A stretch of 64,000 nt of DNA, from positions 1,935,001 through 1,999,000 of the forward strand of contig NZ_CP119676.1 in the NCBI RefSeq assembly GCF_029318635.1, in the 5' to 3' direction. Within the stretch, counting starts at the first letter, position 1. Each line of letters starts with the position of its first letter. Below the pieces are notes generated by a model. It did not search any database. It was not told the origin of the DNA and saw nothing but the letters and a program-made list of their open reading frames with translations. Origin of the DNA: Varunaivibrio sulfuroxidans (GTDB lineage Bacteria; Pseudomonadota; Alphaproteobacteria; Rhodospirillales; Magnetovibrionaceae). Shown here in pieces: positions 1-64,000 of this stretch. Made by a program: the position numbers and the translations under genes.

Positions 1-586
1 AGGCCTGCACCAGGGCGGGGTTTTCCGTGCCCGCACGCAGGTACGATCCCAGCTTGGTGCGCTCGACGACAAACCAGGTGGCGAAACAGACGACCAGTGA
101 AAGACCGATCGACCACAATCGATAGGTGGGAAACCACATGAACCCGAGGTTAAGCGCACCGCCGAGAATTTCCGGTTTGCCGCCGTAGGGCGTTCCCGAC
201 ACGTTGAAATAGTTGGTGAACACCCCCTGCAGGATCAACGCCAAGCCAAAAGTCAGCAAAAGCCCATAAAGGTGATCGACCTTATAAAGACGCTTGAGCA
301 TGGTTTTTTCGATCGCCATGCCCAGCGCCCCGACGACCAGGGGGGCGACGAGAAGAGCGGCCCAGTAATTCAAGTGCAGACCGGGAACGCCAAGTAGGGG
401 ACCCAGTTTGTTATAACCGAGCAAGGCGACGAACGCCCCCAACATGTACAAGGCGCCATGGGCGAAATTGATAATGTTCAACAGGCCGAAGATGACCGCC
501 AGCCCAAGGCTGAGCACGGCGTAAAAAGCGCCCGTGTTCAGCCCCAGCATCATCTGCGCCAGAACCATCTGAAGGGATAAATGCAT
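1..586 (-). CDS. livH: Branched-chain amino acid ABC transporter permease LivH (3' part outside window)
   Basis: The minus-strand frame is open from an ATG at 586 to the window edge. It encodes a hydrophobic N-terminus beginning MHLSLQMVLAQMMLGLNTG, followed by AFYAVLSLGLAVIFGLLNIIN and NFAHGALYMLGAF. This is the typical start of a LivH-type inner-membrane permease, including the FGLLNIINFAHG signature. LivH normally pairs with LivM to form the channel of a HAAT-family importer energised by LivG and LivF. About 195 codons lie in the window. The gene follows the binding-protein gene by 67 nt, across a strong intercistronic hairpin. A second in-frame ATG lies six codons in, so the exact start is not certain. 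LivM is expected beyond the left edge. Confidence 0.9.
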   Translation of the reverse strand, partial: MHLSLQMVLAQMMLGLNTGAFYAVLSLGLAVIFGLLNIINFAHGALYMLGAFVALLGYNKLGPLLGVPGLHLNYWAALLVAPLVVGALGMAIEKTMLKRLYKVDHLYGLLLTFGLALILQGVFTNYFNVSGTPYGGKPEILGGALNLGFMWFPTYRLWSIGLSLVVCFATWFVVERTKLGSYLRAGTENPALVQA

Positions 587-608
587 TATCGGCTCTTCAT
601 ACTTGCGT

Positions 609-639
609 CCCCGGACCGGCGGAAACCGCCGGTCCGGGG
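609..639. repeat. Intercistronic GC-rich hairpin between binding-protein gene and livH
   Basis: Two perfect 14-base inverted arms (CCCCGGACCGGCGG at 609-622 and its complement at 626-639) are separated by AAA. No U-run follows on the minus strand, so a simple intrinsic terminator is unlikely. Stable hairpins just after a periplasmic binding-protein gene are known in other ABC operons to protect the upstream mRNA or attenuate read-through, giving more binding protein than permease. That role is inferred here. Confidence 0.7.
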
Positions 640-653
640 CGCGTGGACGAGAT

Positions 654-1916
654 TTAGTAACCGCCTGTGCCGGCGCCGCCACCCGCCTTGACCAGGGGGC
701 ACGTCCCTTCGGACATCGGCATGAACGCCTGATCGCCCGGCACCTGCTTGATCACCTTAAGCAGATCCCAGGGACCCTTCGATTCGGACGGTTTCTTGAC
801 CTCGACCAGGAACATGTCGTGAACCATGGTTCCATCGGCGCGCAGATGGCCGTTGATCGAGAAAAAATCGTCGATTTTCATCCCGCGCAATGTTTTCATC
901 ACCGCGTCGGGATCGTCGGTTCCCGCCGCTTTGATCGCCTTCAGATAGGTCATGGTGGCGGAATAGACCCCGGCCTGATCCATCGTCGGCATCGCCCCGG
1001 TCTTGGCGAAGTAACGCTTCGACCATGCGCGCGACGCCGGATCGCGATCCCAATAGAAACTGGTGGCGAACTCCATGCCCTGGGCGACATCCAGGCCGAG
1101 GCTTTTAACGTCGCTGAGAAAAACCAGCATCCCGGCGATGGTCTGCCCGCCTTGAACGATACCGAATTCGCGGGCCTGCTTGACCGCATTGACAAAATCG
1201 CCGCCCGCGTTGGCGAGACCGATCACCTTCGCGCCCGAAGCCTGGGCCTGCAGCAAATACGAGGAAAAATCGGCGGTCGCCAGGGGGTGACGGACCTGGC
1301 CTAATACTTTGCCGCCCTGGGATTTAACAAAGGCGGCGGTATTTTTCTCCAGGGAGTGGCCGAAGGCGTAGTCGGCGGTAAGGAAGAACCATGTCTTACC
1401 GCCGTGCTGAACGATGGCGCTACCGGCGACCTTGGGCAGGGAATATGTATCGTAGACGTAATGAATTCCGTAGGGTCCGCAGTCCTTGTTGGTCAACGCC
1501 GTGCTGCCCGCCCCGGTGGCCATCGTGATCATTTTCTTTTCGGTGCCGATCTTTTGCACCGCGATCGCGGCGCCGGAATTCAAAAGCCCGGTGATCATGT
1601 CAACATGATCGGTATCCGCCCATTGCCGCGCCTTGGTCGAGGCGATGTCGGGCTTGTTTTGGTGATCGGCGGAAATGACGTCGATCGGTTTGCCGAGCAC
1701 CGTGCCGCCAAAATCGGCGACCGCCATTTTCGCGGCGGTCACGCTGCCCTCGCCACCGATCGCGGAGTAAACCCCGGACATATCCGTGAGCACTCCGATT
1801 TTCACCACGTCATTGGAAATTCCCGCCGCCAAGGCGCTGCCGGGAAATGCCGACATACCCACAAACGCCCCCACAAACGCCGCGCTCAGCGCGGCTCGCA
1901 CAAGCCCTTTTTTCAT
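654..1916 (-). CDS. Branched-chain amino acid ABC transporter substrate-binding protein
   Basis: Periplasmic solute-binding protein of the Peripla_BP_6 (LivJ/LivK-like) family, about 420 residues. It starts MKKGLVRAALSAAFVGAFVG and continues MSAFPGSALAAG, a Sec signal peptide with an ALA-type cleavage site. The mature part begins GISNDVVKIGVLTDMSG, the usual first strand of the fold. An upstream ATG at 1934 is possible, but a GAGGAG ribosome site sits just ahead of the ATG at 1916, so I use that one. The gene lies between livF and livH in the operon. The true ligand cannot be read from sequence: this family binds branched-chain amino acids, amides, urea or aromatic acids. Confidence 0.9.
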   Translation of the reverse strand: MKKGLVRAALSAAFVGAFVGMSAFPGSALAAGISNDVVKIGVLTDMSGVYSAIGGEGSVTAAKMAVADFGGTVLGKPIDVISADHQNKPDIASTKARQWADTDHVDMITGLLNSGAAIAVQKIGTEKKMITMATGAGSTALTNKDCGPYGIHYVYDTYSLPKVAGSAIVQHGGKTWFFLTADYAFGHSLEKNTAAFVKSQGGKVLGQVRHPLATADFSSYLLQAQASGAKVIGLANAGGDFVNAVKQAREFGIVQGGQTIAGMLVFLSDVKSLGLDVAQGMEFATSFYWDRDPASRAWSKRYFAKTGAMPTMDQAGVYSATMTYLKAIKAAGTDDPDAVMKTLRGMKIDDFFSINGHLRADGTMVHDMFLVEVKKPSESKGPWDLLKVIKQVPGDQAFMPMSEGTCPLVKAGGGAGTGGY

Positions 1917-1956
1917 GATGTGACTCCTCGCCATGTTGATTGTTTTTTATTTCACT

Positions 1957-2712
1957 CTAAACCCCAAGATAGCCGTTAAGCAGTTCCTGGCTTTGCGCCA
2001 GCTTTTCCTTGGGGATCATTTCCGCGATACGGCCCCGATCGACCACATAATGTCGATCGGCAAGGTCGGCCGCGAAATGGAAGTTCTGCTCGACCAGAAC
2101 AATAGTATAGCCCCGCACCTTGAGTTGGCGAATCAGCCGCCCCAGGGATTGAACGATCACCGGAGCCAGACCCTCGGTAATCTCGTCAAGCAAAAGAAGA
2201 TCCGCCCCGGTACGCAGGATGCGCGCCATCGCCAGCATCTGTTGTTCTCCACCCGACAGCCGAGTGCCGATATTTTTTCGCCTTTCCAAAAGGTTGGCGA
2301 AAAGGGCGTAGATTTCATCCAGACTCATGCCGCCGTCCTTCACCACCGGCGGCAGCAGCAAATTTTCCTCCACCGTCAGGCGGGAAAAAATCCCCCGTTC
2401 CTCGGGGCAATAGCCGACACCAAGGCGCGCAATGCGATGCGGGGGCAGGTTTATGGCCTCCCGCCCGGCGACGCGCACCGAGCCCGAGCGCCGACCAACC
2501 AGCCCCAATACCGATTTAAGAATCGTGGTGCGGCCCGATCCATTGCGCCCGAGCAGGGTCACCAATTCGCCCCGGCGCACCGTGAAATCGACCCCATAAA
2601 GAACGTGGGACTCGCCGTAATAAGCATGCAAATCGGCCACCGAAAGCAGGTCCTCGGCGGCGGCGGCAGGGGCGGGGCTTGCCTGTGAGGCGAGAGTCCG
2701 CTGATCAGGCAT
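1957..2712 (-). CDS. livF: High-affinity branched-chain amino acid ABC transporter ATPase LivF
   Basis: Cytoplasmic ATPase subunit of 251 residues. The P-loop is GRNGSGRT (residues 55-62), the signature is LSGGEQQ, and Walker B is LLLLDEI followed by TEGLAP, the LivF hallmark. The P-loop carries arginine (codon CGC) at residue 61 where most ABC ATPases have lysine; some LivF proteins show the same change. The first 20 residues are Ala/Pro-rich and variable. The start overlaps the end of livG by 8 nt, which implies translational coupling. It would form a heterodimer with LivG to drive the LivH/LivM channel. Confidence 0.92.
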   Translation of the reverse strand: MPDQRTLASQASPAPAAAAEDLLSVADLHAYYGESHVLYGVDFTVRRGELVTLLGRNGSGRTTILKSVLGLVGRRSGSVRVAGREAINLPPHRIARLGVGYCPEERGIFSRLTVEENLLLPPVVKDGGMSLDEIYALFANLLERRKNIGTRLSGGEQQMLAMARILRTGADLLLLDEITEGLAPVIVQSLGRLIRQLKVRGYTIVLVEQNFHFAADLADRHYVVDRGRIAEMIPKEKLAQSQELLNGYLGV

Positions 2713-3457
2713 GCGCGTTCCCCATATAGGCCTCCATCACCTGGGCGTCATTGGACACTTCGTCATAACTGCCCTCGGCCAAAATAGCGCCACGCTGCAA
2801 GACGGTAATCGTGTCGGCGAGCGTCGCCACGACTTTTAAGTTGTGTTCGACCATCAACACGGTGCGGCTAGCCGCAACCGTGCGCACCAGTTCGGTAATT
2901 TTTTCGACGTCTTCCGCGCCCATGCCCTGCGTCGGCTCGTCAAGCAACATCAACTCGGGTTCGAGCGCCAGGGTCGTGGCAATTTCCAGCGCGCGCTTCT
3001 GTCCGTACGCCAGCGCCGAAGTAGGGGTATCGGCGAGCGCCTCAAGACCAACCGCCGCCAACAGCGCCAAAGTCCGTTCCCGCAATGCATCCAAGGTGGA
3101 TTCCGGTCTCCAAAAATAGTACGAAATTCCAAGGCGACGCTGCAGAGCGACGCGGACGTTTTCATACAAGGTAAGGTTGGGAAAGACGGCCGATATTTGA
3201 AAAGAACGGATAATTCCGCGCAATGCGATATCGGCGGGCTTCTCTCGGGTGATATTCTCTCCATTAAACAAAATACGCCCCTCCGAAGGGGTGACGAATT
3301 TGGTCAACAAATTGAAAACCGTCGTTTTTCCCGCGCCATTGGGGCCGATCAGGGCGTGAATACACCCACGCCGAACACGCAAGTTCACCTTATCGACGGC
3401 GATAAAGCCCTCGAATTTTTTGGACAAATCCCTGGTCTCGAGAACCCACGGCGTCAT
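2705..3457 (-). CDS. livG: High-affinity branched-chain amino acid ABC transporter ATPase LivG
   Basis: 250-residue ABC ATPase with P-loop GPNGAGKT (residues 38-45), the LivG-type signature segment LAYGQKRALEIA, Walker B LMLLDEPTQGMG and the switch histidine in VEHNLKVV. It is the first gene of the minus-strand Liv operon as seen here and overlaps livF by 8 nt. Unlike LivF, its P-loop keeps the lysine. The start ATG at 3457 begins MTPWVLETRDLSKKF, normal for the family. The 528 bases upstream are non-coding and should hold the operon promoter. Confidence 0.93.
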   Translation of the reverse strand: MTPWVLETRDLSKKFEGFIAVDKVNLRVRRGCIHALIGPNGAGKTTVFNLLTKFVTPSEGRILFNGENITREKPADIALRGIIRSFQISAVFPNLTLYENVRVALQRRLGISYYFWRPESTLDALRERTLALLAAVGLEALADTPTSALAYGQKRALEIATTLALEPELMLLDEPTQGMGAEDVEKITELVRTVAASRTVLMVEHNLKVVATLADTITVLQRGAILAEGSYDEVSNDAQVMEAYMGNAHA

Positions 3458-3985
3458 TTTACGCTCTCACCTTACGACGACGCCTTCGGCGCGCGTCCCA
3501 CCACCGGCCTAGGGCCGCCATGCCCAGCCTGCGCGTTTCCAGCAACGCATTTGAAAAATACGCGCCCTACCCTGTCGGTTTTTCGGTGTTTACAGCTATT
3601 TTAAAGGTTCGGAGTCTTTTGCCCCGTTGTTCGGTCAAGGCCGCTCGCACTTGAGAGCCCACAGCTCGGTAGTAGAACAAGGAGCCCGATACGACGCAAG
3701 GAAAAATATTGCGGTTAGGACGCCCGCCAACGCCAACGCAAGGAGGGTCCGCGCGCCCGAACCTCCCATAAAAAATGGCCCTGAAAATTTCGCTCCATCA
3801 CCCTAAGGGTATTGATTTTCTCTGGTTTTGGTTCCCCTATCCCCGTACACTCGACTCCTCGCACCCGGGGAGGTGAGCGGGCGAGGGGGGGGGGCTATTT
3901 TGATCGCGATCGTCAATAAAATTTCAACCGATAAGGTGGGCCAAGGCACGATTTCGGCGGATGAAGCGGATGAAAGAGGGACCCC
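3458..3985. other. Intergenic region between livG and comM
   Basis: 528 bases between two divergent genes. No credible reading frame was found. The stretch should contain promoters for both genes. Visible landmarks are a run of ten G residues near 3887 and a palindromic GATCGCGATC near 3903, about 75 bases before comM. No confident promoter hexamers could be assigned. Confidence 0.5.
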
Positions 3986-5524
3986 ATGATCGCCCGTGTG
4001 ACCACCGTCGCCTTTCAGGGCATCGACACCCTTAGCGTCGACGTTCAGGTGCAGATGGCTTCGGGGCTGCCCTCGTTTACGATTGTCGGCCTGCCCGACA
4101 AGGCGGTCTCCGAAGCGCGCGAACGGGTCCGCGCAGCGATGGGGTCGATCGGAGTCGCCCTGCCGCCGAAAAGAATCACGATCAACCTTTCTCCCGCCGA
4201 CACCCTGAAGGAAGGCAGCCATTTCGACCTGCCGATCGCGCTCGGCCTGCTCAGCGCCATGAGCATCATTCCGCCGGACGCCCTGGAAGACTTCGTCGCC
4301 TTGGGCGAGTTGGCGCTAGACGGCGCGGTGACCAGGGTCGCCGGAATTTTGCCCGCCGCCATTCACGCCGCCGCGCTGGAACGCGGCCTGATCTGCCCCC
4401 ACGCCCAAGGCGGCGAGGCGGCATGGGCGGGAGATATCGCGATCCTCAATCCCGACAGCCTGCTCGGATTGATCAACCACTTCAAGGGCGCCTGCGTACT
4501 CTCGCCACCGACGCCCCGCCTACAGAGGGACCGTCCGCCGGGGCCGGACATGGCCGACGTCAAGGGTCAGGAAAGCGCTAAAAGAGCCCTGGAGGTCGCC
4601 GCCGCGGGGGGGCATAACCTTCTCATGATCGGCCCGCCCGGCTCGGGAAAATCCATGTTGGCGGCGCGCCTGCCCGGCATCTTACCCGACCTTACCCCTG
4701 CCGAGGCGTTGGATGTAAGCATGATCCATTCGGTCTACGGCGCACTGCCCGACGACGGCCTTATTCAGCGCCGCCCCTTTCGCGACCCCCATCACAGCGC
4801 CTCCATGCCCGCCCTGGTCGGCGGCGGTCGGCGGGCTCGACCCGGCGAGATTTCCCTGGCGCACAACGGCGTTTTGTTTCTCGACGAGTTCGCCGAATTT
4901 TCCCGCACCGCCCTCGACGCCCTGCGCCAGCCGTTGGAAACCGGGAAAGTCAACGTCGCCCGCGCCAATGCCCACGTCAGCTACCCCGCGCGCATTCAAT
5001 TGGTCGCGGCCATGAACCCGTGCCGTTGCGGCCATCTCGACGATGCCGCTCTCGCCTGCTCGCGGGCGCCGAAGTGCGCCGAGGATTATCAGGCCCGTAT
5101 CTCCGGCCCGCTGCTCGACCGTATCGATCTCACGGTAGAGGTTCCCGCACTTGACGCCATCGATCTGGCGCGCCCCGGCGCGGCGCGGCGCAGCATCGAT
5201 ATCCGCGCGCACGTGATCCGCGCGCGCGCCCGTCAACGCCAGCGTTATGAAAAGGAAATTTCGGCGGAAAACACACCCCTCACCAACGCCGGCATCGACG
5301 CCGCGACCTTGGAAAAAACCATGGCCTTGGCCGGTGACGCCCAAACACTGCTGAGTCAGGCGACGGCGAAATTCCACCTGTCGGCGCGCGGATATCACCG
5401 CGTGCTACGGGTCGCGCGCACCCTTGCCGACCTTGACGAAGCGCCGGAAACTGGGCGCGAACACATCGCCGAAGCCCTCGGCTATCGACGCATCCGTCAC
5501 GGCGGCGCCCTCGCCACGGCATGA
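3986..5524 (+). CDS. comM: YifB/ComM family Mg-chelatase-like AAA+ ATPase
   Basis: 512 residues, full length for the family. The N-terminal ChlI/Lon-protease-like domain begins MIARVTTVAFQGIDTLSVDV and contains the SGLPSFTIVGLPDKAV segment. The central AAA+ module has Walker A GPPGSGKS at residues 216-223 and Walker B VLFLDEF. A cysteine group (MNPCRCGHL ... ACSRAPKC) precedes the C-terminal Mg_chelatase_C domain. ComM homologues form hexameric helicases that promote branch migration during integration of transformed DNA in naturally competent bacteria. In most alphaproteobacteria the role is untested. It stands alone on the plus strand. Confidence 0.9.
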   Translation: MIARVTTVAFQGIDTLSVDVQVQMASGLPSFTIVGLPDKAVSEARERVRAAMGSIGVALPPKRITINLSPADTLKEGSHFDLPIALGLLSAMSIIPPDALEDFVALGELALDGAVTRVAGILPAAIHAAALERGLICPHAQGGEAAWAGDIAILNPDSLLGLINHFKGACVLSPPTPRLQRDRPPGPDMADVKGQESAKRALEVAAAGGHNLLMIGPPGSGKSMLAARLPGILPDLTPAEALDVSMIHSVYGALPDDGLIQRRPFRDPHHSASMPALVGGGRRARPGEISLAHNGVLFLDEFAEFSRTALDALRQPLETGKVNVARANAHVSYPARIQLVAAMNPCRCGHLDDAALACSRAPKCAEDYQARISGPLLDRIDLTVEVPALDAIDLARPGAARRSIDIRAHVIRARARQRQRYEKEISAENTPLTNAGIDAATLEKTMALAGDAQTLLSQATAKFHLSARGYHRVLRVARTLADLDEAPETGREHIAEALGYRRIRHGGALATA

Positions 5525-5657
5525 CCAAAAGCAAAATCTTCCAGAACCTTAAGAAGAAAAAAGCTTCGCCGATAAGATCATTCAAATTGAAAATGGCCGA
5601 TGCAAAAAATACCTACCATAAAGAAACGATGCTCTTGACCGGGAGACACCCTGGCGA

Positions 5658-7577
5658 ATGGCCAAGGCAGGATGGACACAAAGCACCTTCGAGGTTCTAA
5701 CGGGCAAGGGGGCGCGCTGGATTATCGAGACCTCGACGCAGAAGCGTTCCGAAGCCATGGAAACGGCCGAAAATTTCGTCGCCTCGGGTGAGTATGCGGG
5801 GGTTCGGGTCACCGAACTGCGCGACGGCTGGAAGACCGAACGGGTCATTTTCGAACGTTCCGTGATGCTCAACGAAAAGCCCCTGAAGGTCGGCCAACTC
5901 ACCAGCGCCGAACCGTGCCAACGGCTGATGGACTATTACCGGTTTCCCGCGCGTCTGGTCATCGGCCGGGTGGCCCGCGCCTACCTGGATCGCCACGGCA
6001 TAACCGCCCTCGAACTTTTATTCAACCGCCCCCACCTCAACGCTCTGGAACGCATGGACGGTTTCTATGTCGGCGCCATGCAAGCCGTCGCCACCGTTCA
6101 GGCCCGTCAAAACGACGAAAAACCCGCGGACCGGCTGGATGTCCTGTACCGCGCGGCGCAAAAAATCCGGGCCCGCGCGCGCGACAGCGAAAAGGCCCAG
6201 GTCCACTGCGCCTTGCTAGGGGAAAGGGGCCTGGACACGGCGCTGAAAAAAATCAAGGCCTCGACCCCCGAGAAAGAGTGGGACTACCACGCCTACGCCA
6301 TGCTGGCGATGTTCCTTTCGGGCAGCAACTGGCGCCAGAAGATCCGCGCCTTGATCGAGCTGCTGGAAACCACCGCCAACGATCTGTCCTTGCGCTATGT
6401 CGATGAGGCGCTCGGCGAGATTCTCGACGGCGGCGAGGCCCTGCGCGATATTTTCGGCGCACCGCCGACGGCCATCGACGCTTGGCGGGTCTTCATCCAA
6501 GTCACCAGCGGACATTATCGGGCGCCGAAATACGCCCCCGAGGAACTCGACATACTGACCGAGGCGTTCGCCCATCACGATCTTCCCATCAGCCGCAAGA
6601 TTTTGTTGGGCCGTGTCGCCCAAGGCCTGGGCGGCGTGCGTCCGTTAACGCGCGAGGGGCGCGACAGCGATCGCAAGGATTTTATCTCACTGGTCCGCGA
6701 TCTGGTGGAGCCGGCGGGGATGCTCGGCGGCCCCCCGATGAGCGAAGCGGTGGTCCTGCGCGCCAAGGTCCTGCTCGGCGACGAGGGTGCGGACCTGCCG
6801 ATCGACACCGCCGTTCGCCAGGCCCTGTATCTAATGCCGACGCAGGCCGCCCGCCTGGGGGTCTTGCTCGACCTCACCGGCTCCGACCTGGGCAAGAAAT
6901 ATGAAGACGTCGTGCGCGCCCAATTTTCTCAATTGGTCGCCCAGTTGCGCACCATCTATGACCTTTTTCCCGAGAGCGTCGCCGACGCGGAACGTTTGAC
7001 CGGCATCGACTCGCTACGCGAGCGGCTCGGCATGAGCGTCATGTCCCATGAGCTGAAGCGCGCCTTCACTTTATCGCTAGGCAAAATCGCCGACGCTCTC
7101 GCGCCTAAAAACAGCGCCGCCGCGTCGTCGCCACGCCGAGCCCTGGTGGGGACGTCCGCCCGGGTTTCTACAAAAAAACCGGCCGCGGATCCCGCCGAAA
7201 AAGATGCCACCAAGAAAAATCCCACAAACGGAAAATTACGCTTGGCCCAGGGCGCAATTCTCTTTTGCGAAGGCGAACCCGGCGACGAGGCTTACCTGAT
7301 CGTCTCCGGGACGATCGATATCTTCCGTACCCGCAGTGACGGTGAGCAACTGCTGGCCAGCGTCGGCCGCGGCGAATTGATCGGGGAAATGTCGCTGATC
7401 GACAGCCAGCCGCGCATGGCCTCGGCGCGGGCCAACGCCGACACCGAATTGATCGTGGTTTCGCAAGACGACCTGACCGACCGCTTGGCGATCCTACAAG
7501 AGAACGACAAGGTCCTGCATTTCCTAATTACCACGCTGACCCGCCGGCTGCGCGGCCTGGCTCGCGTCACCGAATAG
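5658..7577 (+). CDS. Large protein with C-terminal cyclic-nucleotide-binding domain
   Basis: 639 residues. Residues about 1-480 are mostly helical with no domain I recognise. An Ala/Lys/Pro-rich linker (about 480-525) leads to a CRP-type cNMP-binding domain at the C-terminus (LRLAQGAILFCEGEPGDEAY onward). The phosphate-binding cassette GEMSLIDSQPRMASARA keeps the Glu and Arg expected for cAMP or cGMP binding. There is no helix-turn-helix after it, so this is not a CRP-type regulator. No signal peptide or membrane segment is seen. It ends 9 nt before the convergent small zinc-ribbon gene. Similar large cNMP-binding proteins occur in Rhodospirillales, but I know of no assigned function. Confidence 0.75.
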   Translation: MAKAGWTQSTFEVLTGKGARWIIETSTQKRSEAMETAENFVASGEYAGVRVTELRDGWKTERVIFERSVMLNEKPLKVGQLTSAEPCQRLMDYYRFPARLVIGRVARAYLDRHGITALELLFNRPHLNALERMDGFYVGAMQAVATVQARQNDEKPADRLDVLYRAAQKIRARARDSEKAQVHCALLGERGLDTALKKIKASTPEKEWDYHAYAMLAMFLSGSNWRQKIRALIELLETTANDLSLRYVDEALGEILDGGEALRDIFGAPPTAIDAWRVFIQVTSGHYRAPKYAPEELDILTEAFAHHDLPISRKILLGRVAQGLGGVRPLTREGRDSDRKDFISLVRDLVEPAGMLGGPPMSEAVVLRAKVLLGDEGADLPIDTAVRQALYLMPTQAARLGVLLDLTGSDLGKKYEDVVRAQFSQLVAQLRTIYDLFPESVADAERLTGIDSLRERLGMSVMSHELKRAFTLSLGKIADALAPKNSAAASSPRRALVGTSARVSTKKPAADPAEKDATKKNPTNGKLRLAQGAILFCEGEPGDEAYLIVSGTIDIFRTRSDGEQLLASVGRGELIGEMSLIDSQPRMASARANADTELIVVSQDDLTDRLAILQENDKVLHFLITTLTRRLRGLARVTE

Positions 7578-7585
7578 GCGGCGCG

Positions 7586-7831
7586 CTAACCGGCCAAACC
7601 CGAGGTGCAGCCCCAACAGTAGTCTTTTTCTTCCTTTTCCCGCTGGGCGGGCGGGCAGGGGGTATCGCCATGGGCGCAGTAGACGCAATGCTCGCCGTCC
7701 TTCGCCCGGATCGTACGTCCACATCCATTGCACTGAACGTTGGAAACGACGGCCTGCGTCGCCATGACGACGCCTTGCCTCAGCCCGCAATGTGGACACG
7801 TTAAAACGGCATTTTTTTTGTAGGCGTCCAT
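7586..7831 (-). CDS. Small zinc-ribbon protein related to the GDCCVxC family
   Basis: 81 residues with CPHCG near residues 12-16, CNGCG in the middle, and GEHCVYCAHGDTPCPPAQ matching the GDCCVxC signature of a small family of unknown function, with the first cysteine of that signature replaced (GEHC instead of GDCC). A further CWGC pair near the C-terminus is an extension. Eight cysteines in four pairs suggest two metal-binding knuckles. It is convergent with the cNMP-binding gene and lies downstream of the HIT gene on the same strand, with a 92-nt gap. Confidence 0.65.
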   Translation of the reverse strand: MDAYKKNAVLTCPHCGLRQGVVMATQAVVSNVQCNGCGRTIRAKDGEHCVYCAHGDTPCPPAQREKEEKDYCWGCTSGLAG

Positions 7832-7923
7832 GATCCGATCCCATACGCGACCCCGGCGCGACCCTGGCGCGACCCCAGCGCGGTCCCGGTCGTAACCTCG
7901 GGCGCGAGGACGCGATTTTAACT

Positions 7924-8295
7924 CTATTTGGGCAGCATCGCACCCAGTTTTTTACCGCCGAAAATATGGACATGAAAATGCGGCACCTCTTGGCCACCGT
8001 CGCTGCCGTGATTGGCCAAAATCCGGTACCCCGGATCGTCGAGGCCTAAATCGGACGCGATCTTGCCCACCGCGGCGAAAAATTCGGCAATTTCATCCGG
8101 CGACGCGATGGTGGAAAAATCCGCCAATGAGATATACGGACCCTTGGGGATAACCAGGACATGAACCGGAGCCTGCGGCGCAATATCCCTGAACGCCAGC
8201 ACGTGATCGTCTTCGTAAACCTTATCGCAGGGAATTTCCCCGCGCAGGATCTTAGCGAACACATTATCGCGGTCGTAACGTATTTCAGATGTCAT
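7924..8295 (-). CDS. hinT: HIT family nucleotide-binding hydrolase (HinT-like)
   Basis: 123-residue protein with the histidine triad HFHVH (His106, His108, His110) in PHFHVHIFGG near the C-terminus, as in HinT phosphoramidases that act on AMP-lysine-like substrates. The start is the ATG at 8295, preceded by GAGGAG and lying inside the last codons of hisE (11-nt overlap); longer upstream in-frame starts would run deeper into hisE. The hisE-HIT pairing is common in alphaproteobacteria and suggests coexpression with the histidine operon. Confidence 0.9.
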   Translation of the reverse strand: MTSEIRYDRDNVFAKILRGEIPCDKVYEDDHVLAFRDIAPQAPVHVLVIPKGPYISLADFSTIASPDEIAEFFAAVGKIASDLGLDDPGYRILANHGSDGGQEVPHFHVHIFGGKKLGAMLPK

Positions 8296-8653
8296 CTTTG
8301 CTCTCCTCGCCATCGTGACGCTTCGGGCGGGCGTTTTTCTCGGCGACGCCCGAAACTCCCTCACGGCGGGCAAGCTCCGCCCAGACGTCCCCGGGCGCGA
8401 TCCCGGCGTCCGCCCACAACACCAACAAATGATACAACAGATCGGCGCTTTCGGCGGTCAGGTTTTCCGGTTTCTCGGCGATCGCGGCGATCACCGTTTC
8501 GACCGCTTCCTCGCCGACTTTCTGCGCGATCGCCGGGCGTCCCTTGGCGAACAGTTTGGCGGTCCACGACGCCGAGGCATCGCCACCCCGGCGCGAGAGA
8601 ACGGTCTCGAACAAGCCATCCAGAATACGGGCGTCCCGAGGGGATGTCGTCAT
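8285..8653 (-). CDS. hisE: Phosphoribosyl-ATP pyrophosphatase HisE
   Basis: 122 residues. It contains [16 protein letters not shown] and [13 protein letters not shown], the metal-binding EExxE-and-D pattern of the all-alpha NTP pyrophosphatase fold. It hydrolyses phosphoribosyl-ATP to phosphoribosyl-AMP, the second step of histidine synthesis. The start overlaps the hisF stop by 4 nt (ATGA), and the tail holds the HIT gene start. Residues after about 100 are variable. HisI, the next-step cyclohydrolase, is not in this window. Confidence 0.93.
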
Positions 8654-9435
8654 GCCGCCGCTCCGTCTTCATAGCCGTCCATGCGCATCGGGATACCGCA
8701 CGCGATCATGTGCCGCTTAGCCTGCTCGACAGTAAACGTGCCGAAATGGAAAATCGACGCCGCCAACACCGCCGAGGCGTGACCGTCGCGCACGCCCTCG
8801 ACCAGATGGTCCAGCGTGCCGACGCCGCCCGACGCGATCACCGGCACCGGCACGGCGTCGGCGATGGCGCGGGTCAGTTCGATATTGAAGCCTTGGCGGG
8901 TGCCGTCGCGGTCCATCGAGGTGAGCAAAATTTCCCCGGCCCCGTATTCGGCCATTCGGCGCGCCCACGCCACCGCGTCGATCCCCGTCGGTTTTCGCCC
9001 ACCGTGGGTAAAAATTTCATACTTTCCCGACCCCACGGTTTTCGCGTCGAGCGACACGACGATACATTGCGAGCCGAACTTTTGCGCCGCCTCGCGTACA
9101 AATTCCGGATTTTTTACCGCCGCCGTGTTGATCGACGCCTTGTCCGCGCCGGCCAGCAAAAGTTTACGGATATCCTCGGTCCGACGTACGCCGCCGCCCA
9201 CGGTCAGGGGCATGAAGCACTGTTCGGCGGTGCGCGCCACGACGTCGAAAATGGTGTCGCGGTTGTCCGAACTGGCAGTGATGTCGAGAAAGGTCAACTC
9301 GTCGGCGCCCGCCTTGTCGTATAGGCGCGCCTGTTCGACCGGGTCTCCCGCGTCAACGAGATCGACGAAGTTCACCCCCTTGACCACGCGGCCGCCATTG
9401 ACGTCGAGGCAGGGAATAATCCGGGCTTTCAACAT
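8650..9435 (-). CDS. hisF: Imidazole glycerol phosphate synthase subunit HisF
   Basis: 261 residues, standard length, starting [20 protein letters not shown]. It is a (beta/alpha)8 barrel with catalytic Asp in PCLDVNGG and the second Asp in [12 protein letters not shown]. It uses ammonia delivered by HisH to convert PRFAR to imidazole glycerol phosphate and AICAR. The open frame extends upstream to 9516, but the conserved start and spacing favour 9435. It is encoded 28 nt after hisA and overlaps hisE by 4 nt. Confidence 0.95.
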
Positions 9436-9463
9436 GACCGTTTCCTCATTTTTCAAACCTTCC

Positions 9464-10195
9464 TCAGGCGGCGTCCCTGAGCAGAGCCACCGCGTCACCG
9501 ACCTTGATCGCCCCATCGTAAATGGCGCGCCCGCTGATAACCCCCTCCAAAAGGGCGCCGCCGCGCGCCTTCAGCGCCCGCAGATCATCCATCGACGAGA
9601 CCCCGCCCGACGCGATCACCGGCGTCGAAATCGCCTGCGCCAGCGCCAGGGTGCTGTCCAGATTGGGACCGGCCATCAGGCCGTCGCGGGCGATATCGGT
9701 GAAGATGATCGCCGCCACCCCGGCGTCTTCGAAACGCAAAGCCAGATCGTGGGCCGTAATCCGGGAAACCTCGGCCCAGCCCTCGACGGCGACGAAGCCG
9801 TCCTTGGCGTCGATACCGACCGCGACCCGCCCTGGGTAGCGGGCGCAGGCCCGGCACACCAAATCCGGGTCGCGCAAGGCGACCGTGCCTAAGATCACCC
9901 GGCGCACACCCGCCTCCAGCCAAAAATCGATGGTCTCCAAGGTGCGAATTCCCCCGCCCAACTGAACCGGAACCCGCGCCTCGGCCAAAATACGCCGAAC
10001 CGCGTCGGCGTTGACGGGTTTGCCCGCGAAGGCGCCGTTCAAATCAACGACATGAATCCATTCACAACCCTGATCGACGAAGGCGCGCGCCTGCGCGCCG
10101 GGGTCGTCGGCGAACACCGTCGCCTTGTCCATTTCGCCGCGCAACAAACGCACGCACTGTCCGTCCTTCAGGTCGATCGCCGGAAAAAAAATCAT
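9464..10195 (-). CDS. hisA: ProFAR isomerase HisA
   Basis: 243 residues, normal length. The half-barrel repeat shows [14 protein letters not shown] at the N-terminus (catalytic Asp8) and [14 protein letters not shown] in the second half (catalytic Asp). It isomerises ProFAR to PRFAR. A GGGATGGGTGAAGAAAG leader precedes the ATG. In the operon it follows the kinase relic and precedes hisF. Confidence 0.95.
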
Positions 10196-10213
10196 CTTTC
10201 TTCACCCATCCCC

Positions 10214-10455
10214 TTAACAGCCGTGCGCCCGCCGAAACGCCTTGAGTTCGCGCACCGAACGGATATGAAACACGTCCCGATTCGCGACATACCTATTCAC
10301 CAAGTCCAACAGACCGCGCGCACGGAGGCCGGCTTCGGCAACCATTGAACCCGATCAGCGGCCCGGTACGTCGTCACCTCCCCGCTCTTCACTGGCCGCC
10401 GCGCCAGGGGGGATTTTCCGCCCCCGGCGTTTCCGATGATCGCAACGCGGGTCAT
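10214..10455 (-). pseudogene. Relic of a P-loop (adenylate-kinase-like) kinase gene between hisH and hisA
   Basis: The reading frame starts at an ATG (10455) that overlaps the hisH stop as ATGA, so it is coupled to hisH. It begins [20 protein letters not shown], a P-loop kinase N-terminus in which the usual GKST has become GKSP. It then keeps a short YRAADRVQWLP segment resembling the DRLQW motif of this family, and stops after 52 codons. In another frame, just upstream of hisA, the last codons read LLDLVNRYVANRDVFHIRSV then RELKAFRRAHGC and stop. That looks like the original C-terminus (HIRS-RE-AF pattern). Roughly 100 central codons are missing and the halves are out of frame. Confidence 0.65.
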
Positions 10456-11123
10456 GATGAGGGGTCCCATTCGAGGAAATTGGCGATAAAGCGCAGGCCC
10501 ACCGCTTGGCTTTTTTCGGGATGAAACTGTGTCCCCAGAAGATTATCACGTCCGACGATCGCGTTTATCGGGCCGCCATAATCGGCCTGGGCCAGGATAT
10601 GCGCCGGATTGCTGGGCACGAAATGATATGAATGAACAAAATAGGCGTGCCGTCCGCTTTCAACCCCCTTTAAGACGGGGTGGTCGGTGGCCAGCATACG
10701 CAAATCGTTCCACCCCATGTGCGGCACCTTCAGCGTCACACCGTCGGGCAGCTTCGCGTCATTGGGAACGATGGCCCGAACCTCGCCGCCGATCCAGCCC
10801 AAGCCGGGCCACGAGCCGTGCTCCAGTCCGGTATCGGCCAACAACTGCATGCCGACGCAGATGCCCAGAAACGGCCGCCCACCGTCGAGCACGGCTTCCG
10901 TCATCGCCTCAATCATGCCGTCCACCGCGCGCAGGCCGCTCATGCAGTCGGCGAAGGCGCCGACGCCGGGCAGAATTACGTGGCTCGCGTCGGCCACGTC
11001 TTCCGGCCGCGAGGAGATAACCACGCGCCCCGCCAAGCCCTCGCCGCGCATCGCCACTTCGACCGCCTTGGCGGCGGAACGCAGATTGCCCGACCCATAG
11101 TCGATGATCACCGCCTTAACCAT
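10452..11123 (-). CDS. hisH: Imidazole glycerol phosphate synthase glutaminase subunit HisH
   Basis: 223 residues, a class I glutamine amidotransferase. The nucleophile is Cys89 in GICVGMQLL, and the His/Glu of the triad are in [13 protein letters not shown]. It begins [16 protein letters not shown], a standard start. It supplies ammonia to HisF. Its stop overlaps the start of the kinase relic by 4 nt. The DUF2628 gene precedes it by about 90 nt. Confidence 0.95.
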
Positions 11124-11212
11124 GGCGGGCCGCCTCTATATCATGGCGCAGTGAAAATAGGCGTCGTTTCATTGTTTTCCCTTTGTGCTTGCGGCGTCCT
11201 TTCTAGAGCGCA

Positions 11213-11602
11213 TCATTGCGACAACGCCAGCAAAACATCATGAGGCGCGCGGTCGAGATAGCGGCGAAAGGCGTCGGTGGCGGTGCGCCCAAGAACCACC
11301 GCCCTGTCGCGATAGCCCGCCCGGCGCAGGGCATTTCGCCTGAGGTCGTTAGCCAGATAGGCGAGGATCGCGGCGCACGCGACACTGAGCACGACACTTT
11401 CGCCCGCCCCCAAACCCAAAAGCGCCGCCCCGATCTGAACCAAAAGCTGGGCGACGAAAAAAACCGCCGCCGCGGTCCACATTCGATGCGCCAGCGGCCA
11501 CAAAAACCCGAAAAAAAACGCCGGCCCGCAAAACCCCTCCTTGACCAAGATCAGGTCCGCGTCCCGATCGGCGGTGCGATAATGCACGGTGAACATTTTC
11601 AT
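11213..11602 (-). CDS. DUF2628 membrane protein
   Basis: 129 residues beginning MKMFTVHYRTADRDADLILV, then KEGFCGPAFFFGFLWPLAHR and two or three hydrophobic helices, matching the DUF2628 family (small inner-membrane proteins of unknown function). It is located between hisB and hisH, an arrangement repeated in related alphaproteobacteria. There is no sign that it acts in histidine synthesis. It lies 47 nt after hisB. Confidence 0.8.
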   Translation of the reverse strand: MKMFTVHYRTADRDADLILVKEGFCGPAFFFGFLWPLAHRMWTAAAVFFVAQLLVQIGAALLGLGAGESVVLSVACAAILAYLANDLRRNALRRAGYRDRAVVLGRTATDAFRRYLDRAPHDVLLALSQ

Positions 11603-11649
11603 ACGCGTCTCCCGCCGTTACTTTTTTCTTCCCGCCGGCGACCGGGATC

Positions 11650-12249
11650 TCAAAGCGAACCGCCCAACACCCCCTTCGTCGAGGGCACGTCGTCGCGCTT
11701 ACGCGGGTCGATTTCGATCCCTTGGCGCAGCGCCCGCGCCAGCGCCTTGTAAGCGCTTTCCGCGATGTGATGGTTATTTTCACCATAGAAATTTTCGACA
11801 TGCAACGTGACGCCGCCCGCCTGGGCGAACGCCTGGAACCACTCCTTGAACAGCTCGGTGTCCATTTCGCCTAATTTATCGCGCAGGAAGCTCACTTTCC
11901 AGACCAGATAGGGGCGGCCCGAAATATCGAGCACGACACGGGTCAACGTCTCGTCCATCGGCGCCAGCGCCGCGCCGTAGCGGGTAATCCCCCGACGCTC
12001 CCCCAAGGCCGCAGAAAACGCCTCGCCGATCGCCAGTGCGCAATCTTCGGTGGTGTGGTGAAAGTCGATATGTGTGTCGCCGACGGCTTTGACGCGAAGG
12101 TCGATCAGGCTATGGCGCGACAGTTGCTCGAGCATGTGATCGAGAAACCCGATTCCGGTCTCGATATCATACTGTCCGGCGCCGTCCAGGTTAAGTTCGA
12201 CCTCAATTTTGGTCTCGTGTGTCGTGCGCTCGATCAGGCCCTTGCGCAT
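11650..12249 (-). CDS. hisB: Imidazoleglycerol-phosphate dehydratase HisB
   Basis: 199 residues, the usual size for a monofunctional HisB. It starts [20 protein letters not shown]. Manganese-binding segments are [21 protein letters not shown] and [13 protein letters not shown]. It dehydrates imidazole glycerol phosphate to imidazole acetol phosphate. The start at 12249 has GGAGG seven bases upstream; the open frame to 12411 adds a non-conserved leader. It is the first gene of the his cluster in this window, divergent from hslV. Confidence 0.94.
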
Positions 12250-12392
12250 GGAAAGTCCTCCGCTATGGGGTTCGGTGAACTTGTAACAGGAACCGCCGCC
12301 CATCGCCAGCATGAAGGCGCGAATTTCACCTCGATGGACCCCGCCCGGCCTAGGCTCGGTGAGGGACGCAGCACCCGAAACGCAACCTCCAC

Positions 12393-12422
12393 CTTGACCA
12401 AGACGGCTCATAGGCCTACATC
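12393..12422 (+). promoter_or_regulatory. Candidate hslVU promoter
   Basis: TTGACC (12394-12399) and TACATC (12417-12422) are separated by 17 bases, 67 bases before hslV. The same stretch can be read as CTTGAC-N16-CCTACAT, loosely like a heat-shock sigma-32 promoter, but the spacing is long. Overlap with the divergent hisB leader means both directions may share this region. Confidence 0.35.
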
Positions 12423-12488
12423 GTTCCTGATTTTATGGGGCGTCCCGCGAAACGCCTTGAGGGTGCCGACAGCATAAAAAGGACCGCC

Positions 12489-13043
12489 ATGACCAACGAC
12501 AGTGTGCCGACATGGCACGGCACAACCATTTTAGGCGTGCGCACGGCGAAACAGGTCGTCATTATCGGTGACGGACAGGTTACGCTTGGACAGACCGTCA
12601 TCAAGGGCGGGGCGCGCAAGGTCCGCCGCCTTGGCGACGGCTCGGTGATCGGCGGTTTCGCCGGAGCGACGGCGGACGCCTTCACGCTGTTCGAACGTCT
12701 TGAGACCAAACTCGAACAGTATCCCGGCCAACTTACGCGCGCCTGTGTCGAGCTGGCCAAGGATTGGCGCACCGATAGATATTTGCGCAAATTGGAGGCG
12801 ATGATGACCGTCGCCGACAAAGAGGTTTCGTTGGTGTTGACCGGTACCGGCGACGTGCTGGAGCCGGACGACGGCGTGATGGCGATCGGCTCGGGCGGCA
12901 ATTACGCCCTCGCCGCGGCCCGCGCCCTGGTCGGCCAACCCGATCTGGGCGCCGAGGTCATCGCCCGGCGAGCGATGGCGATCGCCGCCGACATCTGCGT
13001 TTACACCAACACCAACTTTACGATTGAGAGCATCGATATCTGA
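12489..13043 (+). CDS. hslV: ATP-dependent protease peptidase subunit HslV
   Basis: 184 residues of the proteasome-type threonine protease family. The N-terminus [20 protein letters not shown] carries an 11-residue propeptide before the expected catalytic Thr12 in GTTILGV. E. coli HslV has only Met to remove, but longer propeptides are usual in alphaproteobacteria. Conserved [14 protein letters not shown] and [16 protein letters not shown] are present. It forms a dodecameric chamber with HslU. hslU starts within the hslV stop (TGATG). Confidence 0.95.
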
Positions 13044-14356
13044 TGAGCAACTTCACCCCGCGAGAGATCGTTTCCGAACTGGACCGCTTCATCGTCGGTC
13101 AGAACGACGCCAAGCGCGCCGTCGCCGTCGCCCTGCGCAACCGCTGGCGACGTCAGCAAATCCCCGACGGTCTACGCGAGGAAGTCCTGCCGAAAAATAT
13201 CCTGATGATCGGGCCGACCGGCGTCGGCAAAACCGAAATCGCGCGCCGCCTGGCGAAACTCGCCCATGCGCCGTTCATCAAGGTCGAGGCGACCAAATTC
13301 ACCGAGGTCGGCTACGTCGGTCGGGATGTCGAACAGATCGTCCGCGACCTGGTCGAAACCGCGATCCACATGAGCCGCGAGAAACAGCGCACCCAGGTTA
13401 AGGCCAAGGCCGAACTGAACGCCGAGGAGCGCGTACTCGACGCCCTGGTCGGCGAAGACTCCAGCGCGGACACTCGCCAGAAGTTCCGTAAAATGCTGCG
13501 CGAGGGAACATTGGGCGAGAAAGAAATCGAAATTCAAGTCGCCGACACGTCCGGCGCGTCGCTGCCGACCTTCGACATTCCCGGCATGCCCGGCGCGCAG
13601 ATGGGCATGTTGAACCTGGGCGACATCATGGGCAAGGCCTTCGGCGGCCCGCCGCAGAAAACCAAACGCATGTCGGTGGCGCAGTCCTACGATATCCTCA
13701 TCCACCAGGAAAGCGACAAACTGCTCGACGAGGAGGAGGTCATCCGCGAGGCCATCGACCGGGTCGAGAACAACGGCATTGTCTTCCTCGACGAAATCGA
13801 CAAGATCGCCGCCCGCTCCGAACGGGCGGGGGCCGACGTCTCGCGTGAGGGCGTCCAGCGCGACCTGCTGCCCCTGATCGAGGGCACCACGGTGGCGACC
13901 AAGCACGGTCCGGTAAAAACCGATCACATCCTCTTCATCGCTTCGGGAGCGTTTCATGTCTCCAAACCATCGGACATGCTGCCCGAACTGCAAGGCCGCC
14001 TACCGATCCGAGTCGAACTAAGCGCCCTGTCGCGCGACGACATGGTGCGTATCTTAAAAGAACCCGAATCGAGCCTGATCCGCCAATACATCGCACTGAT
14101 GGCGGTTGAAAAGGTAAACCTGGAATTTAGTGACGGGGCCATCGAAGAAATTGCCGATGTCGCGGTGGAGGTCAACTCCAGCGTCGAAAATATCGGCGCG
14201 CGACGCCTTCACACGGTCCTTGAAAAACTCCTCGAAACCATCAGTTTCGAAGCCTCGGAACGGTCGGGCGAGAATATCACCATAGACGCCGATACCGTGC
14301 GCGAGATTGTCTCGGTCCTCGCTAAAAATGCCGATTTACGTAAGTTTATCCTATAA
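13043..14356 (+). CDS. hslU: HslU ATPase subunit of the HslVU protease
   Basis: 437 residues, full length. N-terminal [20 protein letters not shown], Walker [10 protein letters not shown]-domain in the middle, Walker [12 protein letters not shown] and a C-terminal tail ending NADLRKFIL, which docks into HslV. The AAA+ unfoldase feeds substrates into HslV. It overlaps hslV by 1 nt, so the two are cotranslated. Confidence 0.96.
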
Positions 14357-14373
14357 AGGCCGGGGGTGGGCGC

Positions 14374-14757
14374 TCAAAAAAGAGGCTCCTTGGGGCGACC
14401 GCCCCGGGTGGACTTGATTTCGTCGATCATCCATTGCAGGGTCGCTTCGTCAAGATCGTCAATAGCCTCGCCCAGCAGGTTGGCCAACTCGGTCGCCCGA
14501 GGGCTAAGCCCCGAGGTGTCGAGCGTAACCTTGGGGTGGGAAAGGCGCGCCAGCCGCTTGATTTCTTCGGCGTCATCCCAGATCAGGCCGAATAACTCGC
14601 ACACCTGCATCACCAGACCGGGACCGGGACGACCGCGATGGCCGTGCTCCAGCGCCGAAAGATAGGCGCTGGAAACCCTTAGCGTCTGGGCCATATCTTT
14701 GAGTTTAAGGCCTTTTTGCTCTCGTAGGGCCCTCATTTTTACCCCGAACGGCGTCAT
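14374..14757 (-). CDS. XRE-family helix-turn-helix regulator
   Basis: 127 residues. N-terminal Cro/C1-type HTH (MRALREQKGLKLKDMAQTLR, then VSSAYLSALEHGHRG) covers about residues 8-63. The C-terminal part is rich in Leu and acidic residues and is probably a dimerisation or ligand-free helical tail. No enzyme domain. It is convergent with hslU (17-nt gap). A tandem 15-base repeat containing dyads lies directly upstream (14780-14809), suggesting autoregulation. Confidence 0.85.
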   Translation of the reverse strand: MTPFGVKMRALREQKGLKLKDMAQTLRVSSAYLSALEHGHRGRPGPGLVMQVCELFGLIWDDAEEIKRLARLSHPKVTLDTSGLSPRATELANLLGEAIDDLDEATLQWMIDEIKSTRGGRPKEPLF

Positions 14758-14779
14758 TGCGCTGATCCTTTTTGCCTAC

Positions 14780-14809
14780 CCACCAAAGCGTTGGCCACCA
14801 AAGCGTTGG
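14780..14809 (-). promoter_or_regulatory. Tandem 15-bp repeat, candidate XRE operator
   Basis: CCACCAAAGCGTTGG occurs twice in direct succession (14780-14794 and 14795-14809). Each copy contains the dyad CCAA-AGCG-TTGG. The pair starts 23 bases upstream of the XRE start codon, between that gene and the Smr gene stop, where a promoter would sit. The two dyads are spaced 15 bp apart. Confidence 0.5.
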
Positions 14810-14825
14810 CGCGATTTTCCGCCTA

Positions 14826-15475
14826 TCACGCCGAGGCCTTTTTCAGCCGGATATACAACGCGCCTTCACCGCCATCCTTGGGCGCGGCATAAGAAAACGC
14901 CACGATCCGCCCGCGGTTCTCCGGCGCGTTCAGCCATCCGGGCGTGCGCGCGCGCAGCACCCCGATCGAGCCGTCTTTTTTCACGCCTTTTCCGGTAATC
15001 ACCAGGATGTCCCGACAGCCCGCCTCCTGGGCGGCGCGCAAGAAAGCCGTCAGGGCGCGCCGCGCCTCGTCCTGGGTCAAGCCGTGCAGATCGAGACGGC
15101 GTTGGGGACGGATCTTGCCGCGCCGCATCTTTTGCGCCGTCGCCTTGTCGAGGCCGGGTTGGGCGTCGTGATCGAGGCGAGGCAAGGCGCGCGCCAGCGG
15201 TGGGCGCATGCGTTCCGGGGGTGGGTTCCGGGCGCGCCGCCCCAGAATTCCAGAGGGGGTGGGGAGGCGGCGTCTTGATCCGCGCTCTCCACGCTTAACG
15301 CATCCAGGGCGGCGACGTAAAGGGGGCTGGTGGAATCCATCGGCGCAACATCGGCCATCACCCAGCGCCACAAATCGGCCTCCGTAGGCGTGAGTTCCCG
15401 GTTTTTTGCTTTCCCGCCGAAGCCCTTTTTTTTCTTAGGGCTTTCGGATTTTTTTGATCGTTTAGCTTTTGGCAT
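14826..15475 (-). pseudogene. Smr-domain protein with a frameshift
   Basis: Two overlapping frames together make a normal Smr protein. The N-terminal part from the ATG at 15475 reads MPKAKRSKKSESPKKKKG, then RELTPTEADLWRWVMADVAP, the usual leader of alphaproteobacterial Smr proteins. The C-terminal part, in another frame, reads GLDKATAQKMRRGKIRPQRR then LDLHGLTQDEAR (LDLHG motif) and TGKGVKKDGSIGVLR (the TGKG loop). The shift lies near 15205-15240, at or near the G-runs around 15217-15225. It could be a real inactivating indel, a sequencing error, or less likely recoding. The start overlaps the end of lutC by 14 nt. Confidence 0.7.
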
Positions 15476-16184
15476 CGACAATGACCACGATGAGATGTCG
15501 CGGCCCATGCGCACCCATCAATAAAGTTTGTTCGATATCCGCCGTGCGTGATGGGCCGGTGATCCAGTTAATTGTTCTTGGTAAAATAGGTGGTTGTGTT
15601 GATTGTTTCCTGATCAACATCCAAGCATCCTCATAATGACTTACAATTGAAGTCTTTTCTACCAAAACGACATGCACCTCGGGCAGAAAGTTCAAGGTTG
15701 TCGGTTGTTCCGCCCCCGACAGCAGCACAGCGGTCCCGGTTTCCGCCACGCCCGCGAAAGCGTACGAAAGCGAGACCCGATCCGCCCCCTGCGCGCGGCC
15801 ACCCTGGACGGCGATGCCGGCGTTTATCCAATCGAGTTCCGTCAATCGGGGGTCGGCGCACAATCGCAGAGAGACGACGTCTAAAGGGGGAAATTTCGGG
15901 TTTTCCAAGGCATATCGTTCGATTGCGGAACGCAGCGTCGTAGGCACTTGGGAAATATCGGAAACGCGGTAGGTTTGCGCCCCGGCGCGCTGGGCGCGCG
16001 CAATAAAAATATCGGCGCGCCCGTCACTGTCGCCCGAAGCCGGAACGCCGTGGGCCGGACGCGGGCCCGCTGGATGTTCGCACATACGCCGGGCCGCGCG
16101 TTCCTGGCGGAATTTAAGATTTGATCCATTATTTTTCAAACTATTAGATAGTTTATCTAAGATAAAACCTCGGGAATCAGTCAT
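15462..16184 (-). CDS. lutC: LutC/YkgG-family LUD domain protein (lactate utilisation)
   Basis: 240 residues starting MTDSRGFILDKLSNSLKNN. Contains the LUD-domain pattern GVAETGTAVLLSGAEQPTTL and LPEVHVVLVEKTSIV. Partner of LutA and LutB in a three-subunit oxidase that converts L-lactate to pyruvate. It overlaps lutB by 8 nt. AT content in its first 100 bases is higher than in the rest of the gene. Confidence 0.9.
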   Translation of the reverse strand: MTDSRGFILDKLSNSLKNNGSNLKFRQERAARRMCEHPAGPRPAHGVPASGDSDGRADIFIARAQRAGAQTYRVSDISQVPTTLRSAIERYALENPKFPPLDVVSLRLCADPRLTELDWINAGIAVQGGRAQGADRVSLSYAFAGVAETGTAVLLSGAEQPTTLNFLPEVHVVLVEKTSIVSHYEDAWMLIRKQSTQPPILPRTINWITGPSRTADIEQTLLMGAHGPRHLIVVIVDAKS

Positions 16185-17634
16185 AACCACTTCCCTTAAC
16201 GTGTTTTTTTCGCCATAGAGTTTGGAATGTTCGTCCCTGGGGCAGCGGAAAATCCCGACCTTGGGTCCAGCCGCCCACACCAATCAGTCGCGCCACCATA
16301 CCGTCTTTCAACACCGCGCCGGCGCACCCTCGACCCAACCAAAACAGCCCCCGGACAACGCCTGAAAAAACCCGATGATACAAACGCGGCCTGCACGCCA
16401 GCCACGCCCACACCCCGAGAGCGAGCCCCCCCCGGGAAAGTCCGTTCTTCCTGGGCAGGCTTTTTTCCCGCCACCGGCGCAGCAGATCGGGCAGGGGAAT
16501 GCGTACCGGACAGACCGCCGCGCAGCGCCCACAAAGGGTCGAAGCGTCGGGCAAATCGGCGCTGTCGGAAATCCCGGTCAGCGCCGGCGTCAAGACCGCG
16601 CCGATCGGCCCCGGATAGACCCAGCCGTAGGCATGTCCGCCGATCGCGCCATAAACCGGGCAATGGTTCATGCAGGCCCCGCAGCGAATACAGCGCAAAA
16701 CATCGCGAAAGTCCGAACCAAGCAAAGACGACCGCCCATTATCGAGAAGCACCACATGAAAGTTTTCCGGCCCATCGAGATCGCCCGGGCGCCTGGCCCC
16801 GGTGAAAAACGTCGTGTAAACGGTGATGTCCTGCCCCGTCGCCGAGCGGGCGAGAACGCGCAGAACGGTCGCGGCGTCTTCCAGGGTGGGGACGATTTTT
16901 TCCAGGCTGGCGATACAGATATGCGTCTTAGGAAGGCCCTGGCTAAGATCCCCGTTGCCTTCGTTGGTGACGATCACGGCGGTTCCGGTTTCCGCGATCA
17001 GCATGTTCGCTCCGGTGATACCGACATCGGCCGTCAAAAACGTCTCGCGCAGAACGTCGCGGGCCTCGTCCAGCAGGGCGCGGGGGTCATCCAGGACGCG
17101 CCCTTCGGGCAATTGAGTATGCTGCGCGCGGAAGGTCTCGCCAACCTCGGCCTTGGACAGATGGATCGCCGGGGCGATGATGTGGCTGGGCGGCTCATCG
17201 CGCAACTGGATAATATATTCGCCGAGATCGGTTTCCACCGCCTCGACGGCATGGGCGGCGAGATAGTCGTTGAGTCCGATTTCCTCGCTGATCATGGACT
17301 TACCCTTGGCGACGGTGCGCGCACCCTGCCGACGGCAGATACCGAGAACGATCGCACACGCCTCGCCGCCCGTCGCCGCCCAGTGGACCTGGCCCCCGGC
17401 CCGCGTCACGCCTTCTTCAAACTGAAGCAAGTAGGCGTCCAGATTGTCCAGGGCTTCGTTCTTGATATCGCGCGCTCGATCGCACAAAGCGTCGAATTCA
17501 GGCAGCTCGTCTAGCGCCGCGCGGCGCTTAACGCGAAACCCACTCTCCATCAGCTTGCCCAGGGCATCTTGTAACGCCCCGTCGGCGAGGGCTTCGCGGG
17601 CGTTATCCTTAAATTTTGCGGCGCTTGACTTCAT
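16177..17634 (-). CDS. lutB: LutB/YkgF-family iron-sulfur protein (lactate utilisation)
   Basis: 485 residues. An N-terminal LUD domain (AETGTAVIVTNEGNGDLSQG) is followed by two 4Fe-4S ferredoxin motifs: CIRCGACMNHCPVYG near residue 313 and CGRCAAVCPVRIPLP near residue 366. The C-terminus is basic with a hydrophobic segment. Subunit of the LutABC lactate oxidase. It starts within the last bases of lutA (4-nt overlap) and ends overlapping lutC. Confidence 0.92.
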   Translation of the reverse strand: MKSSAAKFKDNAREALADGALQDALGKLMESGFRVKRRAALDELPEFDALCDRARDIKNEALDNLDAYLLQFEEGVTRAGGQVHWAATGGEACAIVLGICRRQGARTVAKGKSMISEEIGLNDYLAAHAVEAVETDLGEYIIQLRDEPPSHIIAPAIHLSKAEVGETFRAQHTQLPEGRVLDDPRALLDEARDVLRETFLTADVGITGANMLIAETGTAVIVTNEGNGDLSQGLPKTHICIASLEKIVPTLEDAATVLRVLARSATGQDITVYTTFFTGARRPGDLDGPENFHVVLLDNGRSSLLGSDFRDVLRCIRCGACMNHCPVYGAIGGHAYGWVYPGPIGAVLTPALTGISDSADLPDASTLCGRCAAVCPVRIPLPDLLRRWREKSLPRKNGLSRGGLALGVWAWLACRPRLYHRVFSGVVRGLFWLGRGCAGAVLKDGMVARLIGVGGWTQGRDFPLPQGRTFQTLWRKKHVKGSGYD

Positions 17635-18437
17635 GCTCGGCGCCCTCCCGGCGAAGCCCTCCCCGGGGGGGCGCCGATCGCCGGCGTCGCCGTGTCGCCC
17701 GCCAACACCTCGGCGACGTGGCGCACCTCAAGGGGCGAGCCTCGGCGCGCCAGCCGTCCCGCGATGTTCATCAAACAGCCCAAATCGCCACCCAAAACCA
17801 TCGTCGCCCCTGTGGCCTCCAGGTGTGTAATTTTAGCGTCAACGATCCGCTCGGAAATATCCGCATACTTGATCGAGAACATACCGCCAAAACCGCAACA
17901 GGCCTCGGCCTCCTCGGCCTCGATCAGGGTCAGGCCCGCGACCGAGGACAACAACCGGCGCGGCTGATCGCGCACGCCCAAATCGCGCAGCCCAGAGCAC
18001 GAATCGTGATAGGTCGCCACCCCATCCCAAGCCGCGCCGGAAACCGCGCTCACGCCCAACACATCGGTTAGAAACGCGGTCAGCTCGAAAGTACGCGCCG
18101 CAAAACTCTCGGCCCGTTTCCGCCAAACCGGATCTTCGGCGAAGAGAGCCGGATAATGTCTTTTAACCGTCGCCGCACATGAACCCGATGGCGCGACGAC
18201 ATATTCATTTTCATTGTCGGAAAATGCCTCGATCGTCGTGCGCGCCACGGCGCGCGCGCGCGCCGGGTCGCCTGCGTTATAAGCCGGTTGGCCGCAACAA
18301 GTCTGTCCGCGGGGCGCTCTGACGTGACAACCGGCATCTTCGAGAAGCCGCACGGCGGCGAAGCCGATGCTCGGGCGCATGGTGTCGGTTAAGCACGTGA
18401 TGAACAGGGCGACGCCCGGTGATGTTTTATCCGTCAT
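17631..18437 (-). CDS. lutA: LutA/YkgE-family (Fe-S)-binding protein (lactate utilisation)
   Basis: 268 residues beginning MTDKTSPGVALFITCLTDTM. Two CCG-type cysteine motifs characteristic of the GlpC/LutA/HdrB family: TCCGQPAYN near residue 46 and CCGFGGMFS in the C-terminal half. These ligate an unusual Fe-S cluster. First gene of lutABC. The frame runs upstream to 18500 but the conserved start is 18437. No lactate permease or GntR-type regulator is adjacent. Confidence 0.92.
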   Translation of the reverse strand: MTDKTSPGVALFITCLTDTMRPSIGFAAVRLLEDAGCHVRAPRGQTCCGQPAYNAGDPARARAVARTTIEAFSDNENEYVVAPSGSCAATVKRHYPALFAEDPVWRKRAESFAARTFELTAFLTDVLGVSAVSGAAWDGVATYHDSCSGLRDLGVRDQPRRLLSSVAGLTLIEAEEAEACCGFGGMFSIKYADISERIVDAKITHLEATGATMVLGGDLGCLMNIAGRLARRGSPLEVRHVAEVLAGDTATPAIGAPPGRASPGGRRA

Positions 18438-18525
18438 CTTAAAAGAATGCGTCCCTCGTCGTGGATTGGCAATACGATGGCGAAAGTTTCCGCGCGGCAT
18501 CCTTAAATTATTTTGGAACGCTCGT

Positions 18526-19764
18526 TCACCGCGGCCATGGCCGCGGTCGCGGCAACAAAAGATAGTATCGCCCGCTATCCTTCATCGATCCAGCCAAACG
18601 CGCCGCCGCCGTCCCGAACCCGAAAAAAACGTCGCCGCGTACCGCCCCCGTGATCGCCCCGCCAGTATCTTGGGCAATCATCAGGCGGCGAAACAAGCGG
18701 CCCTTAATCTTGGCGTGGGTGGTTTCCAACCAGATCGGCATGCCCATAGGAATAAAATGCCGATCCACCGCCAGCGACCGCCCCGGCGTCAGGGGGACAC
18801 CCAAGGCCCCAATCGGCCCCCCGTCTCCGGAGGTTTTTTTAAAAAAAATGTATGATGGATTTTGCGCCAAAAGGGCGCGGCCCTTCTTCGGGCGCGCCTT
18901 GACCCAAGCCCGGATTGACGCCATCGACGCCCGATCGGCGGTCATCTCACCCCGGCCGATCAGCACTTTTCCGATCGACCGGTACCGGTGGCCATTGCGT
19001 CCGGCGAAACCCAGACGGACCACCGAACCATCGTCCATGCGCACCCTTCCCGACCCCTGGACGTGAAGAAAGAACGCATCGACCGGGTCATCGACCCATA
19101 ACAAAACCCGAGCCTTACCCTTCAGCGCCCCGTTATCGATCGCACCGCGCGTATAATAGGGGACAAACCTCCCGTTCTTCACCCGGCCATACAATTTCCT
19201 TTTTGGCAAATGGGAAGAAAACTGGGCTAAGTCGGCGGTTACCAGGTCTGTCGGAAGGCCATAAACCGGATAGCGATAACGCCCGTGGCGGTGCGACGAA
19301 CCATGCAGCTCGGCCTCGTAATACCCCGTGAACAAGCCCTCGCTTCGCCCTCCGAGCGAAACGAGATAAGGCGTGAACCACGTTTCGAAGAAGCGCCGAG
19401 CCGGAACCTTCGCCAGGGGCGTGTCCCGGGCGGCGCGGCACGGTTTCGCCCAGTCCCCGGCGCGGGCGCCGGGCAAAACGGGCGGCGCGCCGCGCATGAG
19501 CGATTGCGTCGGCGGCAGTGTCAAAATTTTAGCGCAGGAAACGCGAAACGCGGCCAGGGCGTCGCGCACCGCGCCGTCGTCACCCCACCCCGCAAGACGA
19601 CCGAAGCCCGATGCCGTCAACTGAAGACGCGGCAATTGGGTGGACGGCAGGCTAGGGGGCGGTAACTTGGCCGGCGGCGGCGGCGGCGGCGGCACCGCCG
19701 CCGCGCACCCCGCCAACGCAACCAACATTCCAACTGTCAGAACGCGCTTGCCGTAAAGCTTCAT
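18526..19764 (-). CDS. mltA: Membrane-bound lytic murein transglycosylase A (MltA)
   Basis: 412 residues. Lipoprotein signal peptide with lipobox LAGC (Cys20), then a proline-only stretch (PPPPPPP). MltA domain with GLFTGYYEAELHGS, followed by a 3D domain with AQDTGGAITGAVRGDVFFG containing the catalytic Asp. It cleaves peptidoglycan glycan strands to anhydro ends and should sit at the inner face of the outer membrane. It lies 14 nt after the Tim44-like gene, likely the same transcript. Confidence 0.93.
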   Translation of the reverse strand: MKLYGKRVLTVGMLVALAGCAAAVPPPPPPPAKLPPPSLPSTQLPRLQLTASGFGRLAGWGDDGAVRDALAAFRVSCAKILTLPPTQSLMRGAPPVLPGARAGDWAKPCRAARDTPLAKVPARRFFETWFTPYLVSLGGRSEGLFTGYYEAELHGSSHRHGRYRYPVYGLPTDLVTADLAQFSSHLPKRKLYGRVKNGRFVPYYTRGAIDNGALKGKARVLLWVDDPVDAFFLHVQGSGRVRMDDGSVVRLGFAGRNGHRYRSIGKVLIGRGEMTADRASMASIRAWVKARPKKGRALLAQNPSYIFFKKTSGDGGPIGALGVPLTPGRSLAVDRHFIPMGMPIWLETTHAKIKGRLFRRLMIAQDTGGAITGAVRGDVFFGFGTAAARLAGSMKDSGRYYLLLPRPRPWPR

Positions 19765-19778
19765 ACGGGCCCCGGCCC

Positions 19779-20516
19779 TTAATGCGGGCTATGGGTTTCG
19801 GTCAACACCCAGTTCGGATTGCGCGAGCGAGGATCACGCGAAAACGTCCAAAAATCGACGCGGCGAATAACTTTCGCCGGATCACCGTCGATAATAACGC
19901 CACCCTTGTCGCGTAACGTGCTTATTTGCTCGCTGATAAATTTAACGGTAACTGCGGCCTCGTCGCCAGTCATACCGGCCTCGACGATTTCGGCCCCGAT
20001 AATGCCCACCAATGTTTCCTCAAGGGATTCCCCGTTGGCCACGCGTTCCTTGATTGCGCCCTCGAAGTTTTCGTAAACGTCGGAGCTCAGAAGGGGTTTT
20101 AAGGCCTGGGTATCCCCGGCGGCGTAAGCGCCCAAAATCATCTCGAAAGCGGCGCGTGCCCCACCGATGAATTCCTTGGCGCTAAACTTTGCGTCGATGC
20201 TGCGGATTTCTTCGAGGCCGATCGCCGCCGGTCCCTCGAAAACCTCGGGCTCGGGCTCGGGCGAAACCTCATCGGCGTGCGTTGATGCGTAATCGGCGTC
20301 ATTCTCCACGCCATTGTCCGGCAGGTGGACAATATTGTCGCGGGTTTCGTCATGTGGCGGCTTGTCTTTGTTCGGATCGGAAAAAAGGTCCTTGTAGCCA
20401 CCCTCATGACCGTCCCGACGCCCCAGGGCGTTGCGCAGCCTGAGAATCAGAAAAATCGCGATCATGGCAAATAAAATGATGTCGAAAAACTGAAAATCGC
20501 CACCCATGGTTTTCAC
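19779..20516 (-). CDS. Tim44-like domain protein (TimA)
   Basis: 245 residues. One N-terminal membrane helix (FFDIILFAMIAIFLILRLRN), an acidic charged linker, then a Tim44-like domain (about residues 95-240) ending in RRVDFWTFSRDPRSRNPNWV. The bacterial family is related to the mitochondrial import motor subunit Tim44. In alphaproteobacteria it is a membrane-anchored periplasmic-side or cytoplasmic-side protein of uncertain role. The start is either GTG at 20516 or ATG at 20507; the ribosome site fits neither perfectly. mltA follows by 14 nt. Confidence 0.88.
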   Translation of the reverse strand: MKTMGGDFQFFDIILFAMIAIFLILRLRNALGRRDGHEGGYKDLFSDPNKDKPPHDETRDNIVHLPDNGVENDADYASTHADEVSPEPEPEVFEGPAAIGLEEIRSIDAKFSAKEFIGGARAAFEMILGAYAAGDTQALKPLLSSDVYENFEGAIKERVANGESLEETLVGIIGAEIVEAGMTGDEAAVTVKFISEQISTLRDKGGVIIDGDPAKVIRRVDFWTFSRDPRSRNPNWVLTETHSPH

Positions 20517-20744
20517 TGTTCCTTTCCCACCATCCTTTAGATCGCGGGGCTTTTGGCGTTGTCACACAACCGTCCGGGAGCCCCCCCAAGGACAAGACCG
20601 CCCATCGGCCGCCCATTGTCCATCTTGACAGTGCGCAAATAAAGTACACGTTAACGGGTGCACGCGGCGCGGTCTACATCCTATCGGCCACGACGCACAC
20701 TCTCATCGTGGCTTAGATAAGCCCAATACACCCCGGGAACAAGC

Positions 20745-21257
20745 ATGCCTTTTCTCCTTTTCCTGCTTATCCTTGCCGTTCCGGCGTTGGAAATTGCCGT
20801 TTTCATCCAGGTTGGCGACCTGATCGGCGTCATTCCAACGCTGTTGGGGATCGTGGTAACCGCGGTCATTGGCGCGGCATTGCTGCGTCACCAAGGGTTA
20901 CAAACCCTGCGCCGAGTCCAAGAAAGCCTCGATCGCGGCGAGTTGCCGGTGGCCGATCTCTTCGATGGCCTGTGCATTGCGTTGGCGGGCGCTCTTTTGT
21001 TGACCCCGGGCTTCGTGACCGACGCCATCGGCCTGAGTTTGTTTCTGCCTCCCGTGCGTCGCATCCTAATGGCGATGTTGGGGCGTCATCTCGCCGCACG
21101 GGGCGGGGCGGGGGAATTTACCCGGCGCCCGACATCGTCTTCACCCCTCACCCCCGGCGAAGGGCCGACAATCGACGGTGAATATACCGATGTCACCCCA
21201 TCCGAGCGCAAGGATGCGGACGGACGAGGACGTCTCCCCCATCAACGTCGGCGCTGA
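20745..21257 (+). CDS. fxsA: FxsA family membrane protein
   Basis: 170 residues. Begins MPFLLFLLILAVPALEIAVF with four predicted hydrophobic segments and the conserved GDLIGVIPTLLGIVVTAVIG and LTPGFVTDAIGLSLFLPP. Cytoplasmic membrane protein; E. coli FxsA overexpression relieves F-plasmid exclusion of phage T7, but the native role is unknown. The tail after about residue 120 is polar and variable. secB follows on the same strand by 76 nt. Divergent from timA. Confidence 0.88.
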   Translation: MPFLLFLLILAVPALEIAVFIQVGDLIGVIPTLLGIVVTAVIGAALLRHQGLQTLRRVQESLDRGELPVADLFDGLCIALAGALLLTPGFVTDAIGLSLFLPPVRRILMAMLGRHLAARGGAGEFTRRPTSSSPLTPGEGPTIDGEYTDVTPSERKDADGRGRLPHQRRR

Positions 21258-21333
21258 GGCCCACCGAAACCCGGTTGCCGCGCAAACCTATCCGTGATAG
21301 CCAAGCCTTAAATTGCAAAAGGGGATCTCACCA

Positions 21334-21792
21334 ATGAGCGACACCGACACCACCGAGCAAACCATTCAGTTCACGATCAACGGCCAATACGTCAAAGATC
21401 TGTCGTTTGAAAATCCCGGCGCGCCCGCGATCTATATCGCCCTGCAAGGGCAGCAGCCGAACATCGATGTGAATATCGACATTCACGTCGAAAGCCAAAA
21501 TGAAACGCAACACGAAGTCGAGCTGATTCTTAAAGGGGAGTGCCGCCTCGAAGATCAGGTCGCCTTTATCGCCGAGCTGAAGTACGCCGGGTTGTTCACC
21601 ATCGAGGCCCCGGCGGAACATCTCGAACCGATTTTGATGATCGAATGCCCCCGCCTACTGTTCCCCTTCGCCCGCAACATTCTCAGTGACGTCACCCGAG
21701 ACGGCGGCTTTCCCGCACTGCAGCTCAATCCCATAGACTTCCTCCAGCTTTATCAGCAGCGTAAAGAGCAAGAGGCCGCGAACGATTCGTAA
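21334..21792 (+). CDS. secB: Protein-export chaperone SecB
   Basis: 152 residues starting MSDTDTTEQTIQFTINGQYV, then KDLSFENPGAPAIY and FIAELKYAGLFTI, typical of SecB. The homotetramer holds preproteins unfolded and passes them to SecA. The fxsA-secB-dnaQ neighbourhood is conserved in Rhodospirillales. The acidic C-terminus (QQRKEQEAANDS) lacks an obvious zinc site of its own, as usual since SecA provides it. Confidence 0.95.
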   Translation: MSDTDTTEQTIQFTINGQYVKDLSFENPGAPAIYIALQGQQPNIDVNIDIHVESQNETQHEVELILKGECRLEDQVAFIAELKYAGLFTIEAPAEHLEPILMIECPRLLFPFARNILSDVTRDGGFPALQLNPIDFLQLYQQRKEQEAANDS

Positions 21793-21865
21793 ATTTATCG
21801 CCTCGCGCCGGTAAAATACGCCAAGACCCCACGCCGCACCCCCCATCGGGGCGCGGCGACGATTT

Positions 21866-22534
21866 TTAGGTCTTCCAGAGGGCCTCTTTCAGGGTATCGA
21901 CAAACGCCGCATGGGCGGCCTCCTCCTCGGGAGTCGGCGCATGAATGCGTGGCGCGCGCCCCTTGCGCGTTTCACGGATCACGCTCTGCCCGCCTTTCGC
22001 GCCGGCAAGTTCAAGGCCCGGCTGACGCCCGCCGATTAGCTCCAGATAGACTTCGGCGAGAAGGCGCGCATCGAGAAGCGCGCCATGAAGGTCGCGCTCC
22101 GTGTTGTCGATGGCGAAGCGCCGGCATAAGGCGTCGAGATTGGCTTGCGCGCCGGGAAATTTGCGCCGCGCCATCTGCACGGTATCGATGGTGCGCGCCA
22201 TATCGAGGGCCGGATATTCGAGCTTCGTCAATTCGGCGTTGAGAAATCCCATGTCGAAACGGGCGTTGTGAATAACCAAGGTGTCGGCGGCGATGAAGTC
22301 GAGAAATTCCGCGGCGACGTCGGCGAAAACAGGAAAATCCCTGAGATACGCCTCCGATAGACCGTGGACCGCAAAGGCCTCTTGGGGCATATCCCGCTCT
22401 GGATTGATATAGCGATGAAAAACCCGGCCCGTCGCCATGTGGTTGACCATTTCGACGCAGCCGATTTCGACAATCCGATGGCCCGCCATAGGGTCCAATC
22501 CGGTGGTTTCGGTGTCGAGTGAAATTTCCCGCAT
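21866..22534 (-). CDS. dnaQ: DNA polymerase III epsilon subunit (3'-5' exonuclease)
   Basis: 222 residues from MREISLDTETTGLDP. Exo I is LDTETTG, Exo II HNARFDMGFLN, and Exo III-epsilon carries the HGALLDARLLAEVY histidine-aspartate pair. It proofreads inside the replicative polymerase core. Upstream in-frame starts to 22570 exist, but GGATGA precedes the ATG at 22534. It is convergent with secB. Confidence 0.95.
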   Translation of the reverse strand: MREISLDTETTGLDPMAGHRIVEIGCVEMVNHMATGRVFHRYINPERDMPQEAFAVHGLSEAYLRDFPVFADVAAEFLDFIAADTLVIHNARFDMGFLNAELTKLEYPALDMARTIDTVQMARRKFPGAQANLDALCRRFAIDNTERDLHGALLDARLLAEVYLELIGGRQPGLELAGAKGGQSVIRETRKGRAPRIHAPTPEEEAAHAAFVDTLKEALWKT

Positions 22535-22652
22535 ATTTTCATCCGTTGTTTGGGGTGAGCCGTCATTCATAAACGTGGTTATGGAATACTACCTGCAACG
22601 CGCCCCCCCTCTGTACATTTTTTAAGGCTAACTTATAGAGGGAGGCGTTCTC

Positions 22653-22877
22653 ATGATATCGGATATTCTCGTTTTATTTTCCGCGCCGCAGTCCGAACTC
22701 GACATGTCTCGGGCGATTTCTCGCCTCATGGAAATCGACACCTCGGTCCTGGCACACCGCAAGGAGGGAAGCGAACGCCTGCTGCTCGTTAAGTTTTCGC
22801 CGCAGACCGTTTCTCCCAACGCCATTCTTCAGGCTCTGCGCGGCGTCGGGTTTACCGTCAGCATCGCCGGTGGCTAA
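22653..22877 (+). CDS. Small conserved protein with possible ferredoxin-like fold
   Basis: 74 residues starting MISDILVLFSAPQSELDMSR with GGGAGG seven bases ahead. The C-terminal half (VSPNAILQALRGVGFTVSIAG) resembles the last helix and strand of heavy-metal-associated domains, but no CxxC metal site is present, so metal binding is unlikely. It is divergent from dnaQ and convergent with coaE. I do not recognise a named family. The good ribosome site and full use of the gap support a real gene. Confidence 0.6.
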   Translation: MISDILVLFSAPQSELDMSRAISRLMEIDTSVLAHRKEGSERLLLVKFSPQTVSPNAILQALRGVGFTVSIAGG

Positions 22878-22904
22878 CCCGTCGATCCCATGAAGAAAAC
22901 CCCG

Positions 22905-23501
22905 TCATTTCACGCAGAAAACGATGTCCCGGACAATGCGCCGCACCGCGCGAAATCCGTGGGCGCGTGATAATCCGGTGGGGATTATGAAATCCGCCCG
23001 ACGCCTTTTTTCTCGGTCGGATATTTGCCGGGCTAAAATAGCCCGAAAACGATGTTCGGTCATGTTCGGACGCGCGAGCACCCGGCGGCGCTGAACGGGA
23101 AGGGGCGCACTAACCACGGCGACACCGTCGCAAAGGCGCTCTCCTCCGATTTCATATAAAAGAGGGATATCGAGAACCACCAGCGGCCGTCTCTGGCGTC
23201 GCCATTTTTGAAGAAAAACCCGCCTCTCCTCATCCACCATGGGATGAAGAACCTCTTCCAGGCGTCTCAGGGCGGCGTGGTCCTCAAAAACCCGCTTCGC
23301 CAAGGCGGCGTGATCGACCGCGCCGCCACGTATTGCGGACGGAAAAAGCGCGGCGATCGGCATTACCGCCCGTCCCCCCTTGGCCATCAACCGCGCCACC
23401 GTGCGATCGGCATCGAAAACGGGAATCCCAAGACGGCGAAAATGGTGCGCCGCCGTGGATTTTCCCATTCCGATCGATCCGGTCAAGCCGAGCACAAACA
23501 T
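22905..23501 (-). CDS. coaE: Dephospho-CoA kinase CoaE
   Basis: 198 residues starting MFVLGLTGSIGMGKSTAAHH, with P-loop GSIGMGKS at residues 8-15, FDADRTV after the CoaE insert and VLDIPLLYE later. It phosphorylates dephospho-CoA in the last step of CoA synthesis. The start at 23501 follows the aroE stop by 10 nt with AGGGA upstream. aroE-coaE-dnaQ is a common alphaproteobacterial order. Confidence 0.94.
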   Translation of the reverse strand: MFVLGLTGSIGMGKSTAAHHFRRLGIPVFDADRTVARLMAKGGRAVMPIAALFPSAIRGGAVDHAALAKRVFEDHAALRRLEEVLHPMVDEERRVFLQKWRRQRRPLVVLDIPLLYEIGGERLCDGVAVVSAPLPVQRRRVLARPNMTEHRFRAILARQISDREKRRRADFIIPTGLSRAHGFRAVRRIVRDIVFCVK

Positions 23502-23511
23502 CACGTTCCCT

Positions 23512-24420
23512 TTAACACTCAAGGCCTTTCAAAACCGCCGCGCGAAGATCGTCATCGACGGTAGGCAGGCCATCGGCGGTCCCCTCGACCGCCCCGAACC
23601 AGGCACGAAACCCGGGGCGCGCCTGGTGTAAAAGCATGCCCAGGCCGTCGATGGCGATCAGGCCGCGCGCCCGCGCCTGCGTCAATAACGGTGTCGTCAA
23701 GGGGCTGTAAACAATGTCGTTGACGACCCCGCCGGGGGCCATCGCCGTAAGTTCAATCGCCAGCGGCGGTCGCCCGTTCATGCCCAACACGGTCGTGTTC
23801 ACCAGCACGCGCGCCCCATCGAGGGCGGAGTTACGCCCAGACCACGGATGGGCGGCCAAGCGGACCCCGTCGGGAATTCCCCCAAAATTCACGACATCGT
23901 CGATCAACCGTTGGGCGCGCTCCCGGGTTCTGTTGACGATTCGAATCTCGCCGACGCCCTGATCGAGCAAGGCGACGACCACCGCCCGCGCGGCGCCCCC
24001 CGCACCCAGGACGACAGCACACGTCTCCCGCCCCAAATGCCGTGGCGCACCGGATTTTAAATTTTCAAGAAAACCGAAGCCGTCGGTATTACTCCCCTCA
24101 AGGCGGCCGTTCTTACCGACGACGATGGTGTTCACCGCGCCGATCCGGCGCGCCGCCGGATCGGCGCAATCGACGATTTTAAGCGCGTTTTCCTTATGCG
24201 GAACGGTGATGTTAACCCCACGAAATCCTTTTTTTTCAAGACCACGTAACGTCTTTTTAAGATCTTCGGGGGGTGTCGCCAGGCGGACATAATCGCCCTT
24301 TATAGCGTATTTTTCGAGCCAATAGCCGTGAACTCGCGGCGACAGGGAGTGGTTCACCGGCCAGCCCACGACACCGGCGCGCGTGTACCCGTCTGAAGGC
24401 GGAATGTTATCCGGGGCCAA
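23512..24420 (-). CDS. aroE: Shikimate dehydrogenase AroE
   Basis: 302 residues. Substrate loop VNHSLSPRVHGYWLE, catalytic Lys in NITVPHKENALK, and NADP-binding glycine loop GAGGAARAVVVALL. It reduces 3-dehydroshikimate to shikimate in aromatic amino acid synthesis. Slightly longer than E. coli AroE. It is followed directly by coaE. In relatives maf normally lies immediately upstream; here ada intervenes on the other strand. Confidence 0.94.
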   Translation of the reverse strand: MAPDNIPPSDGYTRAGVVGWPVNHSLSPRVHGYWLEKYAIKGDYVRLATPPEDLKKTLRGLEKKGFRGVNITVPHKENALKIVDCADPAARRIGAVNTIVVGKNGRLEGSNTDGFGFLENLKSGAPRHLGRETCAVVLGAGGAARAVVVALLDQGVGEIRIVNRTRERAQRLIDDVVNFGGIPDGVRLAAHPWSGRNSALDGARVLVNTTVLGMNGRPPLAIELTAMAPGGVVNDIVYSPLTTPLLTQARARGLIAIDGLGMLLHQARPGFRAWFGAVEGTADGLPTVDDDLRAAVLKGLEC

Positions 24421-24807
24421 TCGTTTTCTCCATTCAAATCTGTTTGTTATGTTTCATGATAACGGCGCCCGAAACGTTCACAACTCTAGACGATTTCACC
24501 ACAGAAATTTTTTCAGGGCGCGCGGCGCGATGAGGGCCATTGCGGCAGGTTTTCCGCCTAACCCATACTTAATTTCATCTCCACCAGACGCTCAGATGAA
24601 GAGGTCCTGACCCACGTGTATCCATTACACTAACTTTGGACATTTTCCTTCGCTGGTTTCTCATCCCAGCGCGGAAAATAACCGGGAAAACCCTGGCCAA
24701 AAATAAGCTCTTTTTCAAGGACCGAACCGCGAATCTTAACAGCAATATAAAAAATACACGCCCGATTTGAGACGGACGTGAAATTTAAAATAGGCTATAC
24801 CGCCGTT
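24421..24807. other. Intergenic region between aroE and ada
   Basis: About 390 bases between divergent genes, lower in GC than aroE. No credible gene. It contains one copy of a dispersed repeat (24583-24613). The TTGAGACGG and AT-rich segment at 24745-24785 could carry the ada promoter, but no classical hexamer pair was found. Confidence 0.4.
24583..24613. repeat. Dispersed repeat, copy 1
   Basis: ACCAGACGC followed by a 22-base segment starting TCAGATGAAGAGGTCCTGAC. The same two blocks recur at 60362-60393 with one extra base between them. This is the only long intergenic match I noticed in the window. It may be a mobile-element end or a miniature repeat. Confidence 0.5.
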
Positions 24808-25878
24808 ATGTTGTTTCAACTTCCAAACCACGAGACGCTATATGAGGCCCTTGTCGCACGGGACCCTAGCTATGATGGCCGTGCTTATGTCGGTGTAACC
24901 TCAACGGGGGTGTTTTGTCGTCTTACCTGTCCGGCACGTAAACCAAAACCGGAAAATTGTCGATTTTTCGACACGGTATCTGCTTGTATCGAGGCGGGTT
25001 TTCGTCCGTGCAATCGCTGCCATCCCCTGGCGCCTACCGCCAAAGCCGATCCGGCGATCGAAATTCTCCTCGATGCACTTGAGAAAAATCCCGGGTATCG
25101 ATGGAAAGAGGACACTCTTATCACAAGGGGGTTTGATCCATCCACGGTACGCCGTACTTTTAAACGTCATTTCGGGATGACGTTTCTTGAAATGGCGCGG
25201 CTATCGCGTATCCGCAACGGATTTGAAACGCTCTCACGCGGGGGGCGTGTGATCGACGCCCAAATCGACGCCAATTTCGATTCGCCAAGCGGATTTCGCA
25301 CGGCCTTTGCGCGACTTTTAGGCCAATCACCATCCAGCCTTATGGAGGGAGGATTGCTTAGGGCCGACTGGATTGAAACGCCTATCGGGGCAATGATCGC
25401 GGTCAGCGACAAATCCACGCTACACCTCCTGGAGTTTGCCGACCGTAAGGGGTTACCCACGGAACTAAAAAAATTACGGCGCCTTTCAAAAGGTGGGCTC
25501 GGCATCGGTCGCTATGGGCCGACGAATCAAATTGAGGCCGAACTTGCCGCTTATTTTCGCGCCGAGAGCGCAAAATTCGACGTCCCTTTGGCATTTCACG
25601 GCAGCGCGTTTACGCGTAGCGTTTGGGAGGTATTGCGCCAAATTCCCGTGGGAAAAATATGCAGCTACAGCGACATTGCCAAGGCTGTCGGAAAGCCGTC
25701 GGCGACCCGCGGCGTAGCGCGGGCAAATGGGGCAAACCAAATTGCCTTAGTCATTCCGTGTCACCGTGTCGTTGGCGCGGACGGATCGCTTACCGGATAT
25801 GGCGGCGGGCTTTGGCGTAAACAGTACCTTATCGAGCTAGAGCGCCGCTTTACCGTATCGGCGAAAGCCAAAAAATAG
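24808..25878 (+). CDS. ada: Bifunctional DNA repair methyltransferase and regulator Ada
   Basis: 356 residues from ATG 24808, close to E. coli Ada (354). Domains in order: zinc/methylphosphotriester acceptor (Cys37, Cys41, Cys68, Cys71, matching E. coli 38, 42, 69, 72), AraC-type HTH (about 85-180), and a C-terminal O6-methylguanine methyltransferase with active-site Cys in VIPCHRVVG. Methylation of the N-terminal Cys should switch on its own transcription. A GTG start at 24778 is possible but breaks the cysteine numbering match. The gene faces opposite to aroE and maf, splitting a common order. Confidence 0.93.
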   Translation: MLFQLPNHETLYEALVARDPSYDGRAYVGVTSTGVFCRLTCPARKPKPENCRFFDTVSACIEAGFRPCNRCHPLAPTAKADPAIEILLDALEKNPGYRWKEDTLITRGFDPSTVRRTFKRHFGMTFLEMARLSRIRNGFETLSRGGRVIDAQIDANFDSPSGFRTAFARLLGQSPSSLMEGGLLRADWIETPIGAMIAVSDKSTLHLLEFADRKGLPTELKKLRRLSKGGLGIGRYGPTNQIEAELAAYFRAESAKFDVPLAFHGSAFTRSVWEVLRQIPVGKICSYSDIAKAVGKPSATRGVARANGANQIALVIPCHRVVGADGSLTGYGGGLWRKQYLIELERRFTVSAKAKK

Positions 25879-25968
25879 ATCCTGGTACTGTTGCCCTTTT
25901 TGGGGCATGACGTTAACAACGATCCGGGAAAAAATACGCGGCAGAAGAAGCGGTTCCGCTCCCATGGC

Positions 25969-26628
25969 TCATAATTCAAGAATGCCCCGTGTACGCAAAA
26001 AAGACAGCACCGCCAGCAGGGGAAGACCCAAAACGGTGAAATAATCGCCGTCGATCCGATCGAATAATCGCACCCCCAGACCTTCCAGGTGGTAACTTCC
26101 CACCGAACGATAGACGTCCTCTCCGGCATGATCCAAATAAAGATCGAGAGCGGACGGAGAAAGTTCGCGCATGGAAAGCCGCGCCCTTCCCACATGCCGC
26201 CAAATGATTTTACCTTGATAACAAATCACCGCGGCGCTGATCAATTCGTGGTGACGGCCCTGAAGATGCCGTAGCTGCCGACGCGCGCGCTCCCGATTCA
26301 GCGGTTTATCAAAAATTTCACCCTCGCAAGACAGGATCTGGTCGGCTCCGATGACATAGTCCTCAAAGTGGATTTTTCCGACCCGCCCGGCCTTGGCCTC
26401 CGCCAGCATAAGGGCGAGATCGTCGCCCCCGAGATCGCCGGGGGCGTTTTTTCCAGCGCTCTTCATCGCCCCTTCGTCAACGTCCGAGGCGACACATAGG
26501 TGGGATACGCCGGCATTGCTCAACAGTGTCGATCGGATCGCACTTTGCGAAGCCAGGACGATACGCGCCGCTTTTCCGCCGCCCCGGGCGATCGGGGCGA
26601 CGGGCGGCAATATATTTTTGACGTTCAA
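25969..26628 (-). CDS. maf: Maf-family nucleoside triphosphate pyrophosphatase
   Basis: 219 residues. The Maf signature is ARIVLASQSAIRSTLLSNAG (consensus LASxSxxR), with the conserved VIGADQILSCEG and FDKPLNRERA. It hydrolyses modified or canonical NTPs to NMP and PPi. The first 20 residues are a variable leader. It lies 19 nt after ppsR on the same strand and is convergent with ada. Confidence 0.9.
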   Translation of the reverse strand: MNVKNILPPVAPIARGGGKAARIVLASQSAIRSTLLSNAGVSHLCVASDVDEGAMKSAGKNAPGDLGGDDLALMLAEAKAGRVGKIHFEDYVIGADQILSCEGEIFDKPLNRERARRQLRHLQGRHHELISAAVICYQGKIIWRHVGRARLSMRELSPSALDLYLDHAGEDVYRSVGSYHLEGLGVRLFDRIDGDYFTVLGLPLLAVLSFLRTRGILEL

Positions 26629-26647
26629 ATCCGTATTCCCGTCTCGT

Positions 26648-27481
26648 TTAGCTGTAGTGGAGATCGCGAAGGTTTTCCTGATGGCGTTGCTGAAGCTTGA
26701 GGATGGTCGAGGCCGTCTCCTCGATCGACTTGCGCGTCACGTCAATGACCGGCCAATCATGATCTTCGTAGTATTTTCGCGCGTCACCCACTTCGTGGGC
26801 CACCGTTTTGAGATCGACGTAATCACTGAGACCGCTTTGACCCAAAAGTTCGAGACGATTTTTGCGAATTTGCACCAGGCGCCGAGGATCCTTGGTCAGT
26901 CCGACGATTAGCGGATGTGTCAAGTGGTTGATTTCATCGGGAATCTTACTTCCCGGAACAATCGGAACGTTCGCCGCGCGAACGCCACGGTTGGCCAAAT
27001 AGATACATGTCGGCGTTTTCGATGTTCGCGAAACCCCAAGCAAAACCACATCGGCGTCATTAAGATCGTGATAAGACTGTCCGTCGTCATGACGTAAAGC
27101 AAAATCAATTGCCTCGATGCGGGCGAAATATTCGGCGTCCATAATATGCTGGCGTCCCGGTCGGGCATGAACCTTGGCGCCCAAATATTCACCCATCGCC
27201 GTAACGACCGGATCGAGTAAATCGACACACGGAATGTTTAATTTCCGACATCCGTTTTCGAGCGGCGCACTAAGTTCTCCGTTAACCAAGGTATAAATAA
27301 CAAATCCCGGTTTTTCTTGAACGGCATTAAGGACTTCCTCGATTTGGCGCGGCTTACGGATCATCGGCCACAGATGTTCCTCGGCGGTCACATCTTCGAA
27401 CTGAACCAAACAGGCCCGGGAAACGACATTTAGGGTTTCACCGGTGGAATCGGAAACCAAATGAAGGTGAAATTTAATCAT
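26648..27481 (-). CDS. ppsR: Pyruvate phosphate dikinase regulatory protein (DUF299, PpsR)
   Basis: 277 residues. Begins MIKFHLHLVSDSTGETLNVV and contains the P-loop-like GVSRTSKTP (residues 149-157) and PSRP-family segments IPCVDLLDPV and GSKIPDEINHL. This bifunctional kinase/phosphorylase reversibly inactivates pyruvate phosphate dikinase or PEP synthase using ADP. The gene borders the putative origin, a frequent alphaproteobacterial arrangement with hemE opposite. Confidence 0.93.
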   Translation of the reverse strand: MIKFHLHLVSDSTGETLNVVSRACLVQFEDVTAEEHLWPMIRKPRQIEEVLNAVQEKPGFVIYTLVNGELSAPLENGCRKLNIPCVDLLDPVVTAMGEYLGAKVHARPGRQHIMDAEYFARIEAIDFALRHDDGQSYHDLNDADVVLLGVSRTSKTPTCIYLANRGVRAANVPIVPGSKIPDEINHLTHPLIVGLTKDPRRLVQIRKNRLELLGQSGLSDYVDLKTVAHEVGDARKYYEDHDWPVIDVTRKSIEETASTILKLQQRHQENLRDLHYS

Positions 27482-27540
27482 AAGATAAAACTTTCAAGAG
27501 GCACGCCGATCATAACGCCGATATTGAAGAGAATTGAAAT

Positions 27541-28020
27541 GACCCTTTCAGAGGGGTTTTTTTGTGGATTATCGGTGGGATAAAATGGCGCTAACTAGGG
27601 ATAACTCGGTAAAAAACGGCGATGCCTAAAAGTTATGCCTTTTCACCCCATGATCGAATCAAAAGCACCCCCTGGGGTATAACCTTTACGCTCGCATGGG
27701 AAAACGATGATAATAAGGGAAGATCGACTTTCAGTACCCGGATTTTCCACAATTATATCCCCAATCCATAACCCCGTGAAAGGCCGTTATTTTCCTTAAA
27801 ATTCGTCTCTTTTTTTTATCGAAAATTAAAATTTTCCACAGCTTTTTATTTTTGCGTTTTTCCCGGATTTTAAAGATATGGAACAAACTGTGGATAATGG
27901 ATAATCCCCGTTATTCACCGTACTGCCACCACCACCATCTATTTTTTATATATATAAAAAGATTGTTAGTAGAGGGGCGTTCTCCGTATCCTTAAGCCTT
28001 CATCAATATCGGACTTTCAG
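27541..28020. other. Putative chromosomal origin of replication (oriC)
   Basis: AT-rich, gene-free stretch between ppsR and hemE, the position of oriC in Caulobacter and other alphaproteobacteria. One perfect DnaA box TGTGGATAA lies at 27889-27897, immediately followed by GGATAATCC. One-mismatch boxes are TGTGGATTA (27563-27571), TTTTCCACA (27743-27751 and 27832-27840) and TTATTCACC (27911-27919). A strongly AT-rich block ATTTTTTATATATATAAAAA (27941-27960) beside the boxes could be the unwinding element. The placement next to hemE and 15 kb from parAB/parS supports the call. No dnaA gene is in the window. Confidence 0.75.
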
Positions 28021-28054
28021 GCCCGTCTCCTAAGTTTTCAAGGACACCTAATTT

Positions 28055-29101
28055 GTGAAAAAACCCTTCCTTCGCGCCTTAAACGGAGAAACGGTCTCTC
28101 CCACGCCCCTATGGCTTATGCGTCAGGCGGGGCGATATCTTCCCGAATATATGAAGATCCGTAAAACAGCGCGTAATTTTCTCGATTTTTGCTACACGCC
28201 GGATCTTGCCGTTGAGGTTACACTTCAGCCCCTACGCCGCTATGGTTTTGACGCGGCTATTTTGTTTAGTGACATTCTGGTGATCCCCGACGCTTTAGGT
28301 CAGGACGTTTCATTTTTACCCGGCGAGGGTCCGCAACTCGATCCTATCCGAGATTTAAGTGGCCTGGAAAAATTGAACCTCCAGGATTTGCATGAACATC
28401 TGTCCCCGGTTTATGAGGTCTTGACCCGACTTTCCGGATCGCTTCCGAAAGAAACCGCCCTGATCGGGTTTTGTGGCGCGCCTTGGACGGTTGCGACCTA
28501 TATGGTCGAAGGCAAGGGCAGTAAGGATTACGCCGCGACACGAAGCTGGGCCTATCGTGCTCCGAAGGAATTTTCCAGGCTGATCGATCTTTTGATTGAG
28601 GCGACATCCGCTTATTTGATCGAGCAAGTCGCGCATGGTGCGGAGGCCCTGCAAATTTTCGATAGTTGGGCGGGAATTTTGCCCGAAATGGAATTTCACC
28701 GTTGGGTGATCGACCCTACGATTGAAATTGTCCGGCGGGTGAAGGCCGCTTGTCCGGGGGTGCCGATTATCGGATTTCCTCGCGGCGCCGGCGTTTTATA
28801 TCGTGATTTTGTCGCTAAAACCGGGGTAGACGCCGTGAGTCTGGATTCATCCGTTCCTCTGAAATGGGCGCGTGATCAATTACAACCCCACTGCACGGTT
28901 CAGGGAAATATGGATAATTTTCTCCTTGTCGCAGGTGGCGAGGCGATGGATAGGGAAGCGCGACGGATTGTTGATATTTTAGGATCCGGGCCGTTTGTTT
29001 TTAATCTAGGACATGGAATCGTTCCTCAAACGCCGCCCGAACATGTCACCAGATTGGTCGATGTCGTGCGTGGGGCCGAGACGGTTGGATCCGGCGGGTA
29101 A
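28055..29101 (+). CDS. hemE: Uroporphyrinogen decarboxylase HemE
   Basis: 348 residues from a GTG start with AAGGA upstream. Begins [12 protein letters not shown] and carries the two UroD signatures [15 protein letters not shown] and [13 protein letters not shown]. It removes four carboxyl groups from uroporphyrinogen III to give coproporphyrinogen III. hemH follows by 6 nt. GC is about 50 percent, clearly lower than in the his and lut genes. Confidence 0.96.
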
Positions 29102-29107
29102 AAAACG

Positions 29108-30175
29108 ATGAAAAAGCGCGCTGTTGTCGTTTTCAATTTAGGGGGACCCGACGCTCCGCAGAGCGTGCAGCCGTTTTTGTTCAATCTGTTTAACGACCCG
29201 GCGATTATCGCCCTACCCAATCCGCTACGATGGCTTGTTGCAAAACTGATCGCCAAGCGTCGCGCCCCCGTCGCTCGGAAAATTTATGCTCATATGGGGG
29301 GGAAATCGCCACTTTTAGAGCTTACCCGAGAACAAGCGGCGGCCCTGCAATCGGTTTTGAATGACGAAGATAAAAACGTTCAAAATTTAGTATTTATCGC
29401 CATGCGCTATTGGCGCCCCTTCAGCGATGAAACCGCCCGGGAGGTAAAAAAATTTGATCCCGACGAGATCGTTTTATTGCCGCTGTATCCTCAATTTTCG
29501 ACAACGACGAGCGGATCATCAATTCGGGATTGGAAAAAATCCGCGGCGCGAATTGGTTTAAATGCGCCTACCCATGCGATTTGTTGTTATCCTGTCGATC
29601 CCGGTTTTATTGAGGCGGTCGGCGCCCGTATTGAGGACGTTCTTAATCGGGTGCGTAAGGCTTCATCGGGGATGAAAATCCGAATTCTTTTTTCAGCCCA
29701 TGGATTACCAAAAAAAATTATCGATGGGGGAGATCCCTATCAATGGCAGGTTGAGCGCACGGTTAAGGCCTGTTTGGATGTATTGAACGCACGCGGTCTT
29801 GATGATTTTGATCATGCAATTTGTTACCAAAGCCGGGTCGGACCAATGCAGTGGATCGGCCCGTCTATCGAGGATGAAATTTCCCGTGCAGCCGCCGATG
29901 GCGTGGCCATTGTTGTAACGCCGATCGCTTTTGTTTCGGAACACTCCGAAACGCGTGTGGAATTGGATATTGAATATCGCGATTTTGCCGAACGCTTGGG
30001 CGTTTTATCGTATTCTCGAGTGGACACCGTGGGAACCCATCCCGCGTTTATCTCAGGATTGCGCCATTTGGTGTTTCAAGGGGCACGCTGTACCCAAGAA
30101 ATATGCAGCGGATCTTGCGAGGAATCGCAATATTGCCCGCATTCCGCGATACGTTGCGCCCTGAGTAAATCGTAA
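29108..30175 (+). CDS. hemH: Ferrochelatase HemH
   Basis: 355 residues with VVVFNLGGPDAPQSV at the N-terminus, the catalytic His in FSAHGLPKKII and the Glu region in PIAFVSEHSETRVELD. It inserts iron into protoporphyrin IX. The C-terminus has a cysteine cluster (CTQEICSGSCEESQYCPHSA) that could hold a 2Fe-2S cluster as in other alphaproteobacterial and animal enzymes, though the spacing differs from the animal CxxCx4C motif. It forms an operon with hemE and hemJ. Confidence 0.94.
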   Translation: MKKRAVVVFNLGGPDAPQSVQPFLFNLFNDPAIIALPNPLRWLVAKLIAKRRAPVARKIYAHMGGKSPLLELTREQAAALQSVLNDEDKNVQNLVFIAMRYWRPFSDETAREVKKFDPDEIVLLPLYPQFSTTTSGSSIRDWKKSAARIGLNAPTHAICCYPVDPGFIEAVGARIEDVLNRVRKASSGMKIRILFSAHGLPKKIIDGGDPYQWQVERTVKACLDVLNARGLDDFDHAICYQSRVGPMQWIGPSIEDEISRAAADGVAIVVTPIAFVSEHSETRVELDIEYRDFAERLGVLSYSRVDTVGTHPAFISGLRHLVFQGARCTQEICSGSCEESQYCPHSAIRCALSKS

Positions 30176-30278
30176 ATTCAATCGAATTTGAGCGCGCTTA
30201 TTTGAATAAATTATAAATTCTATTTACTTTTATAAAAAATATTATATTCATTTTACTTTCTAAATATGGGAGAAAAAT

Positions 30279-30722
30279 GTGTTTCAGATTTCGGGTGAAG
30301 CCTACCTCTGGATTAAGGCCCTTCACGTTATTTCGGTTATTGCTTGGATGGCGGGACTTTTCTACCTACCGCGGCTCTATGTGTATCACACCCAGGTACT
30401 GGCCGGATCGGAATCGTCGGAACTCTTTAAAATCATGGAAAGACGCCTTCTTCGGGCGATCATGAATCCGGCCTTGGTTTTATCGTACGTTTTTGGCGGA
30501 TTGTTGCTTGCGCAGCGGGTATCCTTTTCCGATGGCTGGTTACACCTTAAATTGTTATGCGTCGCTTTGTTGACGGTCTTTCATATGGCGCTTTCGAAAT
30601 GGCGTAAGGATTTTCTCAACGATAAAAATACAAAGTCCGAAGTTTTTTATCGGGCAGTCAACGAAGTTCCAACGATCTTGATGATCGTGATTGTCGTCAT
30701 GGTGGTTGTAAAACCATTTTAA
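30279..30722 (+). CDS. hemJ: Protoporphyrinogen oxidase HemJ
   Basis: 147 residues, four membrane helices. The conserved His is in WIKALHVISVIAWMAGLFYL, with RLYVYHTQV after it and the second half containing FHMALSKWRKDF. It oxidises protoporphyrinogen IX to protoporphyrin IX in the inner membrane. The start is the GTG at 30279, with GGGAGA just upstream; an overlapping ATG at 30277 is in another frame. It is downstream of hemH after a 103-base AT-rich gap. Confidence 0.93.
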   Translation: MFQISGEAYLWIKALHVISVIAWMAGLFYLPRLYVYHTQVLAGSESSELFKIMERRLLRAIMNPALVLSYVFGGLLLAQRVSFSDGWLHLKLLCVALLTVFHMALSKWRKDFLNDKNTKSEVFYRAVNEVPTILMIVIVVMVVVKPF

Positions 30723-30761
30723 TTTTTTTCTCTTATGTGCATCATTTTTGCTATTGCATGA

Positions 30762-30790
30762 TTGACATATCGTTTTGATTTGGGTAAGTG
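30762..30790 (+). promoter_or_regulatory. Candidate rho promoter with long leader
   Basis: TTGACA at 30762-30767 and TAAGTG at 30785-30790 with 17 bases between. This would give rho a 5' leader of about 170 bases, consistent with the autoregulated rho leaders known in other bacteria. A C9 tract and CT-rich segment (about 30938-30952) lies just before the rho ribosome site. Confidence 0.4.
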
Positions 30791-30971
30791 TAGGGCTCCA
30801 AAAGCGTGTCAAACGATACGCGACCATCCCTCCCGTTTCTCTTTCCGCCGTCTTCGTTATTTCAACGGATGAAATTCTGCCTATCTTAATCTAGCGGAAC
30901 GGGACGACCTCATAAAACGGTCCTCTTTCTTAAATCCTCCCCCCCCCTCTTCACGACGAAGCTGAAATTCA

Positions 30972-32228
30972 ATGAACCTTAAGGAACTTAAGCAAAAATC
31001 CCCGGCCGATCTTCTTTCCTTTGCCGAGGAACTGGAAATCGAAAACGCAAGCTCGCTGCGTAAGCAGGACATGATGTTTGCAATTTTGAAGCGTCTGGCG
31101 GAGAACGGAACGGCTATTTTCGGCGACGGCGTTCTTGAGGTTCTTCAGGACGGCTTTGGATTTTTGAGGAGCCCGGAAGCGAATTACCTTCCCGGTCCGG
31201 ACGATATTTATGTTTCTCCCAGTCAAGTCCGCCGTTTCGGCTTGCGTACGGGAGACACCGTCGAGGGCGAAATTCGTTCTCCCAAGGATGGGGAACGCTA
31301 TTTCGCTCTGTTGAAGGTCAATGATATCAACTTTGAAGAACCGACGAAGGTTCGTCATCGTATTAATTTTGATAATCTTACCCCGCTTTATCCTGATGAA
31401 CGTTTGAATCTCGAGATCGAGGATCCTGAAAACAAGGATCTGACAAGCCGGGTATTGGATTTGATTTGCCCCATCGGCAAGGGGCAACGCGCCCTCGTCG
31501 TGGCGCCGCCGCGCACCGGTAAAACCGTGATGCTGCAAAATATTGCCCACTCCCTGGCGGCCAATCATCCGGAGTGCTACCTCATTGTCCTTCTGATCGA
31601 CGAACGTCCGGAAGAAGTCACGGACATGGCCCGTTCGGTAAAGGGCGAAGTCGTCAGCTCGACCTTCGACGAGCCGGCGTCGCGTCACGTTCAGGTCGCC
31701 GAGATGGTGATTCAAAAGGCTAAGCGCCTTGTCGAACATAAACGGGACGTGGTTATTTTACTCGATTCGATTACCCGCCTGGCGCGCGCCTACAACACCG
31801 TTGTGCCCAGTTCGGGAAAGGTTCTGACGGGTGGTGTGGACGCCAACGCCCTACAGCGTCCGAAGCGTTTTTTCGGCGCCGCGCGCAATGTCGAAGAGGG
31901 CGGCTCGTTGACGATTATTTCGACGGCGCTGATCGAAACCGGATCGCGCATGGACGAAGTAATTTTCGAAGAATTCAAGGGCACCGGCAACTCGGAGATC
32001 ATTCTCGACCGCAAGGTTTCCGACAAGCGCATCTTCCCCGCGATCGACATCACCAAGTCGGGAACGCGAAAAGAAGAGTTACTGGTCGATAAGGGAACCC
32101 TTTCGAAAATGTGGGTCCTACGTCGGATTTTGATGCCGATGGGCGTGACCGACGCTATGGATTTCCTGATGGGAAAACTTAAAACATCGAAAAATAACGC
32201 GGATTTCTTCGATTCCATGAACAGCTAA
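30972..32228 (+). CDS. rho: Transcription termination factor Rho
   Basis: 418 residues, standard length. N-terminal helical domain ([20 protein letters not shown]), a cold-shock-like RNA-binding domain ([20 protein letters not shown]) and a RecA-like motor with Walker A APPRTGKT, Walker [16 protein letters not shown] and the Q/R-loop [20 protein letters not shown]. It is an RNA-dependent ATPase and transcript-release factor. The hemE-H-J-rho order is typical of this bacterial class. Two hairpins follow the gene. Confidence 0.97.
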
Positions 32229-32252
32229 TTTGATGTATAAATATTGGATAAG

Positions 32253-32287
32253 TATATAATAACTTATAATGAATAAGTTATTATATA
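32253..32287. repeat. AT-only perfect hairpin after rho
   Basis: Inverted arms of 15 bases, TATATAATAACTTAT (32253-32267) and its complement (32273-32287), with a 5-base loop. It lies 25 bases after the rho stop and before the GC-rich terminator. It has almost no G or C, so it is a weak terminator by itself. It could be a processing or protein-binding site. Confidence 0.6.
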
Positions 32288-32310
32288 TTTTGTCTGTTTT
32301 ACTTCGATAA

Positions 32311-32346
32311 AAAGCCCTGGCGTTTTATAACGCCAGGGCTTTCTTA
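32311..32346 (+). terminator. Intrinsic terminator of rho (bidirectional with qor)
   Basis: Perfect 14-base stem AAAGCCCTGGCGTT (32311-32324), loop TTAT, complement to 32342, then TTCTT on the plus strand. On the minus strand the stem is followed by TTATCGAAG. It stands between convergent rho and qor and probably ends both. Confidence 0.8.
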
Positions 32347-32365
32347 GGTAATACCGATGCCTTGA

Positions 32366-33340
32366 TTATGGGAGTAACACGGTTGATCCCGTCGTTTTTC
32401 GGGCCTCCAAATCGCTGTGCGCCTGTGCGGCCTGCTTGAGGGGATAAGTCTGATTTACCTCAATTTTAACCTGACCTCCCCGCACAACTTCAAATAGCTC
32501 CGCAGCCATTGCCGCCAGATCGTCGCGTTTGGCGGTATAGGTGAAAAGAGAGGGCCGGGTCAGAAAAAGAGACCCCTTTTGACCGAGGAGGCCGGGATTG
32601 ATGGGCTCGACGGGGCCGGAGGCATTGCCGAAAGTGACCATGACACCCATTGGAGCAAGACAGTCAAGAGAGCCCATGAAGGTATCCTTGCCGATGGAAT
32701 CGTAAACAACAGGAACACCTGCGCCGCCGGTAATCTCACGAACTCGGTTGGTGAAGTTTTCCCGGGTGTACACGATCGGAAAATCACAGCCGTGTTGACG
32801 GGCGATTTCCGCCTTTTCATCGCTGCCGACGGTTCCGATCACCCGCGCCCCGAGATGCTTCGCCCACTGGCAGACGATTAGACCGACGCCGCCGGCCGCG
32901 GCATGAATAAGAACGGTGTCGCCGGGCTTGACCCGATATGTCCGACGCAGCAGGTATTGCGCGGTTAGTCCCTGCAACATCATCGCCGCGGCGACCGGGT
33001 CGCTAATATCGTCGGGTAGGGTAACCAGACGGTCGGCGGGGATAAGTCGGCTCTGGGCGTAAGCGCCGACGGGCTGGGCGGCATAGGCGACGCGCGCACC
33101 GGGTTTAACGTTCTCAACGCCCTCACCAACCGCGATCACCACACCGGCGCCCTCCATGCCGAGAACGGCGGGTAGGGTCAGGGGGTAAAGGCCGGTACGC
33201 ATGTAAATATCAATATAATTCAGACCGACGGCCCTGTGTTCGACAAGCGCCTCTCCCGGTCCGGGAGTCGCGACGGCGATGTCTTCCCAAACCATTTTTT
33301 CGGGACCACCGTGTTCATGAATGCGGATGGCCATGGTCAT
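32366..33340 (-). CDS. qor: Quinone oxidoreductase (zinc-independent MDR family)
   Basis: 324 residues starting MTMAIRIHEHGGPEKMVWED. The nucleotide-binding loop is HAAAGGVGLIVCQWAKHLGA. It lacks the zinc-binding cysteines of alcohol dehydrogenases, as expected for QOR-type NADPH:quinone reductases. Conserved RTGLYPLTLPAVLGMEGAG region. AAGGAAA sits upstream of the ATG at 33340; a second ATG lies two codons in. It is separated from ogt by 63 nt on the same strand. Confidence 0.9.
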   Translation of the reverse strand: MTMAIRIHEHGGPEKMVWEDIAVATPGPGEALVEHRAVGLNYIDIYMRTGLYPLTLPAVLGMEGAGVVIAVGEGVENVKPGARVAYAAQPVGAYAQSRLIPADRLVTLPDDISDPVAAAMMLQGLTAQYLLRRTYRVKPGDTVLIHAAAGGVGLIVCQWAKHLGARVIGTVGSDEKAEIARQHGCDFPIVYTRENFTNRVREITGGAGVPVVYDSIGKDTFMGSLDCLAPMGVMVTFGNASGPVEPINPGLLGQKGSLFLTRPSLFTYTAKRDDLAAMAAELFEVVRGGQVKIEVNQTYPLKQAAQAHSDLEARKTTGSTVLLP

Positions 33341-33403
33341 GATGTTTTCCTTTTCTTCAACCGGGGGAGCCCGTCGATAGGGGTGTGAGTGCGTGCGCCG
33401 CCG

Positions 33404-33937
33404 TCAAACAGGGGTCGCGCGGTCCGAGATGGTACTATATTCAAATCCCACGGCCTGTTCGAGGCGCAGGAGCCTTTTTTTGGTTTCGGGCCCCGATCCC
33501 CCGGAGTAGCCGCCGAGGGCGAAGCCTTGCGCGATATTTTTGCGGCGCGGTGCGGTGGCGACGATACGGTGGCAGGGAATAACGATCGCGATGGGGTTGC
33601 TGCGGCAGGCTCCACCGACGGCGCGTGGCGACGAACTCAGACGCTTGGCGAGCGCGCCGTAGGTCAGGGTTTCTCCAAAAGGAATATCCTGCATGATCCG
33701 CCATACTTGGTGTTGAAAGGGCGTACCTTGAGGGGATAGGGGAAGGCTGAATTTTTGGCGGCGGTTTAAAAAATATTCGCCTAACTGTTTACGGGCGTTT
33801 TCGAGAAGTGGGGATGCCTGGCTACTTTTGGAGTCACTCAGGGTGGCGCCGCGACCGTACTCGATCGCAACGATTGCCCCGGCGTCGGCAAAAATGCTCA
33901 GGTCCCCCATCGGGGTTTTGACAATGGCCATATCCAT
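33404..33937 (-). CDS. ogt: Methylated-DNA-protein cysteine methyltransferase (Ogt type)
   Basis: 177 residues. C-terminal O6-alkylguanine methyltransferase domain with FQHQVWRIMQDIPFGETLTY and the active-site Cys in VIPCHRIVA. It has no Ada-type zinc or AraC domain. The last 20 residues (EQAVGFEYSTISDRATPV) are an unusual extension. It directly reverses O6-methylguanine damage and complements the separate Ada protein at 24.8 kb. The adjacent DUF255 gene lies 9 nt upstream. Confidence 0.9.
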   Translation of the reverse strand: MDMAIVKTPMGDLSIFADAGAIVAIEYGRGATLSDSKSSQASPLLENARKQLGEYFLNRRQKFSLPLSPQGTPFQHQVWRIMQDIPFGETLTYGALAKRLSSSPRAVGGACRSNPIAIVIPCHRIVATAPRRKNIAQGFALGGYSGGSGPETKKRLLRLEQAVGFEYSTISDRATPV

Positions 33938-33946
33938 GCCGCCACG

Positions 33947-36034
33947 TTAGCCCCCGGCGAGGGCCTTGCGCAAGTCGTCCGTGCGCGTCAGGGGAAGACC
34001 GCATGCGCCATGCTTGCAAACATAGGCCGTTGTCTTTTCATGAAGTGATTTTTTACCATAGGCAGGATGATGGGGCAGGAGGGCGTCTTCGTCCCGATGA
34101 CCTAAAACCATGATGGTTCCGTAGGGGAGGGGGGCCGTCCAGGCTGCACGTATCATCGGATCTGTCTGTATTTCCGGATTTTTTCCGGTGTGTTGTAATT
34201 CTTTTGGCGCGCGCCCTCCCCTCGCCAAGGTCAGGGTCGTCCCCTTTTCCAGGATCGACCAGCCAACAATCATCGAGGGCATGTTGACCAGGGCGTTGAG
34301 GTCTTGGGGGATGGTCGCCTTAATGAGCCGGTCGGCGTGGGTGCGCAGATCGTTATCGCCCGTCAGTTGGTACAGTGTGGCCAACACCTCCAACATCACG
34401 CCATTTCCCGATGGCGCGGCGTTGTCGAAGACCGGCTTCGTCCGCGCGATCAGATCGCGCGCGGTCACATCCGAGAGGAAATAGCCGCCGTTTTGCGAAT
34501 CCCAGAAACGGCGCTCGGCGCTTTTGACTAAAGTTACGGCGTGATCGAGGTACGACTTTTTGCCCGTGGCCTGATAGATCGTCAATGCGGCGCGGGCCAG
34601 ATGAGCATAGTCATCGAGGACCCCCTGGTGGAGGGCGGACCCCTCGGTCCAGGTGTGATAGAGGGTGTCCTCCTCCTGCATTTCGTGGCAAATAAATGTA
34701 TAAACCACAAGACCTAGTCTTACCCAATCTTCCCGATCAAAAATCATTCCAGCCTTGACCAGGGCGGTGACGGTCATGGCGTTCCAGTCGGCGAGGATTT
34801 TATCGTCTCTTTGTGGACGGGGTCTTTTGCTTCGCGTCTGTAAAAGAATTTGACGACTTTTTTCAAGGCGCTCTTCCACGATGGGCGTTTGCGTAGCGGG
34901 ATTGGCGAGGCGATTTAATATGGAGTATCCCTCCCAATTTCCACTGGGTCGAACGTCGTAGGTCTCCATAAATAGGGGGGCGTGAGGGCCGAGGAGGTCG
35001 ATTATTTGCTCGCTTTTCCAAATATAATACTGACCTTCGCGACCCTCGCTATCGGCATCAAGCGCACCGGCGAAGGCGAAAAGTTCGGGATCGTGCGGTG
35101 AGGAAATGCGCATCTCCGACATCAGCCAATCGATTGTTCGCGCGACGCGGTCCGCGTAAGTGGGGTTTTGTGTCTTTAGCCATACGGTACTTAGGATTTC
35201 GATCAGCTGGGCATTGTCATAAAGCATTTTTTCAAAATGCGGGGCGAGCCAAATTTCATCTGTCGAGTAGCGCGCGAATCCGCCGCCCAGATGATCGTAA
35301 ATTCCCCCCAGACAAATATGATCAAGCGTCGTGCACACGCTGTCCCCTAGAGGTGAAGATCCGGTTTCGAGGTAGTGGTCCCAAAGAAAACTAAAAAAGG
35401 AAACCTGCGGAAACTTAGGCGCGCCCTGCGTTCCGCCGTGGACCGGATCCACGATACGCACCGCGGCGGTAGCGACGCGCTCGATGATATCTTCATTAAT
35501 TTTCCCCCCACCGCCGAGACGAGACATTTTGTACAAGGCCTCGGTCAGGGCGGCGGCGTTTTTTTGGACGTCGTCTTGGGCGTTTTTGTAGCTGTTCTCA
35601 ACACTACGAAGGATGTCGATGAATGCGGGCATCCCGTAGCGCGCTTCGGGTGGGAAGTATGTTCCGCCCCAAAAGGGGGCGCCGGTGGGTGTAAGAAACA
35701 TCGTCAGCGGCCACCCGCCTTGGCGACCCATTGCCGCGAGGGCGCTTTGGTAAAGTGTATCGAGGTCCGGCCGTTCCTCGCGATCAACCTTTATGTTGAT
35801 GAAATGCGCGTTCATGTATGCGGCGGTATCGGTATTTTCGAAACTTTCATGGGCCATGACATGGCACCAATGGCAGGCGGCGTAACCAATGGACAGAAGG
35901 ATCGGTTTATTTTCTTTTTGCGCACGGCTTAAGGCCTTGTCGCTCCACGTTTGCCAGTGGACGGGGTTGCCGGCGTGTTGCCTGAGGTAGGGGCTGGTCT
36001 GATCTTTTAGAGTGTTTCGGCGAAGATCGCGCAT
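33947..36034 (-). CDS. Thioredoxin-domain protein of the DUF255 / YyaL (spermatogenesis-associated 20-like) family
   Basis: 695 residues. N-terminal thioredoxin-like domain begins NTLKDQTSPYLRQHAGNPVH and has the CHWCHVMAHESF motif, with a cysteine-pair active site. It is followed by a large (alpha/alpha)6 barrel resembling glycan-processing enzymes with repeated GGGFARYSTDEIW-like segments. No signal peptide. Function unknown across bacteria and animals. GGGAG seven bases upstream supports the ATG at 36034. Likely cotranscribed with ogt. Confidence 0.9.
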   Translation of the reverse strand: MRDLRRNTLKDQTSPYLRQHAGNPVHWQTWSDKALSRAQKENKPILLSIGYAACHWCHVMAHESFENTDTAAYMNAHFINIKVDREERPDLDTLYQSALAAMGRQGGWPLTMFLTPTGAPFWGGTYFPPEARYGMPAFIDILRSVENSYKNAQDDVQKNAAALTEALYKMSRLGGGGKINEDIIERVATAAVRIVDPVHGGTQGAPKFPQVSFFSFLWDHYLETGSSPLGDSVCTTLDHICLGGIYDHLGGGFARYSTDEIWLAPHFEKMLYDNAQLIEILSTVWLKTQNPTYADRVARTIDWLMSEMRISSPHDPELFAFAGALDADSEGREGQYYIWKSEQIIDLLGPHAPLFMETYDVRPSGNWEGYSILNRLANPATQTPIVEERLEKSRQILLQTRSKRPRPQRDDKILADWNAMTVTALVKAGMIFDREDWVRLGLVVYTFICHEMQEEDTLYHTWTEGSALHQGVLDDYAHLARAALTIYQATGKKSYLDHAVTLVKSAERRFWDSQNGGYFLSDVTARDLIARTKPVFDNAAPSGNGVMLEVLATLYQLTGDNDLRTHADRLIKATIPQDLNALVNMPSMIVGWSILEKGTTLTLARGGRAPKELQHTGKNPEIQTDPMIRAAWTAPLPYGTIMVLGHRDEDALLPHHPAYGKKSLHEKTTAYVCKHGACGLPLTRTDDLRKALAGG

Positions 36035-36272
36035 TCCTTTGCTCCCTTTTTGACGCTAATGTTGTTCTGGGAATCTTCGGCGGCTTTGGACGTGGCGGTC
36101 TTCAGTGCCCGGCCCTGATCGTGATATTGTCATGCGGCCTTAGGCTTTACTTTGGGTGAATTTGTATTGGAAACAACCCTAAGTTTTTTGTCCCCTTTAT
36201 CCGGGGCGCGAAGATCGGTGGGTTTTCTATTCTGGAAAATGGGGCGGGGCCGCTTTTTAGGGAGAACGATCC

Positions 36273-36560
36273 ATGAAAATAACCATGAATATCGATTGCA
36301 CGGCCGAGGAGGCGCGTGATTTTTTTGGTTTACCCGACGTAAAACCCTTACAGGAACGCTTTTTGTCCAAATTAGAAGAAAACATGGATGCTAAAATGGC
36401 GGCATTGGATCCCGATAAGATGGCGAACACATGGCTTCCTCAGTTTGTTATGGGGTCGATGAAGGGCATGGAGCAATTTCAAAAAATGTTTTTTAATCAG
36501 GGCGTCAGTACGTCGGGTGGTCCTTCCGACCCAAAAGAAGACAAAGATAAGGGCCCATGA
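36273..36560 (+). CDS. DUF6489 family protein
   Basis: 95 residues starting MKITMNIDCTAEEARDFFGL, then PDVKPLQERFLSKLEENM, as in DUF6489, a small helical family restricted to alphaproteobacteria. It ends in a charged tail (DPKEDKDKGP). A GGGAG site precedes the ATG. It is followed after about 120 nt by a small ferredoxin gene on the same strand. Function unknown. Confidence 0.75.
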   Translation: MKITMNIDCTAEEARDFFGLPDVKPLQERFLSKLEENMDAKMAALDPDKMANTWLPQFVMGSMKGMEQFQKMFFNQGVSTSGGPSDPKEDKDKGP

Positions 36561-36681
36561 TTTTTGAGGGCTGATCGTGCTCGCTTGTGTTGGGTATGTT
36601 CGATACGTGGGCCGTGTTCCGACGGAAGAATCAAACCCTGGTTTGCGATGGCGCGCTAAAAATCAATATGGAGTGAGCGGC

Positions 36682-37053
36682 GTGAACAGACAAAGCGATG
36701 ATCCGGCTCTATTTTACCGTTGCCATGTTTTTTGTTGTACCAATCAGCGTCCCGAAAACCATTCGCGCGGATCTTGCGCGGGGCGGGGCGGGGTCAGGTT
36801 GCGCAATTATATGAAAGCGCGGACCAAGGAACTTAAGATCGATAATGTTCGGATAAATTCTGCGGGGTGTCTTGATCGTTGCGAACTGGGGCCCGTCCTT
36901 GTTATTTACCCAGAGGGGGTTTGGTATCGCGTTCAGAATAAAGAAGATGTCGATGAGATTTTAATCCGTCATCTCATTGAGGGTACGCGTGTGACGCGCT
37001 GTCTGATCGCCCCAGAAGATGGTCCCGCTCCCCCGATGCCTCTCCAGGAGTGA
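36682..37053 (+). CDS. Small (2Fe-2S) ferredoxin-domain protein
   Basis: 123 residues from a GTG at 36682, with GGAG upstream. Thioredoxin-like 2Fe-2S fold: YRCHVFCCTNQRP contains the first cysteines, and INSAGCLDRCELGPVLVIYP the second pair, followed by GVWYRVQNKEDVDEI. Matches the (2Fe-2S) ferredoxin family often annotated near cobalamin or unknown-function genes. Upstream in-frame codons to 36577 are not conserved-looking. Electron-transfer role inferred. Confidence 0.85.
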   Translation: MNRQSDDPALFYRCHVFCCTNQRPENHSRGSCAGRGGVRLRNYMKARTKELKIDNVRINSAGCLDRCELGPVLVIYPEGVWYRVQNKEDVDEILIRHLIEGTRVTRCLIAPEDGPAPPMPLQE

Positions 37054-37301
37054 GGGTGTCTCTTCAGGGGTGAAGAGCGTTAGGCCCAGGAATGAGGTTA
37101 GGACGGAAAATGAACTTTTAGGTTGGGGATGAACTGAGGGAAGACGCACCGGGGACATCTTGGATAACCGAAATTCTTGTATCGGATCGAATTCCCCTGG
37201 GTTTTTTGGAGGGGGAAACGGGTTTTTGGAATTGTTTTCTGTTGCGTGAGTTTGCGTGCCCGCCGGGTGCGGTATATGGGGCTTAAGGGTCTGTGACACA
37301 A

Positions 37302-38696
37302 ATGAGCGATTGGACGATTTATGCCCCGGCATCGGCGCCGGGCCGTGCGGGTGTCGCGGTCTTTCGCGTCTCGGGTCCGGCATGTCGAGATGTTTTTTTT
37401 AAATTTACTGGGCAGCATCCAACGAAGCCCAGATTCGCCTACTACGTTGAACTTACCGATCCCGTCGATGGGGGGGCGATCGATGACGCCTTAGCCCTTT
37501 TTTTTCAAGGACCGGCGAGCTTTACCGGCGAGGATGTCGTTGAATTTCACGTCCATGGATCTTCGGCGGTGATGCATAAGCTGAGTGACGTCCTGTCGCG
37601 TATTCCAGGGGTCCGTCTTGCGGACCCTGGCGAATTTACGCGCCGGGCGTTTGAAAATGGAAAGATGGACCTTACCCGAGCCGAAGGTCTCGCGGACCTT
37701 ATCGACGCAGAAACCGAAGCCCAGCGCAAACAGGCCCTGCGGCAATCGCGGGGCGCCCTGGCCGTGCTTTATGATGGCTGGCGCGATCGCCTGCTCTCTC
37801 AGCGGGTAAGGGTCGAGGCGCTTATTGATTTTTCCGATCAAGAGGACGTTTCCGATGCCCTGAGTGGTCCGGCCCGTGATGAGATGTACGAAATCATGCG
37901 GGAAATTGAACGCCACTTGGATGATGGGCGTCGGGGCGAGCGCCTACGTTCTGGGGTTCATCTGGCGATTGTCGGGCCACCGAACGCAGGAAAGTCTTCT
38001 TTGCTCAACGCGCTCTCTAATCGGGACGCGGCCATCGTATCGGAAAAACCGGGAACGACGCGTGATGTCATAGAACTTCGTCTGGATCTTGGTGGGTATC
38101 CCGTCGTGATTGCCGATACCGCGGGTATTCGTCGGGGTGCGGATAGCGTCGAGGAAGAGGGCGTTCGTCGGGCGAGAGTTCGCGCCGCCGAGGCGGATAT
38201 TTGCCTTTTTGTGTATGATGCCTCCGATCCGGCAACTTGGGAGGGAGGAGATGCAGGGGAGAGGACAGATGTTGCGCGCAAGGAGGGTGTTCATGAGAGC
38301 ATCGCACCCAGCGATATCGCCAACGTGACGCGTATCATTGTTTTTAATAAAGTTGATCGTGTTCCCGGGTTCTACCCCCCGCCGTACTCGGGAGGTCGTT
38401 CGGTGGTCATTTCGCTGAAAACCAACGAGGGAATGGAAGATCTTCTCTCCCTTCTTGAAAATAATGTTCGGACCCGGTGTGAGAGCGCCGCCGGACCCGG
38501 GATTACCCGTCAGCGCCACCGTGAATGTTTACAGGCGACACACGACCACCTACGTCGGGCCCTGGACGCTTCCGACCTGGACCTTTGCGCGGAAGACCTG
38601 CGTTTGTCCCTTAACGCGCTGGGACGAATTACCGGTCGTGTCGATGTTGAAGATCTCCTTGATGTTGTTTTTCGTGATTTTTGCATCGGCAAGTGA
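37302..38696 (+). CDS. mnmE: tRNA modification GTPase MnmE (TrmE)
   Basis: 464 residues from ATG 37302 (a GTG three codons earlier is possible). N-terminal THF-binding domain with PGRAGVAVFRVSG, a helical domain, and an inserted GTPase domain with G1 GPPNAGKSS, G3 DTAGIRR and G4 NKVD. It ends in the invariant FCIGK, whose Cys is required for function. With MnmG it adds the carboxymethylaminomethyl group to wobble uridine 34. A 240-base non-coding stretch precedes it. Confidence 0.95.
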   Translation: MSDWTIYAPASAPGRAGVAVFRVSGPACRDVFFKFTGQHPTKPRFAYYVELTDPVDGGAIDDALALFFQGPASFTGEDVVEFHVHGSSAVMHKLSDVLSRIPGVRLADPGEFTRRAFENGKMDLTRAEGLADLIDAETEAQRKQALRQSRGALAVLYDGWRDRLLSQRVRVEALIDFSDQEDVSDALSGPARDEMYEIMREIERHLDDGRRGERLRSGVHLAIVGPPNAGKSSLLNALSNRDAAIVSEKPGTTRDVIELRLDLGGYPVVIADTAGIRRGADSVEEEGVRRARVRAAEADICLFVYDASDPATWEGGDAGERTDVARKEGVHESIAPSDIANVTRIIVFNKVDRVPGFYPPPYSGGRSVVISLKTNEGMEDLLSLLENNVRTRCESAAGPGITRQRHRECLQATHDHLRRALDASDLDLCAEDLRLSLNALGRITGRVDVEDLLDVVFRDFCIGK

Positions 38697-38848
38697 GGTT
38701 GCCACCTCGGCGATATTTGTAGCAATTATTTTTGGTGACGTTGGCAAGCCTTGTCCGTGCGTTTCGCCTGTGATGTCTGTAATAGTGGGGCCGCCTTCAA
38801 TCGCGAGGGTCATGGACACATGGTGAGGGGGGGATAGCGACTGTTTGG

Positions 38849-38864
38849 TGTTTCACGTGAAACA
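38849..38864. other. parS site 1
   Basis: Perfect 16-bp ParB-binding palindrome TGTTTCACGTGAAACA, extended by a further G/C pair on each side. It lies in the mnmE-mnmG gap, 4.5 kb from parB. It matches the consensus parS of chromosomal ParB systems without mismatch and would be the nucleation site for the ParB-DNA complex near the origin. Confidence 0.92.
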
Positions 38865-39014
38865 CACGCACGCCCTTTTTCCGTGCGTCCAAACGATCAT
38901 AGAGGCAAAGCGGGTCCTTCATACGGCGCGCCCGCTGCGTCGAGAACGTTCGCCGATGAACCGCATCGCCTTCACGCCCCCTCCTATCGGGTGTGCCGCA
39001 TGAAGGGTCATACA

Positions 39015-39027
39015 TGCACCGTATTTT
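39015..39027. repeat. TGCACCGTATTTT repeat, copy 1
   Basis: The 13-base string recurs in direct orientation at 39495-39507, and its 11-12-base core recurs inverted at 39549-39560. This copy sits about 25 bases past the stop of the transposase relic, where an insertion-sequence end would be expected. Confidence 0.45.
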
Positions 39028-39052
39028 AGTTTCAGATGACGAGATTCAGAAC

Positions 39053-39301
39053 TCATTGATTGAGGTGGAAGATCACGGATGCGGCAATGCATATCGCCGA
39101 AAAGAGTGCGCGCGCGCAGCGGCCATGGCGTGTTGCGACTCACCGCCAGTCTTTGAGTTTTCCAGACATGCTCTCGGTCTCGTGGCGCTGTTTGTAAAGG
39201 CCCGCGTCGTATTCGATCTTCCGCACGCGATTTTTCTTTGGCGCAACGCATGGCCCGAACCGGCCCAATTTCTCTTGCGTCAGACAAAAATGATCAGTCA
39301 T
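39053..39301 (-). pseudogene. C-terminal relic of an IS5-family (IS427-like) transposase
   Basis: In one minus-strand frame the sequence reads VAPKKNRVRKIEYDAGLYKQ, then RHETESMSGKLKDWR, a stop codon (TGA), and VATRHGRCARALFSAICIAA, SVIFHLNQ and stop. This matches the end of IS5-family transposases (YRQRHKIENMFGRLKDWRR, ATRYDRC, FxSAICIAATVIFWLN). The in-frame TGA replaces an expected Arg, and the catalytic Glu-region ENMF has become ESMS. No N-terminal part is recognisable, so this is a dead fragment. Confidence 0.75.
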
Positions 39302-39306
39302 GGGCA

Positions 39307-39680
39307 GGCCCTTCCGCCAACAATGAGTGAGAACGCGGTAGAGAACGCCGGAAAATTTTAATAGGTCCCGAGCCTGGATGATGCCTTAAGTCGTTTAAGG
39401 AGAGGCTGTTTAAGGAGGGCGGGGTTATGACCTTGATTTTCTCCCAATGACGGGGAAATATTTTTGAAGGGGAGATTTCTCGCCATCTATTTTCTGCACC
39501 GTATTTTTTATTCCAACGTGTTTTTACTTTGGTCATTTTTCGTTTGTGAAAAATACGGTGAAGAAATTAAAAGAAATTTCTTGTTCATGTCTTATTTTCC
39601 TCTCTCACTTATCCCCGAAACGCCTAAAAAAAGATGTCTCTTTTATTGACAGTTTCTGGGGGTGTTATTAGGTTTCTGGC
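39307..39680. other. Gap before mnmG, with repeats
   Basis: About 370 bases, low GC, without a credible gene. It contains a small dyad CCTTAA-GTCGT-TTAAGG (39384-39400) followed by another TTTAAGG, and inverted arms CACCGTATTTTT (39497-39508) and its complement (39549-39560) with 40 bases between. It probably includes the mnmG promoter and remains of the insertion element. Confidence 0.45.
39497..39560. repeat. 12-bp inverted repeat upstream of mnmG
   Basis: CACCGTATTTTT at 39497-39508 and AAAAATACGGTG at 39549-39560, perfect arms with a 40-base AT-rich spacer. The first arm is also a direct repeat of the copy at 39015. Taken with the transposase relic, it may mark former insertion-sequence ends. 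Confidence 0.5.
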
Positions 39681-41549
39681 ATGAACAAATACGACGTTAT
39701 TGTTGTTGGCGGCGGGCACGCCGGATGTGAGGCCGCATGCGCTTCGGCGCGTATGGGCGCGCGGACGCTTTTGCTGACGCACCGCCTTTCAGCGTTGGGT
39801 GAAATGTCTTGTAACCCGGCCATTGGTGGTCTGGCCAAGGGTCAGTTGGTTCGTGAAATCGATGCGCTTGACGGGATTATGGGCCGGGCAATCGACAAGG
39901 CCGGCATTCACTTTCGTATGCTCAATAAAAGTAAGGGTCCGGCCGTTCATGGACCCCGCGCCCAGGCCGACAGGCGCTTATATAAAAAGGCCGTCGCCGA
40001 GTTTATTCACGAAGAAAACCATTTAACGCTCAAAGAGGATCCGGTAGAGGATCTTATGTTTGACGATACCGGCGCCGTTCGGGGTGTATACGGTGCATCT
40101 GGAGAAAATTATGTCGCGGGCGCCGTCGTCATTACAACGGGAACATTTTTGCGCGGCCTTATTCACCTTGGAGATGTGCGCATCCCCGCCGGCCGCGTCG
40201 GCGACCCGCGGGCTACGGGGTTAAGCTATACGTTTCGTAGGTTGGGTTTCGGTTTAGGGCGGCTGAAAACGGGGACGCCCCCCAGGCTGGACCGGGATAC
40301 GATTGACTGGTCTTCTCTTGATGAGCAACCTGGAGATTGTCCGCCGACACCCTTCTCTTATTTGACGGAAAAAATCACCACGCCGCAAACGGTCTGCCAC
40401 ATAACGGCGACAACACAAAAAACACATGAAATTATTCGCGAGAATCTGCATCGATCGCCGCTTTTTTCGGGTCAGATCGAAGGTACCGGTCCGCGATACT
40501 GCCCCTCGATTGAGGATAAGGTGACGCGGTTTGCGGATCGCTCAAGCCATCAAATTTTTTTAGAACCTGAAGGGCTGGACTCGCAGGCGATCTATCCTAA
40601 TGGAATATCCACATCTCTTCCCAAAGACATTCAGGTTGCTTTGTTGGCGACCATTCCGGGATTGTCTCACGTGCGGATGCTCCAGCCTGGGTATGCGATC
40701 GAATATGATTTTGTCGATCCGCGGGAACTCAAGCCCACCCTAGAATGTCTTCGGGTTAGGGGGCTTTATCTGGCGGGTCAAATTAACGGAACGACGGGCT
40801 ACGAAGAGGCCGCGGCTCAGGGTTTAATGGCGGGGCTTAATGCGGCGCTGGCTTGTGGATCGGCGGCCCCCTTTATTTTAGACCGCGCGGATGGCTATAT
40901 CGGTGTTCTTATTGATGACCTCGTTACTTTGGGAACGCAGGAGCCTTACCGGATGTTCACGTCGCGTGCGGAATATCGGTTGGTCTTGCGCGCCGATAAT
41001 GCCGACCGTCGGCTAACGCCTTTGGGGGTGGCCGTCGGCTGCGTTTCGAAAGAACGGCGGAATGTTTTTGATCGCCATATGGCGGAATTGTCCCGAGTAC
41101 AAAATTTGATGGTTTCCTTGGTGGCGTCCCCGACGGAGCTTGCACGAAAGGGAATCCGTATAAATCAAGACGGCGTGCGTCGAAGCGCACAAGATCTGCT
41201 TTCGTACCCTGATGTTATTTGGTCTGATTTGGCTCGCTTGTGGCCGGATCTTGCCTCTGCTGGGCCGGCAACGGTTAAACAGATTGAAATAGACGCTCAA
41301 TACAGTGGATATATCGCACGACAAAAGGCCGATATCGCGGCTTTTCGTCGAGATGAAGCCCTGCTCATTCCTCAAAACTTGGACTATGATGGTATTTCGG
41401 GTTTGTCTAACGAGGTGCGCGCAAAATTGCGGGTGGCCCGCCCCGCAACGCTGGGGGCGGCGGCTCGAATTTCTGGGGTAACGCCAGCGGCGTTGACGCT
41501 TTTGTTGTCTTACGTGCGTCGGGAACAGCGTCCACGTAAGCGGGCCTGA
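39681..41549 (+). CDS. mnmG: tRNA uridine 5-carboxymethylaminomethyl modification enzyme MnmG (GidA)
   Basis: 622 residues. FAD-binding [20 protein letters not shown] at the N-terminus, the conserved [20 protein letters not shown] and [12 protein letters not shown], and the C-terminal helical domain that contacts MnmE. FAD enzyme acting with MnmE on wobble uridines. The gene is flanked on both sides by parS sites, which is common near alphaproteobacterial and other bacterial origins. Confidence 0.96.
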
Positions 41550-41580
41550 TTGACGGTCCCTGCGCGGGAATATTCTTTCT

Positions 41581-41624
41581 TTTGTCTACTTGGCCTTTGT
41601 CTACTTGGGCCTTTGCCTGCTTGG
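41581..41624. repeat. Imperfect triple tandem repeat downstream of mnmG
   Basis: TTTGTCTACTTGGCC, TTTGTCTACTTGGGCC and TTTGCCTGCTTGG follow each other directly. This is in the 296-base mnmG-rsmG gap, about 130 bases before parS site 2. No coding potential on either strand looks real. Purpose unknown. Confidence 0.6.
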
Positions 41625-41755
41625 AGAGGGGGCCCGGTGTCTGGACGTATTCTATCGGAGGGGGCACGTGAACCGTAGGTGGCGTATCTCCTAGCGATTT
41701 CGGAATGTGGACCATCGCAGCCAATATTTCAGGCTGACACGCGAACGGGCCGCGC

Positions 41756-41771
41756 TGTTTCACGTGAAACA
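41756..41771. other. parS site 2
   Basis: Second perfect TGTTTCACGTGAAACA palindrome, 75 bases before rsmG. Together with site 1 it brackets mnmG. A weaker CACGTGAA half match is at about 41666. ParB should load and spread from here. Confidence 0.92.
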
Positions 41772-41845
41772 AAATCGATTAAATTAAAATCAAACCCAAG
41801 GCAAACCGTATCCATAAGGCTGCAGGGAAGAAAGTTATATTTATA

Positions 41846-42490
41846 ATGTCGGATCAAGACGCGGTATTGTTACAAGATCAGGCGTGGGGTGAGGCGCTTC
41901 TCACACAAAATTTCTCGCTAATGCCCGAAACGCTGGAAAAATTAAAAATTTATGCCGAGCTTTTACGAAAATGGCAGCACAAAATAAATCTTGTCGGACC
42001 CTCGACGATCCCTTTTTTGTGGAGACGGCATTTCGTCGATTCGGCGCAGTTAGTGGCATACATGCCCAAAACACCTGGGGTAATCGTTGATATCGGAAGC
42101 GGCGCCGGTTTTCCGGGTATGGTTCTTGCGCTTCTCACAGGGAATAGGGCGCATCTGATTGATAGCGATACCCGGAAAAGCTTGTTTTTGCGGGAAGTCA
42201 AGCGCGAGACAGGGGCTAACGTCGAAATTCACAACCGCCGGATCGAAGAAATAACCCCGCTTGAGGGTGATATTCTTACCTCTCGGGCGCTGGCGCGCCT
42301 CGATGCCTTGTTGGATTTGGGGCGGCCTCACATCAAAGAAAAAGGAATGTGCCTTCTTCTTAAGGGCAGGCAGGGCCCGGAAGAATTGACGCAAGCACAA
42401 AAACGGTGGAAGATGGACGCCACTTGGCGCCAAAGTCTTTCTGATGAAAGCGGCTTGGTTCTAAAGCTCGAAAATATTTCCCGGCGGTAG
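41846..42490 (+). CDS. rsmG: 16S rRNA (guanine-N7)-methyltransferase RsmG (GidB)
   Basis: 214 residues. SAM-binding VIVDIGSGAGFPGMVLALL, then LIDSDTRKSLFLREV and the family segment LLRKWQHKINLVGPSTI near residue 40. It methylates G527 of 16S rRNA in the small subunit. The gene follows parS site 2 and precedes parA by about 90 nt. The order mnmG-rsmG-parA-parB is conserved around bacterial origins. Confidence 0.95.
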   Translation: MSDQDAVLLQDQAWGEALLTQNFSLMPETLEKLKIYAELLRKWQHKINLVGPSTIPFLWRRHFVDSAQLVAYMPKTPGVIVDIGSGAGFPGMVLALLTGNRAHLIDSDTRKSLFLREVKRETGANVEIHNRRIEEITPLEGDILTSRALARLDALLDLGRPHIKEKGMCLLLKGRQGPEELTQAQKRWKMDATWRQSLSDESGLVLKLENISRR

Positions 42491-42581
42491 CGGGTATCCG
42501 TTCTTACCGTCCGTGTACCCACCCTTGTAGCATATGCCCGCCCTTAATGCCGGCCCTTGATGATTGAGCGCAAAGAGTACC

Positions 42582-43388
42582 ATGGAAAAAAAAGGCCCGT
42601 TAGAGCGAGAACATCCACGCATTATTTCGATCGCAAATCAAAAAGGTGGCGTTGGTAAGACGACAACGGCCATAAATCTAGCGACGGCGCTGGCCGCCGT
42701 TAAGCAGCGGGTGCTTCTTATCGATCTTGATCCCCAGGGTAACGCCAGCACGGGTTTGGGTCTTGATCAGGCGAGTCGGAGGCGGGACAGCTACCAGGTT
42801 ATCATTGGGGATATCGCACTTAGCGAGGCCATTCAAAAAACAGCTATTCCCGGTCTCGATATCATTCCGGCGGGCGTGGATTTGTCCGCGGCGGAAATAG
42901 AGCTGGTGGATGTCGAGCGGCGTGAATACTGTTTGCGCAACGCCATTGGTGACGGCGCCGCTCATTATGACTATATTTTAATCGACTGCCCGCCCGCGTT
43001 GGGACTTTTGACGTTGAACGCTTTGGTGGCGTCGCAGGCGATCCTGGTTCCCTTGCAGTGCGAATTTTTCGCCCTTGAGGGAATTAGCCACTTAATGCGT
43101 ACGGTGGCCCAGGTACAGAAAATTTTTAACCATGGTCTTGAGCTTCAGGGGATTGTTTTGACCATGTTCGACAAGCGAAATAATTTATCCGAACAGGTCG
43201 CCGCCGATGTGCGAGAATATTTTGGCGATAAGGTCTATGAAACGGTAATCCCCCGGAATGTTCGGGTCTCTGAAGCGCCGTCCTATGGACGGCCCGTCTT
43301 GATGTACGATATGGCCTGCGCCGGATCGCAAGCCTATCTTCATCTTGCCGGAGAGATCTTACGTCGGGAAGGGCATAAGGCGGTATAA
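42582..43388 (+). CDS. parA: Chromosome partitioning ATPase ParA
   Basis: 268 residues from ATG 42582. Deviant Walker A KGGVGKTT (residues 21-28) after IISIANQ, Walker A' ILIDCPPALGLLTLNAL, and the DPQGNASTGLG loop. MinD/ParA-type ATPase that forms a nucleoid-bound gradient and moves ParB-parS complexes. No N-terminal HTH, so it is the chromosomal (type Ib-like) form. Its last base is shared with the parB start. The upstream TTG at 42564 is less likely because AAGAG precedes the ATG. Confidence 0.95.
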   Translation: MEKKGPLEREHPRIISIANQKGGVGKTTTAINLATALAAVKQRVLLIDLDPQGNASTGLGLDQASRRRDSYQVIIGDIALSEAIQKTAIPGLDIIPAGVDLSAAEIELVDVERREYCLRNAIGDGAAHYDYILIDCPPALGLLTLNALVASQAILVPLQCEFFALEGISHLMRTVAQVQKIFNHGLELQGIVLTMFDKRNNLSEQVAADVREYFGDKVYETVIPRNVRVSEAPSYGRPVLMYDMACAGSQAYLHLAGEILRREGHKAV

Positions 43389-44989
43389 TGTCGGAAGAAA
43401 CAAAACGCAGGAAACTTGGTCGAGGCCTTTCCTCTTTGCTTGGTGGAGAGAAAGAGGATTTTACAGAGTTGGATAGGGTGCGTTCAACGAAGACGGTGCC
43501 GATAGAATTCCTTCATCCTGGAAAATACCAACCTCGCCAGCAGATGAACGCCGAAGATCTGGAAGATCTCGCCCGTTCAATTCGGGAAAAGGGCGTGTTG
43601 ATGCCGCTTTTAGTGCGGCGCGATCCCGAGGCCCCCGAGGAATACGAAATTATCGCGGGCGAGCGTCGTTGGCGTGCGGCTCAGTTGGCGCAACTTCATG
43701 AAGTTCCCATTATTATTAAAGAGTTAAGCGATCAAGAAACACTTGAGGTCGCCCTGATCGAGAACCTCCAAAGGCAAGACCTTTCCCCCTTAGAAGAGGC
43801 GGCGGGCTATCAACGCCTCATGGACGAATTTTCCCACACCCAGGAACAGTTGGCGGAAAGCGTTGGGAAAAGCCGCCCACACATCGCGAACACCATGCGC
43901 CTTCTCGGTCTGCCCGAAGAGGTCAAGGCCTTATTGGCGCAGGGCGCGATCAGCGCGGGCCATGCCCGTGCGTTGTTGGGGGCCGACGATCCGACGGGGC
44001 TTGCTAAAAATGTGGTAAAAAGTGGGCTTAACGTACGACAGACCGAACGTCTGGTTAAGAGCGCGGCGTCGAAGGACGAACGCAAGGCGCCGGCTTCGGG
44101 GAAGGGGTCGAAAACGCACGCTAAGGATTCCGATACCCTGGCCCTTGAGCGTGATTTGGCCAATCTGCTGGGGCTTAAGGTCGAAATTGCTTTTAAGGGA
44201 GATGCCGGCGCTCTAACGATACATTATACGAGTCTGGAACAGCTGGACGATATTCTCGCCCGCTTAAGCCACGGCGCTCACGGTCATAGTGCTCACGGTC
44301 ATGGCGCTCATGACACGGGTGAAGATATTGATCTGGACGAAGGGATAGAGCCCTTGTCAGAGCATTCGAGCGAAGACGCCCGCGTCGATGTGCCGCCCGA
44401 AGCCGATATCCCGCCTGAAGATACCTTGGACGATTTGGATTCTCTCCTGGAAAATGCGGTCGGCGTCGTCGATTCGGAAAATGGAGACGACTCCGCCCCC
44501 ACCGATATGGACCCCTTGGGCGATGTCGGCGATATTGAAGAGGCCCCGGACGATATCGGCTTGGGCGATATTGAAAATGAAGAAGATATTGTCGTGGCCG
44601 AGGATACCGCCGACCCTGGTCTCGGGCTCCAGGAAGATGCGCCGACGCCTGAAACTCAGGATGACGGTGGGTCGCAGTCGTGGAAAAATGCGGTCGAAGA
44701 GCACGCCGAATCCAAAGACAGCCCAGAGGATATGGATGATAACGAGGATTTCGAAGCTTTTGCGCAAGAGGAAGCCCAGGAACCGGAAGGTGGCCTTCTT
44801 GAAAATGGCGCGTCGGATGAAGATAAAAATGAGGATGAAGAAGATGGCGCCGACGCCATAGCGCGCGCCATGGCCGAGGATATCCTTAATATTATCCCTT
44901 CCGACACTGAGATCGAGGCCGACGCTGAGAACCAGGCCGACGAGGCCGAAAATGACGGCGACGAGGAACGTGCGCGAAAGGATACCTAA
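43388..44989 (+). CDS. parB: ParB/Spo0J partition protein with a long acidic C-terminal tail
   Basis: 533 residues against about 290 usually. N-terminal ParB/CTPase domain (about 34-130) with GERRWRAA at 91-98 and ENLQRQDLSPLEEA. HTH region (about 150-175, QEQLAESVGKSRPHIANTMR). C-terminal dimerisation domain (about 251-293, LERDLANLLGLKVEIAF). After it comes an extra segment: a His-rich stretch SHGAHGHSAHGHGAHD (294-309), then over 220 residues very rich in Asp and Glu (about 85 D/E and 8 K/R by hand count) ending in DEERARKDT. Near the end is one hydrophobic island, AIARAMAEDILNIIP. The start overlaps parA by 1 nt, so expression is coupled. The tail is in frame with a normal stop and codon use similar to the rest of the gene. 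Confidence 0.94.
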   Translation: MSEETKRRKLGRGLSSLLGGEKEDFTELDRVRSTKTVPIEFLHPGKYQPRQQMNAEDLEDLARSIREKGVLMPLLVRRDPEAPEEYEIIAGERRWRAAQLAQLHEVPIIIKELSDQETLEVALIENLQRQDLSPLEEAAGYQRLMDEFSHTQEQLAESVGKSRPHIANTMRLLGLPEEVKALLAQGAISAGHARALLGADDPTGLAKNVVKSGLNVRQTERLVKSAASKDERKAPASGKGSKTHAKDSDTLALERDLANLLGLKVEIAFKGDAGALTIHYTSLEQLDDILARLSHGAHGHSAHGHGAHDTGEDIDLDEGIEPLSEHSSEDARVDVPPEADIPPEDTLDDLDSLLENAVGVVDSENGDDSAPTDMDPLGDVGDIEEAPDDIGLGDIENEEDIVVAEDTADPGLGLQEDAPTPETQDDGGSQSWKNAVEEHAESKDSPEDMDDNEDFEAFAQEEAQEPEGGLLENGASDEDKNEDEEDGADAIARAMAEDILNIIPSDTEIEADAENQADEAENDGDEERARKDT

Positions 44990-45177
44990 TTTTCGACCGT
45001 ATTAACCCCGAAGCCGTAGGCGTGTGTTGGCGTTGCACATGATCCCTCTCCTTTTTCCCTTCGGTCTGGAGGTTGGCGTATTGTGCAAGGCCCTGGGCCG
45101 GCGTCTCCGGTGGCGTCTCCCGGTTATTTTTATCGACAGGTCGTATTGGGTATTTTCAGGAACGTTTCGCGTAGAGG

Positions 45178-46203
45178 CTAACGGCGGGCTATCTGTGCGA
45201 TGGCCATGAGGGCGCGGGCGCATACGGCTTGGTCGGGGATGCCGGTGGTTTTGCAGTCCATCTCAGCCTCAAGGAGGCGATCGAGGGCGCGCGATAGCCG
45301 CTTTTTCCCCGCCCAGAGACGGACGTGCTCGGTGAAGGGATCGACAAACTTATAAAAAACAGGTGGCCGCAGCGCCTTAACCGCCATTGCGGGGCTTTGT
45401 CCGCTTTGGACGTCGCTGACCGCCTGATGAATGCGCATGAAGTGATACGACTGCGCGCGCAGGATTTTAACCGGGGGATTCCCGTCTTCGAAGGCGCGAG
45501 CGATGGCCCCGTCAAGGGCCTGCAAGTTGCCGCCGGCGCAGGCATAGACCACATCGTCGAGAGAAGACGCGGCGCTGTCTCCGATCGCCGCGCGAACATC
45601 CTCAAGTGAAATTGTTCCCGGCCCGCCTTTATAGAGCACCAGCTTTTCAAGTTCATTGCGGGTTAGGGCGCGATCGGAGCCAAGATTGTGAAGCAAAAAC
45701 GCCATGGCGTCGGCGGAAGGTTTCATATTCAGGGGCGCCAATGTCTTGCGGATAAGGTCGCCTAAGGTGCGTGAATCGTCCGCATAACAGGCCAGTGCGG
45801 CTGCGTTTGGGGTCTTTTCGAACAGTGTGCGCAGCTTGGAGCGCGCGGGCAAAGCCGGCGCAGTGATGATGACCAAGGCGCTTTGCGGTGTTGCCCGTTT
45901 CAAAAAATCGGCAAAGATCGGGGCGAGGGAGTCCGCGCCCTCGTCAACGGTCACCACACGCCCTCCGCCACCAAAGGAGAGGGCGTTTGCCTCGTCGCCC
46001 AGTCGCGCGGGGTCTGTTTTAAGAGAGGACGCCTTAAGGTTAACGGTGCAAAAGGGATCTCCGGGATCGGCCACCTGGGTTTTGACCAACATATCGCTTC
46101 GTTCACGGACGAGTCCGTCATCCTGGCCATAGATGAGCACGGCGCGAACGTTGGCGGGCGGCGCTTGAACGAAGGCGTCTATGGCGCGTGGGGCGATTTT
46201 CAC
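45178..46203 (-). CDS. holA: DNA polymerase III delta subunit HolA
   Basis: 341 residues, GTG start with GAGG upstream. Begins MKIAPRAIDAFVQAPPANVR and contains VLIYGQDDGLVRERSD, the HolA N-terminal pattern. Middle AAA+ domain lacks Walker motifs, as in other delta subunits. It opens the beta clamp within the clamp loader. Follows lptE by 45 nt on the same strand; the leuS-lptE-holA order is conserved in Gram-negative bacteria. Confidence 0.93.
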   Translation of the reverse strand: MKIAPRAIDAFVQAPPANVRAVLIYGQDDGLVRERSDMLVKTQVADPGDPFCTVNLKASSLKTDPARLGDEANALSFGGGGRVVTVDEGADSLAPIFADFLKRATPQSALVIITAPALPARSKLRTLFEKTPNAAALACYADDSRTLGDLIRKTLAPLNMKPSADAMAFLLHNLGSDRALTRNELEKLVLYKGGPGTISLEDVRAAIGDSAASSLDDVVYACAGGNLQALDGAIARAFEDGNPPVKILRAQSYHFMRIHQAVSDVQSGQSPAMAVKALRPPVFYKFVDPFTEHVRLWAGKKRLSRALDRLLEAEMDCKTTGIPDQAVCARALMAIAQIARR

Positions 46204-46248
46204 GGATAGCCTCTTTCCCGGCGTGGCCGCGCGTTCACCGCGCGCGGG

Positions 46249-46770
46249 TTATTCGTAGGCGATGCGGTTAAAATAAACGGCGAGTTGGGTGCGGATTTCA
46301 TCGGCCAATTCCGTGAGGGCGCGGTCCTCGGCATCCTTTTCGGCGATCAAGGTTGCATAATCCGAAGACATGATGTCATACCCCGCGACGACAAGTTTCG
46401 TTCCGCTGACCTCAATTTTGCGAGATGCGCCATCCCGAAGAGCGAAGGTCGCCGTGACGCGAAGATTCGCGCGGGTTGCGATAGCGCTTTTTTGGACGGC
46501 CAACTGTTCGACCGAATGTTGAAGTATAATGCTCAGGTTGTACTTAGGGGCCAGCGCCTCACCCTGGGGATTTAGACGCTCAAGGAGGAGATTGTGGAAT
46601 TTTTGTCCGATGCGATCGGGAATATTCGATACGCGAATTTGCGCCAGGGGGCCTGCGTTTTGGGGGCTTGTTCTCAGGTGCAGGGGGTGAAAGCCGCAAC
46701 CGGCAAGGACAACCAAGGCGAGGCCAAGGAGGAAGGGGGTTGAAAATTTGTTTCGATTACGCAACAACAT
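46249..46770 (-). CDS. lptE: LPS-assembly lipoprotein LptE
   Basis: 173 residues. Lipoprotein signal with LAGC (Cys25) and the motif CGFHPLH, usual for LptE. The remaining sequence is a small alpha/beta fold ([20 protein letters not shown]) of the LptE family. It plugs the LptD barrel and guides lipopolysaccharide to the outer leaflet. It overlaps leuS by 14 nt. Confidence 0.92.
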
Positions 46771-49333
46771 TGACGATCCGATTGGCTACGACGATGATTT
46801 TTCGAGGCTGACGCCCGCCCAGCTGGGCGCTGACCGCGGGGAGGGAAAGCGCGGCTCGCTCGACAACGTCTTCTGCGGAATCTCGGGCAAGTTCGACGGT
46901 GCCTCGTAATTTTCCATTAATTTGCACGGCGATGGTTACGCTGTCATCGACAATCAGGATCGGGTCGGCCTCGGGCCATGGCGTATCGGCAAGCAACGGG
47001 CCTTCCTGACGAAGGTGGCTCCACAACTCCTCGGCCAAATGGGGCAGCATGGGGCCGAGAAGCCGAACAAGGGTCTCAAGCCCCAAACGCAAGACCCACG
47101 GTGCGCCCTTATCGTCGGCGTCGAGGCCGTCCAGGAGGTTGGAGAGTTCACGAATTCGGGCGACGGCCTTGTTGAAATGAAACTGTTCGAGGTCATGGCC
47201 GACGGCGTCGATGGTTTTGTGAATATTTTTTAGGGCGCCTAGGGTGTGCGCGCCCAATTCGGCGGGCCGGGGCGTGCCGGCGGGGGGCAGGGAAAGCGCC
47301 GGCTCGGTGACCATCCGCCACAGCCGATTGATATAGCGCCACGCCCCCTCGATGCCCGAATCGGTCCAGTCGAGATCGCGATCGGGCGGGCTGTCGGAAA
47401 GCATGAACAGGCGCGCCGTATCTGCGCCGTATTCACCGATAATAACCTCGGGATCGATGACGTTTTTCTTCGATTTGGACATTTTTTCTGAACGCCCGAC
47501 GGTAATCTGGCCCTCGGGCAGCCGTGCGGCCTCTTCGGGGGTAAGCCAGGTTCCATCCGCCGCCCGATAGGTCTCGTGGCAAATCATGCCTTGGGTCATC
47601 AGCCCGGAAAATGGTTCCTTAACGCCGAGATAGCCGCAATCCTTGAGCGCGCGGATAAAAAAGCGCGAATATAAAAGGTGTAAAACGGCATGTTCGACGC
47701 CACCGATGTATTGATCCACGGGCATCCAGTAATCGACGGCGTCACGGGTAAAGGGTTGGTCGTCCACCGGCGCGCAGAAACGGGCGAAATACCATGAAGA
47801 TTCAAAAAAAGTATCGAAGGTATCGGTTTCCCGCCGCGCGGGTTTGGCGCAGGTGGGGCAGTTGACATGCTTCCATGTTGGGTGATGGTCCAGGGGGTTG
47901 CCGGGTTTATCGAACGTGACATCGTTGGGCAGGGTGACCGGAAGATCGGCTTCGGGTACGGGCACGGCGCCGCAATCGTCGCAGTGAATCACCGGGATTG
48001 GGCATCCCCAATAGCGTTGGCGTGAAACGCCCCAGTCGCGCAATCGAAACTGGATGGTGCTTTTTCCGCGGCCTTTTTCCTCAAGCGCGCCGATCGCGGC
48101 GCGCTTGGCCTCGGTTACGCTCAGCCCGTCGAGAAATTCGGAATTGATAAGAACGCAGGCGTCCGCGCTGTCGGTAAAAGCCTCGCTCGCCACGGTATTG
48201 AGGTTTTCAACGAAGTCGTCTTGTTCTTTGGTGCCGGCGATTGTCCTTGGGGCGACGACGGCGCGCACGGGCAGGGCGTATTTGCGGGCGAAATCGAGAT
48301 CGCGCTGATCGTGCGCAGGGCAGCCGAAGATCGCGCCGGTACCATATTCCATAAGGACGAAATTGGCGACGAAGACCGGGATTTCACGCTTTTCATCAAG
48401 GGGGTGAATGGCCTTTAGGCCGGTGTCAAACCCTCGTTTTTCGGCGGTTTCGATCGCCGCTTCACTGGTGCCCAAGGCATTGCATTCGGCGATGAAGGCG
48501 TCGATATGGGGGTTGTTTTTGGCCAACTCCAGCGCCAGCGGATGGTTGGCGGCGATCGCCATGAACGACGCGCCGAACAGGGTGTCGGGTCGGGTGGTGT
48601 ATATTTCCAAGGGGGCGTCTCGCCCCTTAAGTGGAAAAAAGACCCGCGCGCCTTCGGACCGACCGATCCAGTTTTCCTGCATCAGGCGTACCTTATCGGG
48701 CCAGCGCGGCAGATTTTCCAGCTCGGCGAGCAGGTCCTCGGCATAATCGGTGATTTTTAAAAACCACATCCCGAGCTGGCGCTTTTCGACAGCAGCGCCC
48801 GAGCGCCAGCCCTTGCCGTCGATGACTTGCTCGTTGGCGAGGACCGTCTGTTCGGCGGGATCCCAGTTGACCCACGACTCTTTGCGATAGGCGAGGCCGG
48901 CCTTAAGAAAGTCGAGAAACATCTTTTGTTCGTGGCGATAGTATTCGGGATCGCATGTGGCGATTTCGCGCGACCAGTCATAACTCAAGCCCATGGTTTT
49001 GAGCTGGGCGCGCATGGTGTCGATGTTTTTGTGGGTCCATGTGGCGGGGTGTACCTTGTTTTGGATGGCGGCGTTTTCGGCGGGCAGGCCGAAGGCGTCC
49101 CAGCCCATGGGGTGCAGAACGTTATAACCGCGCGCGCGCTTGTGGCGCGCGACCACGTCGCCCAGGGTGTAGTTGCGCACATGGCCCATGTGGATTCGCC
49201 CGGACGGATAGGGGAACATTTCCAAAACGTAGTATTTTTCGCCGGCATCGCCTTGCCGCGCGGCGAAGGTCTGCCGGTCGGCCCAGGTTTTTTGCCATTT
49301 GGCCTCGGTTTCTTTGAAATTGTATCGTGACAT
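46757..49333 (-). CDS. leuS: Leucyl-tRNA synthetase
   Basis: 858 residues, class Ia synthetase. HIGH-type motif in [19 protein letters not shown], a CP1 editing domain in the middle ([17 protein letters not shown]), zinc cysteines in [11 protein letters not shown] and [10 protein letters not shown], and KMSKS in [16 protein letters not shown]. It charges tRNA-Leu. It is the first gene of a leuS-lptE-holA run. Confidence 0.97.
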
Positions 49334-49431
49334 CGTTCTCAGTGTTCGCCTGTCTTGTGGGGCTCGGCCCTTTGTGAATCGGTTGGGGGCTGACCGGGTG
49401 TTGGGGCGTGGGTCGCGCCGGGCGGTCTTCG

Positions 49432-49983
49432 TTATTGTTGGCGTTGGGTCTCCTGGCGCAGCTGACGCGCGCGGGTCAGGATCGCGTCTTCGATTTTCGC
49501 GCCCGCATCCTTAGGGACGGCCGCGTCGCGCCACTCCCCGGCCGCGTCGCGGACCTGACGGAACACCGAAACCCGAATGCCGTCGGCGCGCAAGGCGCGC
49601 CCCAAGATGAAGATGTTCAGTTTAAACCGTTCGTTCGGGCTTTTGGGCGGGGCGTACCAATCGGAGATGATCACGCCGCCAAACGGGTCGGCCGAGCTTA
49701 AGGGGGCGAAGGCCACGGTGTCCAGCGAGGCGCGCCACAAGAAGGTATTGATCGCGATGCCGGTGCCCGCGCCGGGGGCGTTCTTGGTCTTGTCGCCGCC
49801 GAAGTTCAGCCCGCCCTCGCCCAGGATCGATGGCGGCGGGGCATAGACGCGGCCCATGTCGGTGGCGCGTTTGTAGGATTTGTCGGGGATCCGGACCTTT
49901 CCGCCCGCGCAGGCGCTGAGCGCCAGCGCCGAAAACAACATTGCCACCAGGGCAGTTCGGGAAGACGGGAATTGAAGAGGCAT
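49432..49983 (-). CDS. DUF3576 lipoprotein
   Basis: 183 residues from [20 protein letters not shown], a lipoprotein signal with LSAC (Cys25). Contains the family core [20 protein letters not shown] and [20 protein letters not shown]3576 proteins are small outer-membrane-directed lipoproteins of alphaproteobacteria, function unknown. They are regularly found just upstream of leuS, as here (99-nt gap). A TTG start at 50001 cannot be excluded. Confidence 0.88.
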
Positions 49984-50468
49984 GGTCGGGTCGAACTCCA
50001 AAGACGTTATCCATCACGATGGGCGGGCGACATTGCGCGCGTGACTTCTATGTCGCGTGACCTCTCTTATAATGCCTCCGACACGGGGCCGTCACGTCAA
50101 ATAGGGGCGGGGCCTGAAATCACCTTAAAAAATGTACGAAGCACGCGATATTTGGCGTGTGAAAAATCGCGATGGCGGCGACGAAGTGTGATAAAAATCA
50201 CACAACGACAAAAATATCACACCGCGAACGTCACTGGAGTGTTGACGGCGCGGCCCCAACGTGGCCCATTATCGTCATTCGATTGCATATCCCTTTCTGA
50301 TTCCTTTCATAAACCGGGCGGCGACGTCCGGAACGGGATCGGCAGAAAGGGGCGGTCATTAAAAAGTTGTATCGGCCAACCATAGCGAAGCACAGGCCCA
50401 AGGGGCGCACCCGGCAGGCCCGTTTAGGGGGGAATCGGTATGACGAGGGAAAATCCATAGGAGTTGTT
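49984..50468. promoter_or_regulatory. Long regulatory gap between DUF3576 and porin
   Basis: 485 bases between divergent genes, without a credible gene. It contains a perfect CRP-type dyad (50187-50202), a TATCACAC half site (50215-50222), and a GAGTTGTT ribosome region for the porin. The length fits a strongly regulated outer-membrane protein gene. The porin promoter hexamers were not clear. Confidence 0.6.
50187..50202. promoter_or_regulatory. CRP-type operator upstream of the porin
   Basis: TGTGATAAAAATCACA fits TGTGA-N6-TCACA exactly, and is extended to 18 bp by GTGTGAT...ATCACAC. It is 267 bases upstream of the porin start codon and about 200 from the DUF3576 start. Binding by a CRP/FNR-family regulator is inferred from the consensus. 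Confidence 0.65.
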
Positions 50469-51602
50469 ATGAAGAAAATTCTTCTCGGGACCACGGCGAT
50501 CATCGCCCTCGGCGCCCTTTCCAGCCAGGCTCTCGCCGCCGAAAAAATCAAACTCGGCATCGGCGGTTTCATGCGTGAATACGTGTCCAACGTCAAAAGC
50601 GACCAGACGAAGAGCAATACCCGGATGAAGCTCGGCCAGTGGTCGAACACCGAAATCCACTTCAAGGGGTCCACCACCCTGGACAACGGCCTGACCGTCG
50701 CCGCCCGCGTTGAGCTCGAAGGCGACCGCAACGGCGCTGCGCGCAGCATCGACGTGTCCACCCTGACCGTCAGCGGCGACACCCTGGGCGCCTTCACCAT
50801 CGGCTCCATGCCGCAGGCTTCCGATACCTTCGCCGTCAAGGCCCCGATCGTCGGCCCCGCTGCCTTCAGCGACGTCACCGCGTGGGCGAAGTTCAACTCC
50901 ACGGTTAACGATGCCAACGCCATCACCAAGACCAACGGTCGTGGCACCACCTCCGACTTCGTCGGCGGCAACAAGGGCAACAAGATCCAGTACGTGACTC
51001 CGTCCTTCTCCGGCTTCAGCGCTTTCGCCAGCTACGACGCGGCGCAGAACGTTGACAAAAACGCCAAGCGTGCGGCCCTCCGTAGCGATACCGGCGAAGC
51101 CTATGCTTTGGGCGTGACCTACGACGGCGAAATCAGCGGCGTGGCCCTGACCAGCGATCTGTCGCGCACCAAATACCAGGGCGGCAGCACTTCTGGCGTG
51201 AATGACGGTGACGGACAGACCCTGACCCGCTTCGGCCTCAACGCCGGCATGGGGGGCTTCACCGTCGGCGGCTCGTACTCGCACTACAAGGGTGTAACCA
51301 GAGCCACCACCACTGTCGATAGCCTTGACGGCAACGGTTGGGACTTCGGCGTCGGTTACAATAACGGCCCTTACAGCGTGTCCGCCGCGTACAACAGCGC
51401 AAAAGCCAAAGGAACGACCCGTGCGGGTGACGATAAGTTCACCGCGTGGACCTTCGGCGCCGGTTACGACATGGGCGCGGGCGTTAGCCTGGTTGCTCAG
51501 TACTTCAACGGTAAGTTGAAGAACGAAACCCCTGCGGTCGCGACCGATCCGACCTCTTCCACCGTCAACGGCGTTATCGGCGGCATCGAAGTTTCCTTCT
51601 AA
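50469..51602 (+). CDS. Outer-membrane porin
   Basis: 377 residues from MKKILLGTTAIIALGALSSQ ALAAEKIKLGIGGFM, a signal peptide with ALA-A cleavage. Alternating beta-strand pattern with repeated aromatic-ending strands (NTEIHFKGSTTLDNGLTVAA, GFSAFASYDAAQN, GVSLVAQYFNGKL) and the terminal Phe (GGIEVSF) recognised by the BAM complex. Gram-negative porin of the Rhodospirillaceae type. Codon use is strongly biased toward preferred GC-ending codons, pointing to high expression. A strong terminator follows. Confidence 0.92.
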   Translation: MKKILLGTTAIIALGALSSQALAAEKIKLGIGGFMREYVSNVKSDQTKSNTRMKLGQWSNTEIHFKGSTTLDNGLTVAARVELEGDRNGAARSIDVSTLTVSGDTLGAFTIGSMPQASDTFAVKAPIVGPAAFSDVTAWAKFNSTVNDANAITKTNGRGTTSDFVGGNKGNKIQYVTPSFSGFSAFASYDAAQNVDKNAKRAALRSDTGEAYALGVTYDGEISGVALTSDLSRTKYQGGSTSGVNDGDGQTLTRFGLNAGMGGFTVGGSYSHYKGVTRATTTVDSLDGNGWDFGVGYNNGPYSVSAAYNSAKAKGTTRAGDDKFTAWTFGAGYDMGAGVSLVAQYFNGKLKNETPAVATDPTSSTVNGVIGGIEVSF

Positions 51603-51626
51603 GCGAAGGGTTCTTTGAAAAAAGTG

Positions 51627-51654
51627 GGGGAGCGGGCGACCGCTCCCCTTTTTT
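51627..51654 (+). terminator. Intrinsic terminator of the porin gene
   Basis: Stem GGGGAGCGG (51627-51635), loop GCGA, CCGCTCCCC (51640-51648), then TTTTTT. It begins 24 bases after the porin stop. Confidence 0.92.
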
Positions 51655-51731
51655 GCGTCTATCGCGCTTGCGCCGATCGTGGAAAAAACATCAAAATTTT
51701 TTATGCCCAATGCGGTCGCCTCTCGTGACGG

Positions 51732-52379
51732 TCAAGGGCGACGAAAAAGATCGATTCCGGCGATCGCCCAGACGCCTTGCCTTCGCAGCCGGGCCATGTC
51801 CTCCGCGGTGACGCCGCCCAGGGCGATTATTTTTGCGGTTTCCACGCTACGTTGCGCCTTGTGGCCGCCGAAAAGGGCGTGAAATCGCCAAAACCCTAGG
51901 CTTTTTTTGTTGGGGTGGGATGCGCTGGCGTGCAGTGGCGAGGCGAAAATCGCATCCGCGCCAAAGCGGATAGCGCGAATAACCGCCGCCCGATCATGGG
52001 CGGATACGGTGACAATAAAATTTTTCGGCAAACAAAGCCGGCGGCGATGCGGGTGGCGTTTGACCCATGCCTCGTCAAGGTGCACGCCATGGGCGGTGCG
52101 GCGGGAAATGGGCGTTAACGGCAATGTCGCCAATAGGCGCAGCGCGCCCGACCGGGCAAGCGGTACGAGCGCGGCGAACAGGGCGCGGTTTTGGCCGGCG
52201 GTTGGCGTGCGCACGACGACGGCGGACCCCCGGGGCAGCCCGCGCGCGACCGCCAGGGGGTCGGGCAGGCGGCTGTCGGTCATCAAAAACAACCCGGGCA
52301 CGGCCTGAGCGCCACGGGCGCGCTGGACGCGCCCACTGAAATTGTCGAACGGGCCGCGGTCTGTTAGGGTGCCTTCCAT
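51732..52379 (-). CDS. thiE: Thiamine phosphate synthase-like protein
   Basis: 215 residues starting MEGTLTDRGPFDNFSGRVQR, with GAGGAGG four bases before the ATG. The C-terminal barrel half shows HGVHLDEAW, VSAHDRAAVIRAIRFGADAI, SPLHASASHPNKKSLGFWRF and IALGGVTAEDMARL, the ThiE/TenI pattern (GVHL, SVH, P-T/S-HPG, ALGG). The substrate loops differ from canonical ThiE (SHPNKKS, no clear TKT), so a TenI-like or lost-activity protein is possible. It is divergent from yggS, as in related genomes. Confidence 0.7.
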   Translation of the reverse strand: MEGTLTDRGPFDNFSGRVQRARGAQAVPGLFLMTDSRLPDPLAVARGLPRGSAVVVRTPTAGQNRALFAALVPLARSGALRLLATLPLTPISRRTAHGVHLDEAWVKRHPHRRRLCLPKNFIVTVSAHDRAAVIRAIRFGADAIFASPLHASASHPNKKSLGFWRFHALFGGHKAQRSVETAKIIALGGVTAEDMARLRRQGVWAIAGIDLFRRP

Positions 52380-52453
52380 GCGGCCTCCTCGCCGTGCGAC
52401 CATCCTCGATGGCCGTTCCAACCGGATAACATAAAGCGAGCGCAATTTACATC

Positions 52454-53140
52454 ATGGTGGAGAAAAACCCCGAATCCCATTTCCCGTCCACACACCTGGA
52501 CGCGGTCCGCGCCCGCGTGCTTCAAGCCTGCCGGGATGCGAACCGTAAGCCCGAGGACGTGCGGCTGGTGTGCGTGTCGAAAACCCATGGCCCCGAGGCG
52601 ATAAGTCCTCTGCTTGCGGTCGGCCAGCGTGTTTTCGGTGAAAACCGGGTCCAGGAGGCCGAAGAAAAGTGGCCGCGCCTTAAGGCGGAAACGCCGGAGG
52701 TCGAACTTCATTTGATCGGCCCCCTACAGACCAATAAGGTTCGTCCCGCAGTGGCCCTTTTCGATGTCATCGAAACCGTCGATCGGCCTAAACTCGCCCG
52801 CGCCCTAAGCCGGGAAATGAACGCCACCGGGCGGCGGTTGCCCTGCTATATCCAAGTCAACATCGGCGAGGAGCCACAGAAGGCGGGGGTCGCACCCGCG
52901 GACGTCGATGCCTTCGTGGGCCTGTGCCGGGACGAGCTGGGTCTCGATATCGTCGGCCTGATGTGTATTCCGCCGGCGGGTGAGGAGCCGTCTTTGCATT
53001 TCGCCCTCTTGCGCGAGATGGCGCGGCGTAATGGTCTTGGCGGCCTAAGTATGGGCATGAGCGGCGATTTCGAGGTCGCCATCGCCTTTGGTGCGACGGC
53101 GATTCGCATCGGTTCGGCGATCTTCGGCGCGCGAGGTTAG
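52454..53140 (+). CDS. yggS: PLP homeostasis protein YggS
   Basis: 228 residues. The PLP lysine lies in VRLVCVSKTHGPEAI, and the loop motif in RVFGENRVQEAEEKWPRL, with LIGPLQTNKVR and LSMGMSGDFEVAIAFGATAI downstream. YggS-type single-domain PLP-binding protein that buffers the cofactor. Tail-to-tail 4-nt overlap with the L,D-transpeptidase gene. Confidence 0.95.
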   Translation: MVEKNPESHFPSTHLDAVRARVLQACRDANRKPEDVRLVCVSKTHGPEAISPLLAVGQRVFGENRVQEAEEKWPRLKAETPEVELHLIGPLQTNKVRPAVALFDVIETVDRPKLARALSREMNATGRRLPCYIQVNIGEEPQKAGVAPADVDAFVGLCRDELGLDIVGLMCIPPAGEEPSLHFALLREMARRNGLGGLSMGMSGDFEVAIAFGATAIRIGSAIFGARG

Positions 53141-53649
53141 GCGGGGCGACCCGGGGCCAAAATGGTGATAGCGGTGGTTTCGTCGCATAAGGTTAAGACA
53201 TCGAGCATATCGGCCGGGGCCAAGGCGACGCATCCGCGCGTCGGGGCATAATTTGCGCGGGCCAGATGGATGAATACGGCGCTGCCCAGAAAAGGCCGCG
53301 TCGGGTGATCGTTATGGCCGATTTCGATGATGATGTCGTAAAGGGAATCGTCTCGCCATAGCCGCTCGTGACTGGGCGTGAAAGGAAGGCGGACACGGCG
53401 GTTGTAGTGCGGATCGAGAGGATCGTCACACCAGGCGTCGTCCGTGTCGAGGGCGACGACGGGCAGGCCCGTCCACGGTCGGGTCAGGCGATCGGCGCGA
53501 TAAAAAACCCGGCGCAGAGGATAATTTCCCGCCGGCGTCGCGCCGTCGCCCTCGCGCTTGGCGGCGCGCACGCCGCCGCGTCCCAACGCGCACCGCACGA
53601 TGCCTTGGGGATACTCAAAACGACCGTCGGGATAAACAGTCAGCGTCAT
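53137..53649 (-). CDS. L,D-transpeptidase (YkuD) domain protein
   Basis: 170 residues. The catalytic motif is HLARANYAPTRGCVALAPADM (HxxxN...RGCVAL, with nucleophile Cys in RGCVAL). The family joins or trims peptidoglycan peptides. There is no signal peptide, so either the start is misplaced or the protein acts in the cytoplasm or leaves by another route. The N-terminus (MTLTVYPDGRFEYPQGIVRC) lines up with other small YkuD-only proteins. Confidence 0.82.
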   Translation of the reverse strand: MTLTVYPDGRFEYPQGIVRCALGRGGVRAAKREGDGATPAGNYPLRRVFYRADRLTRPWTGLPVVALDTDDAWCDDPLDPHYNRRVRLPFTPSHERLWRDDSLYDIIIEIGHNDHPTRPFLGSAVFIHLARANYAPTRGCVALAPADMLDVLTLCDETTAITILAPGRPA

Positions 53650-53693
53650 CGCCGCAGTATGCCCAAGATCGCGATTGATGGCGAGTCCCGGAC

Positions 53694-54515
53694 CTAATTG
53701 AGCACGTCAACGATAGGCGGTATGGCGATGGCTCTTGTCTGCGCGGCTTTTTCATATTGTACGACGCCGCCAAGCATGGCGGCGGTCGGGCGGCCGCCTG
53801 TGTTGGCCGGGTTTTGTGGCGATATTTTTTGATTCGCATTCGAAATAATTTGCGCCATCGATGCGTCGGGCGCTGTACTTGGCGGGGCGCCCGAAGGTGT
53901 GCGGCGGTGCATTTGGGCGGTGGCTCCCACGATGTGAGGCGTCTGTGCATTGGCCGCCGCGCGAAGCCCTTCGCGATAGGCAATTTCGCCCCGAGCCCAA
54001 TCACTGACGGCGATGTCGGTAAAATCCTCTTTCGGGGCGCGTCCCGGATCGGCGTGTTTCGCGAGGTGCGCGCCCGCCGTCGCCCCACTGTCGCCGGGTT
54101 CGAGACCAAGCAGGGATAGCGTACGCGTGCCCAAGCCCTCGCCGGTCACCTGTTGTACGCCGGCGTCGAGGATGCTCGCAACCAGCCCGATAGGTCCGCC
54201 GAACAATCCATCGCCGACAATGCGCGGACCGGGCCGAATGGTGTCGCCGGTCAGGTTGCGGTAAAGGTTCGAGATAAAAGGAATATGCTGAAGCGGATTG
54301 ATAATATCGATAAAATCGGAAAACGAGAACGCGGCCCCCCGCGTCGTCGCCCTGGATTCGAATTCGGCGCCGCGCTTCGCCGTCCGGGCGGTGGGATCGG
54401 TGGGCCGGTCGCCGGGCACGGTGCGTTCAAGAAGTAGGCGCGAATCCATGGTGTCGTGAACCTTGCGTTGGAACTGGGCGCGATTGTCCAATATCCTTTG
54501 CAAGGAAAGTGCCAC
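53694..54515 (-). CDS. Conserved protein of unknown function
   Basis: 273 residues from a GTG with no good ribosome site, so the start is uncertain. The best-conserved part is FSFSDFIDIINPLQHIPFIS NLYRNLTGDTIRPGPRIVGD, then GLFGGPIGLVASILDAGVQQ. This NPLQHIP-x-NLYR-x-TGDxI-x-P block recurs in other alphaproteobacteria, but I know of no assigned function. The second half is low-complexity and polar (Ala, Pro, Asn, Gln, Thr). No signal peptide or membrane anchor is obvious, though the glycine-rich part is mildly hydrophobic. Confidence 0.7.
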   Translation of the reverse strand: MALSLQRILDNRAQFQRKVHDTMDSRLLLERTVPGDRPTDPTARTAKRGAEFESRATTRGAAFSFSDFIDIINPLQHIPFISNLYRNLTGDTIRPGPRIVGDGLFGGPIGLVASILDAGVQQVTGEGLGTRTLSLLGLEPGDSGATAGAHLAKHADPGRAPKEDFTDIAVSDWARGEIAYREGLRAAANAQTPHIVGATAQMHRRTPSGAPPSTAPDASMAQIISNANQKISPQNPANTGGRPTAAMLGGVVQYEKAAQTRAIAIPPIVDVLN

Positions 54516-54629
54516 ATTAATTTTTTTGTAAAATCAATGAATTAATATACTAATAATGGGGCGAACGTATTTAGACGGGGCAGAATTTTCCTATTGCGAC
54601 GGCGAATTTTTGGGCGTGGCGCGCCTTCC

Positions 54630-55778
54630 TTAAAACAGATGTCCGCCGCGTGTCGATTTTGTATTCAGGTATATTTCGTTGTGGCGGTTTGACGGAAAGC
54701 TGTGGGGCACCCGCTCGCTGACGGCAATGCCGTGATGGGTTAACGCACCAACCTTTCGCGGATTGTTGGTCAGCAGGCGTACCGACGCAACGCCCAGTTG
54801 CTTGAGCATTTGAACGGCGGGGAGATAGATCCGCTCGTCGGCGTCGAAGCCGAGCTGTTCGTTGGCGTCCAGCGTATCGAACCCGCGATCTTGCAAGGCG
54901 TAAGCGCGCAACTTGTTGACAAGACCGATGCCACGGCCCTCCTGGGCGAGGTACAGCAAGACGCCGCTGCCATGCTCGGCGATGGTTTTGATGGCGCCGC
55001 GCAGCTGATCCCCGCAATCACAGCGCAGCGATCCCAGAAGATCGCCGGTGAAACATTCGGAATGCAGGCGCACCAGGACGGGGGCCGTCGCGTCCAGCGT
55101 GCCGATGACGATGGCGAGATGCTCCAGGCCGCCGTCTTCGGGGCGAAAGGCGATGATCCGCGTTTGTTCGCTATCGACAAGGGGGACATCCGCCTCACTG
55201 ACTTTTTTCAAGGTGCGCGCGGCGACGGCGGCATATTGAAAAATATCCCCGGCGTCGATCAGGATATAGTCGCGCCGCGCGGCCCATCCGGCGATGTCAT
55301 CGGCGTCGGGGGCGGTGATCGGGGCGAGCAGGGCGGCGGGGAGGAGCCGCGCGATCTTGTTGAGGCCGGCGGCGGCGCTTTCGCTACTATGCTCGTCGAT
55401 GACTTCGGTCTTGATCCGCGCAATATCGCTTTCGTGGAGGGTTTCCAGGGGATTGCAAAGGCGATGCAGACGCCCGGCGTCCGGTATGGCGTCGAAGATA
55501 ATACGGACGACCTTCGATGGGAACGACCCAATTCCCAAAACGGCGGCGCGCCGCGCGGTGATGGCCAGATAAGGGTCGCCACCCGCGGCCTCCTTAAGGG
55601 CGGCGGCGGATTTCTCCGTCACCGCCTCGGCGCCCTGCGCCAGGACCGCCCGACCGCCGGGACCAAGGATGACGACAAAGCGCCCGCGTCTGAGATCGGA
55701 AACGGCGCGCTCGACCGTAAGCAAGGAAACCGGCTGGCGGGAACGCGGGATAACGTTTTGTTCCGTACGATGGGGCAT
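54630..55778 (-). CDS. ribA: GTP cyclohydrolase II RibA with degenerate RibB-like N-terminus
   Basis: 382 residues from MPHRTEQNVIPRSRQ. The N-terminal about 170 residues follow the RibB fold (VERAVSDLRRGRFVVILGPG) but lack the acidic and Asp-Glu cluster that DHBP synthase needs. The C-terminal RibA domain has zinc cysteines in SECFTGDLLGSLRCDCG and the GTP loop EGRGIGLVNKL. It opens GTP in the first step of riboflavin synthesis. Upstream in-frame sequence to 55988 is not conserved-looking. Confidence 0.9.
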   Translation of the reverse strand: MPHRTEQNVIPRSRQPVSLLTVERAVSDLRRGRFVVILGPGGRAVLAQGAEAVTEKSAAALKEAAGGDPYLAITARRAAVLGIGSFPSKVVRIIFDAIPDAGRLHRLCNPLETLHESDIARIKTEVIDEHSSESAAAGLNKIARLLPAALLAPITAPDADDIAGWAARRDYILIDAGDIFQYAAVAARTLKKVSEADVPLVDSEQTRIIAFRPEDGGLEHLAIVIGTLDATAPVLVRLHSECFTGDLLGSLRCDCGDQLRGAIKTIAEHGSGVLLYLAQEGRGIGLVNKLRAYALQDRGFDTLDANEQLGFDADERIYLPAVQMLKQLGVASVRLLTNNPRKVGALTHHGIAVSERVPHSFPSNRHNEIYLNTKSTRGGHLF

Positions 55779-56108
55779 GAGGTTCGGGGGTCTCGGGGAT
55801 GGTTGGGCGCTAAGTTCGGCGAAGGACGCCCGGTTGACGAAGGGTGCGATGACCAAGTGTGGCGCGCCGAGCGCGCAGGCGAACAATACCCCGATGGCGG
55901 CCCAATGAAAAGCGTCGAGTGTCCGATGTATGATCGAAGTAAGTCCGAGGCAAATCCGGGGCGCAGCGAACGCACACGACGCCCGCACCCGGTCCGAGTT
56001 GCATGTCTGCGTTTTTTAATTAAACTGGGAACGGGTATAACGCTATAACATACCTTGAAAGGCCTGGGTTCGCCCCCAGGGCGCGCAGGAACGAGAGGGT
56101 CCGAAAGT

Positions 56109-56798
56109 ATGACGGCCGCCAAACGGATACTTATCGTCGATGACGATGAGACGCTTCTTGCGATGTTGACCGAACAACTCACCTTGCTTGAGGAATTTCA
56201 ATGTGACGGCGTGGCGACGGGAGCCGGCGCCTTGGAAACGGTTCGCGAACGGCATTACGATATCATTTTGTTGGACGTCGGCCTTCCCGATATGGACGGG
56301 CGTGAAATTTGCCGCCTCTTGCGTAAAAGTGGGGTAACCGCTCCGATCATTATGTTGACCGGCGCGGACACCGACGCCGACACGATCTTGGGGCTTGACG
56401 CGGGCGCCAACGATTATGTCACCAAGCCGTTTCGCTTGGGCGTTCTGGTGGCGCGGTTGCGCGCGCATATCCGTCAGTTCGAGCGTAGCGACGATGCCGT
56501 GTTCATGATCGGCCCCTATTCGTTTCAGCCAAGCAATAAAATTTTACTGGACGAAAACGCGGATAAGAAGGTGCGCTTGACAGATAAAGAGGTTGCGATC
56601 TTAAAATTTCTCTACCGCAACGGGGAAAGGGTCATTTCACGAAATGTGCTGCTGGATGAGGTTTGGGGCTATAACGCCGGCGTGACGACCCATACTCTGG
56701 AAACCCATGTCTACCGGTTGCGCCAGAAAATTGAAGCCGATCCTTCAAACGCCGAAATTTTGGTGACCGAACCGGGAGGGTATCGTCTGGTGGTGTAA
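56109..56798 (+). CDS. OmpR-family response regulator
   Basis: 229 residues. Receiver domain with acidic pocket Asp11-Asp12-type DDD in ILIVDDDETLLA, phospho-acceptor Asp56 in LLDVGLPDMDG, and Lys in YVTKPFR. Winged-helix C-terminal domain of the OmpR/PhoB type ending in RLRQKIEADPSNAEILVTEP. No sensor kinase is adjacent, so it is an orphan here; related genomes have similar orphan regulators. Start at 56109 fits GAGAGGG upstream. Confidence 0.92.
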   Translation: MTAAKRILIVDDDETLLAMLTEQLTLLEEFQCDGVATGAGALETVRERHYDIILLDVGLPDMDGREICRLLRKSGVTAPIIMLTGADTDADTILGLDAGANDYVTKPFRLGVLVARLRAHIRQFERSDDAVFMIGPYSFQPSNKILLDENADKKVRLTDKEVAILKFLYRNGERVISRNVLLDEVWGYNAGVTTHTLETHVYRLRQKIEADPSNAEILVTEPGGYRLVV

Positions 56799-56837
56799 GG
56801 GGTCGCGGGGGATTTTTGAAGGTGGACGGCGCTTGGA

Positions 56838-56960
56838 TAAAAAACGAAAGACGCCCGGCTATGGGGGGATAGCCGGGCGTCTGCGGTTTCATTGGAAACC
56901 GGGCGGTCGAAGAAGGGGGGATCGTTCGACCGCCGGGTCGCGGAACATAGAGCGCGACCC
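56838..56960 (-). ncRNA. Candidate structured small RNA of four tiled stem-loops
   Basis: Read on the minus strand, four perfect hairpins follow each other with 0-1 base between: stem of 8 (56953-56960 with 56935-56942, 10-base loop), stem of 10 (56925-56934 with 56902-56911, 13-base loop containing C6), stem of 7 (56895-56901 with 56884-56890, CAAT loop), stem of 14 (56869-56882 with 56849-56862, C6 loop). The last is followed by TTTCGTTTTTT, an intrinsic terminator. CTATAG-type -10 lies just upstream on the minus strand (about 56969-56974). It lies in the gap between convergent genes. It could also be a processed 3' end of the lolA mRNA. No known RNA family is recognised. Confidence 0.55.
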
Positions 56961-57052
56961 TCTCGTAGCCTATAGATGGTGTTTGCAGTGGGTGCGGGCT
57001 ACTCTCTGGAATGCATTGCAGCCATGTGACAAAATCATACGTGCGACGCCAC

Positions 57053-57079
57053 TATGCGTATGGGCGTATGGGCGTATGT
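57053..57079. repeat. Short tandem repeat downstream of lolA
   Basis: TGGGCGTA-like octamers, about three copies in a row (TATGCGTA TGGGCGTA TGGGCGTA TG). It lies in the gap after lolA, upstream on the minus strand of the candidate small RNA. Length polymorphism is possible. Confidence 0.6.
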
Positions 57080-57103
57080 CGGGCGCCTGTGGCGAAGGGA
57101 CGG

Positions 57104-57823
57104 TTAATCCTTGGGGCGCGACATCAAGGGTGCTTTGAAGTGGAAGAGCTTGGGGTCGAGAGGGATTCCGAAGCGGGCGTTTTGCAGCGAAACGGTGGTC
57201 AAAATCCCTTGGGCGTCCTTAATTGTCCACTTGCGCAACGTGAGGGGGTCATCGTCGAAGACCAATGTTAGGACACCGCCGAGTGGATCTTTCTTGCGCA
57301 CCACAGAGACGCGCAGAACGTGATCCGCCTTCACAAAATCGATAATCTTGAGGTCGCCGCCGGTTAGTTTGATATTTTTGTTAAGCAAGATATCCGCGGC
57401 GGTGGAGCCGATCGGCACATATGAGACCTGATTCAGTTCGGTGTCGTTGTAGATTAAAAACCGGCCGTCGGCGACAATAAGAACATGCACCGGCGGCGCG
57501 TAGGTTATGCGCATCTTCCCTGGCCGGGATAGGGAAATGACCCCCTGGGAATACCCCCCCTGGCTGGACACCTGAAGAAACCCGGCCTGTAGGGTGTGGA
57601 TGTTGTTCAAATAGGTTTGAATGCGCGCAATATCGGAACGATCCCCGGGGGTCAGGTCGGCTAGAGTGGGCTCGGCGCCGCCGTTTGGCGCTGTCGCGGC
57701 GGCGGCGGTTCTGGGCAGCAGCAGCGCCGCCAGGGCGACGACGGCGGCGATGACGAGCATGGCCGCGACGACCCATGAAACAAAAGGGGATTTGCGTATT
57801 TCAGGTACCGTATTCACTGACAT
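57104..57823 (-). CDS. lolA: LolA-type outer-membrane lipoprotein carrier protein
   Basis: 239 residues. N-terminal hydrophobic segment (SWVVAAMLVIAAVVALAALL) then PRTAAAA, a signal peptide. The LolA fold is seen in IQTYLNNIHTLQAGFLQVSS, GVISLSRPGKMRITYAPP and YNDTELNQVSYVPI. LolA ferries lipoproteins through the periplasm from LolCDE to LolB. It overlaps ftsK by 23 nt, an order common in alphaproteobacteria. It is somewhat distant from E. coli LolA, so LolA-like is the safe name. Confidence 0.85.
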   Translation of the reverse strand: MSVNTVPEIRKSPFVSWVVAAMLVIAAVVALAALLLPRTAAAATAPNGGAEPTLADLTPGDRSDIARIQTYLNNIHTLQAGFLQVSSQGGYSQGVISLSRPGKMRITYAPPVHVLIVADGRFLIYNDTELNQVSYVPIGSTAADILLNKNIKLTGGDLKIIDFVKADHVLRVSVVRKKDPLGGVLTLVFDDDPLTLRKWTIKDAQGILTTVSLQNARFGIPLDPKLFHFKAPLMSRPKD

Positions 57824-60179
57824 CGCCGATTAAGACCTCGCGCCTTCCGACCCGATTGGCCTTTGTGACAACGCCTTGGGATTCCATTTCTTCGATAATG
57901 CGCGCCGCGCGATTGTAACCAATTTGCAGGTGCCTTTGAATAAAACTCGTGGATGCCTTACCCTCGCGCGCGACCAGCGCGACGGCCTCGTCGTATAGGG
58001 CGTCGGCGTTGGACGTACCCGCGCCGCCGCCCCCCATGGGAGTGTCCTCGATATCTTCGGTCACGGCGTCGATGTAGTCTGGGTTGGCCTGTGATTTCAA
58101 GTGCGAAACGATATCTTCCACCTCTTCGTCGGAAACGAAGGGGCCGTGGACACGGGTGATTCGCCCACCACCGGCCATATACAGCATATCGCCCTGACCG
58201 AGAAGTTGTTCCGCGCCCTGTTCGCCAAGGATCGTGCGCGAATCAATCTTCGAGGTGACCTGAAACGAAATTCGGGTTGGAAAGTTGGCCTTGATGGTGC
58301 CGGTGATGACATCGACCGAGGGCCGTTGGGTCGCCATGATCATATGAATGCCCGCGGCGCGCGCCATTTGCGCCAGGCGCTGCACGGCGGCCTCGATATC
58401 CTTGCCCGCGACCATCATCAAGTCGGCCATTTCATCGACGACGACGACGATGTACGGCAACGGGTCCATCGACAGGCCTTGTTCCTCGAACACCGGTTTT
58501 CCGTCCGCATCGAAACCGGTTTGCACTTTGCGGGTTAGGGCCTCGCCTTTCTTGCGCGCCTCGCCGAGGCGCACGTTGTAGCCGCCGATATTGCGCACGC
58601 CAAGTTGCGACATGGCGCGATAACGCTCCTCCATTTCGCGCACCGCCCATTTGAGGGCGACGACCGCCTTTCCCGGCTCGGTGACCACCGGCGAGAGAAG
58701 ATGGGGAATCCCGTCGTAAACCGAAAGCTCCAACATTTTGGGATCGATCATGATGAACTTGCAGTCTTCGGGCGGGTATTGGTAGAGCAGCGATAGGATC
58801 ATCGTATTGACGCCGACCGACTTTCCCGAGCCCGTGGTGCCGGCGATCAAGAGATGGGGCATGCGGGCCAGATCGACAATCACGGGCAGGCCCCCGATAT
58901 CCTTGCCCAGTGCGAGATTGAGCTTGCCGCCGGCGCGTTCGAACGGATCGGACGATAGGATTTCGCGCAGGTAAACCATCTCACGGGTCTGGTTGGGGAG
59001 CTCAATGCCGATCACGTTGCGTCCGGGAATGACCGCCACGCGCACCGAGATCGCGCTCATCGAGCGGGCGATATCGTCGGACAAGCCGATTACCCGGGAT
59101 GTTTTGGTGCCCGGCGCGGGTTCCAGTTCGTACAACGTGACGACGGGACCCGGGCGGACCTTGACGATTTCGCCCTTGACGCCGAAGTCCTCCAGCACCG
59201 AGGCGAGCATGGCGGCATTTTGGGCCAGGGCGTCGGCGTTGAGCGTTCCACCGTCGGATGACGGTTCGGGGTTGTCCAGTAAATCGAGCGGAGGCAACGC
59301 ATAGGTCTCGCCGGGAATAAGGTCAAGGCTGCGCTGCCGCTGTTGGGCGGCCTTGCGCCCGGCTTTGGCGCGCGGACTTTTCGGGGCGACGAGGCTGTCT
59401 TTGGACGGTGCGTGCGCGGTGGCTTTTCGTTTTTCTCGGCGGGGTTTGCGCCGGTCGGCGACGATCGGTGCGGCGTTGGCGTCGTGGGGCGCCATGAGGC
59501 GCCGCGGTAGGGCATGAGCATGGGCGAACAACCACAGGGTGGCGCGGCCCAGGGCGCTGTTGGTCAGCGCCAATCCACCGGCGATAGCGCGCCAATCCGA
59601 CCGGGGCAGCGCCATGGCGAAGGCGGCCCCCAACGGCGCGGGGAGAAAGCAGAAGATGCCGAGCGTCATGGTGTTGATCCAGCCGGGCGGCGCGCCCCAA
59701 CCTTGCAAGACGGCGACGAGGCGATCGAGCAAAACCGATCCGACGACCCCGCCCAATCCGGTCGCCAGGGGCCACGATGTTGGGGTGCGGACGACGCTGA
59801 GCGCCATTGCGAGGACGATCAGGGTTGCGGCGAGGACGCTAAAGCGTAGCCACAGTGCCGAGATACGTTGATAGCGCAGTAAACACCAAGCCCAGGAGAG
59901 CAAGATCACGGTCAGTAGAGCGGAACCCAAGCCAAGCGCCTGCAGGGCGAGATCGGCGCTGCTTGCACCGGGGGCGCCCATCCAGTTGCGCACCGGTCCG
60001 AGTGTGGCGCTGTTGAACGAGGGATCGCTCGGGGCGTAAGAAACCAGGGCCAGCGCGAAGGCGATGCCTACGGCGCCCAGAAATAGGCCAAATCCTTGCA
60101 GAATTCGCTGCCGTAAAAAGAGGATAACCCCGTCGGGCAGTAACGTGCGGGCGGCGGTTTTGTCCGATGTTTGTGCCAT
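57801..60179 (-). CDS. ftsK: DNA translocase FtsK
   Basis: 792 residues from MAQTSDKTAARTLLPDGVIL. Four hydrophobic segments in the first 200 residues anchor it in the division septum. A short linker precedes the motor: alpha domain (LEDFGVKGEIVKVRPGPVVT), RecA-like beta domain with Walker A GTTGSGKS and Walker B YIVVVVDEMADLMM. The C-terminal gamma winged helix (KASTSFIQRHLQIGYNRAAR) binds KOPS and XerD. The linker is much shorter than in E. coli FtsK, as usual in this class. It pumps chromosome termini through the septum. Confidence 0.95.
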   Translation of the reverse strand: MAQTSDKTAARTLLPDGVILFLRQRILQGFGLFLGAVGIAFALALVSYAPSDPSFNSATLGPVRNWMGAPGASSADLALQALGLGSALLTVILLSWAWCLLRYQRISALWLRFSVLAATLIVLAMALSVVRTPTSWPLATGLGGVVGSVLLDRLVAVLQGWGAPPGWINTMTLGIFCFLPAPLGAAFAMALPRSDWRAIAGGLALTNSALGRATLWLFAHAHALPRRLMAPHDANAAPIVADRRKPRREKRKATAHAPSKDSLVAPKSPRAKAGRKAAQQRQRSLDLIPGETYALPPLDLLDNPEPSSDGGTLNADALAQNAAMLASVLEDFGVKGEIVKVRPGPVVTLYELEPAPGTKTSRVIGLSDDIARSMSAISVRVAVIPGRNVIGIELPNQTREMVYLREILSSDPFERAGGKLNLALGKDIGGLPVIVDLARMPHLLIAGTTGSGKSVGVNTMILSLLYQYPPEDCKFIMIDPKMLELSVYDGIPHLLSPVVTEPGKAVVALKWAVREMEERYRAMSQLGVRNIGGYNVRLGEARKKGEALTRKVQTGFDADGKPVFEEQGLSMDPLPYIVVVVDEMADLMMVAGKDIEAAVQRLAQMARAAGIHMIMATQRPSVDVITGTIKANFPTRISFQVTSKIDSRTILGEQGAEQLLGQGDMLYMAGGGRITRVHGPFVSDEEVEDIVSHLKSQANPDYIDAVTEDIEDTPMGGGGAGTSNADALYDEAVALVAREGKASTSFIQRHLQIGYNRAARIIEEMESQGVVTKANRVGRREVLIGDVSEYGT

Positions 60180-60344
60180 GAAATAGTTGTAGCCGAACAA
60201 GGATTGATAAGACCTTAACGGCGAGGTTCATCCAAGCCATTTTCGGGGCGCTCCGTCCCGCAGGGATTTGTGAAAACTGCCCCAGGAACGTCGTCGAAGA
60301 CTTTTGAAAGTGAACGGCACTTCCGGCAAGTCTTCTCCTCGGCT

Positions 60345-60360
60345 TGTGACATTTTTCACA
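60345..60360. promoter_or_regulatory. CRP-type operator upstream of ftsK
   Basis: TGTGACATTTTTCACA fits TGTGA-N6-TCACA exactly and extends to TTGTGA...TCACAA. It lies 166 bases upstream of ftsK and 33 bases after the stop of the second ammonium transporter. A regulatory role for ftsK-lolA is inferred only. Confidence 0.55.
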
Positions 60361-60361
60361 A

Positions 60362-60393
60362 ACCAGACGCATCAGATGAAGAGGTCCTGACCC
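60362..60393. repeat. Dispersed repeat, copy 2
   Basis: ACCAGACGC, one extra A, and the same 22-base segment found at 24592-24613. It abuts the stop codon of the ammonium transporter gene and the CRP-type dyad. Confidence 0.5.
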
Positions 60394-61625
60394 TAGCCGC
60401 GGAGGTCTTCCTCGGGATACGCGCCGATATGGTGAATGGCGATATCCGCGCCGACGAATTCCTCTTCCTCGCTTAATCGGATTCCAATCGTTTTGGAAAG
60501 GATGCCGTAAACGGCAAAACCTGCGATCAGGGCGAAAATTACCCCGGCCAGAGAGCCGATCAACTGGGCCGTGAAGCCGACGCCGCCCAAGCCCCCCCAT
60601 TCTTTAAGCCCGAAAATGCCGGCGGCGACGCCGCCCCACAGGCCACATAGGCCGTGTAGCGGCCATACGCCGAGGACGTCGTCAATTCGCCATTTCTGCT
60701 GACATTTGCCGAATCCCCAAACGAAGAAGGCGCCCGCGATGGCCCCGGTCGCCAGGGCCCCAACCGGATGCATCACGTCGGAACCGGCGCATACCGCGAC
60801 CAAGCCGGCCAGCGCGCCGTTATGCACAAAGCCGGGATCGTTGCGCCCGGCGAGCAGGGCCGCAAGGATACCGCCGACCATGGCCATTAGAGAATTGATG
60901 GCGACCAGTCCGCTGACGCCGTCGATAGATTGGGCGCTCATCACATTGAAGCCGAACCAACCGACGACAAGGATCCACGACCCTAGGGCGAGGAACGGAA
61001 TATTGGACGGCGGGATACCGATCATTCCGCCGTCGGCGCGGTAACGGCCGTGGCGCGCGCCCAAGGTGACCACCGCGCCGAGCGCGATCCACCCTCCCAT
61101 GGCGTGAACGACGATGGATCCGGCGAAATCGTGGAAGGGGTATCCGAAGGTTGCGCCGATCCAATGCTGAAAGCCGAACCGGGTTCCCCAGACCGCCCCT
61201 TCGAAGGTCGGGTAGACGATGCCGACCAAAATGGCCGTGGCCATTAACTGAGGGAAAAATTTTGCGCGTTCGGCAATACCACCTGAAATTATGGCGGGAA
61301 TGGCGGCGGCAAACGTCAGCAAAAAGAAAAACTTAACGAGGTCGTAGCCGCTTTTTCCAAAGACATGGGCCGGGACGTCTCCATGCCCGATCAGGACGTT
61401 CGCGCCGTTGAAAAAGGTAACTCCATAAGCCACCAGATATCCGACAAAAAAATACGAAAGAGTCGAAACCGCGAAATCGACAAGAATCTTAACGAGCGCG
61501 TTTACTTGATTTTTCCGGCGTACCGTGCCGACCTCCAGGAAAGCAAAACCGGCGTGCATGGCCAAGACCATGACGGCTCCCATCAGGACGAAAAAAACAT
61601 CGGTACCCGTCCGTAACGAATCCAT
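60393..61625 (-). CDS. amt: Second ammonium transporter of the Amt family
   Basis: 410 residues from MDSLRTGTDVFFVLMGAVMV, with GGGGAG ahead of the ATG. No signal peptide. Eleven membrane helices expected. Twin-histidine pore: His in DFAGSIVVHAMGGW and His in GVWPLHGLCGLWG. It is clearly different from the first Amt in the N-terminus and several loops. It lies 282 nt downstream of the first amt gene, beyond a terminator, so it probably has its own promoter or depends on read-through. Confidence 0.93.
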   Translation of the reverse strand: MDSLRTGTDVFFVLMGAVMVLAMHAGFAFLEVGTVRRKNQVNALVKILVDFAVSTLSYFFVGYLVAYGVTFFNGANVLIGHGDVPAHVFGKSGYDLVKFFFLLTFAAAIPAIISGGIAERAKFFPQLMATAILVGIVYPTFEGAVWGTRFGFQHWIGATFGYPFHDFAGSIVVHAMGGWIALGAVVTLGARHGRYRADGGMIGIPPSNIPFLALGSWILVVGWFGFNVMSAQSIDGVSGLVAINSLMAMVGGILAALLAGRNDPGFVHNGALAGLVAVCAGSDVMHPVGALATGAIAGAFFVWGFGKCQQKWRIDDVLGVWPLHGLCGLWGGVAAGIFGLKEWGGLGGVGFTAQLIGSLAGVIFALIAGFAVYGILSKTIGIRLSEEEEFVGADIAIHHIGAYPEEDLRG

Positions 61626-61845
61626 GTGTAACTCCCCAAGCCATGGCGTTGTAGACAGATGTGCGATGGGAACCGCATAACAAAATTCATGCCATGTTTG
61701 GATTTGGGGGTGGTTTTTTGGTGTGAGCCCAAGGGACACACGACCAAAAGCGATGTCTGGGATGTTTCAAAAGTACGATTACGCTGCCTTTTTAAGGCTT
61801 AATATTTATGCAAAAAAGGCGATATTGCTTAATTTATGCGCAAAT

Positions 61846-61876
61846 AAAAAGACCGGAGGACTTTCGTCCTCCGGCC
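61846..61876 (-). terminator. Intrinsic terminator of glnK-amtB
   Basis: On the minus strand: CCGGAGGAC, GAAA tetraloop, GTCCTCCGG (stem 61853-61861 with 61866-61874), then TCTTTTTATTT. It starts 34 bases after the amtB stop. Confidence 0.9.
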
Positions 61877-61907
61877 AAACCGAGAGTGAGCGGGGTAACT
61901 TGGGGAG

Positions 61908-63230
61908 TTACACGGTATGGGATCCACGCCCAAACTCGGGATAGGCTTCCATCCCCAGTTCGGCTTTATCCGAGCCGATCTCTTCTTCTTCCTCGGAGCA
62001 TCGGATGCCGACGGTATACTTCAGGGCCAGCCAGACGATGGACGTTGTGACCAACACGAAGGCCCCGATCGACACGACGCCGATCAGCTGGGTCGAAAAA
62101 TGGGTGTCGGGGTTGGTGAACGGAACCGCCATGGTGCCCCAGATGCCGCAGACCAAGTGGGCGGAAAGCGCGCCGACCACGTCGTCGATCTTCAGCTTGT
62201 CGATCAGGGGAACGGCGAGGACGACCAGAATACCGCCGATCGCGCCGATGATGATCGCCGAACCCAGCGTTGGGGTGTCGGGACCGGCGGTGATCGACAC
62301 CAGGCCGCCGATGGCGCCATTGAGGGCCAGGGAAAGATCGACCTTTTTGTACATCATCTGGGTCATCGCCATTGCGGCGACGATGCCCGCCGCGGCGGCC
62401 ATGTTGGTGTTGGCGTAAATATTGGCCATCGCGATGACGTCCGCCGCAGAACCCAGGGCCAACTGCGAGCCGCCGTTAAAGCCGAACCAGCCAAGCCATA
62501 GGATAAAGGTGCCCAGCGTCGCCAGCGGCATGTTGGAGCCGGGGAAGGGCTGGATCGATCCGTCGGCGTGGAACTTGCCTTTACGCGCGCCCAAGATGAT
62601 CGCGCCGCTGAGGGCCGCCCAGCCGCCTACGGAGTGGACCAGGGTCGATCCGGCGAAATCGGCGAAGCCCAACTTGGACAGCCAGCCGCCGCCCCACTGC
62701 CACGCCCCGGTGATCGGGTAGATGACGGCGGTCAGGACCGTGGTGAAGACCAGGAACGGCCACAATTTAATACGCTCGGCGACGGTGCCCGAAACGATCG
62801 AGGCCGCGGTGGCGACGAAGACCATCTGGAAGAACCAATCCGACGATGCGGAATAGCCGGCGTCGAACTTGCCCGCCAGCGCGGCGGCGTCGTCGGCGGC
62901 CCAGGGGGCGAAGGTGCCGATGAAACCGCCATCGACGCCGGTGTACATGATGTTGTAGCCGATCAGGTAAAACATGATTCCGGCGACGGCGTACAGCGAG
63001 ATGTTTTTTAGGCAAATGGTGGCGGTGTTCTTGGAGCGCACCAGGCCCGATTCGAGCATCGCGAATCCGGCGGCCATGAACATCACCAGCGCGCCGTTGA
63101 ATAAAAAGGAAAAGGTGTTGAAGACGTATGTGGTCTCGGTGGTGTTGTCGGCCAGCGCGGGGGCCGCGGAAAATACCGCGCCAAGGCTGGCGAAAAGGGC
63201 GATCTTAAAGATTTTTCGTGTATTCGACAT
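61908..63230 (-). CDS. amtB: Ammonium transporter AmtB
   Basis: 440 residues with an N-terminal signal peptide (KIFKIALFASLGAVFSAAPALA), as in E. coli AmtB. Pore histidines in DFAGSTLVHSVGGW and GALSAHLVCGIWG, and the usual MFMAAGFAMLESGLVRSKN in the first helices. It conducts ammonia or ammonium into the cell and is gated by GlnK. Its start lies 19 nt after the glnK stop, so the two are cotranscribed. Confidence 0.95.
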   Translation of the reverse strand: MSNTRKIFKIALFASLGAVFSAAPALADNTTETTYVFNTFSFLFNGALVMFMAAGFAMLESGLVRSKNTATICLKNISLYAVAGIMFYLIGYNIMYTGVDGGFIGTFAPWAADDAAALAGKFDAGYSASSDWFFQMVFVATAASIVSGTVAERIKLWPFLVFTTVLTAVIYPITGAWQWGGGWLSKLGFADFAGSTLVHSVGGWAALSGAIILGARKGKFHADGSIQPFPGSNMPLATLGTFILWLGWFGFNGGSQLALGSAADVIAMANIYANTNMAAAAGIVAAMAMTQMMYKKVDLSLALNGAIGGLVSITAGPDTPTLGSAIIIGAIGGILVVLAVPLIDKLKIDDVVGALSAHLVCGIWGTMAVPFTNPDTHFSTQLIGVVSIGAFVLVTTSIVWLALKYTVGIRCSEEEEEIGSDKAELGMEAYPEFGRGSHTV

Positions 63231-63249
63231 GGGTTAGCTCTCCTGTGCC

Positions 63250-63588
63250 TTAAAGGGCTTCGCCGTCGGCTTCGCCGGTACGGATACGAACGGCCTTGCC
63301 CAGGTCGTAGACGAAAATCTTGCCGTCCCCGATCTTTCCCGTCTGGGCTGATTTTTGAATGGCCTCGACGATGGCCTCGACGCGGTCATCGTTGGCGGCG
63401 ATTTCGAGTTTCACCTTGGGTAGGAAATTCACGGTGTACTCGGCGCCGCGATAAATTTCAGCCTGACCCTTTTGCCGGCCGAAGCCCTTGACCTCGCTTA
63501 CGGTCATGCCCTCGACGCCGAGCCCGGTTAGGGCCTCGCGGACTTCGTCCAACTTGAAGGGTTTGATGACGGCCATGATCAGCTTCAT
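63250..63588 (-). CDS. glnK: Nitrogen regulatory PII protein GlnK
   Basis: 112 residues, classic PII. Starts MKLIMAVIKPFKLDEVREAL with GGGGGAG upstream. T-loop Tyr51 in YRGAEYTVNFL is the uridylylation site, and the C-loop KIGDGKIFVYDL binds ATP/ADP and 2-oxoglutarate. Linkage to amtB marks it as GlnK rather than GlnB. In its unmodified form it blocks AmtB when nitrogen is plentiful. The open frame to 63648 only adds a leader. Confidence 0.95.
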   Translation of the reverse strand: MKLIMAVIKPFKLDEVREALTGLGVEGMTVSEVKGFGRQKGQAEIYRGAEYTVNFLPKVKLEIAANDDRVEAIVEAIQKSAQTGKIGDGKIFVYDLGKAVRIRTGEADGEAL

Positions 63589-63730
63589 CGATGTGACTCC
63601 CCCTGGAGGTTTGAGACCGACGGCCCACGACACGAATGGGTCCCGCAATACGAGCGACTCACTGTGTTGGTGGCGCGGTCTCGGTTAACGCTATGTTCGC
63701 GCGGCGGTACGGTCCGCCCGCCTATGCTGT

Positions 63731-63747
63731 TACAAGAGCTATGCCAG
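63731..63747 (-). promoter_or_regulatory. Sigma-54-like promoter of glnK-amtB
   Basis: On the minus strand CTGGCATAGCTCTTGTA resembles the RpoN consensus TGGCAC-N5-TTGC (TGG and TTG blocks correctly spaced; the final GC is GT). It is 143 bases before the glnK ATG, fitting the nitrogen control usual for glnK-amtB. Confidence 0.45.
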
Positions 63748-64000
63748 GACGCCAAAAAATTAAAAATTTTATATAATTCAATATATTACAAGGTATTCCA
63801 TGAGGCTTGATCATAAAATGAGCAATTGTACATGACTAAATTTTAGCCATGATTACGCTCTATGCTCCTAAAAGAGGCAAAAATATCCCTTCTTGTCGTG
63901 CGGTCGAATTTTATCTTGGGGACGAGTCCGCCCGCCGGGCTTGGCCTACGTTCCGGCGGGTGTTAAAAATGCACCTTGGTTCGCGGCGCACCGTCGCGAC
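63748..64000. other. Right end of window, upstream of glnK
   Basis: The region beyond the glnK promoter is AT-rich to about 63850. From an ATG at 63848 a plus-strand frame stays open to the edge for about 51 codons (MITLYAPKRGKNIPSCRAVE ...), without a ribosome site or a family I recognise. The inverted arms CCCGCCGG and CCGGCGGG (about 63930-63960) lie within it. Not called as a gene. Confidence 0.3.

Follow-up and report, generated by a model that had tools for sequence, protein, structure and literature searches.

In the window analysed here, a 64,000-nucleotide (64-kb) stretch of the Varunaivibrio sulfuroxidans genome, about 305 nt separate the end of a plus-strand response regulator gene (56798) from the stop of minus-strand lolA (about 57104), and a predicted small RNA (sRNA) gene of the RusT family lies in this gap, on the minus strand at 56841–56966. 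The upstream, same-strand neighbour is lolA (57104–57823; PF03548 match of 71 bits), and the response regulator (56055–56798, plus strand), which carries a receiver and a winged-helix output domain, is convergent with the sRNA and syntenic in relatives. The preliminary description of this gap had reported four tiled hairpins, and a hairpin scan returned the same stem lengths, coordinates, loops and spacing: perfect Watson-Crick stems of 8, 10, 7 and 14 bp tile 56849–56960 on the minus strand, with one base between the 14-bp and 7-bp hairpins and none between the others. SL1 (56935–56960) has the 8-bp stem and a loop of 10, CTCTATGTTC; SL2 (56902–56934) has the 10-bp stem and the loop CGATCCCCCCTTC, the predicted target-pairing seed; SL3 (56884–56901) has the 7-bp stem and the 4-nt loop CAAT; and SL4 (56849–56882) has the 14-bp stem and a C6 loop (CCCCCC). 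The U-tract TTCGTTTTTT at 56841–56848 directly follows the 14-bp stem, bearing out the intrinsic terminator that had been called on this strand. We place the 5′-end of the predicted sRNA near 56964–56966 from a conserved promoter-like element and take the RNA to end within the U-tract, close to 56841, giving a transcript of about 120 to 125 nt that is backed by its fold and by a covariance model match.

The minus strand of 56830–56970 has a minimum free energy of −75.3 kcal/mol, compared with −42.0 ± 3.7 for dinucleotide shuffles (z = −9.1; 0 of 200 shuffles as stable), and the predicted transcript itself (56964–56841) gives z = −8.9. A single place in the 64-kb window packs at least three perfect stems of 7 bp or more into 200 nt, namely this four-hairpin cluster. 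Long perfect hairpins are also present elsewhere in the window. Two stand in tandem at 32253–32342, a 15-bp AT-rich hairpin followed by the 14-bp AAAGCCCTGGCGTT-TTAT-AACGCCAGGGCTTT; the second resembles an intrinsic terminator. GC-rich perfect 14-bp hairpins with 3-nt loops, lacking a clear U-tract, lie at 609–639 and 24137–24167.

Searching 41 relatives for similar DNA turned up no match beyond the organism's own genome, not even among members of its family. The primary sequence is too diverged for such a search, and we therefore relied on synteny, collecting the lolA loci of 40 relatives and inspecting the sequence 3′ of lolA. Most of these loci share one layout, in which a variable SL1 precedes an SL2 whose loop reads, for example, UUCCCCU, followed by a small SL3 and then a terminator of the form GCGCCCGG-CCCCCC-CCGGGCGC-UUUU. 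SL1 varies in sequence while keeping its position, the hairpin being present in most of 21 relatives, and the SL1 region of relatives folds more stably than shuffled sequence. A covariance model (R1) of SL2–SL4, built from seven relatives with the window left out, matches 56932–56843 on the minus strand at 42.2 bits (E = 1.1e-6), and this is its single match in the 3.07-Mb genome (E = 5e-5). At E ≤ 0.1, R1 finds matches in 107 of 150 genomes and 55 of 72 genera of the order, mostly just 3′ of lolA. Among the 30 best R1 loci, lolA is directly upstream on the same strand in 26, and the same response regulator occupies the far side of most. Some genomes have two matches to the sRNA model (C115 and C134 in G100, at 78 and 77 bits; also G031), perhaps sibling copies.

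Compensatory change is evident in the modelled structure. In the alignment of 40 relatives, which was fitted to the model structure and so inflates covariation counts, both partners have changed in 17 of the 22 modelled pairs and 95.4% of cells are paired, a level reached by 0 of 500 shuffles; when the pair partners are offset by one base as a control, pairing falls to less than 50%. All six modelled pairs of the SL3 helix show changes on both sides, as do 7 of 10 in SL4, where 99% of cells are paired, and the SL2 helix covaries both in the order alignment and in a class-level set. The same picture emerges from 46 independent class-level sequences, with 18 of 22 pairs changing on both sides. 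The loops are conserved in character as well: a run of at least four C residues is found in the SL2 loop of 36/40 and 37/44 homologues and in both outer loops (SL2 and SL4) of 34/40 and 34/44. The four hairpins make up the main part of a genuine, conserved structured RNA gene. The covariance check that had been proposed for this segment thus came out in favour of compensatory changes with C-rich loops retained, and together with synteny and promoter-like conservation it strongly supports the minus-strand sRNA that had been put forward, about 120 nt long and carrying C-rich loops.

Sequence conservation extends upstream of the hairpins. A Gibbs motif search located a promoter-like motif about 50 nt upstream of the SL2 start in most of the 40 relatives (order consensus CCCCA-N2-TA), which together with an upstream TTGA scores 13.5 bits compared with 8.4–9.0 in shuffled sequence; in the window, its counterpart ACACCATCTA is at 56973–56982 on the minus strand, in the −10 position, with no clear TTGA or good −35 element upstream of the sRNA. 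The same approach located an operator at a fixed distance of −107 to −111 from SL2 in about two-thirds of the 40 relatives (16.6 bits, compared with 9.8 in shuffled sequence), with the palindromic order consensus GCCATGCG-N5-CGCATGGC-N-ATGCG. Its inner core, GCA-N9-TGC, equals the predicted NtrX site (PMC7240162) and is enriched upstream of the homologues (14/40 compared with 2.7 expected, and 16/46 compared with 4.2 expected). The window has a degenerate copy, CGTATGATTTTGTCACATGGCTGCAATGCA, at 57012–57041 on the minus strand, corresponding to ACA-N9-TGC. At several loci (L061, L065, L045, L004 and others), GCCATGCG-N5-CGCATGGC forms a double palindrome, with the second copy about 22 bp on, which constitutes a putative regulator site; the same double palindrome also occurs where neither lolA nor xth is nearby (L075 and L077).

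No family in Rfam reaches its gathering score in the window or at 54 homologous loci. CC1840 RNA (RF01521), which likewise has C-rich loops and a terminator, scores 29.7 bits over 56850–56942 against a gathering score of 50, and at E ≤ 0.001 its model finds nothing in the organism's own genome or in 386 other genomes of the class, matching only the Caulobacter vibrioides control. The alphaproteobacterial sRNA ar7 (RF02342) scores 26 bits (E = 0.002) over 56845–56978 against a gathering score of 60 and has no match at the homologous loci. EcpR1 was dropped as a candidate on account of its locus, which is 3′ of divK-pleD. Two other alphaproteobacterial systems pair C-rich segments with G-rich mRNA sites and so follow a similar logic, but they are different families: GsrN (PMC5869019) is in most species encoded next to the general stress locus, and alphaR8/MmgR/SisA-D is defined by a single-stranded UUUCCUCCCU 10-mer (PMC12559287) that is absent from the minus strand of 56841–56966.

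The closest counterpart is RusT (CCNA_R0199) of Caulobacter crescentus, a 118-nt sRNA encoded between lolA and xth that comprises four stem-loops with the terminator last, contacts Hfq at SL3 and carries its seed in loop 2 at residue C53 (PMC11005374). RusT is induced by iron starvation, is repressed by NtrX, has its own NtrX-bound promoter, and targets TonB-dependent receptors and others; published homologues are confined to the Caulobacteraceae (PMC11005374). Like RusT, the window RNA is 3′ of lolA and on the lolA strand, is about 118 to 124 nt long, has four stem-loops with the terminator last and contains C in its second loop, where RusT has its seed; by analogy, SL3 would be the counterpart of the Hfq-contact stem-loop. 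Hfq and NtrYX are encoded in this genome too, where the gene for an NtrX-like regulator lies between hfq and ntrY in a single cluster. The two RNAs differ in the far neighbour, which is a convergent response regulator in the window and xth for RusT, in the C6 terminator loop of the window RNA and in its different upstream operator. We treated xth, which was described for Caulobacter, as a typical rather than a defining neighbour of the family.

The difference in gene order is bridged within the class. A second covariance model (R2), which contains no Caulobacteraceae sequences, has matches at E ≤ 0.01 in 91 of the 387 class genomes. Among 44 of these class-level loci, lolA and/or xth is close to the sRNA in 31, invariably on the sRNA strand, and several are arranged lolA-sRNA-xth (e.g., L068). 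The order at L111 is lolA-sRNA-xth followed by a convergent response regulator, and this locus, having both xth and the response regulator, joins the two gene orders. The remaining 13 have neither lolA nor xth in the fetched flank (L075, L077, L083–L085, L091, L097, L099, L102, L105, L107, L112 and L113); these could be relocated copies or chance terminators, and weak class-level matches in general (E above about 1e-3) may include chance terminators.

For a direct comparison, we located family f81 with a C. crescentus CtrA sequence as query and inspected the lolA-xth gaps of its members for a RusT counterpart; the assignment of f81 to the Caulobacteraceae is by inference from its CtrA (87–91% identical) and the rusT locus. 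R2 matches the lolA-xth gap in 23 of 29 Caulobacteraceae loci at E < 0.1, with a best E of 5.6e-6. Taken singly, these matches are weak (E of 6e-6 to 0.07), and the case for homology with RusT therefore draws on synteny and architecture besides sequence. The Caulobacteraceae SL2 core is GCCGG-(N)CUAUCCCCUCC-CGGC, then the terminator, with CGAUCCCCCCUUC as the window counterpart, and both have a conserved C-containing SL2 loop, AUCCCCUCC in Caulobacteraceae and CGATCCCCCCTTC in the window. After the RusT homologue of one Caulobacteraceae genome (L125), the terminator hairpin (GCCCCGTCGCCCTGTGCGACGGGGC-type) is tandemly duplicated 3′ of lolA. The window sRNA and Caulobacter RusT appear to be the same gene. 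Thus, the sRNA most probably belongs to the RusT family, as a base-pairing sRNA of the Hfq type with its own promoter, rather than to a new kind, and its position, architecture and model match make it a relative of RusT (PMC11005374), against the original suggestion of a novel sRNA.

The hairpins had originally been left as either an independent sRNA or a 3′ fragment of the ftsK-lolA transcript. A stable 3′ UTR fragment, cut from the ftsK-lolA mRNA by RNase and having no promoter of its own, would fit the position of the sRNA on the lolA strand about 140 nt downstream, the lack of a terminator-like site between lolA and SL1 in our scan, and the failure of a simple scan of the window to find a sigma-70-like promoter for the sRNA. 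Against this, the promoter-like element and operator are conserved upstream at a fixed distance in relatives, which favours an own promoter; Caulobacter RusT has its own NtrX-bound promoter (PMC11005374); and the 13 class-level loci mentioned above lack lolA and xth nearby, and at some other loci further sequence lies between the sRNA and lolA. We consider a processed fragment unlikely, and the independent gene is the alternative that is favoured, although read-through from lolA may still occur.

A second question is whether the resemblance to RusT is one of analogy, with two unrelated C-loop sRNAs having settled in the same gap. The core sequence differs in the Caulobacteraceae, their terminator loop is often not C-rich, their model scores are modest, and their upstream control motif is different, GCA-N9-TGC being absent upstream in 22 of 23 Caulobacteraceae loci. 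However, the gap, strand, length, order of the four hairpins and C-rich loop 2 are all shared, and intermediates with UCCCC-type SL2 loops and a C-rich terminator loop exist inside the Caulobacteraceae (L118, L124, L128, L129 and L146), so that we give independent origins only a small chance. Less likely again is that the locus serves as a terminator for convergent genes with additional stabilising hairpins and no trans-acting function. The locus does sit between convergent genes, and SL4 forms a strong intrinsic terminator for minus-strand transcription, but the plus strand has no U-tract after the structure and upstream control elements are conserved; moreover, SL2 and SL3 show compensatory changes and C-rich loops across the class, and termination does not need a conserved SL2 or SL3. 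A functional plus-strand RNA, whose G6 loops (GGGGGGAU) in the same stems would bind CsrA/Rsm-type proteins or sponge C-rich sRNAs, is highly improbable given that there is no plus-strand terminator, that R1 scores 13 bits on the plus strand versus 42 on the minus, and that in homologues the model, U-tract and strand of the neighbouring genes all point to the minus-strand orientation.

We think it probable that the locus is a trans-acting sRNA gene of the RusT family that has its own promoter, is terminated by SL4 and acts as follows. Transcription of the minus strand would start near 56965 from a promoter that may be controlled by a regulator of the NtrC type, with NtrX as the likeliest candidate, and would proceed through SL1–SL4 to the SL4 terminator, where the ftsK-lolA transcript probably ends as well. 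The degenerate operator copy in the window and the lack of the operator core at 22 of 23 Caulobacteraceae loci speak against assuming NtrX control. Hfq would hold the sRNA through SL3 and the U-tail, as expected from RusT and from sRNAs in general. The exposed C-rich SL2 loop (AUCCCCCC), and perhaps the C6 loop of SL4, would lower the translation of envelope-protein mRNAs by pairing with their G-rich ribosome-binding sites. The idea that the C6 loops act as seeds was part of the preliminary description, and it draws support from loop conservation and, by analogy, from the RusT experiments. Sequences complementary to the SL2 loop are no more frequent in the window than expected by chance. The TonB-dependent receptor Plug domain (PF07715) has no match in this genome, which is 98% complete, indicating that the TonB-dependent receptors, the main known targets of RusT, are not transferable and that the targets of the window RNA must differ.

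Trans-acting sRNAs are mostly thought to be narrowly distributed. RusT, supposedly specific to the Caulobacteraceae, has relatives in about one-quarter of the sampled genomes of the class and in most genera of one order, and this extension of the family far beyond the Caulobacteraceae, along with the NtrC/NtrX-like operator conserved in many members, is new. The family has no Rfam entry, a gap that the covariance model fills. We put at roughly even odds a broader scenario in which RusT is an old, class-wide alphaproteobacterial family tied to lolA-xth and to an NtrC/NtrX-like operator, and has been retargeted through two C-rich loops (SL2 and the terminator) rather than one in lineages without TonB-dependent receptors. 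With a covariance model, a fixed genomic position and a conserved operator to work from, it becomes possible to test how the targets of a single Hfq-type sRNA have evolved in different lineages, some of which lack the known target class of RusT.
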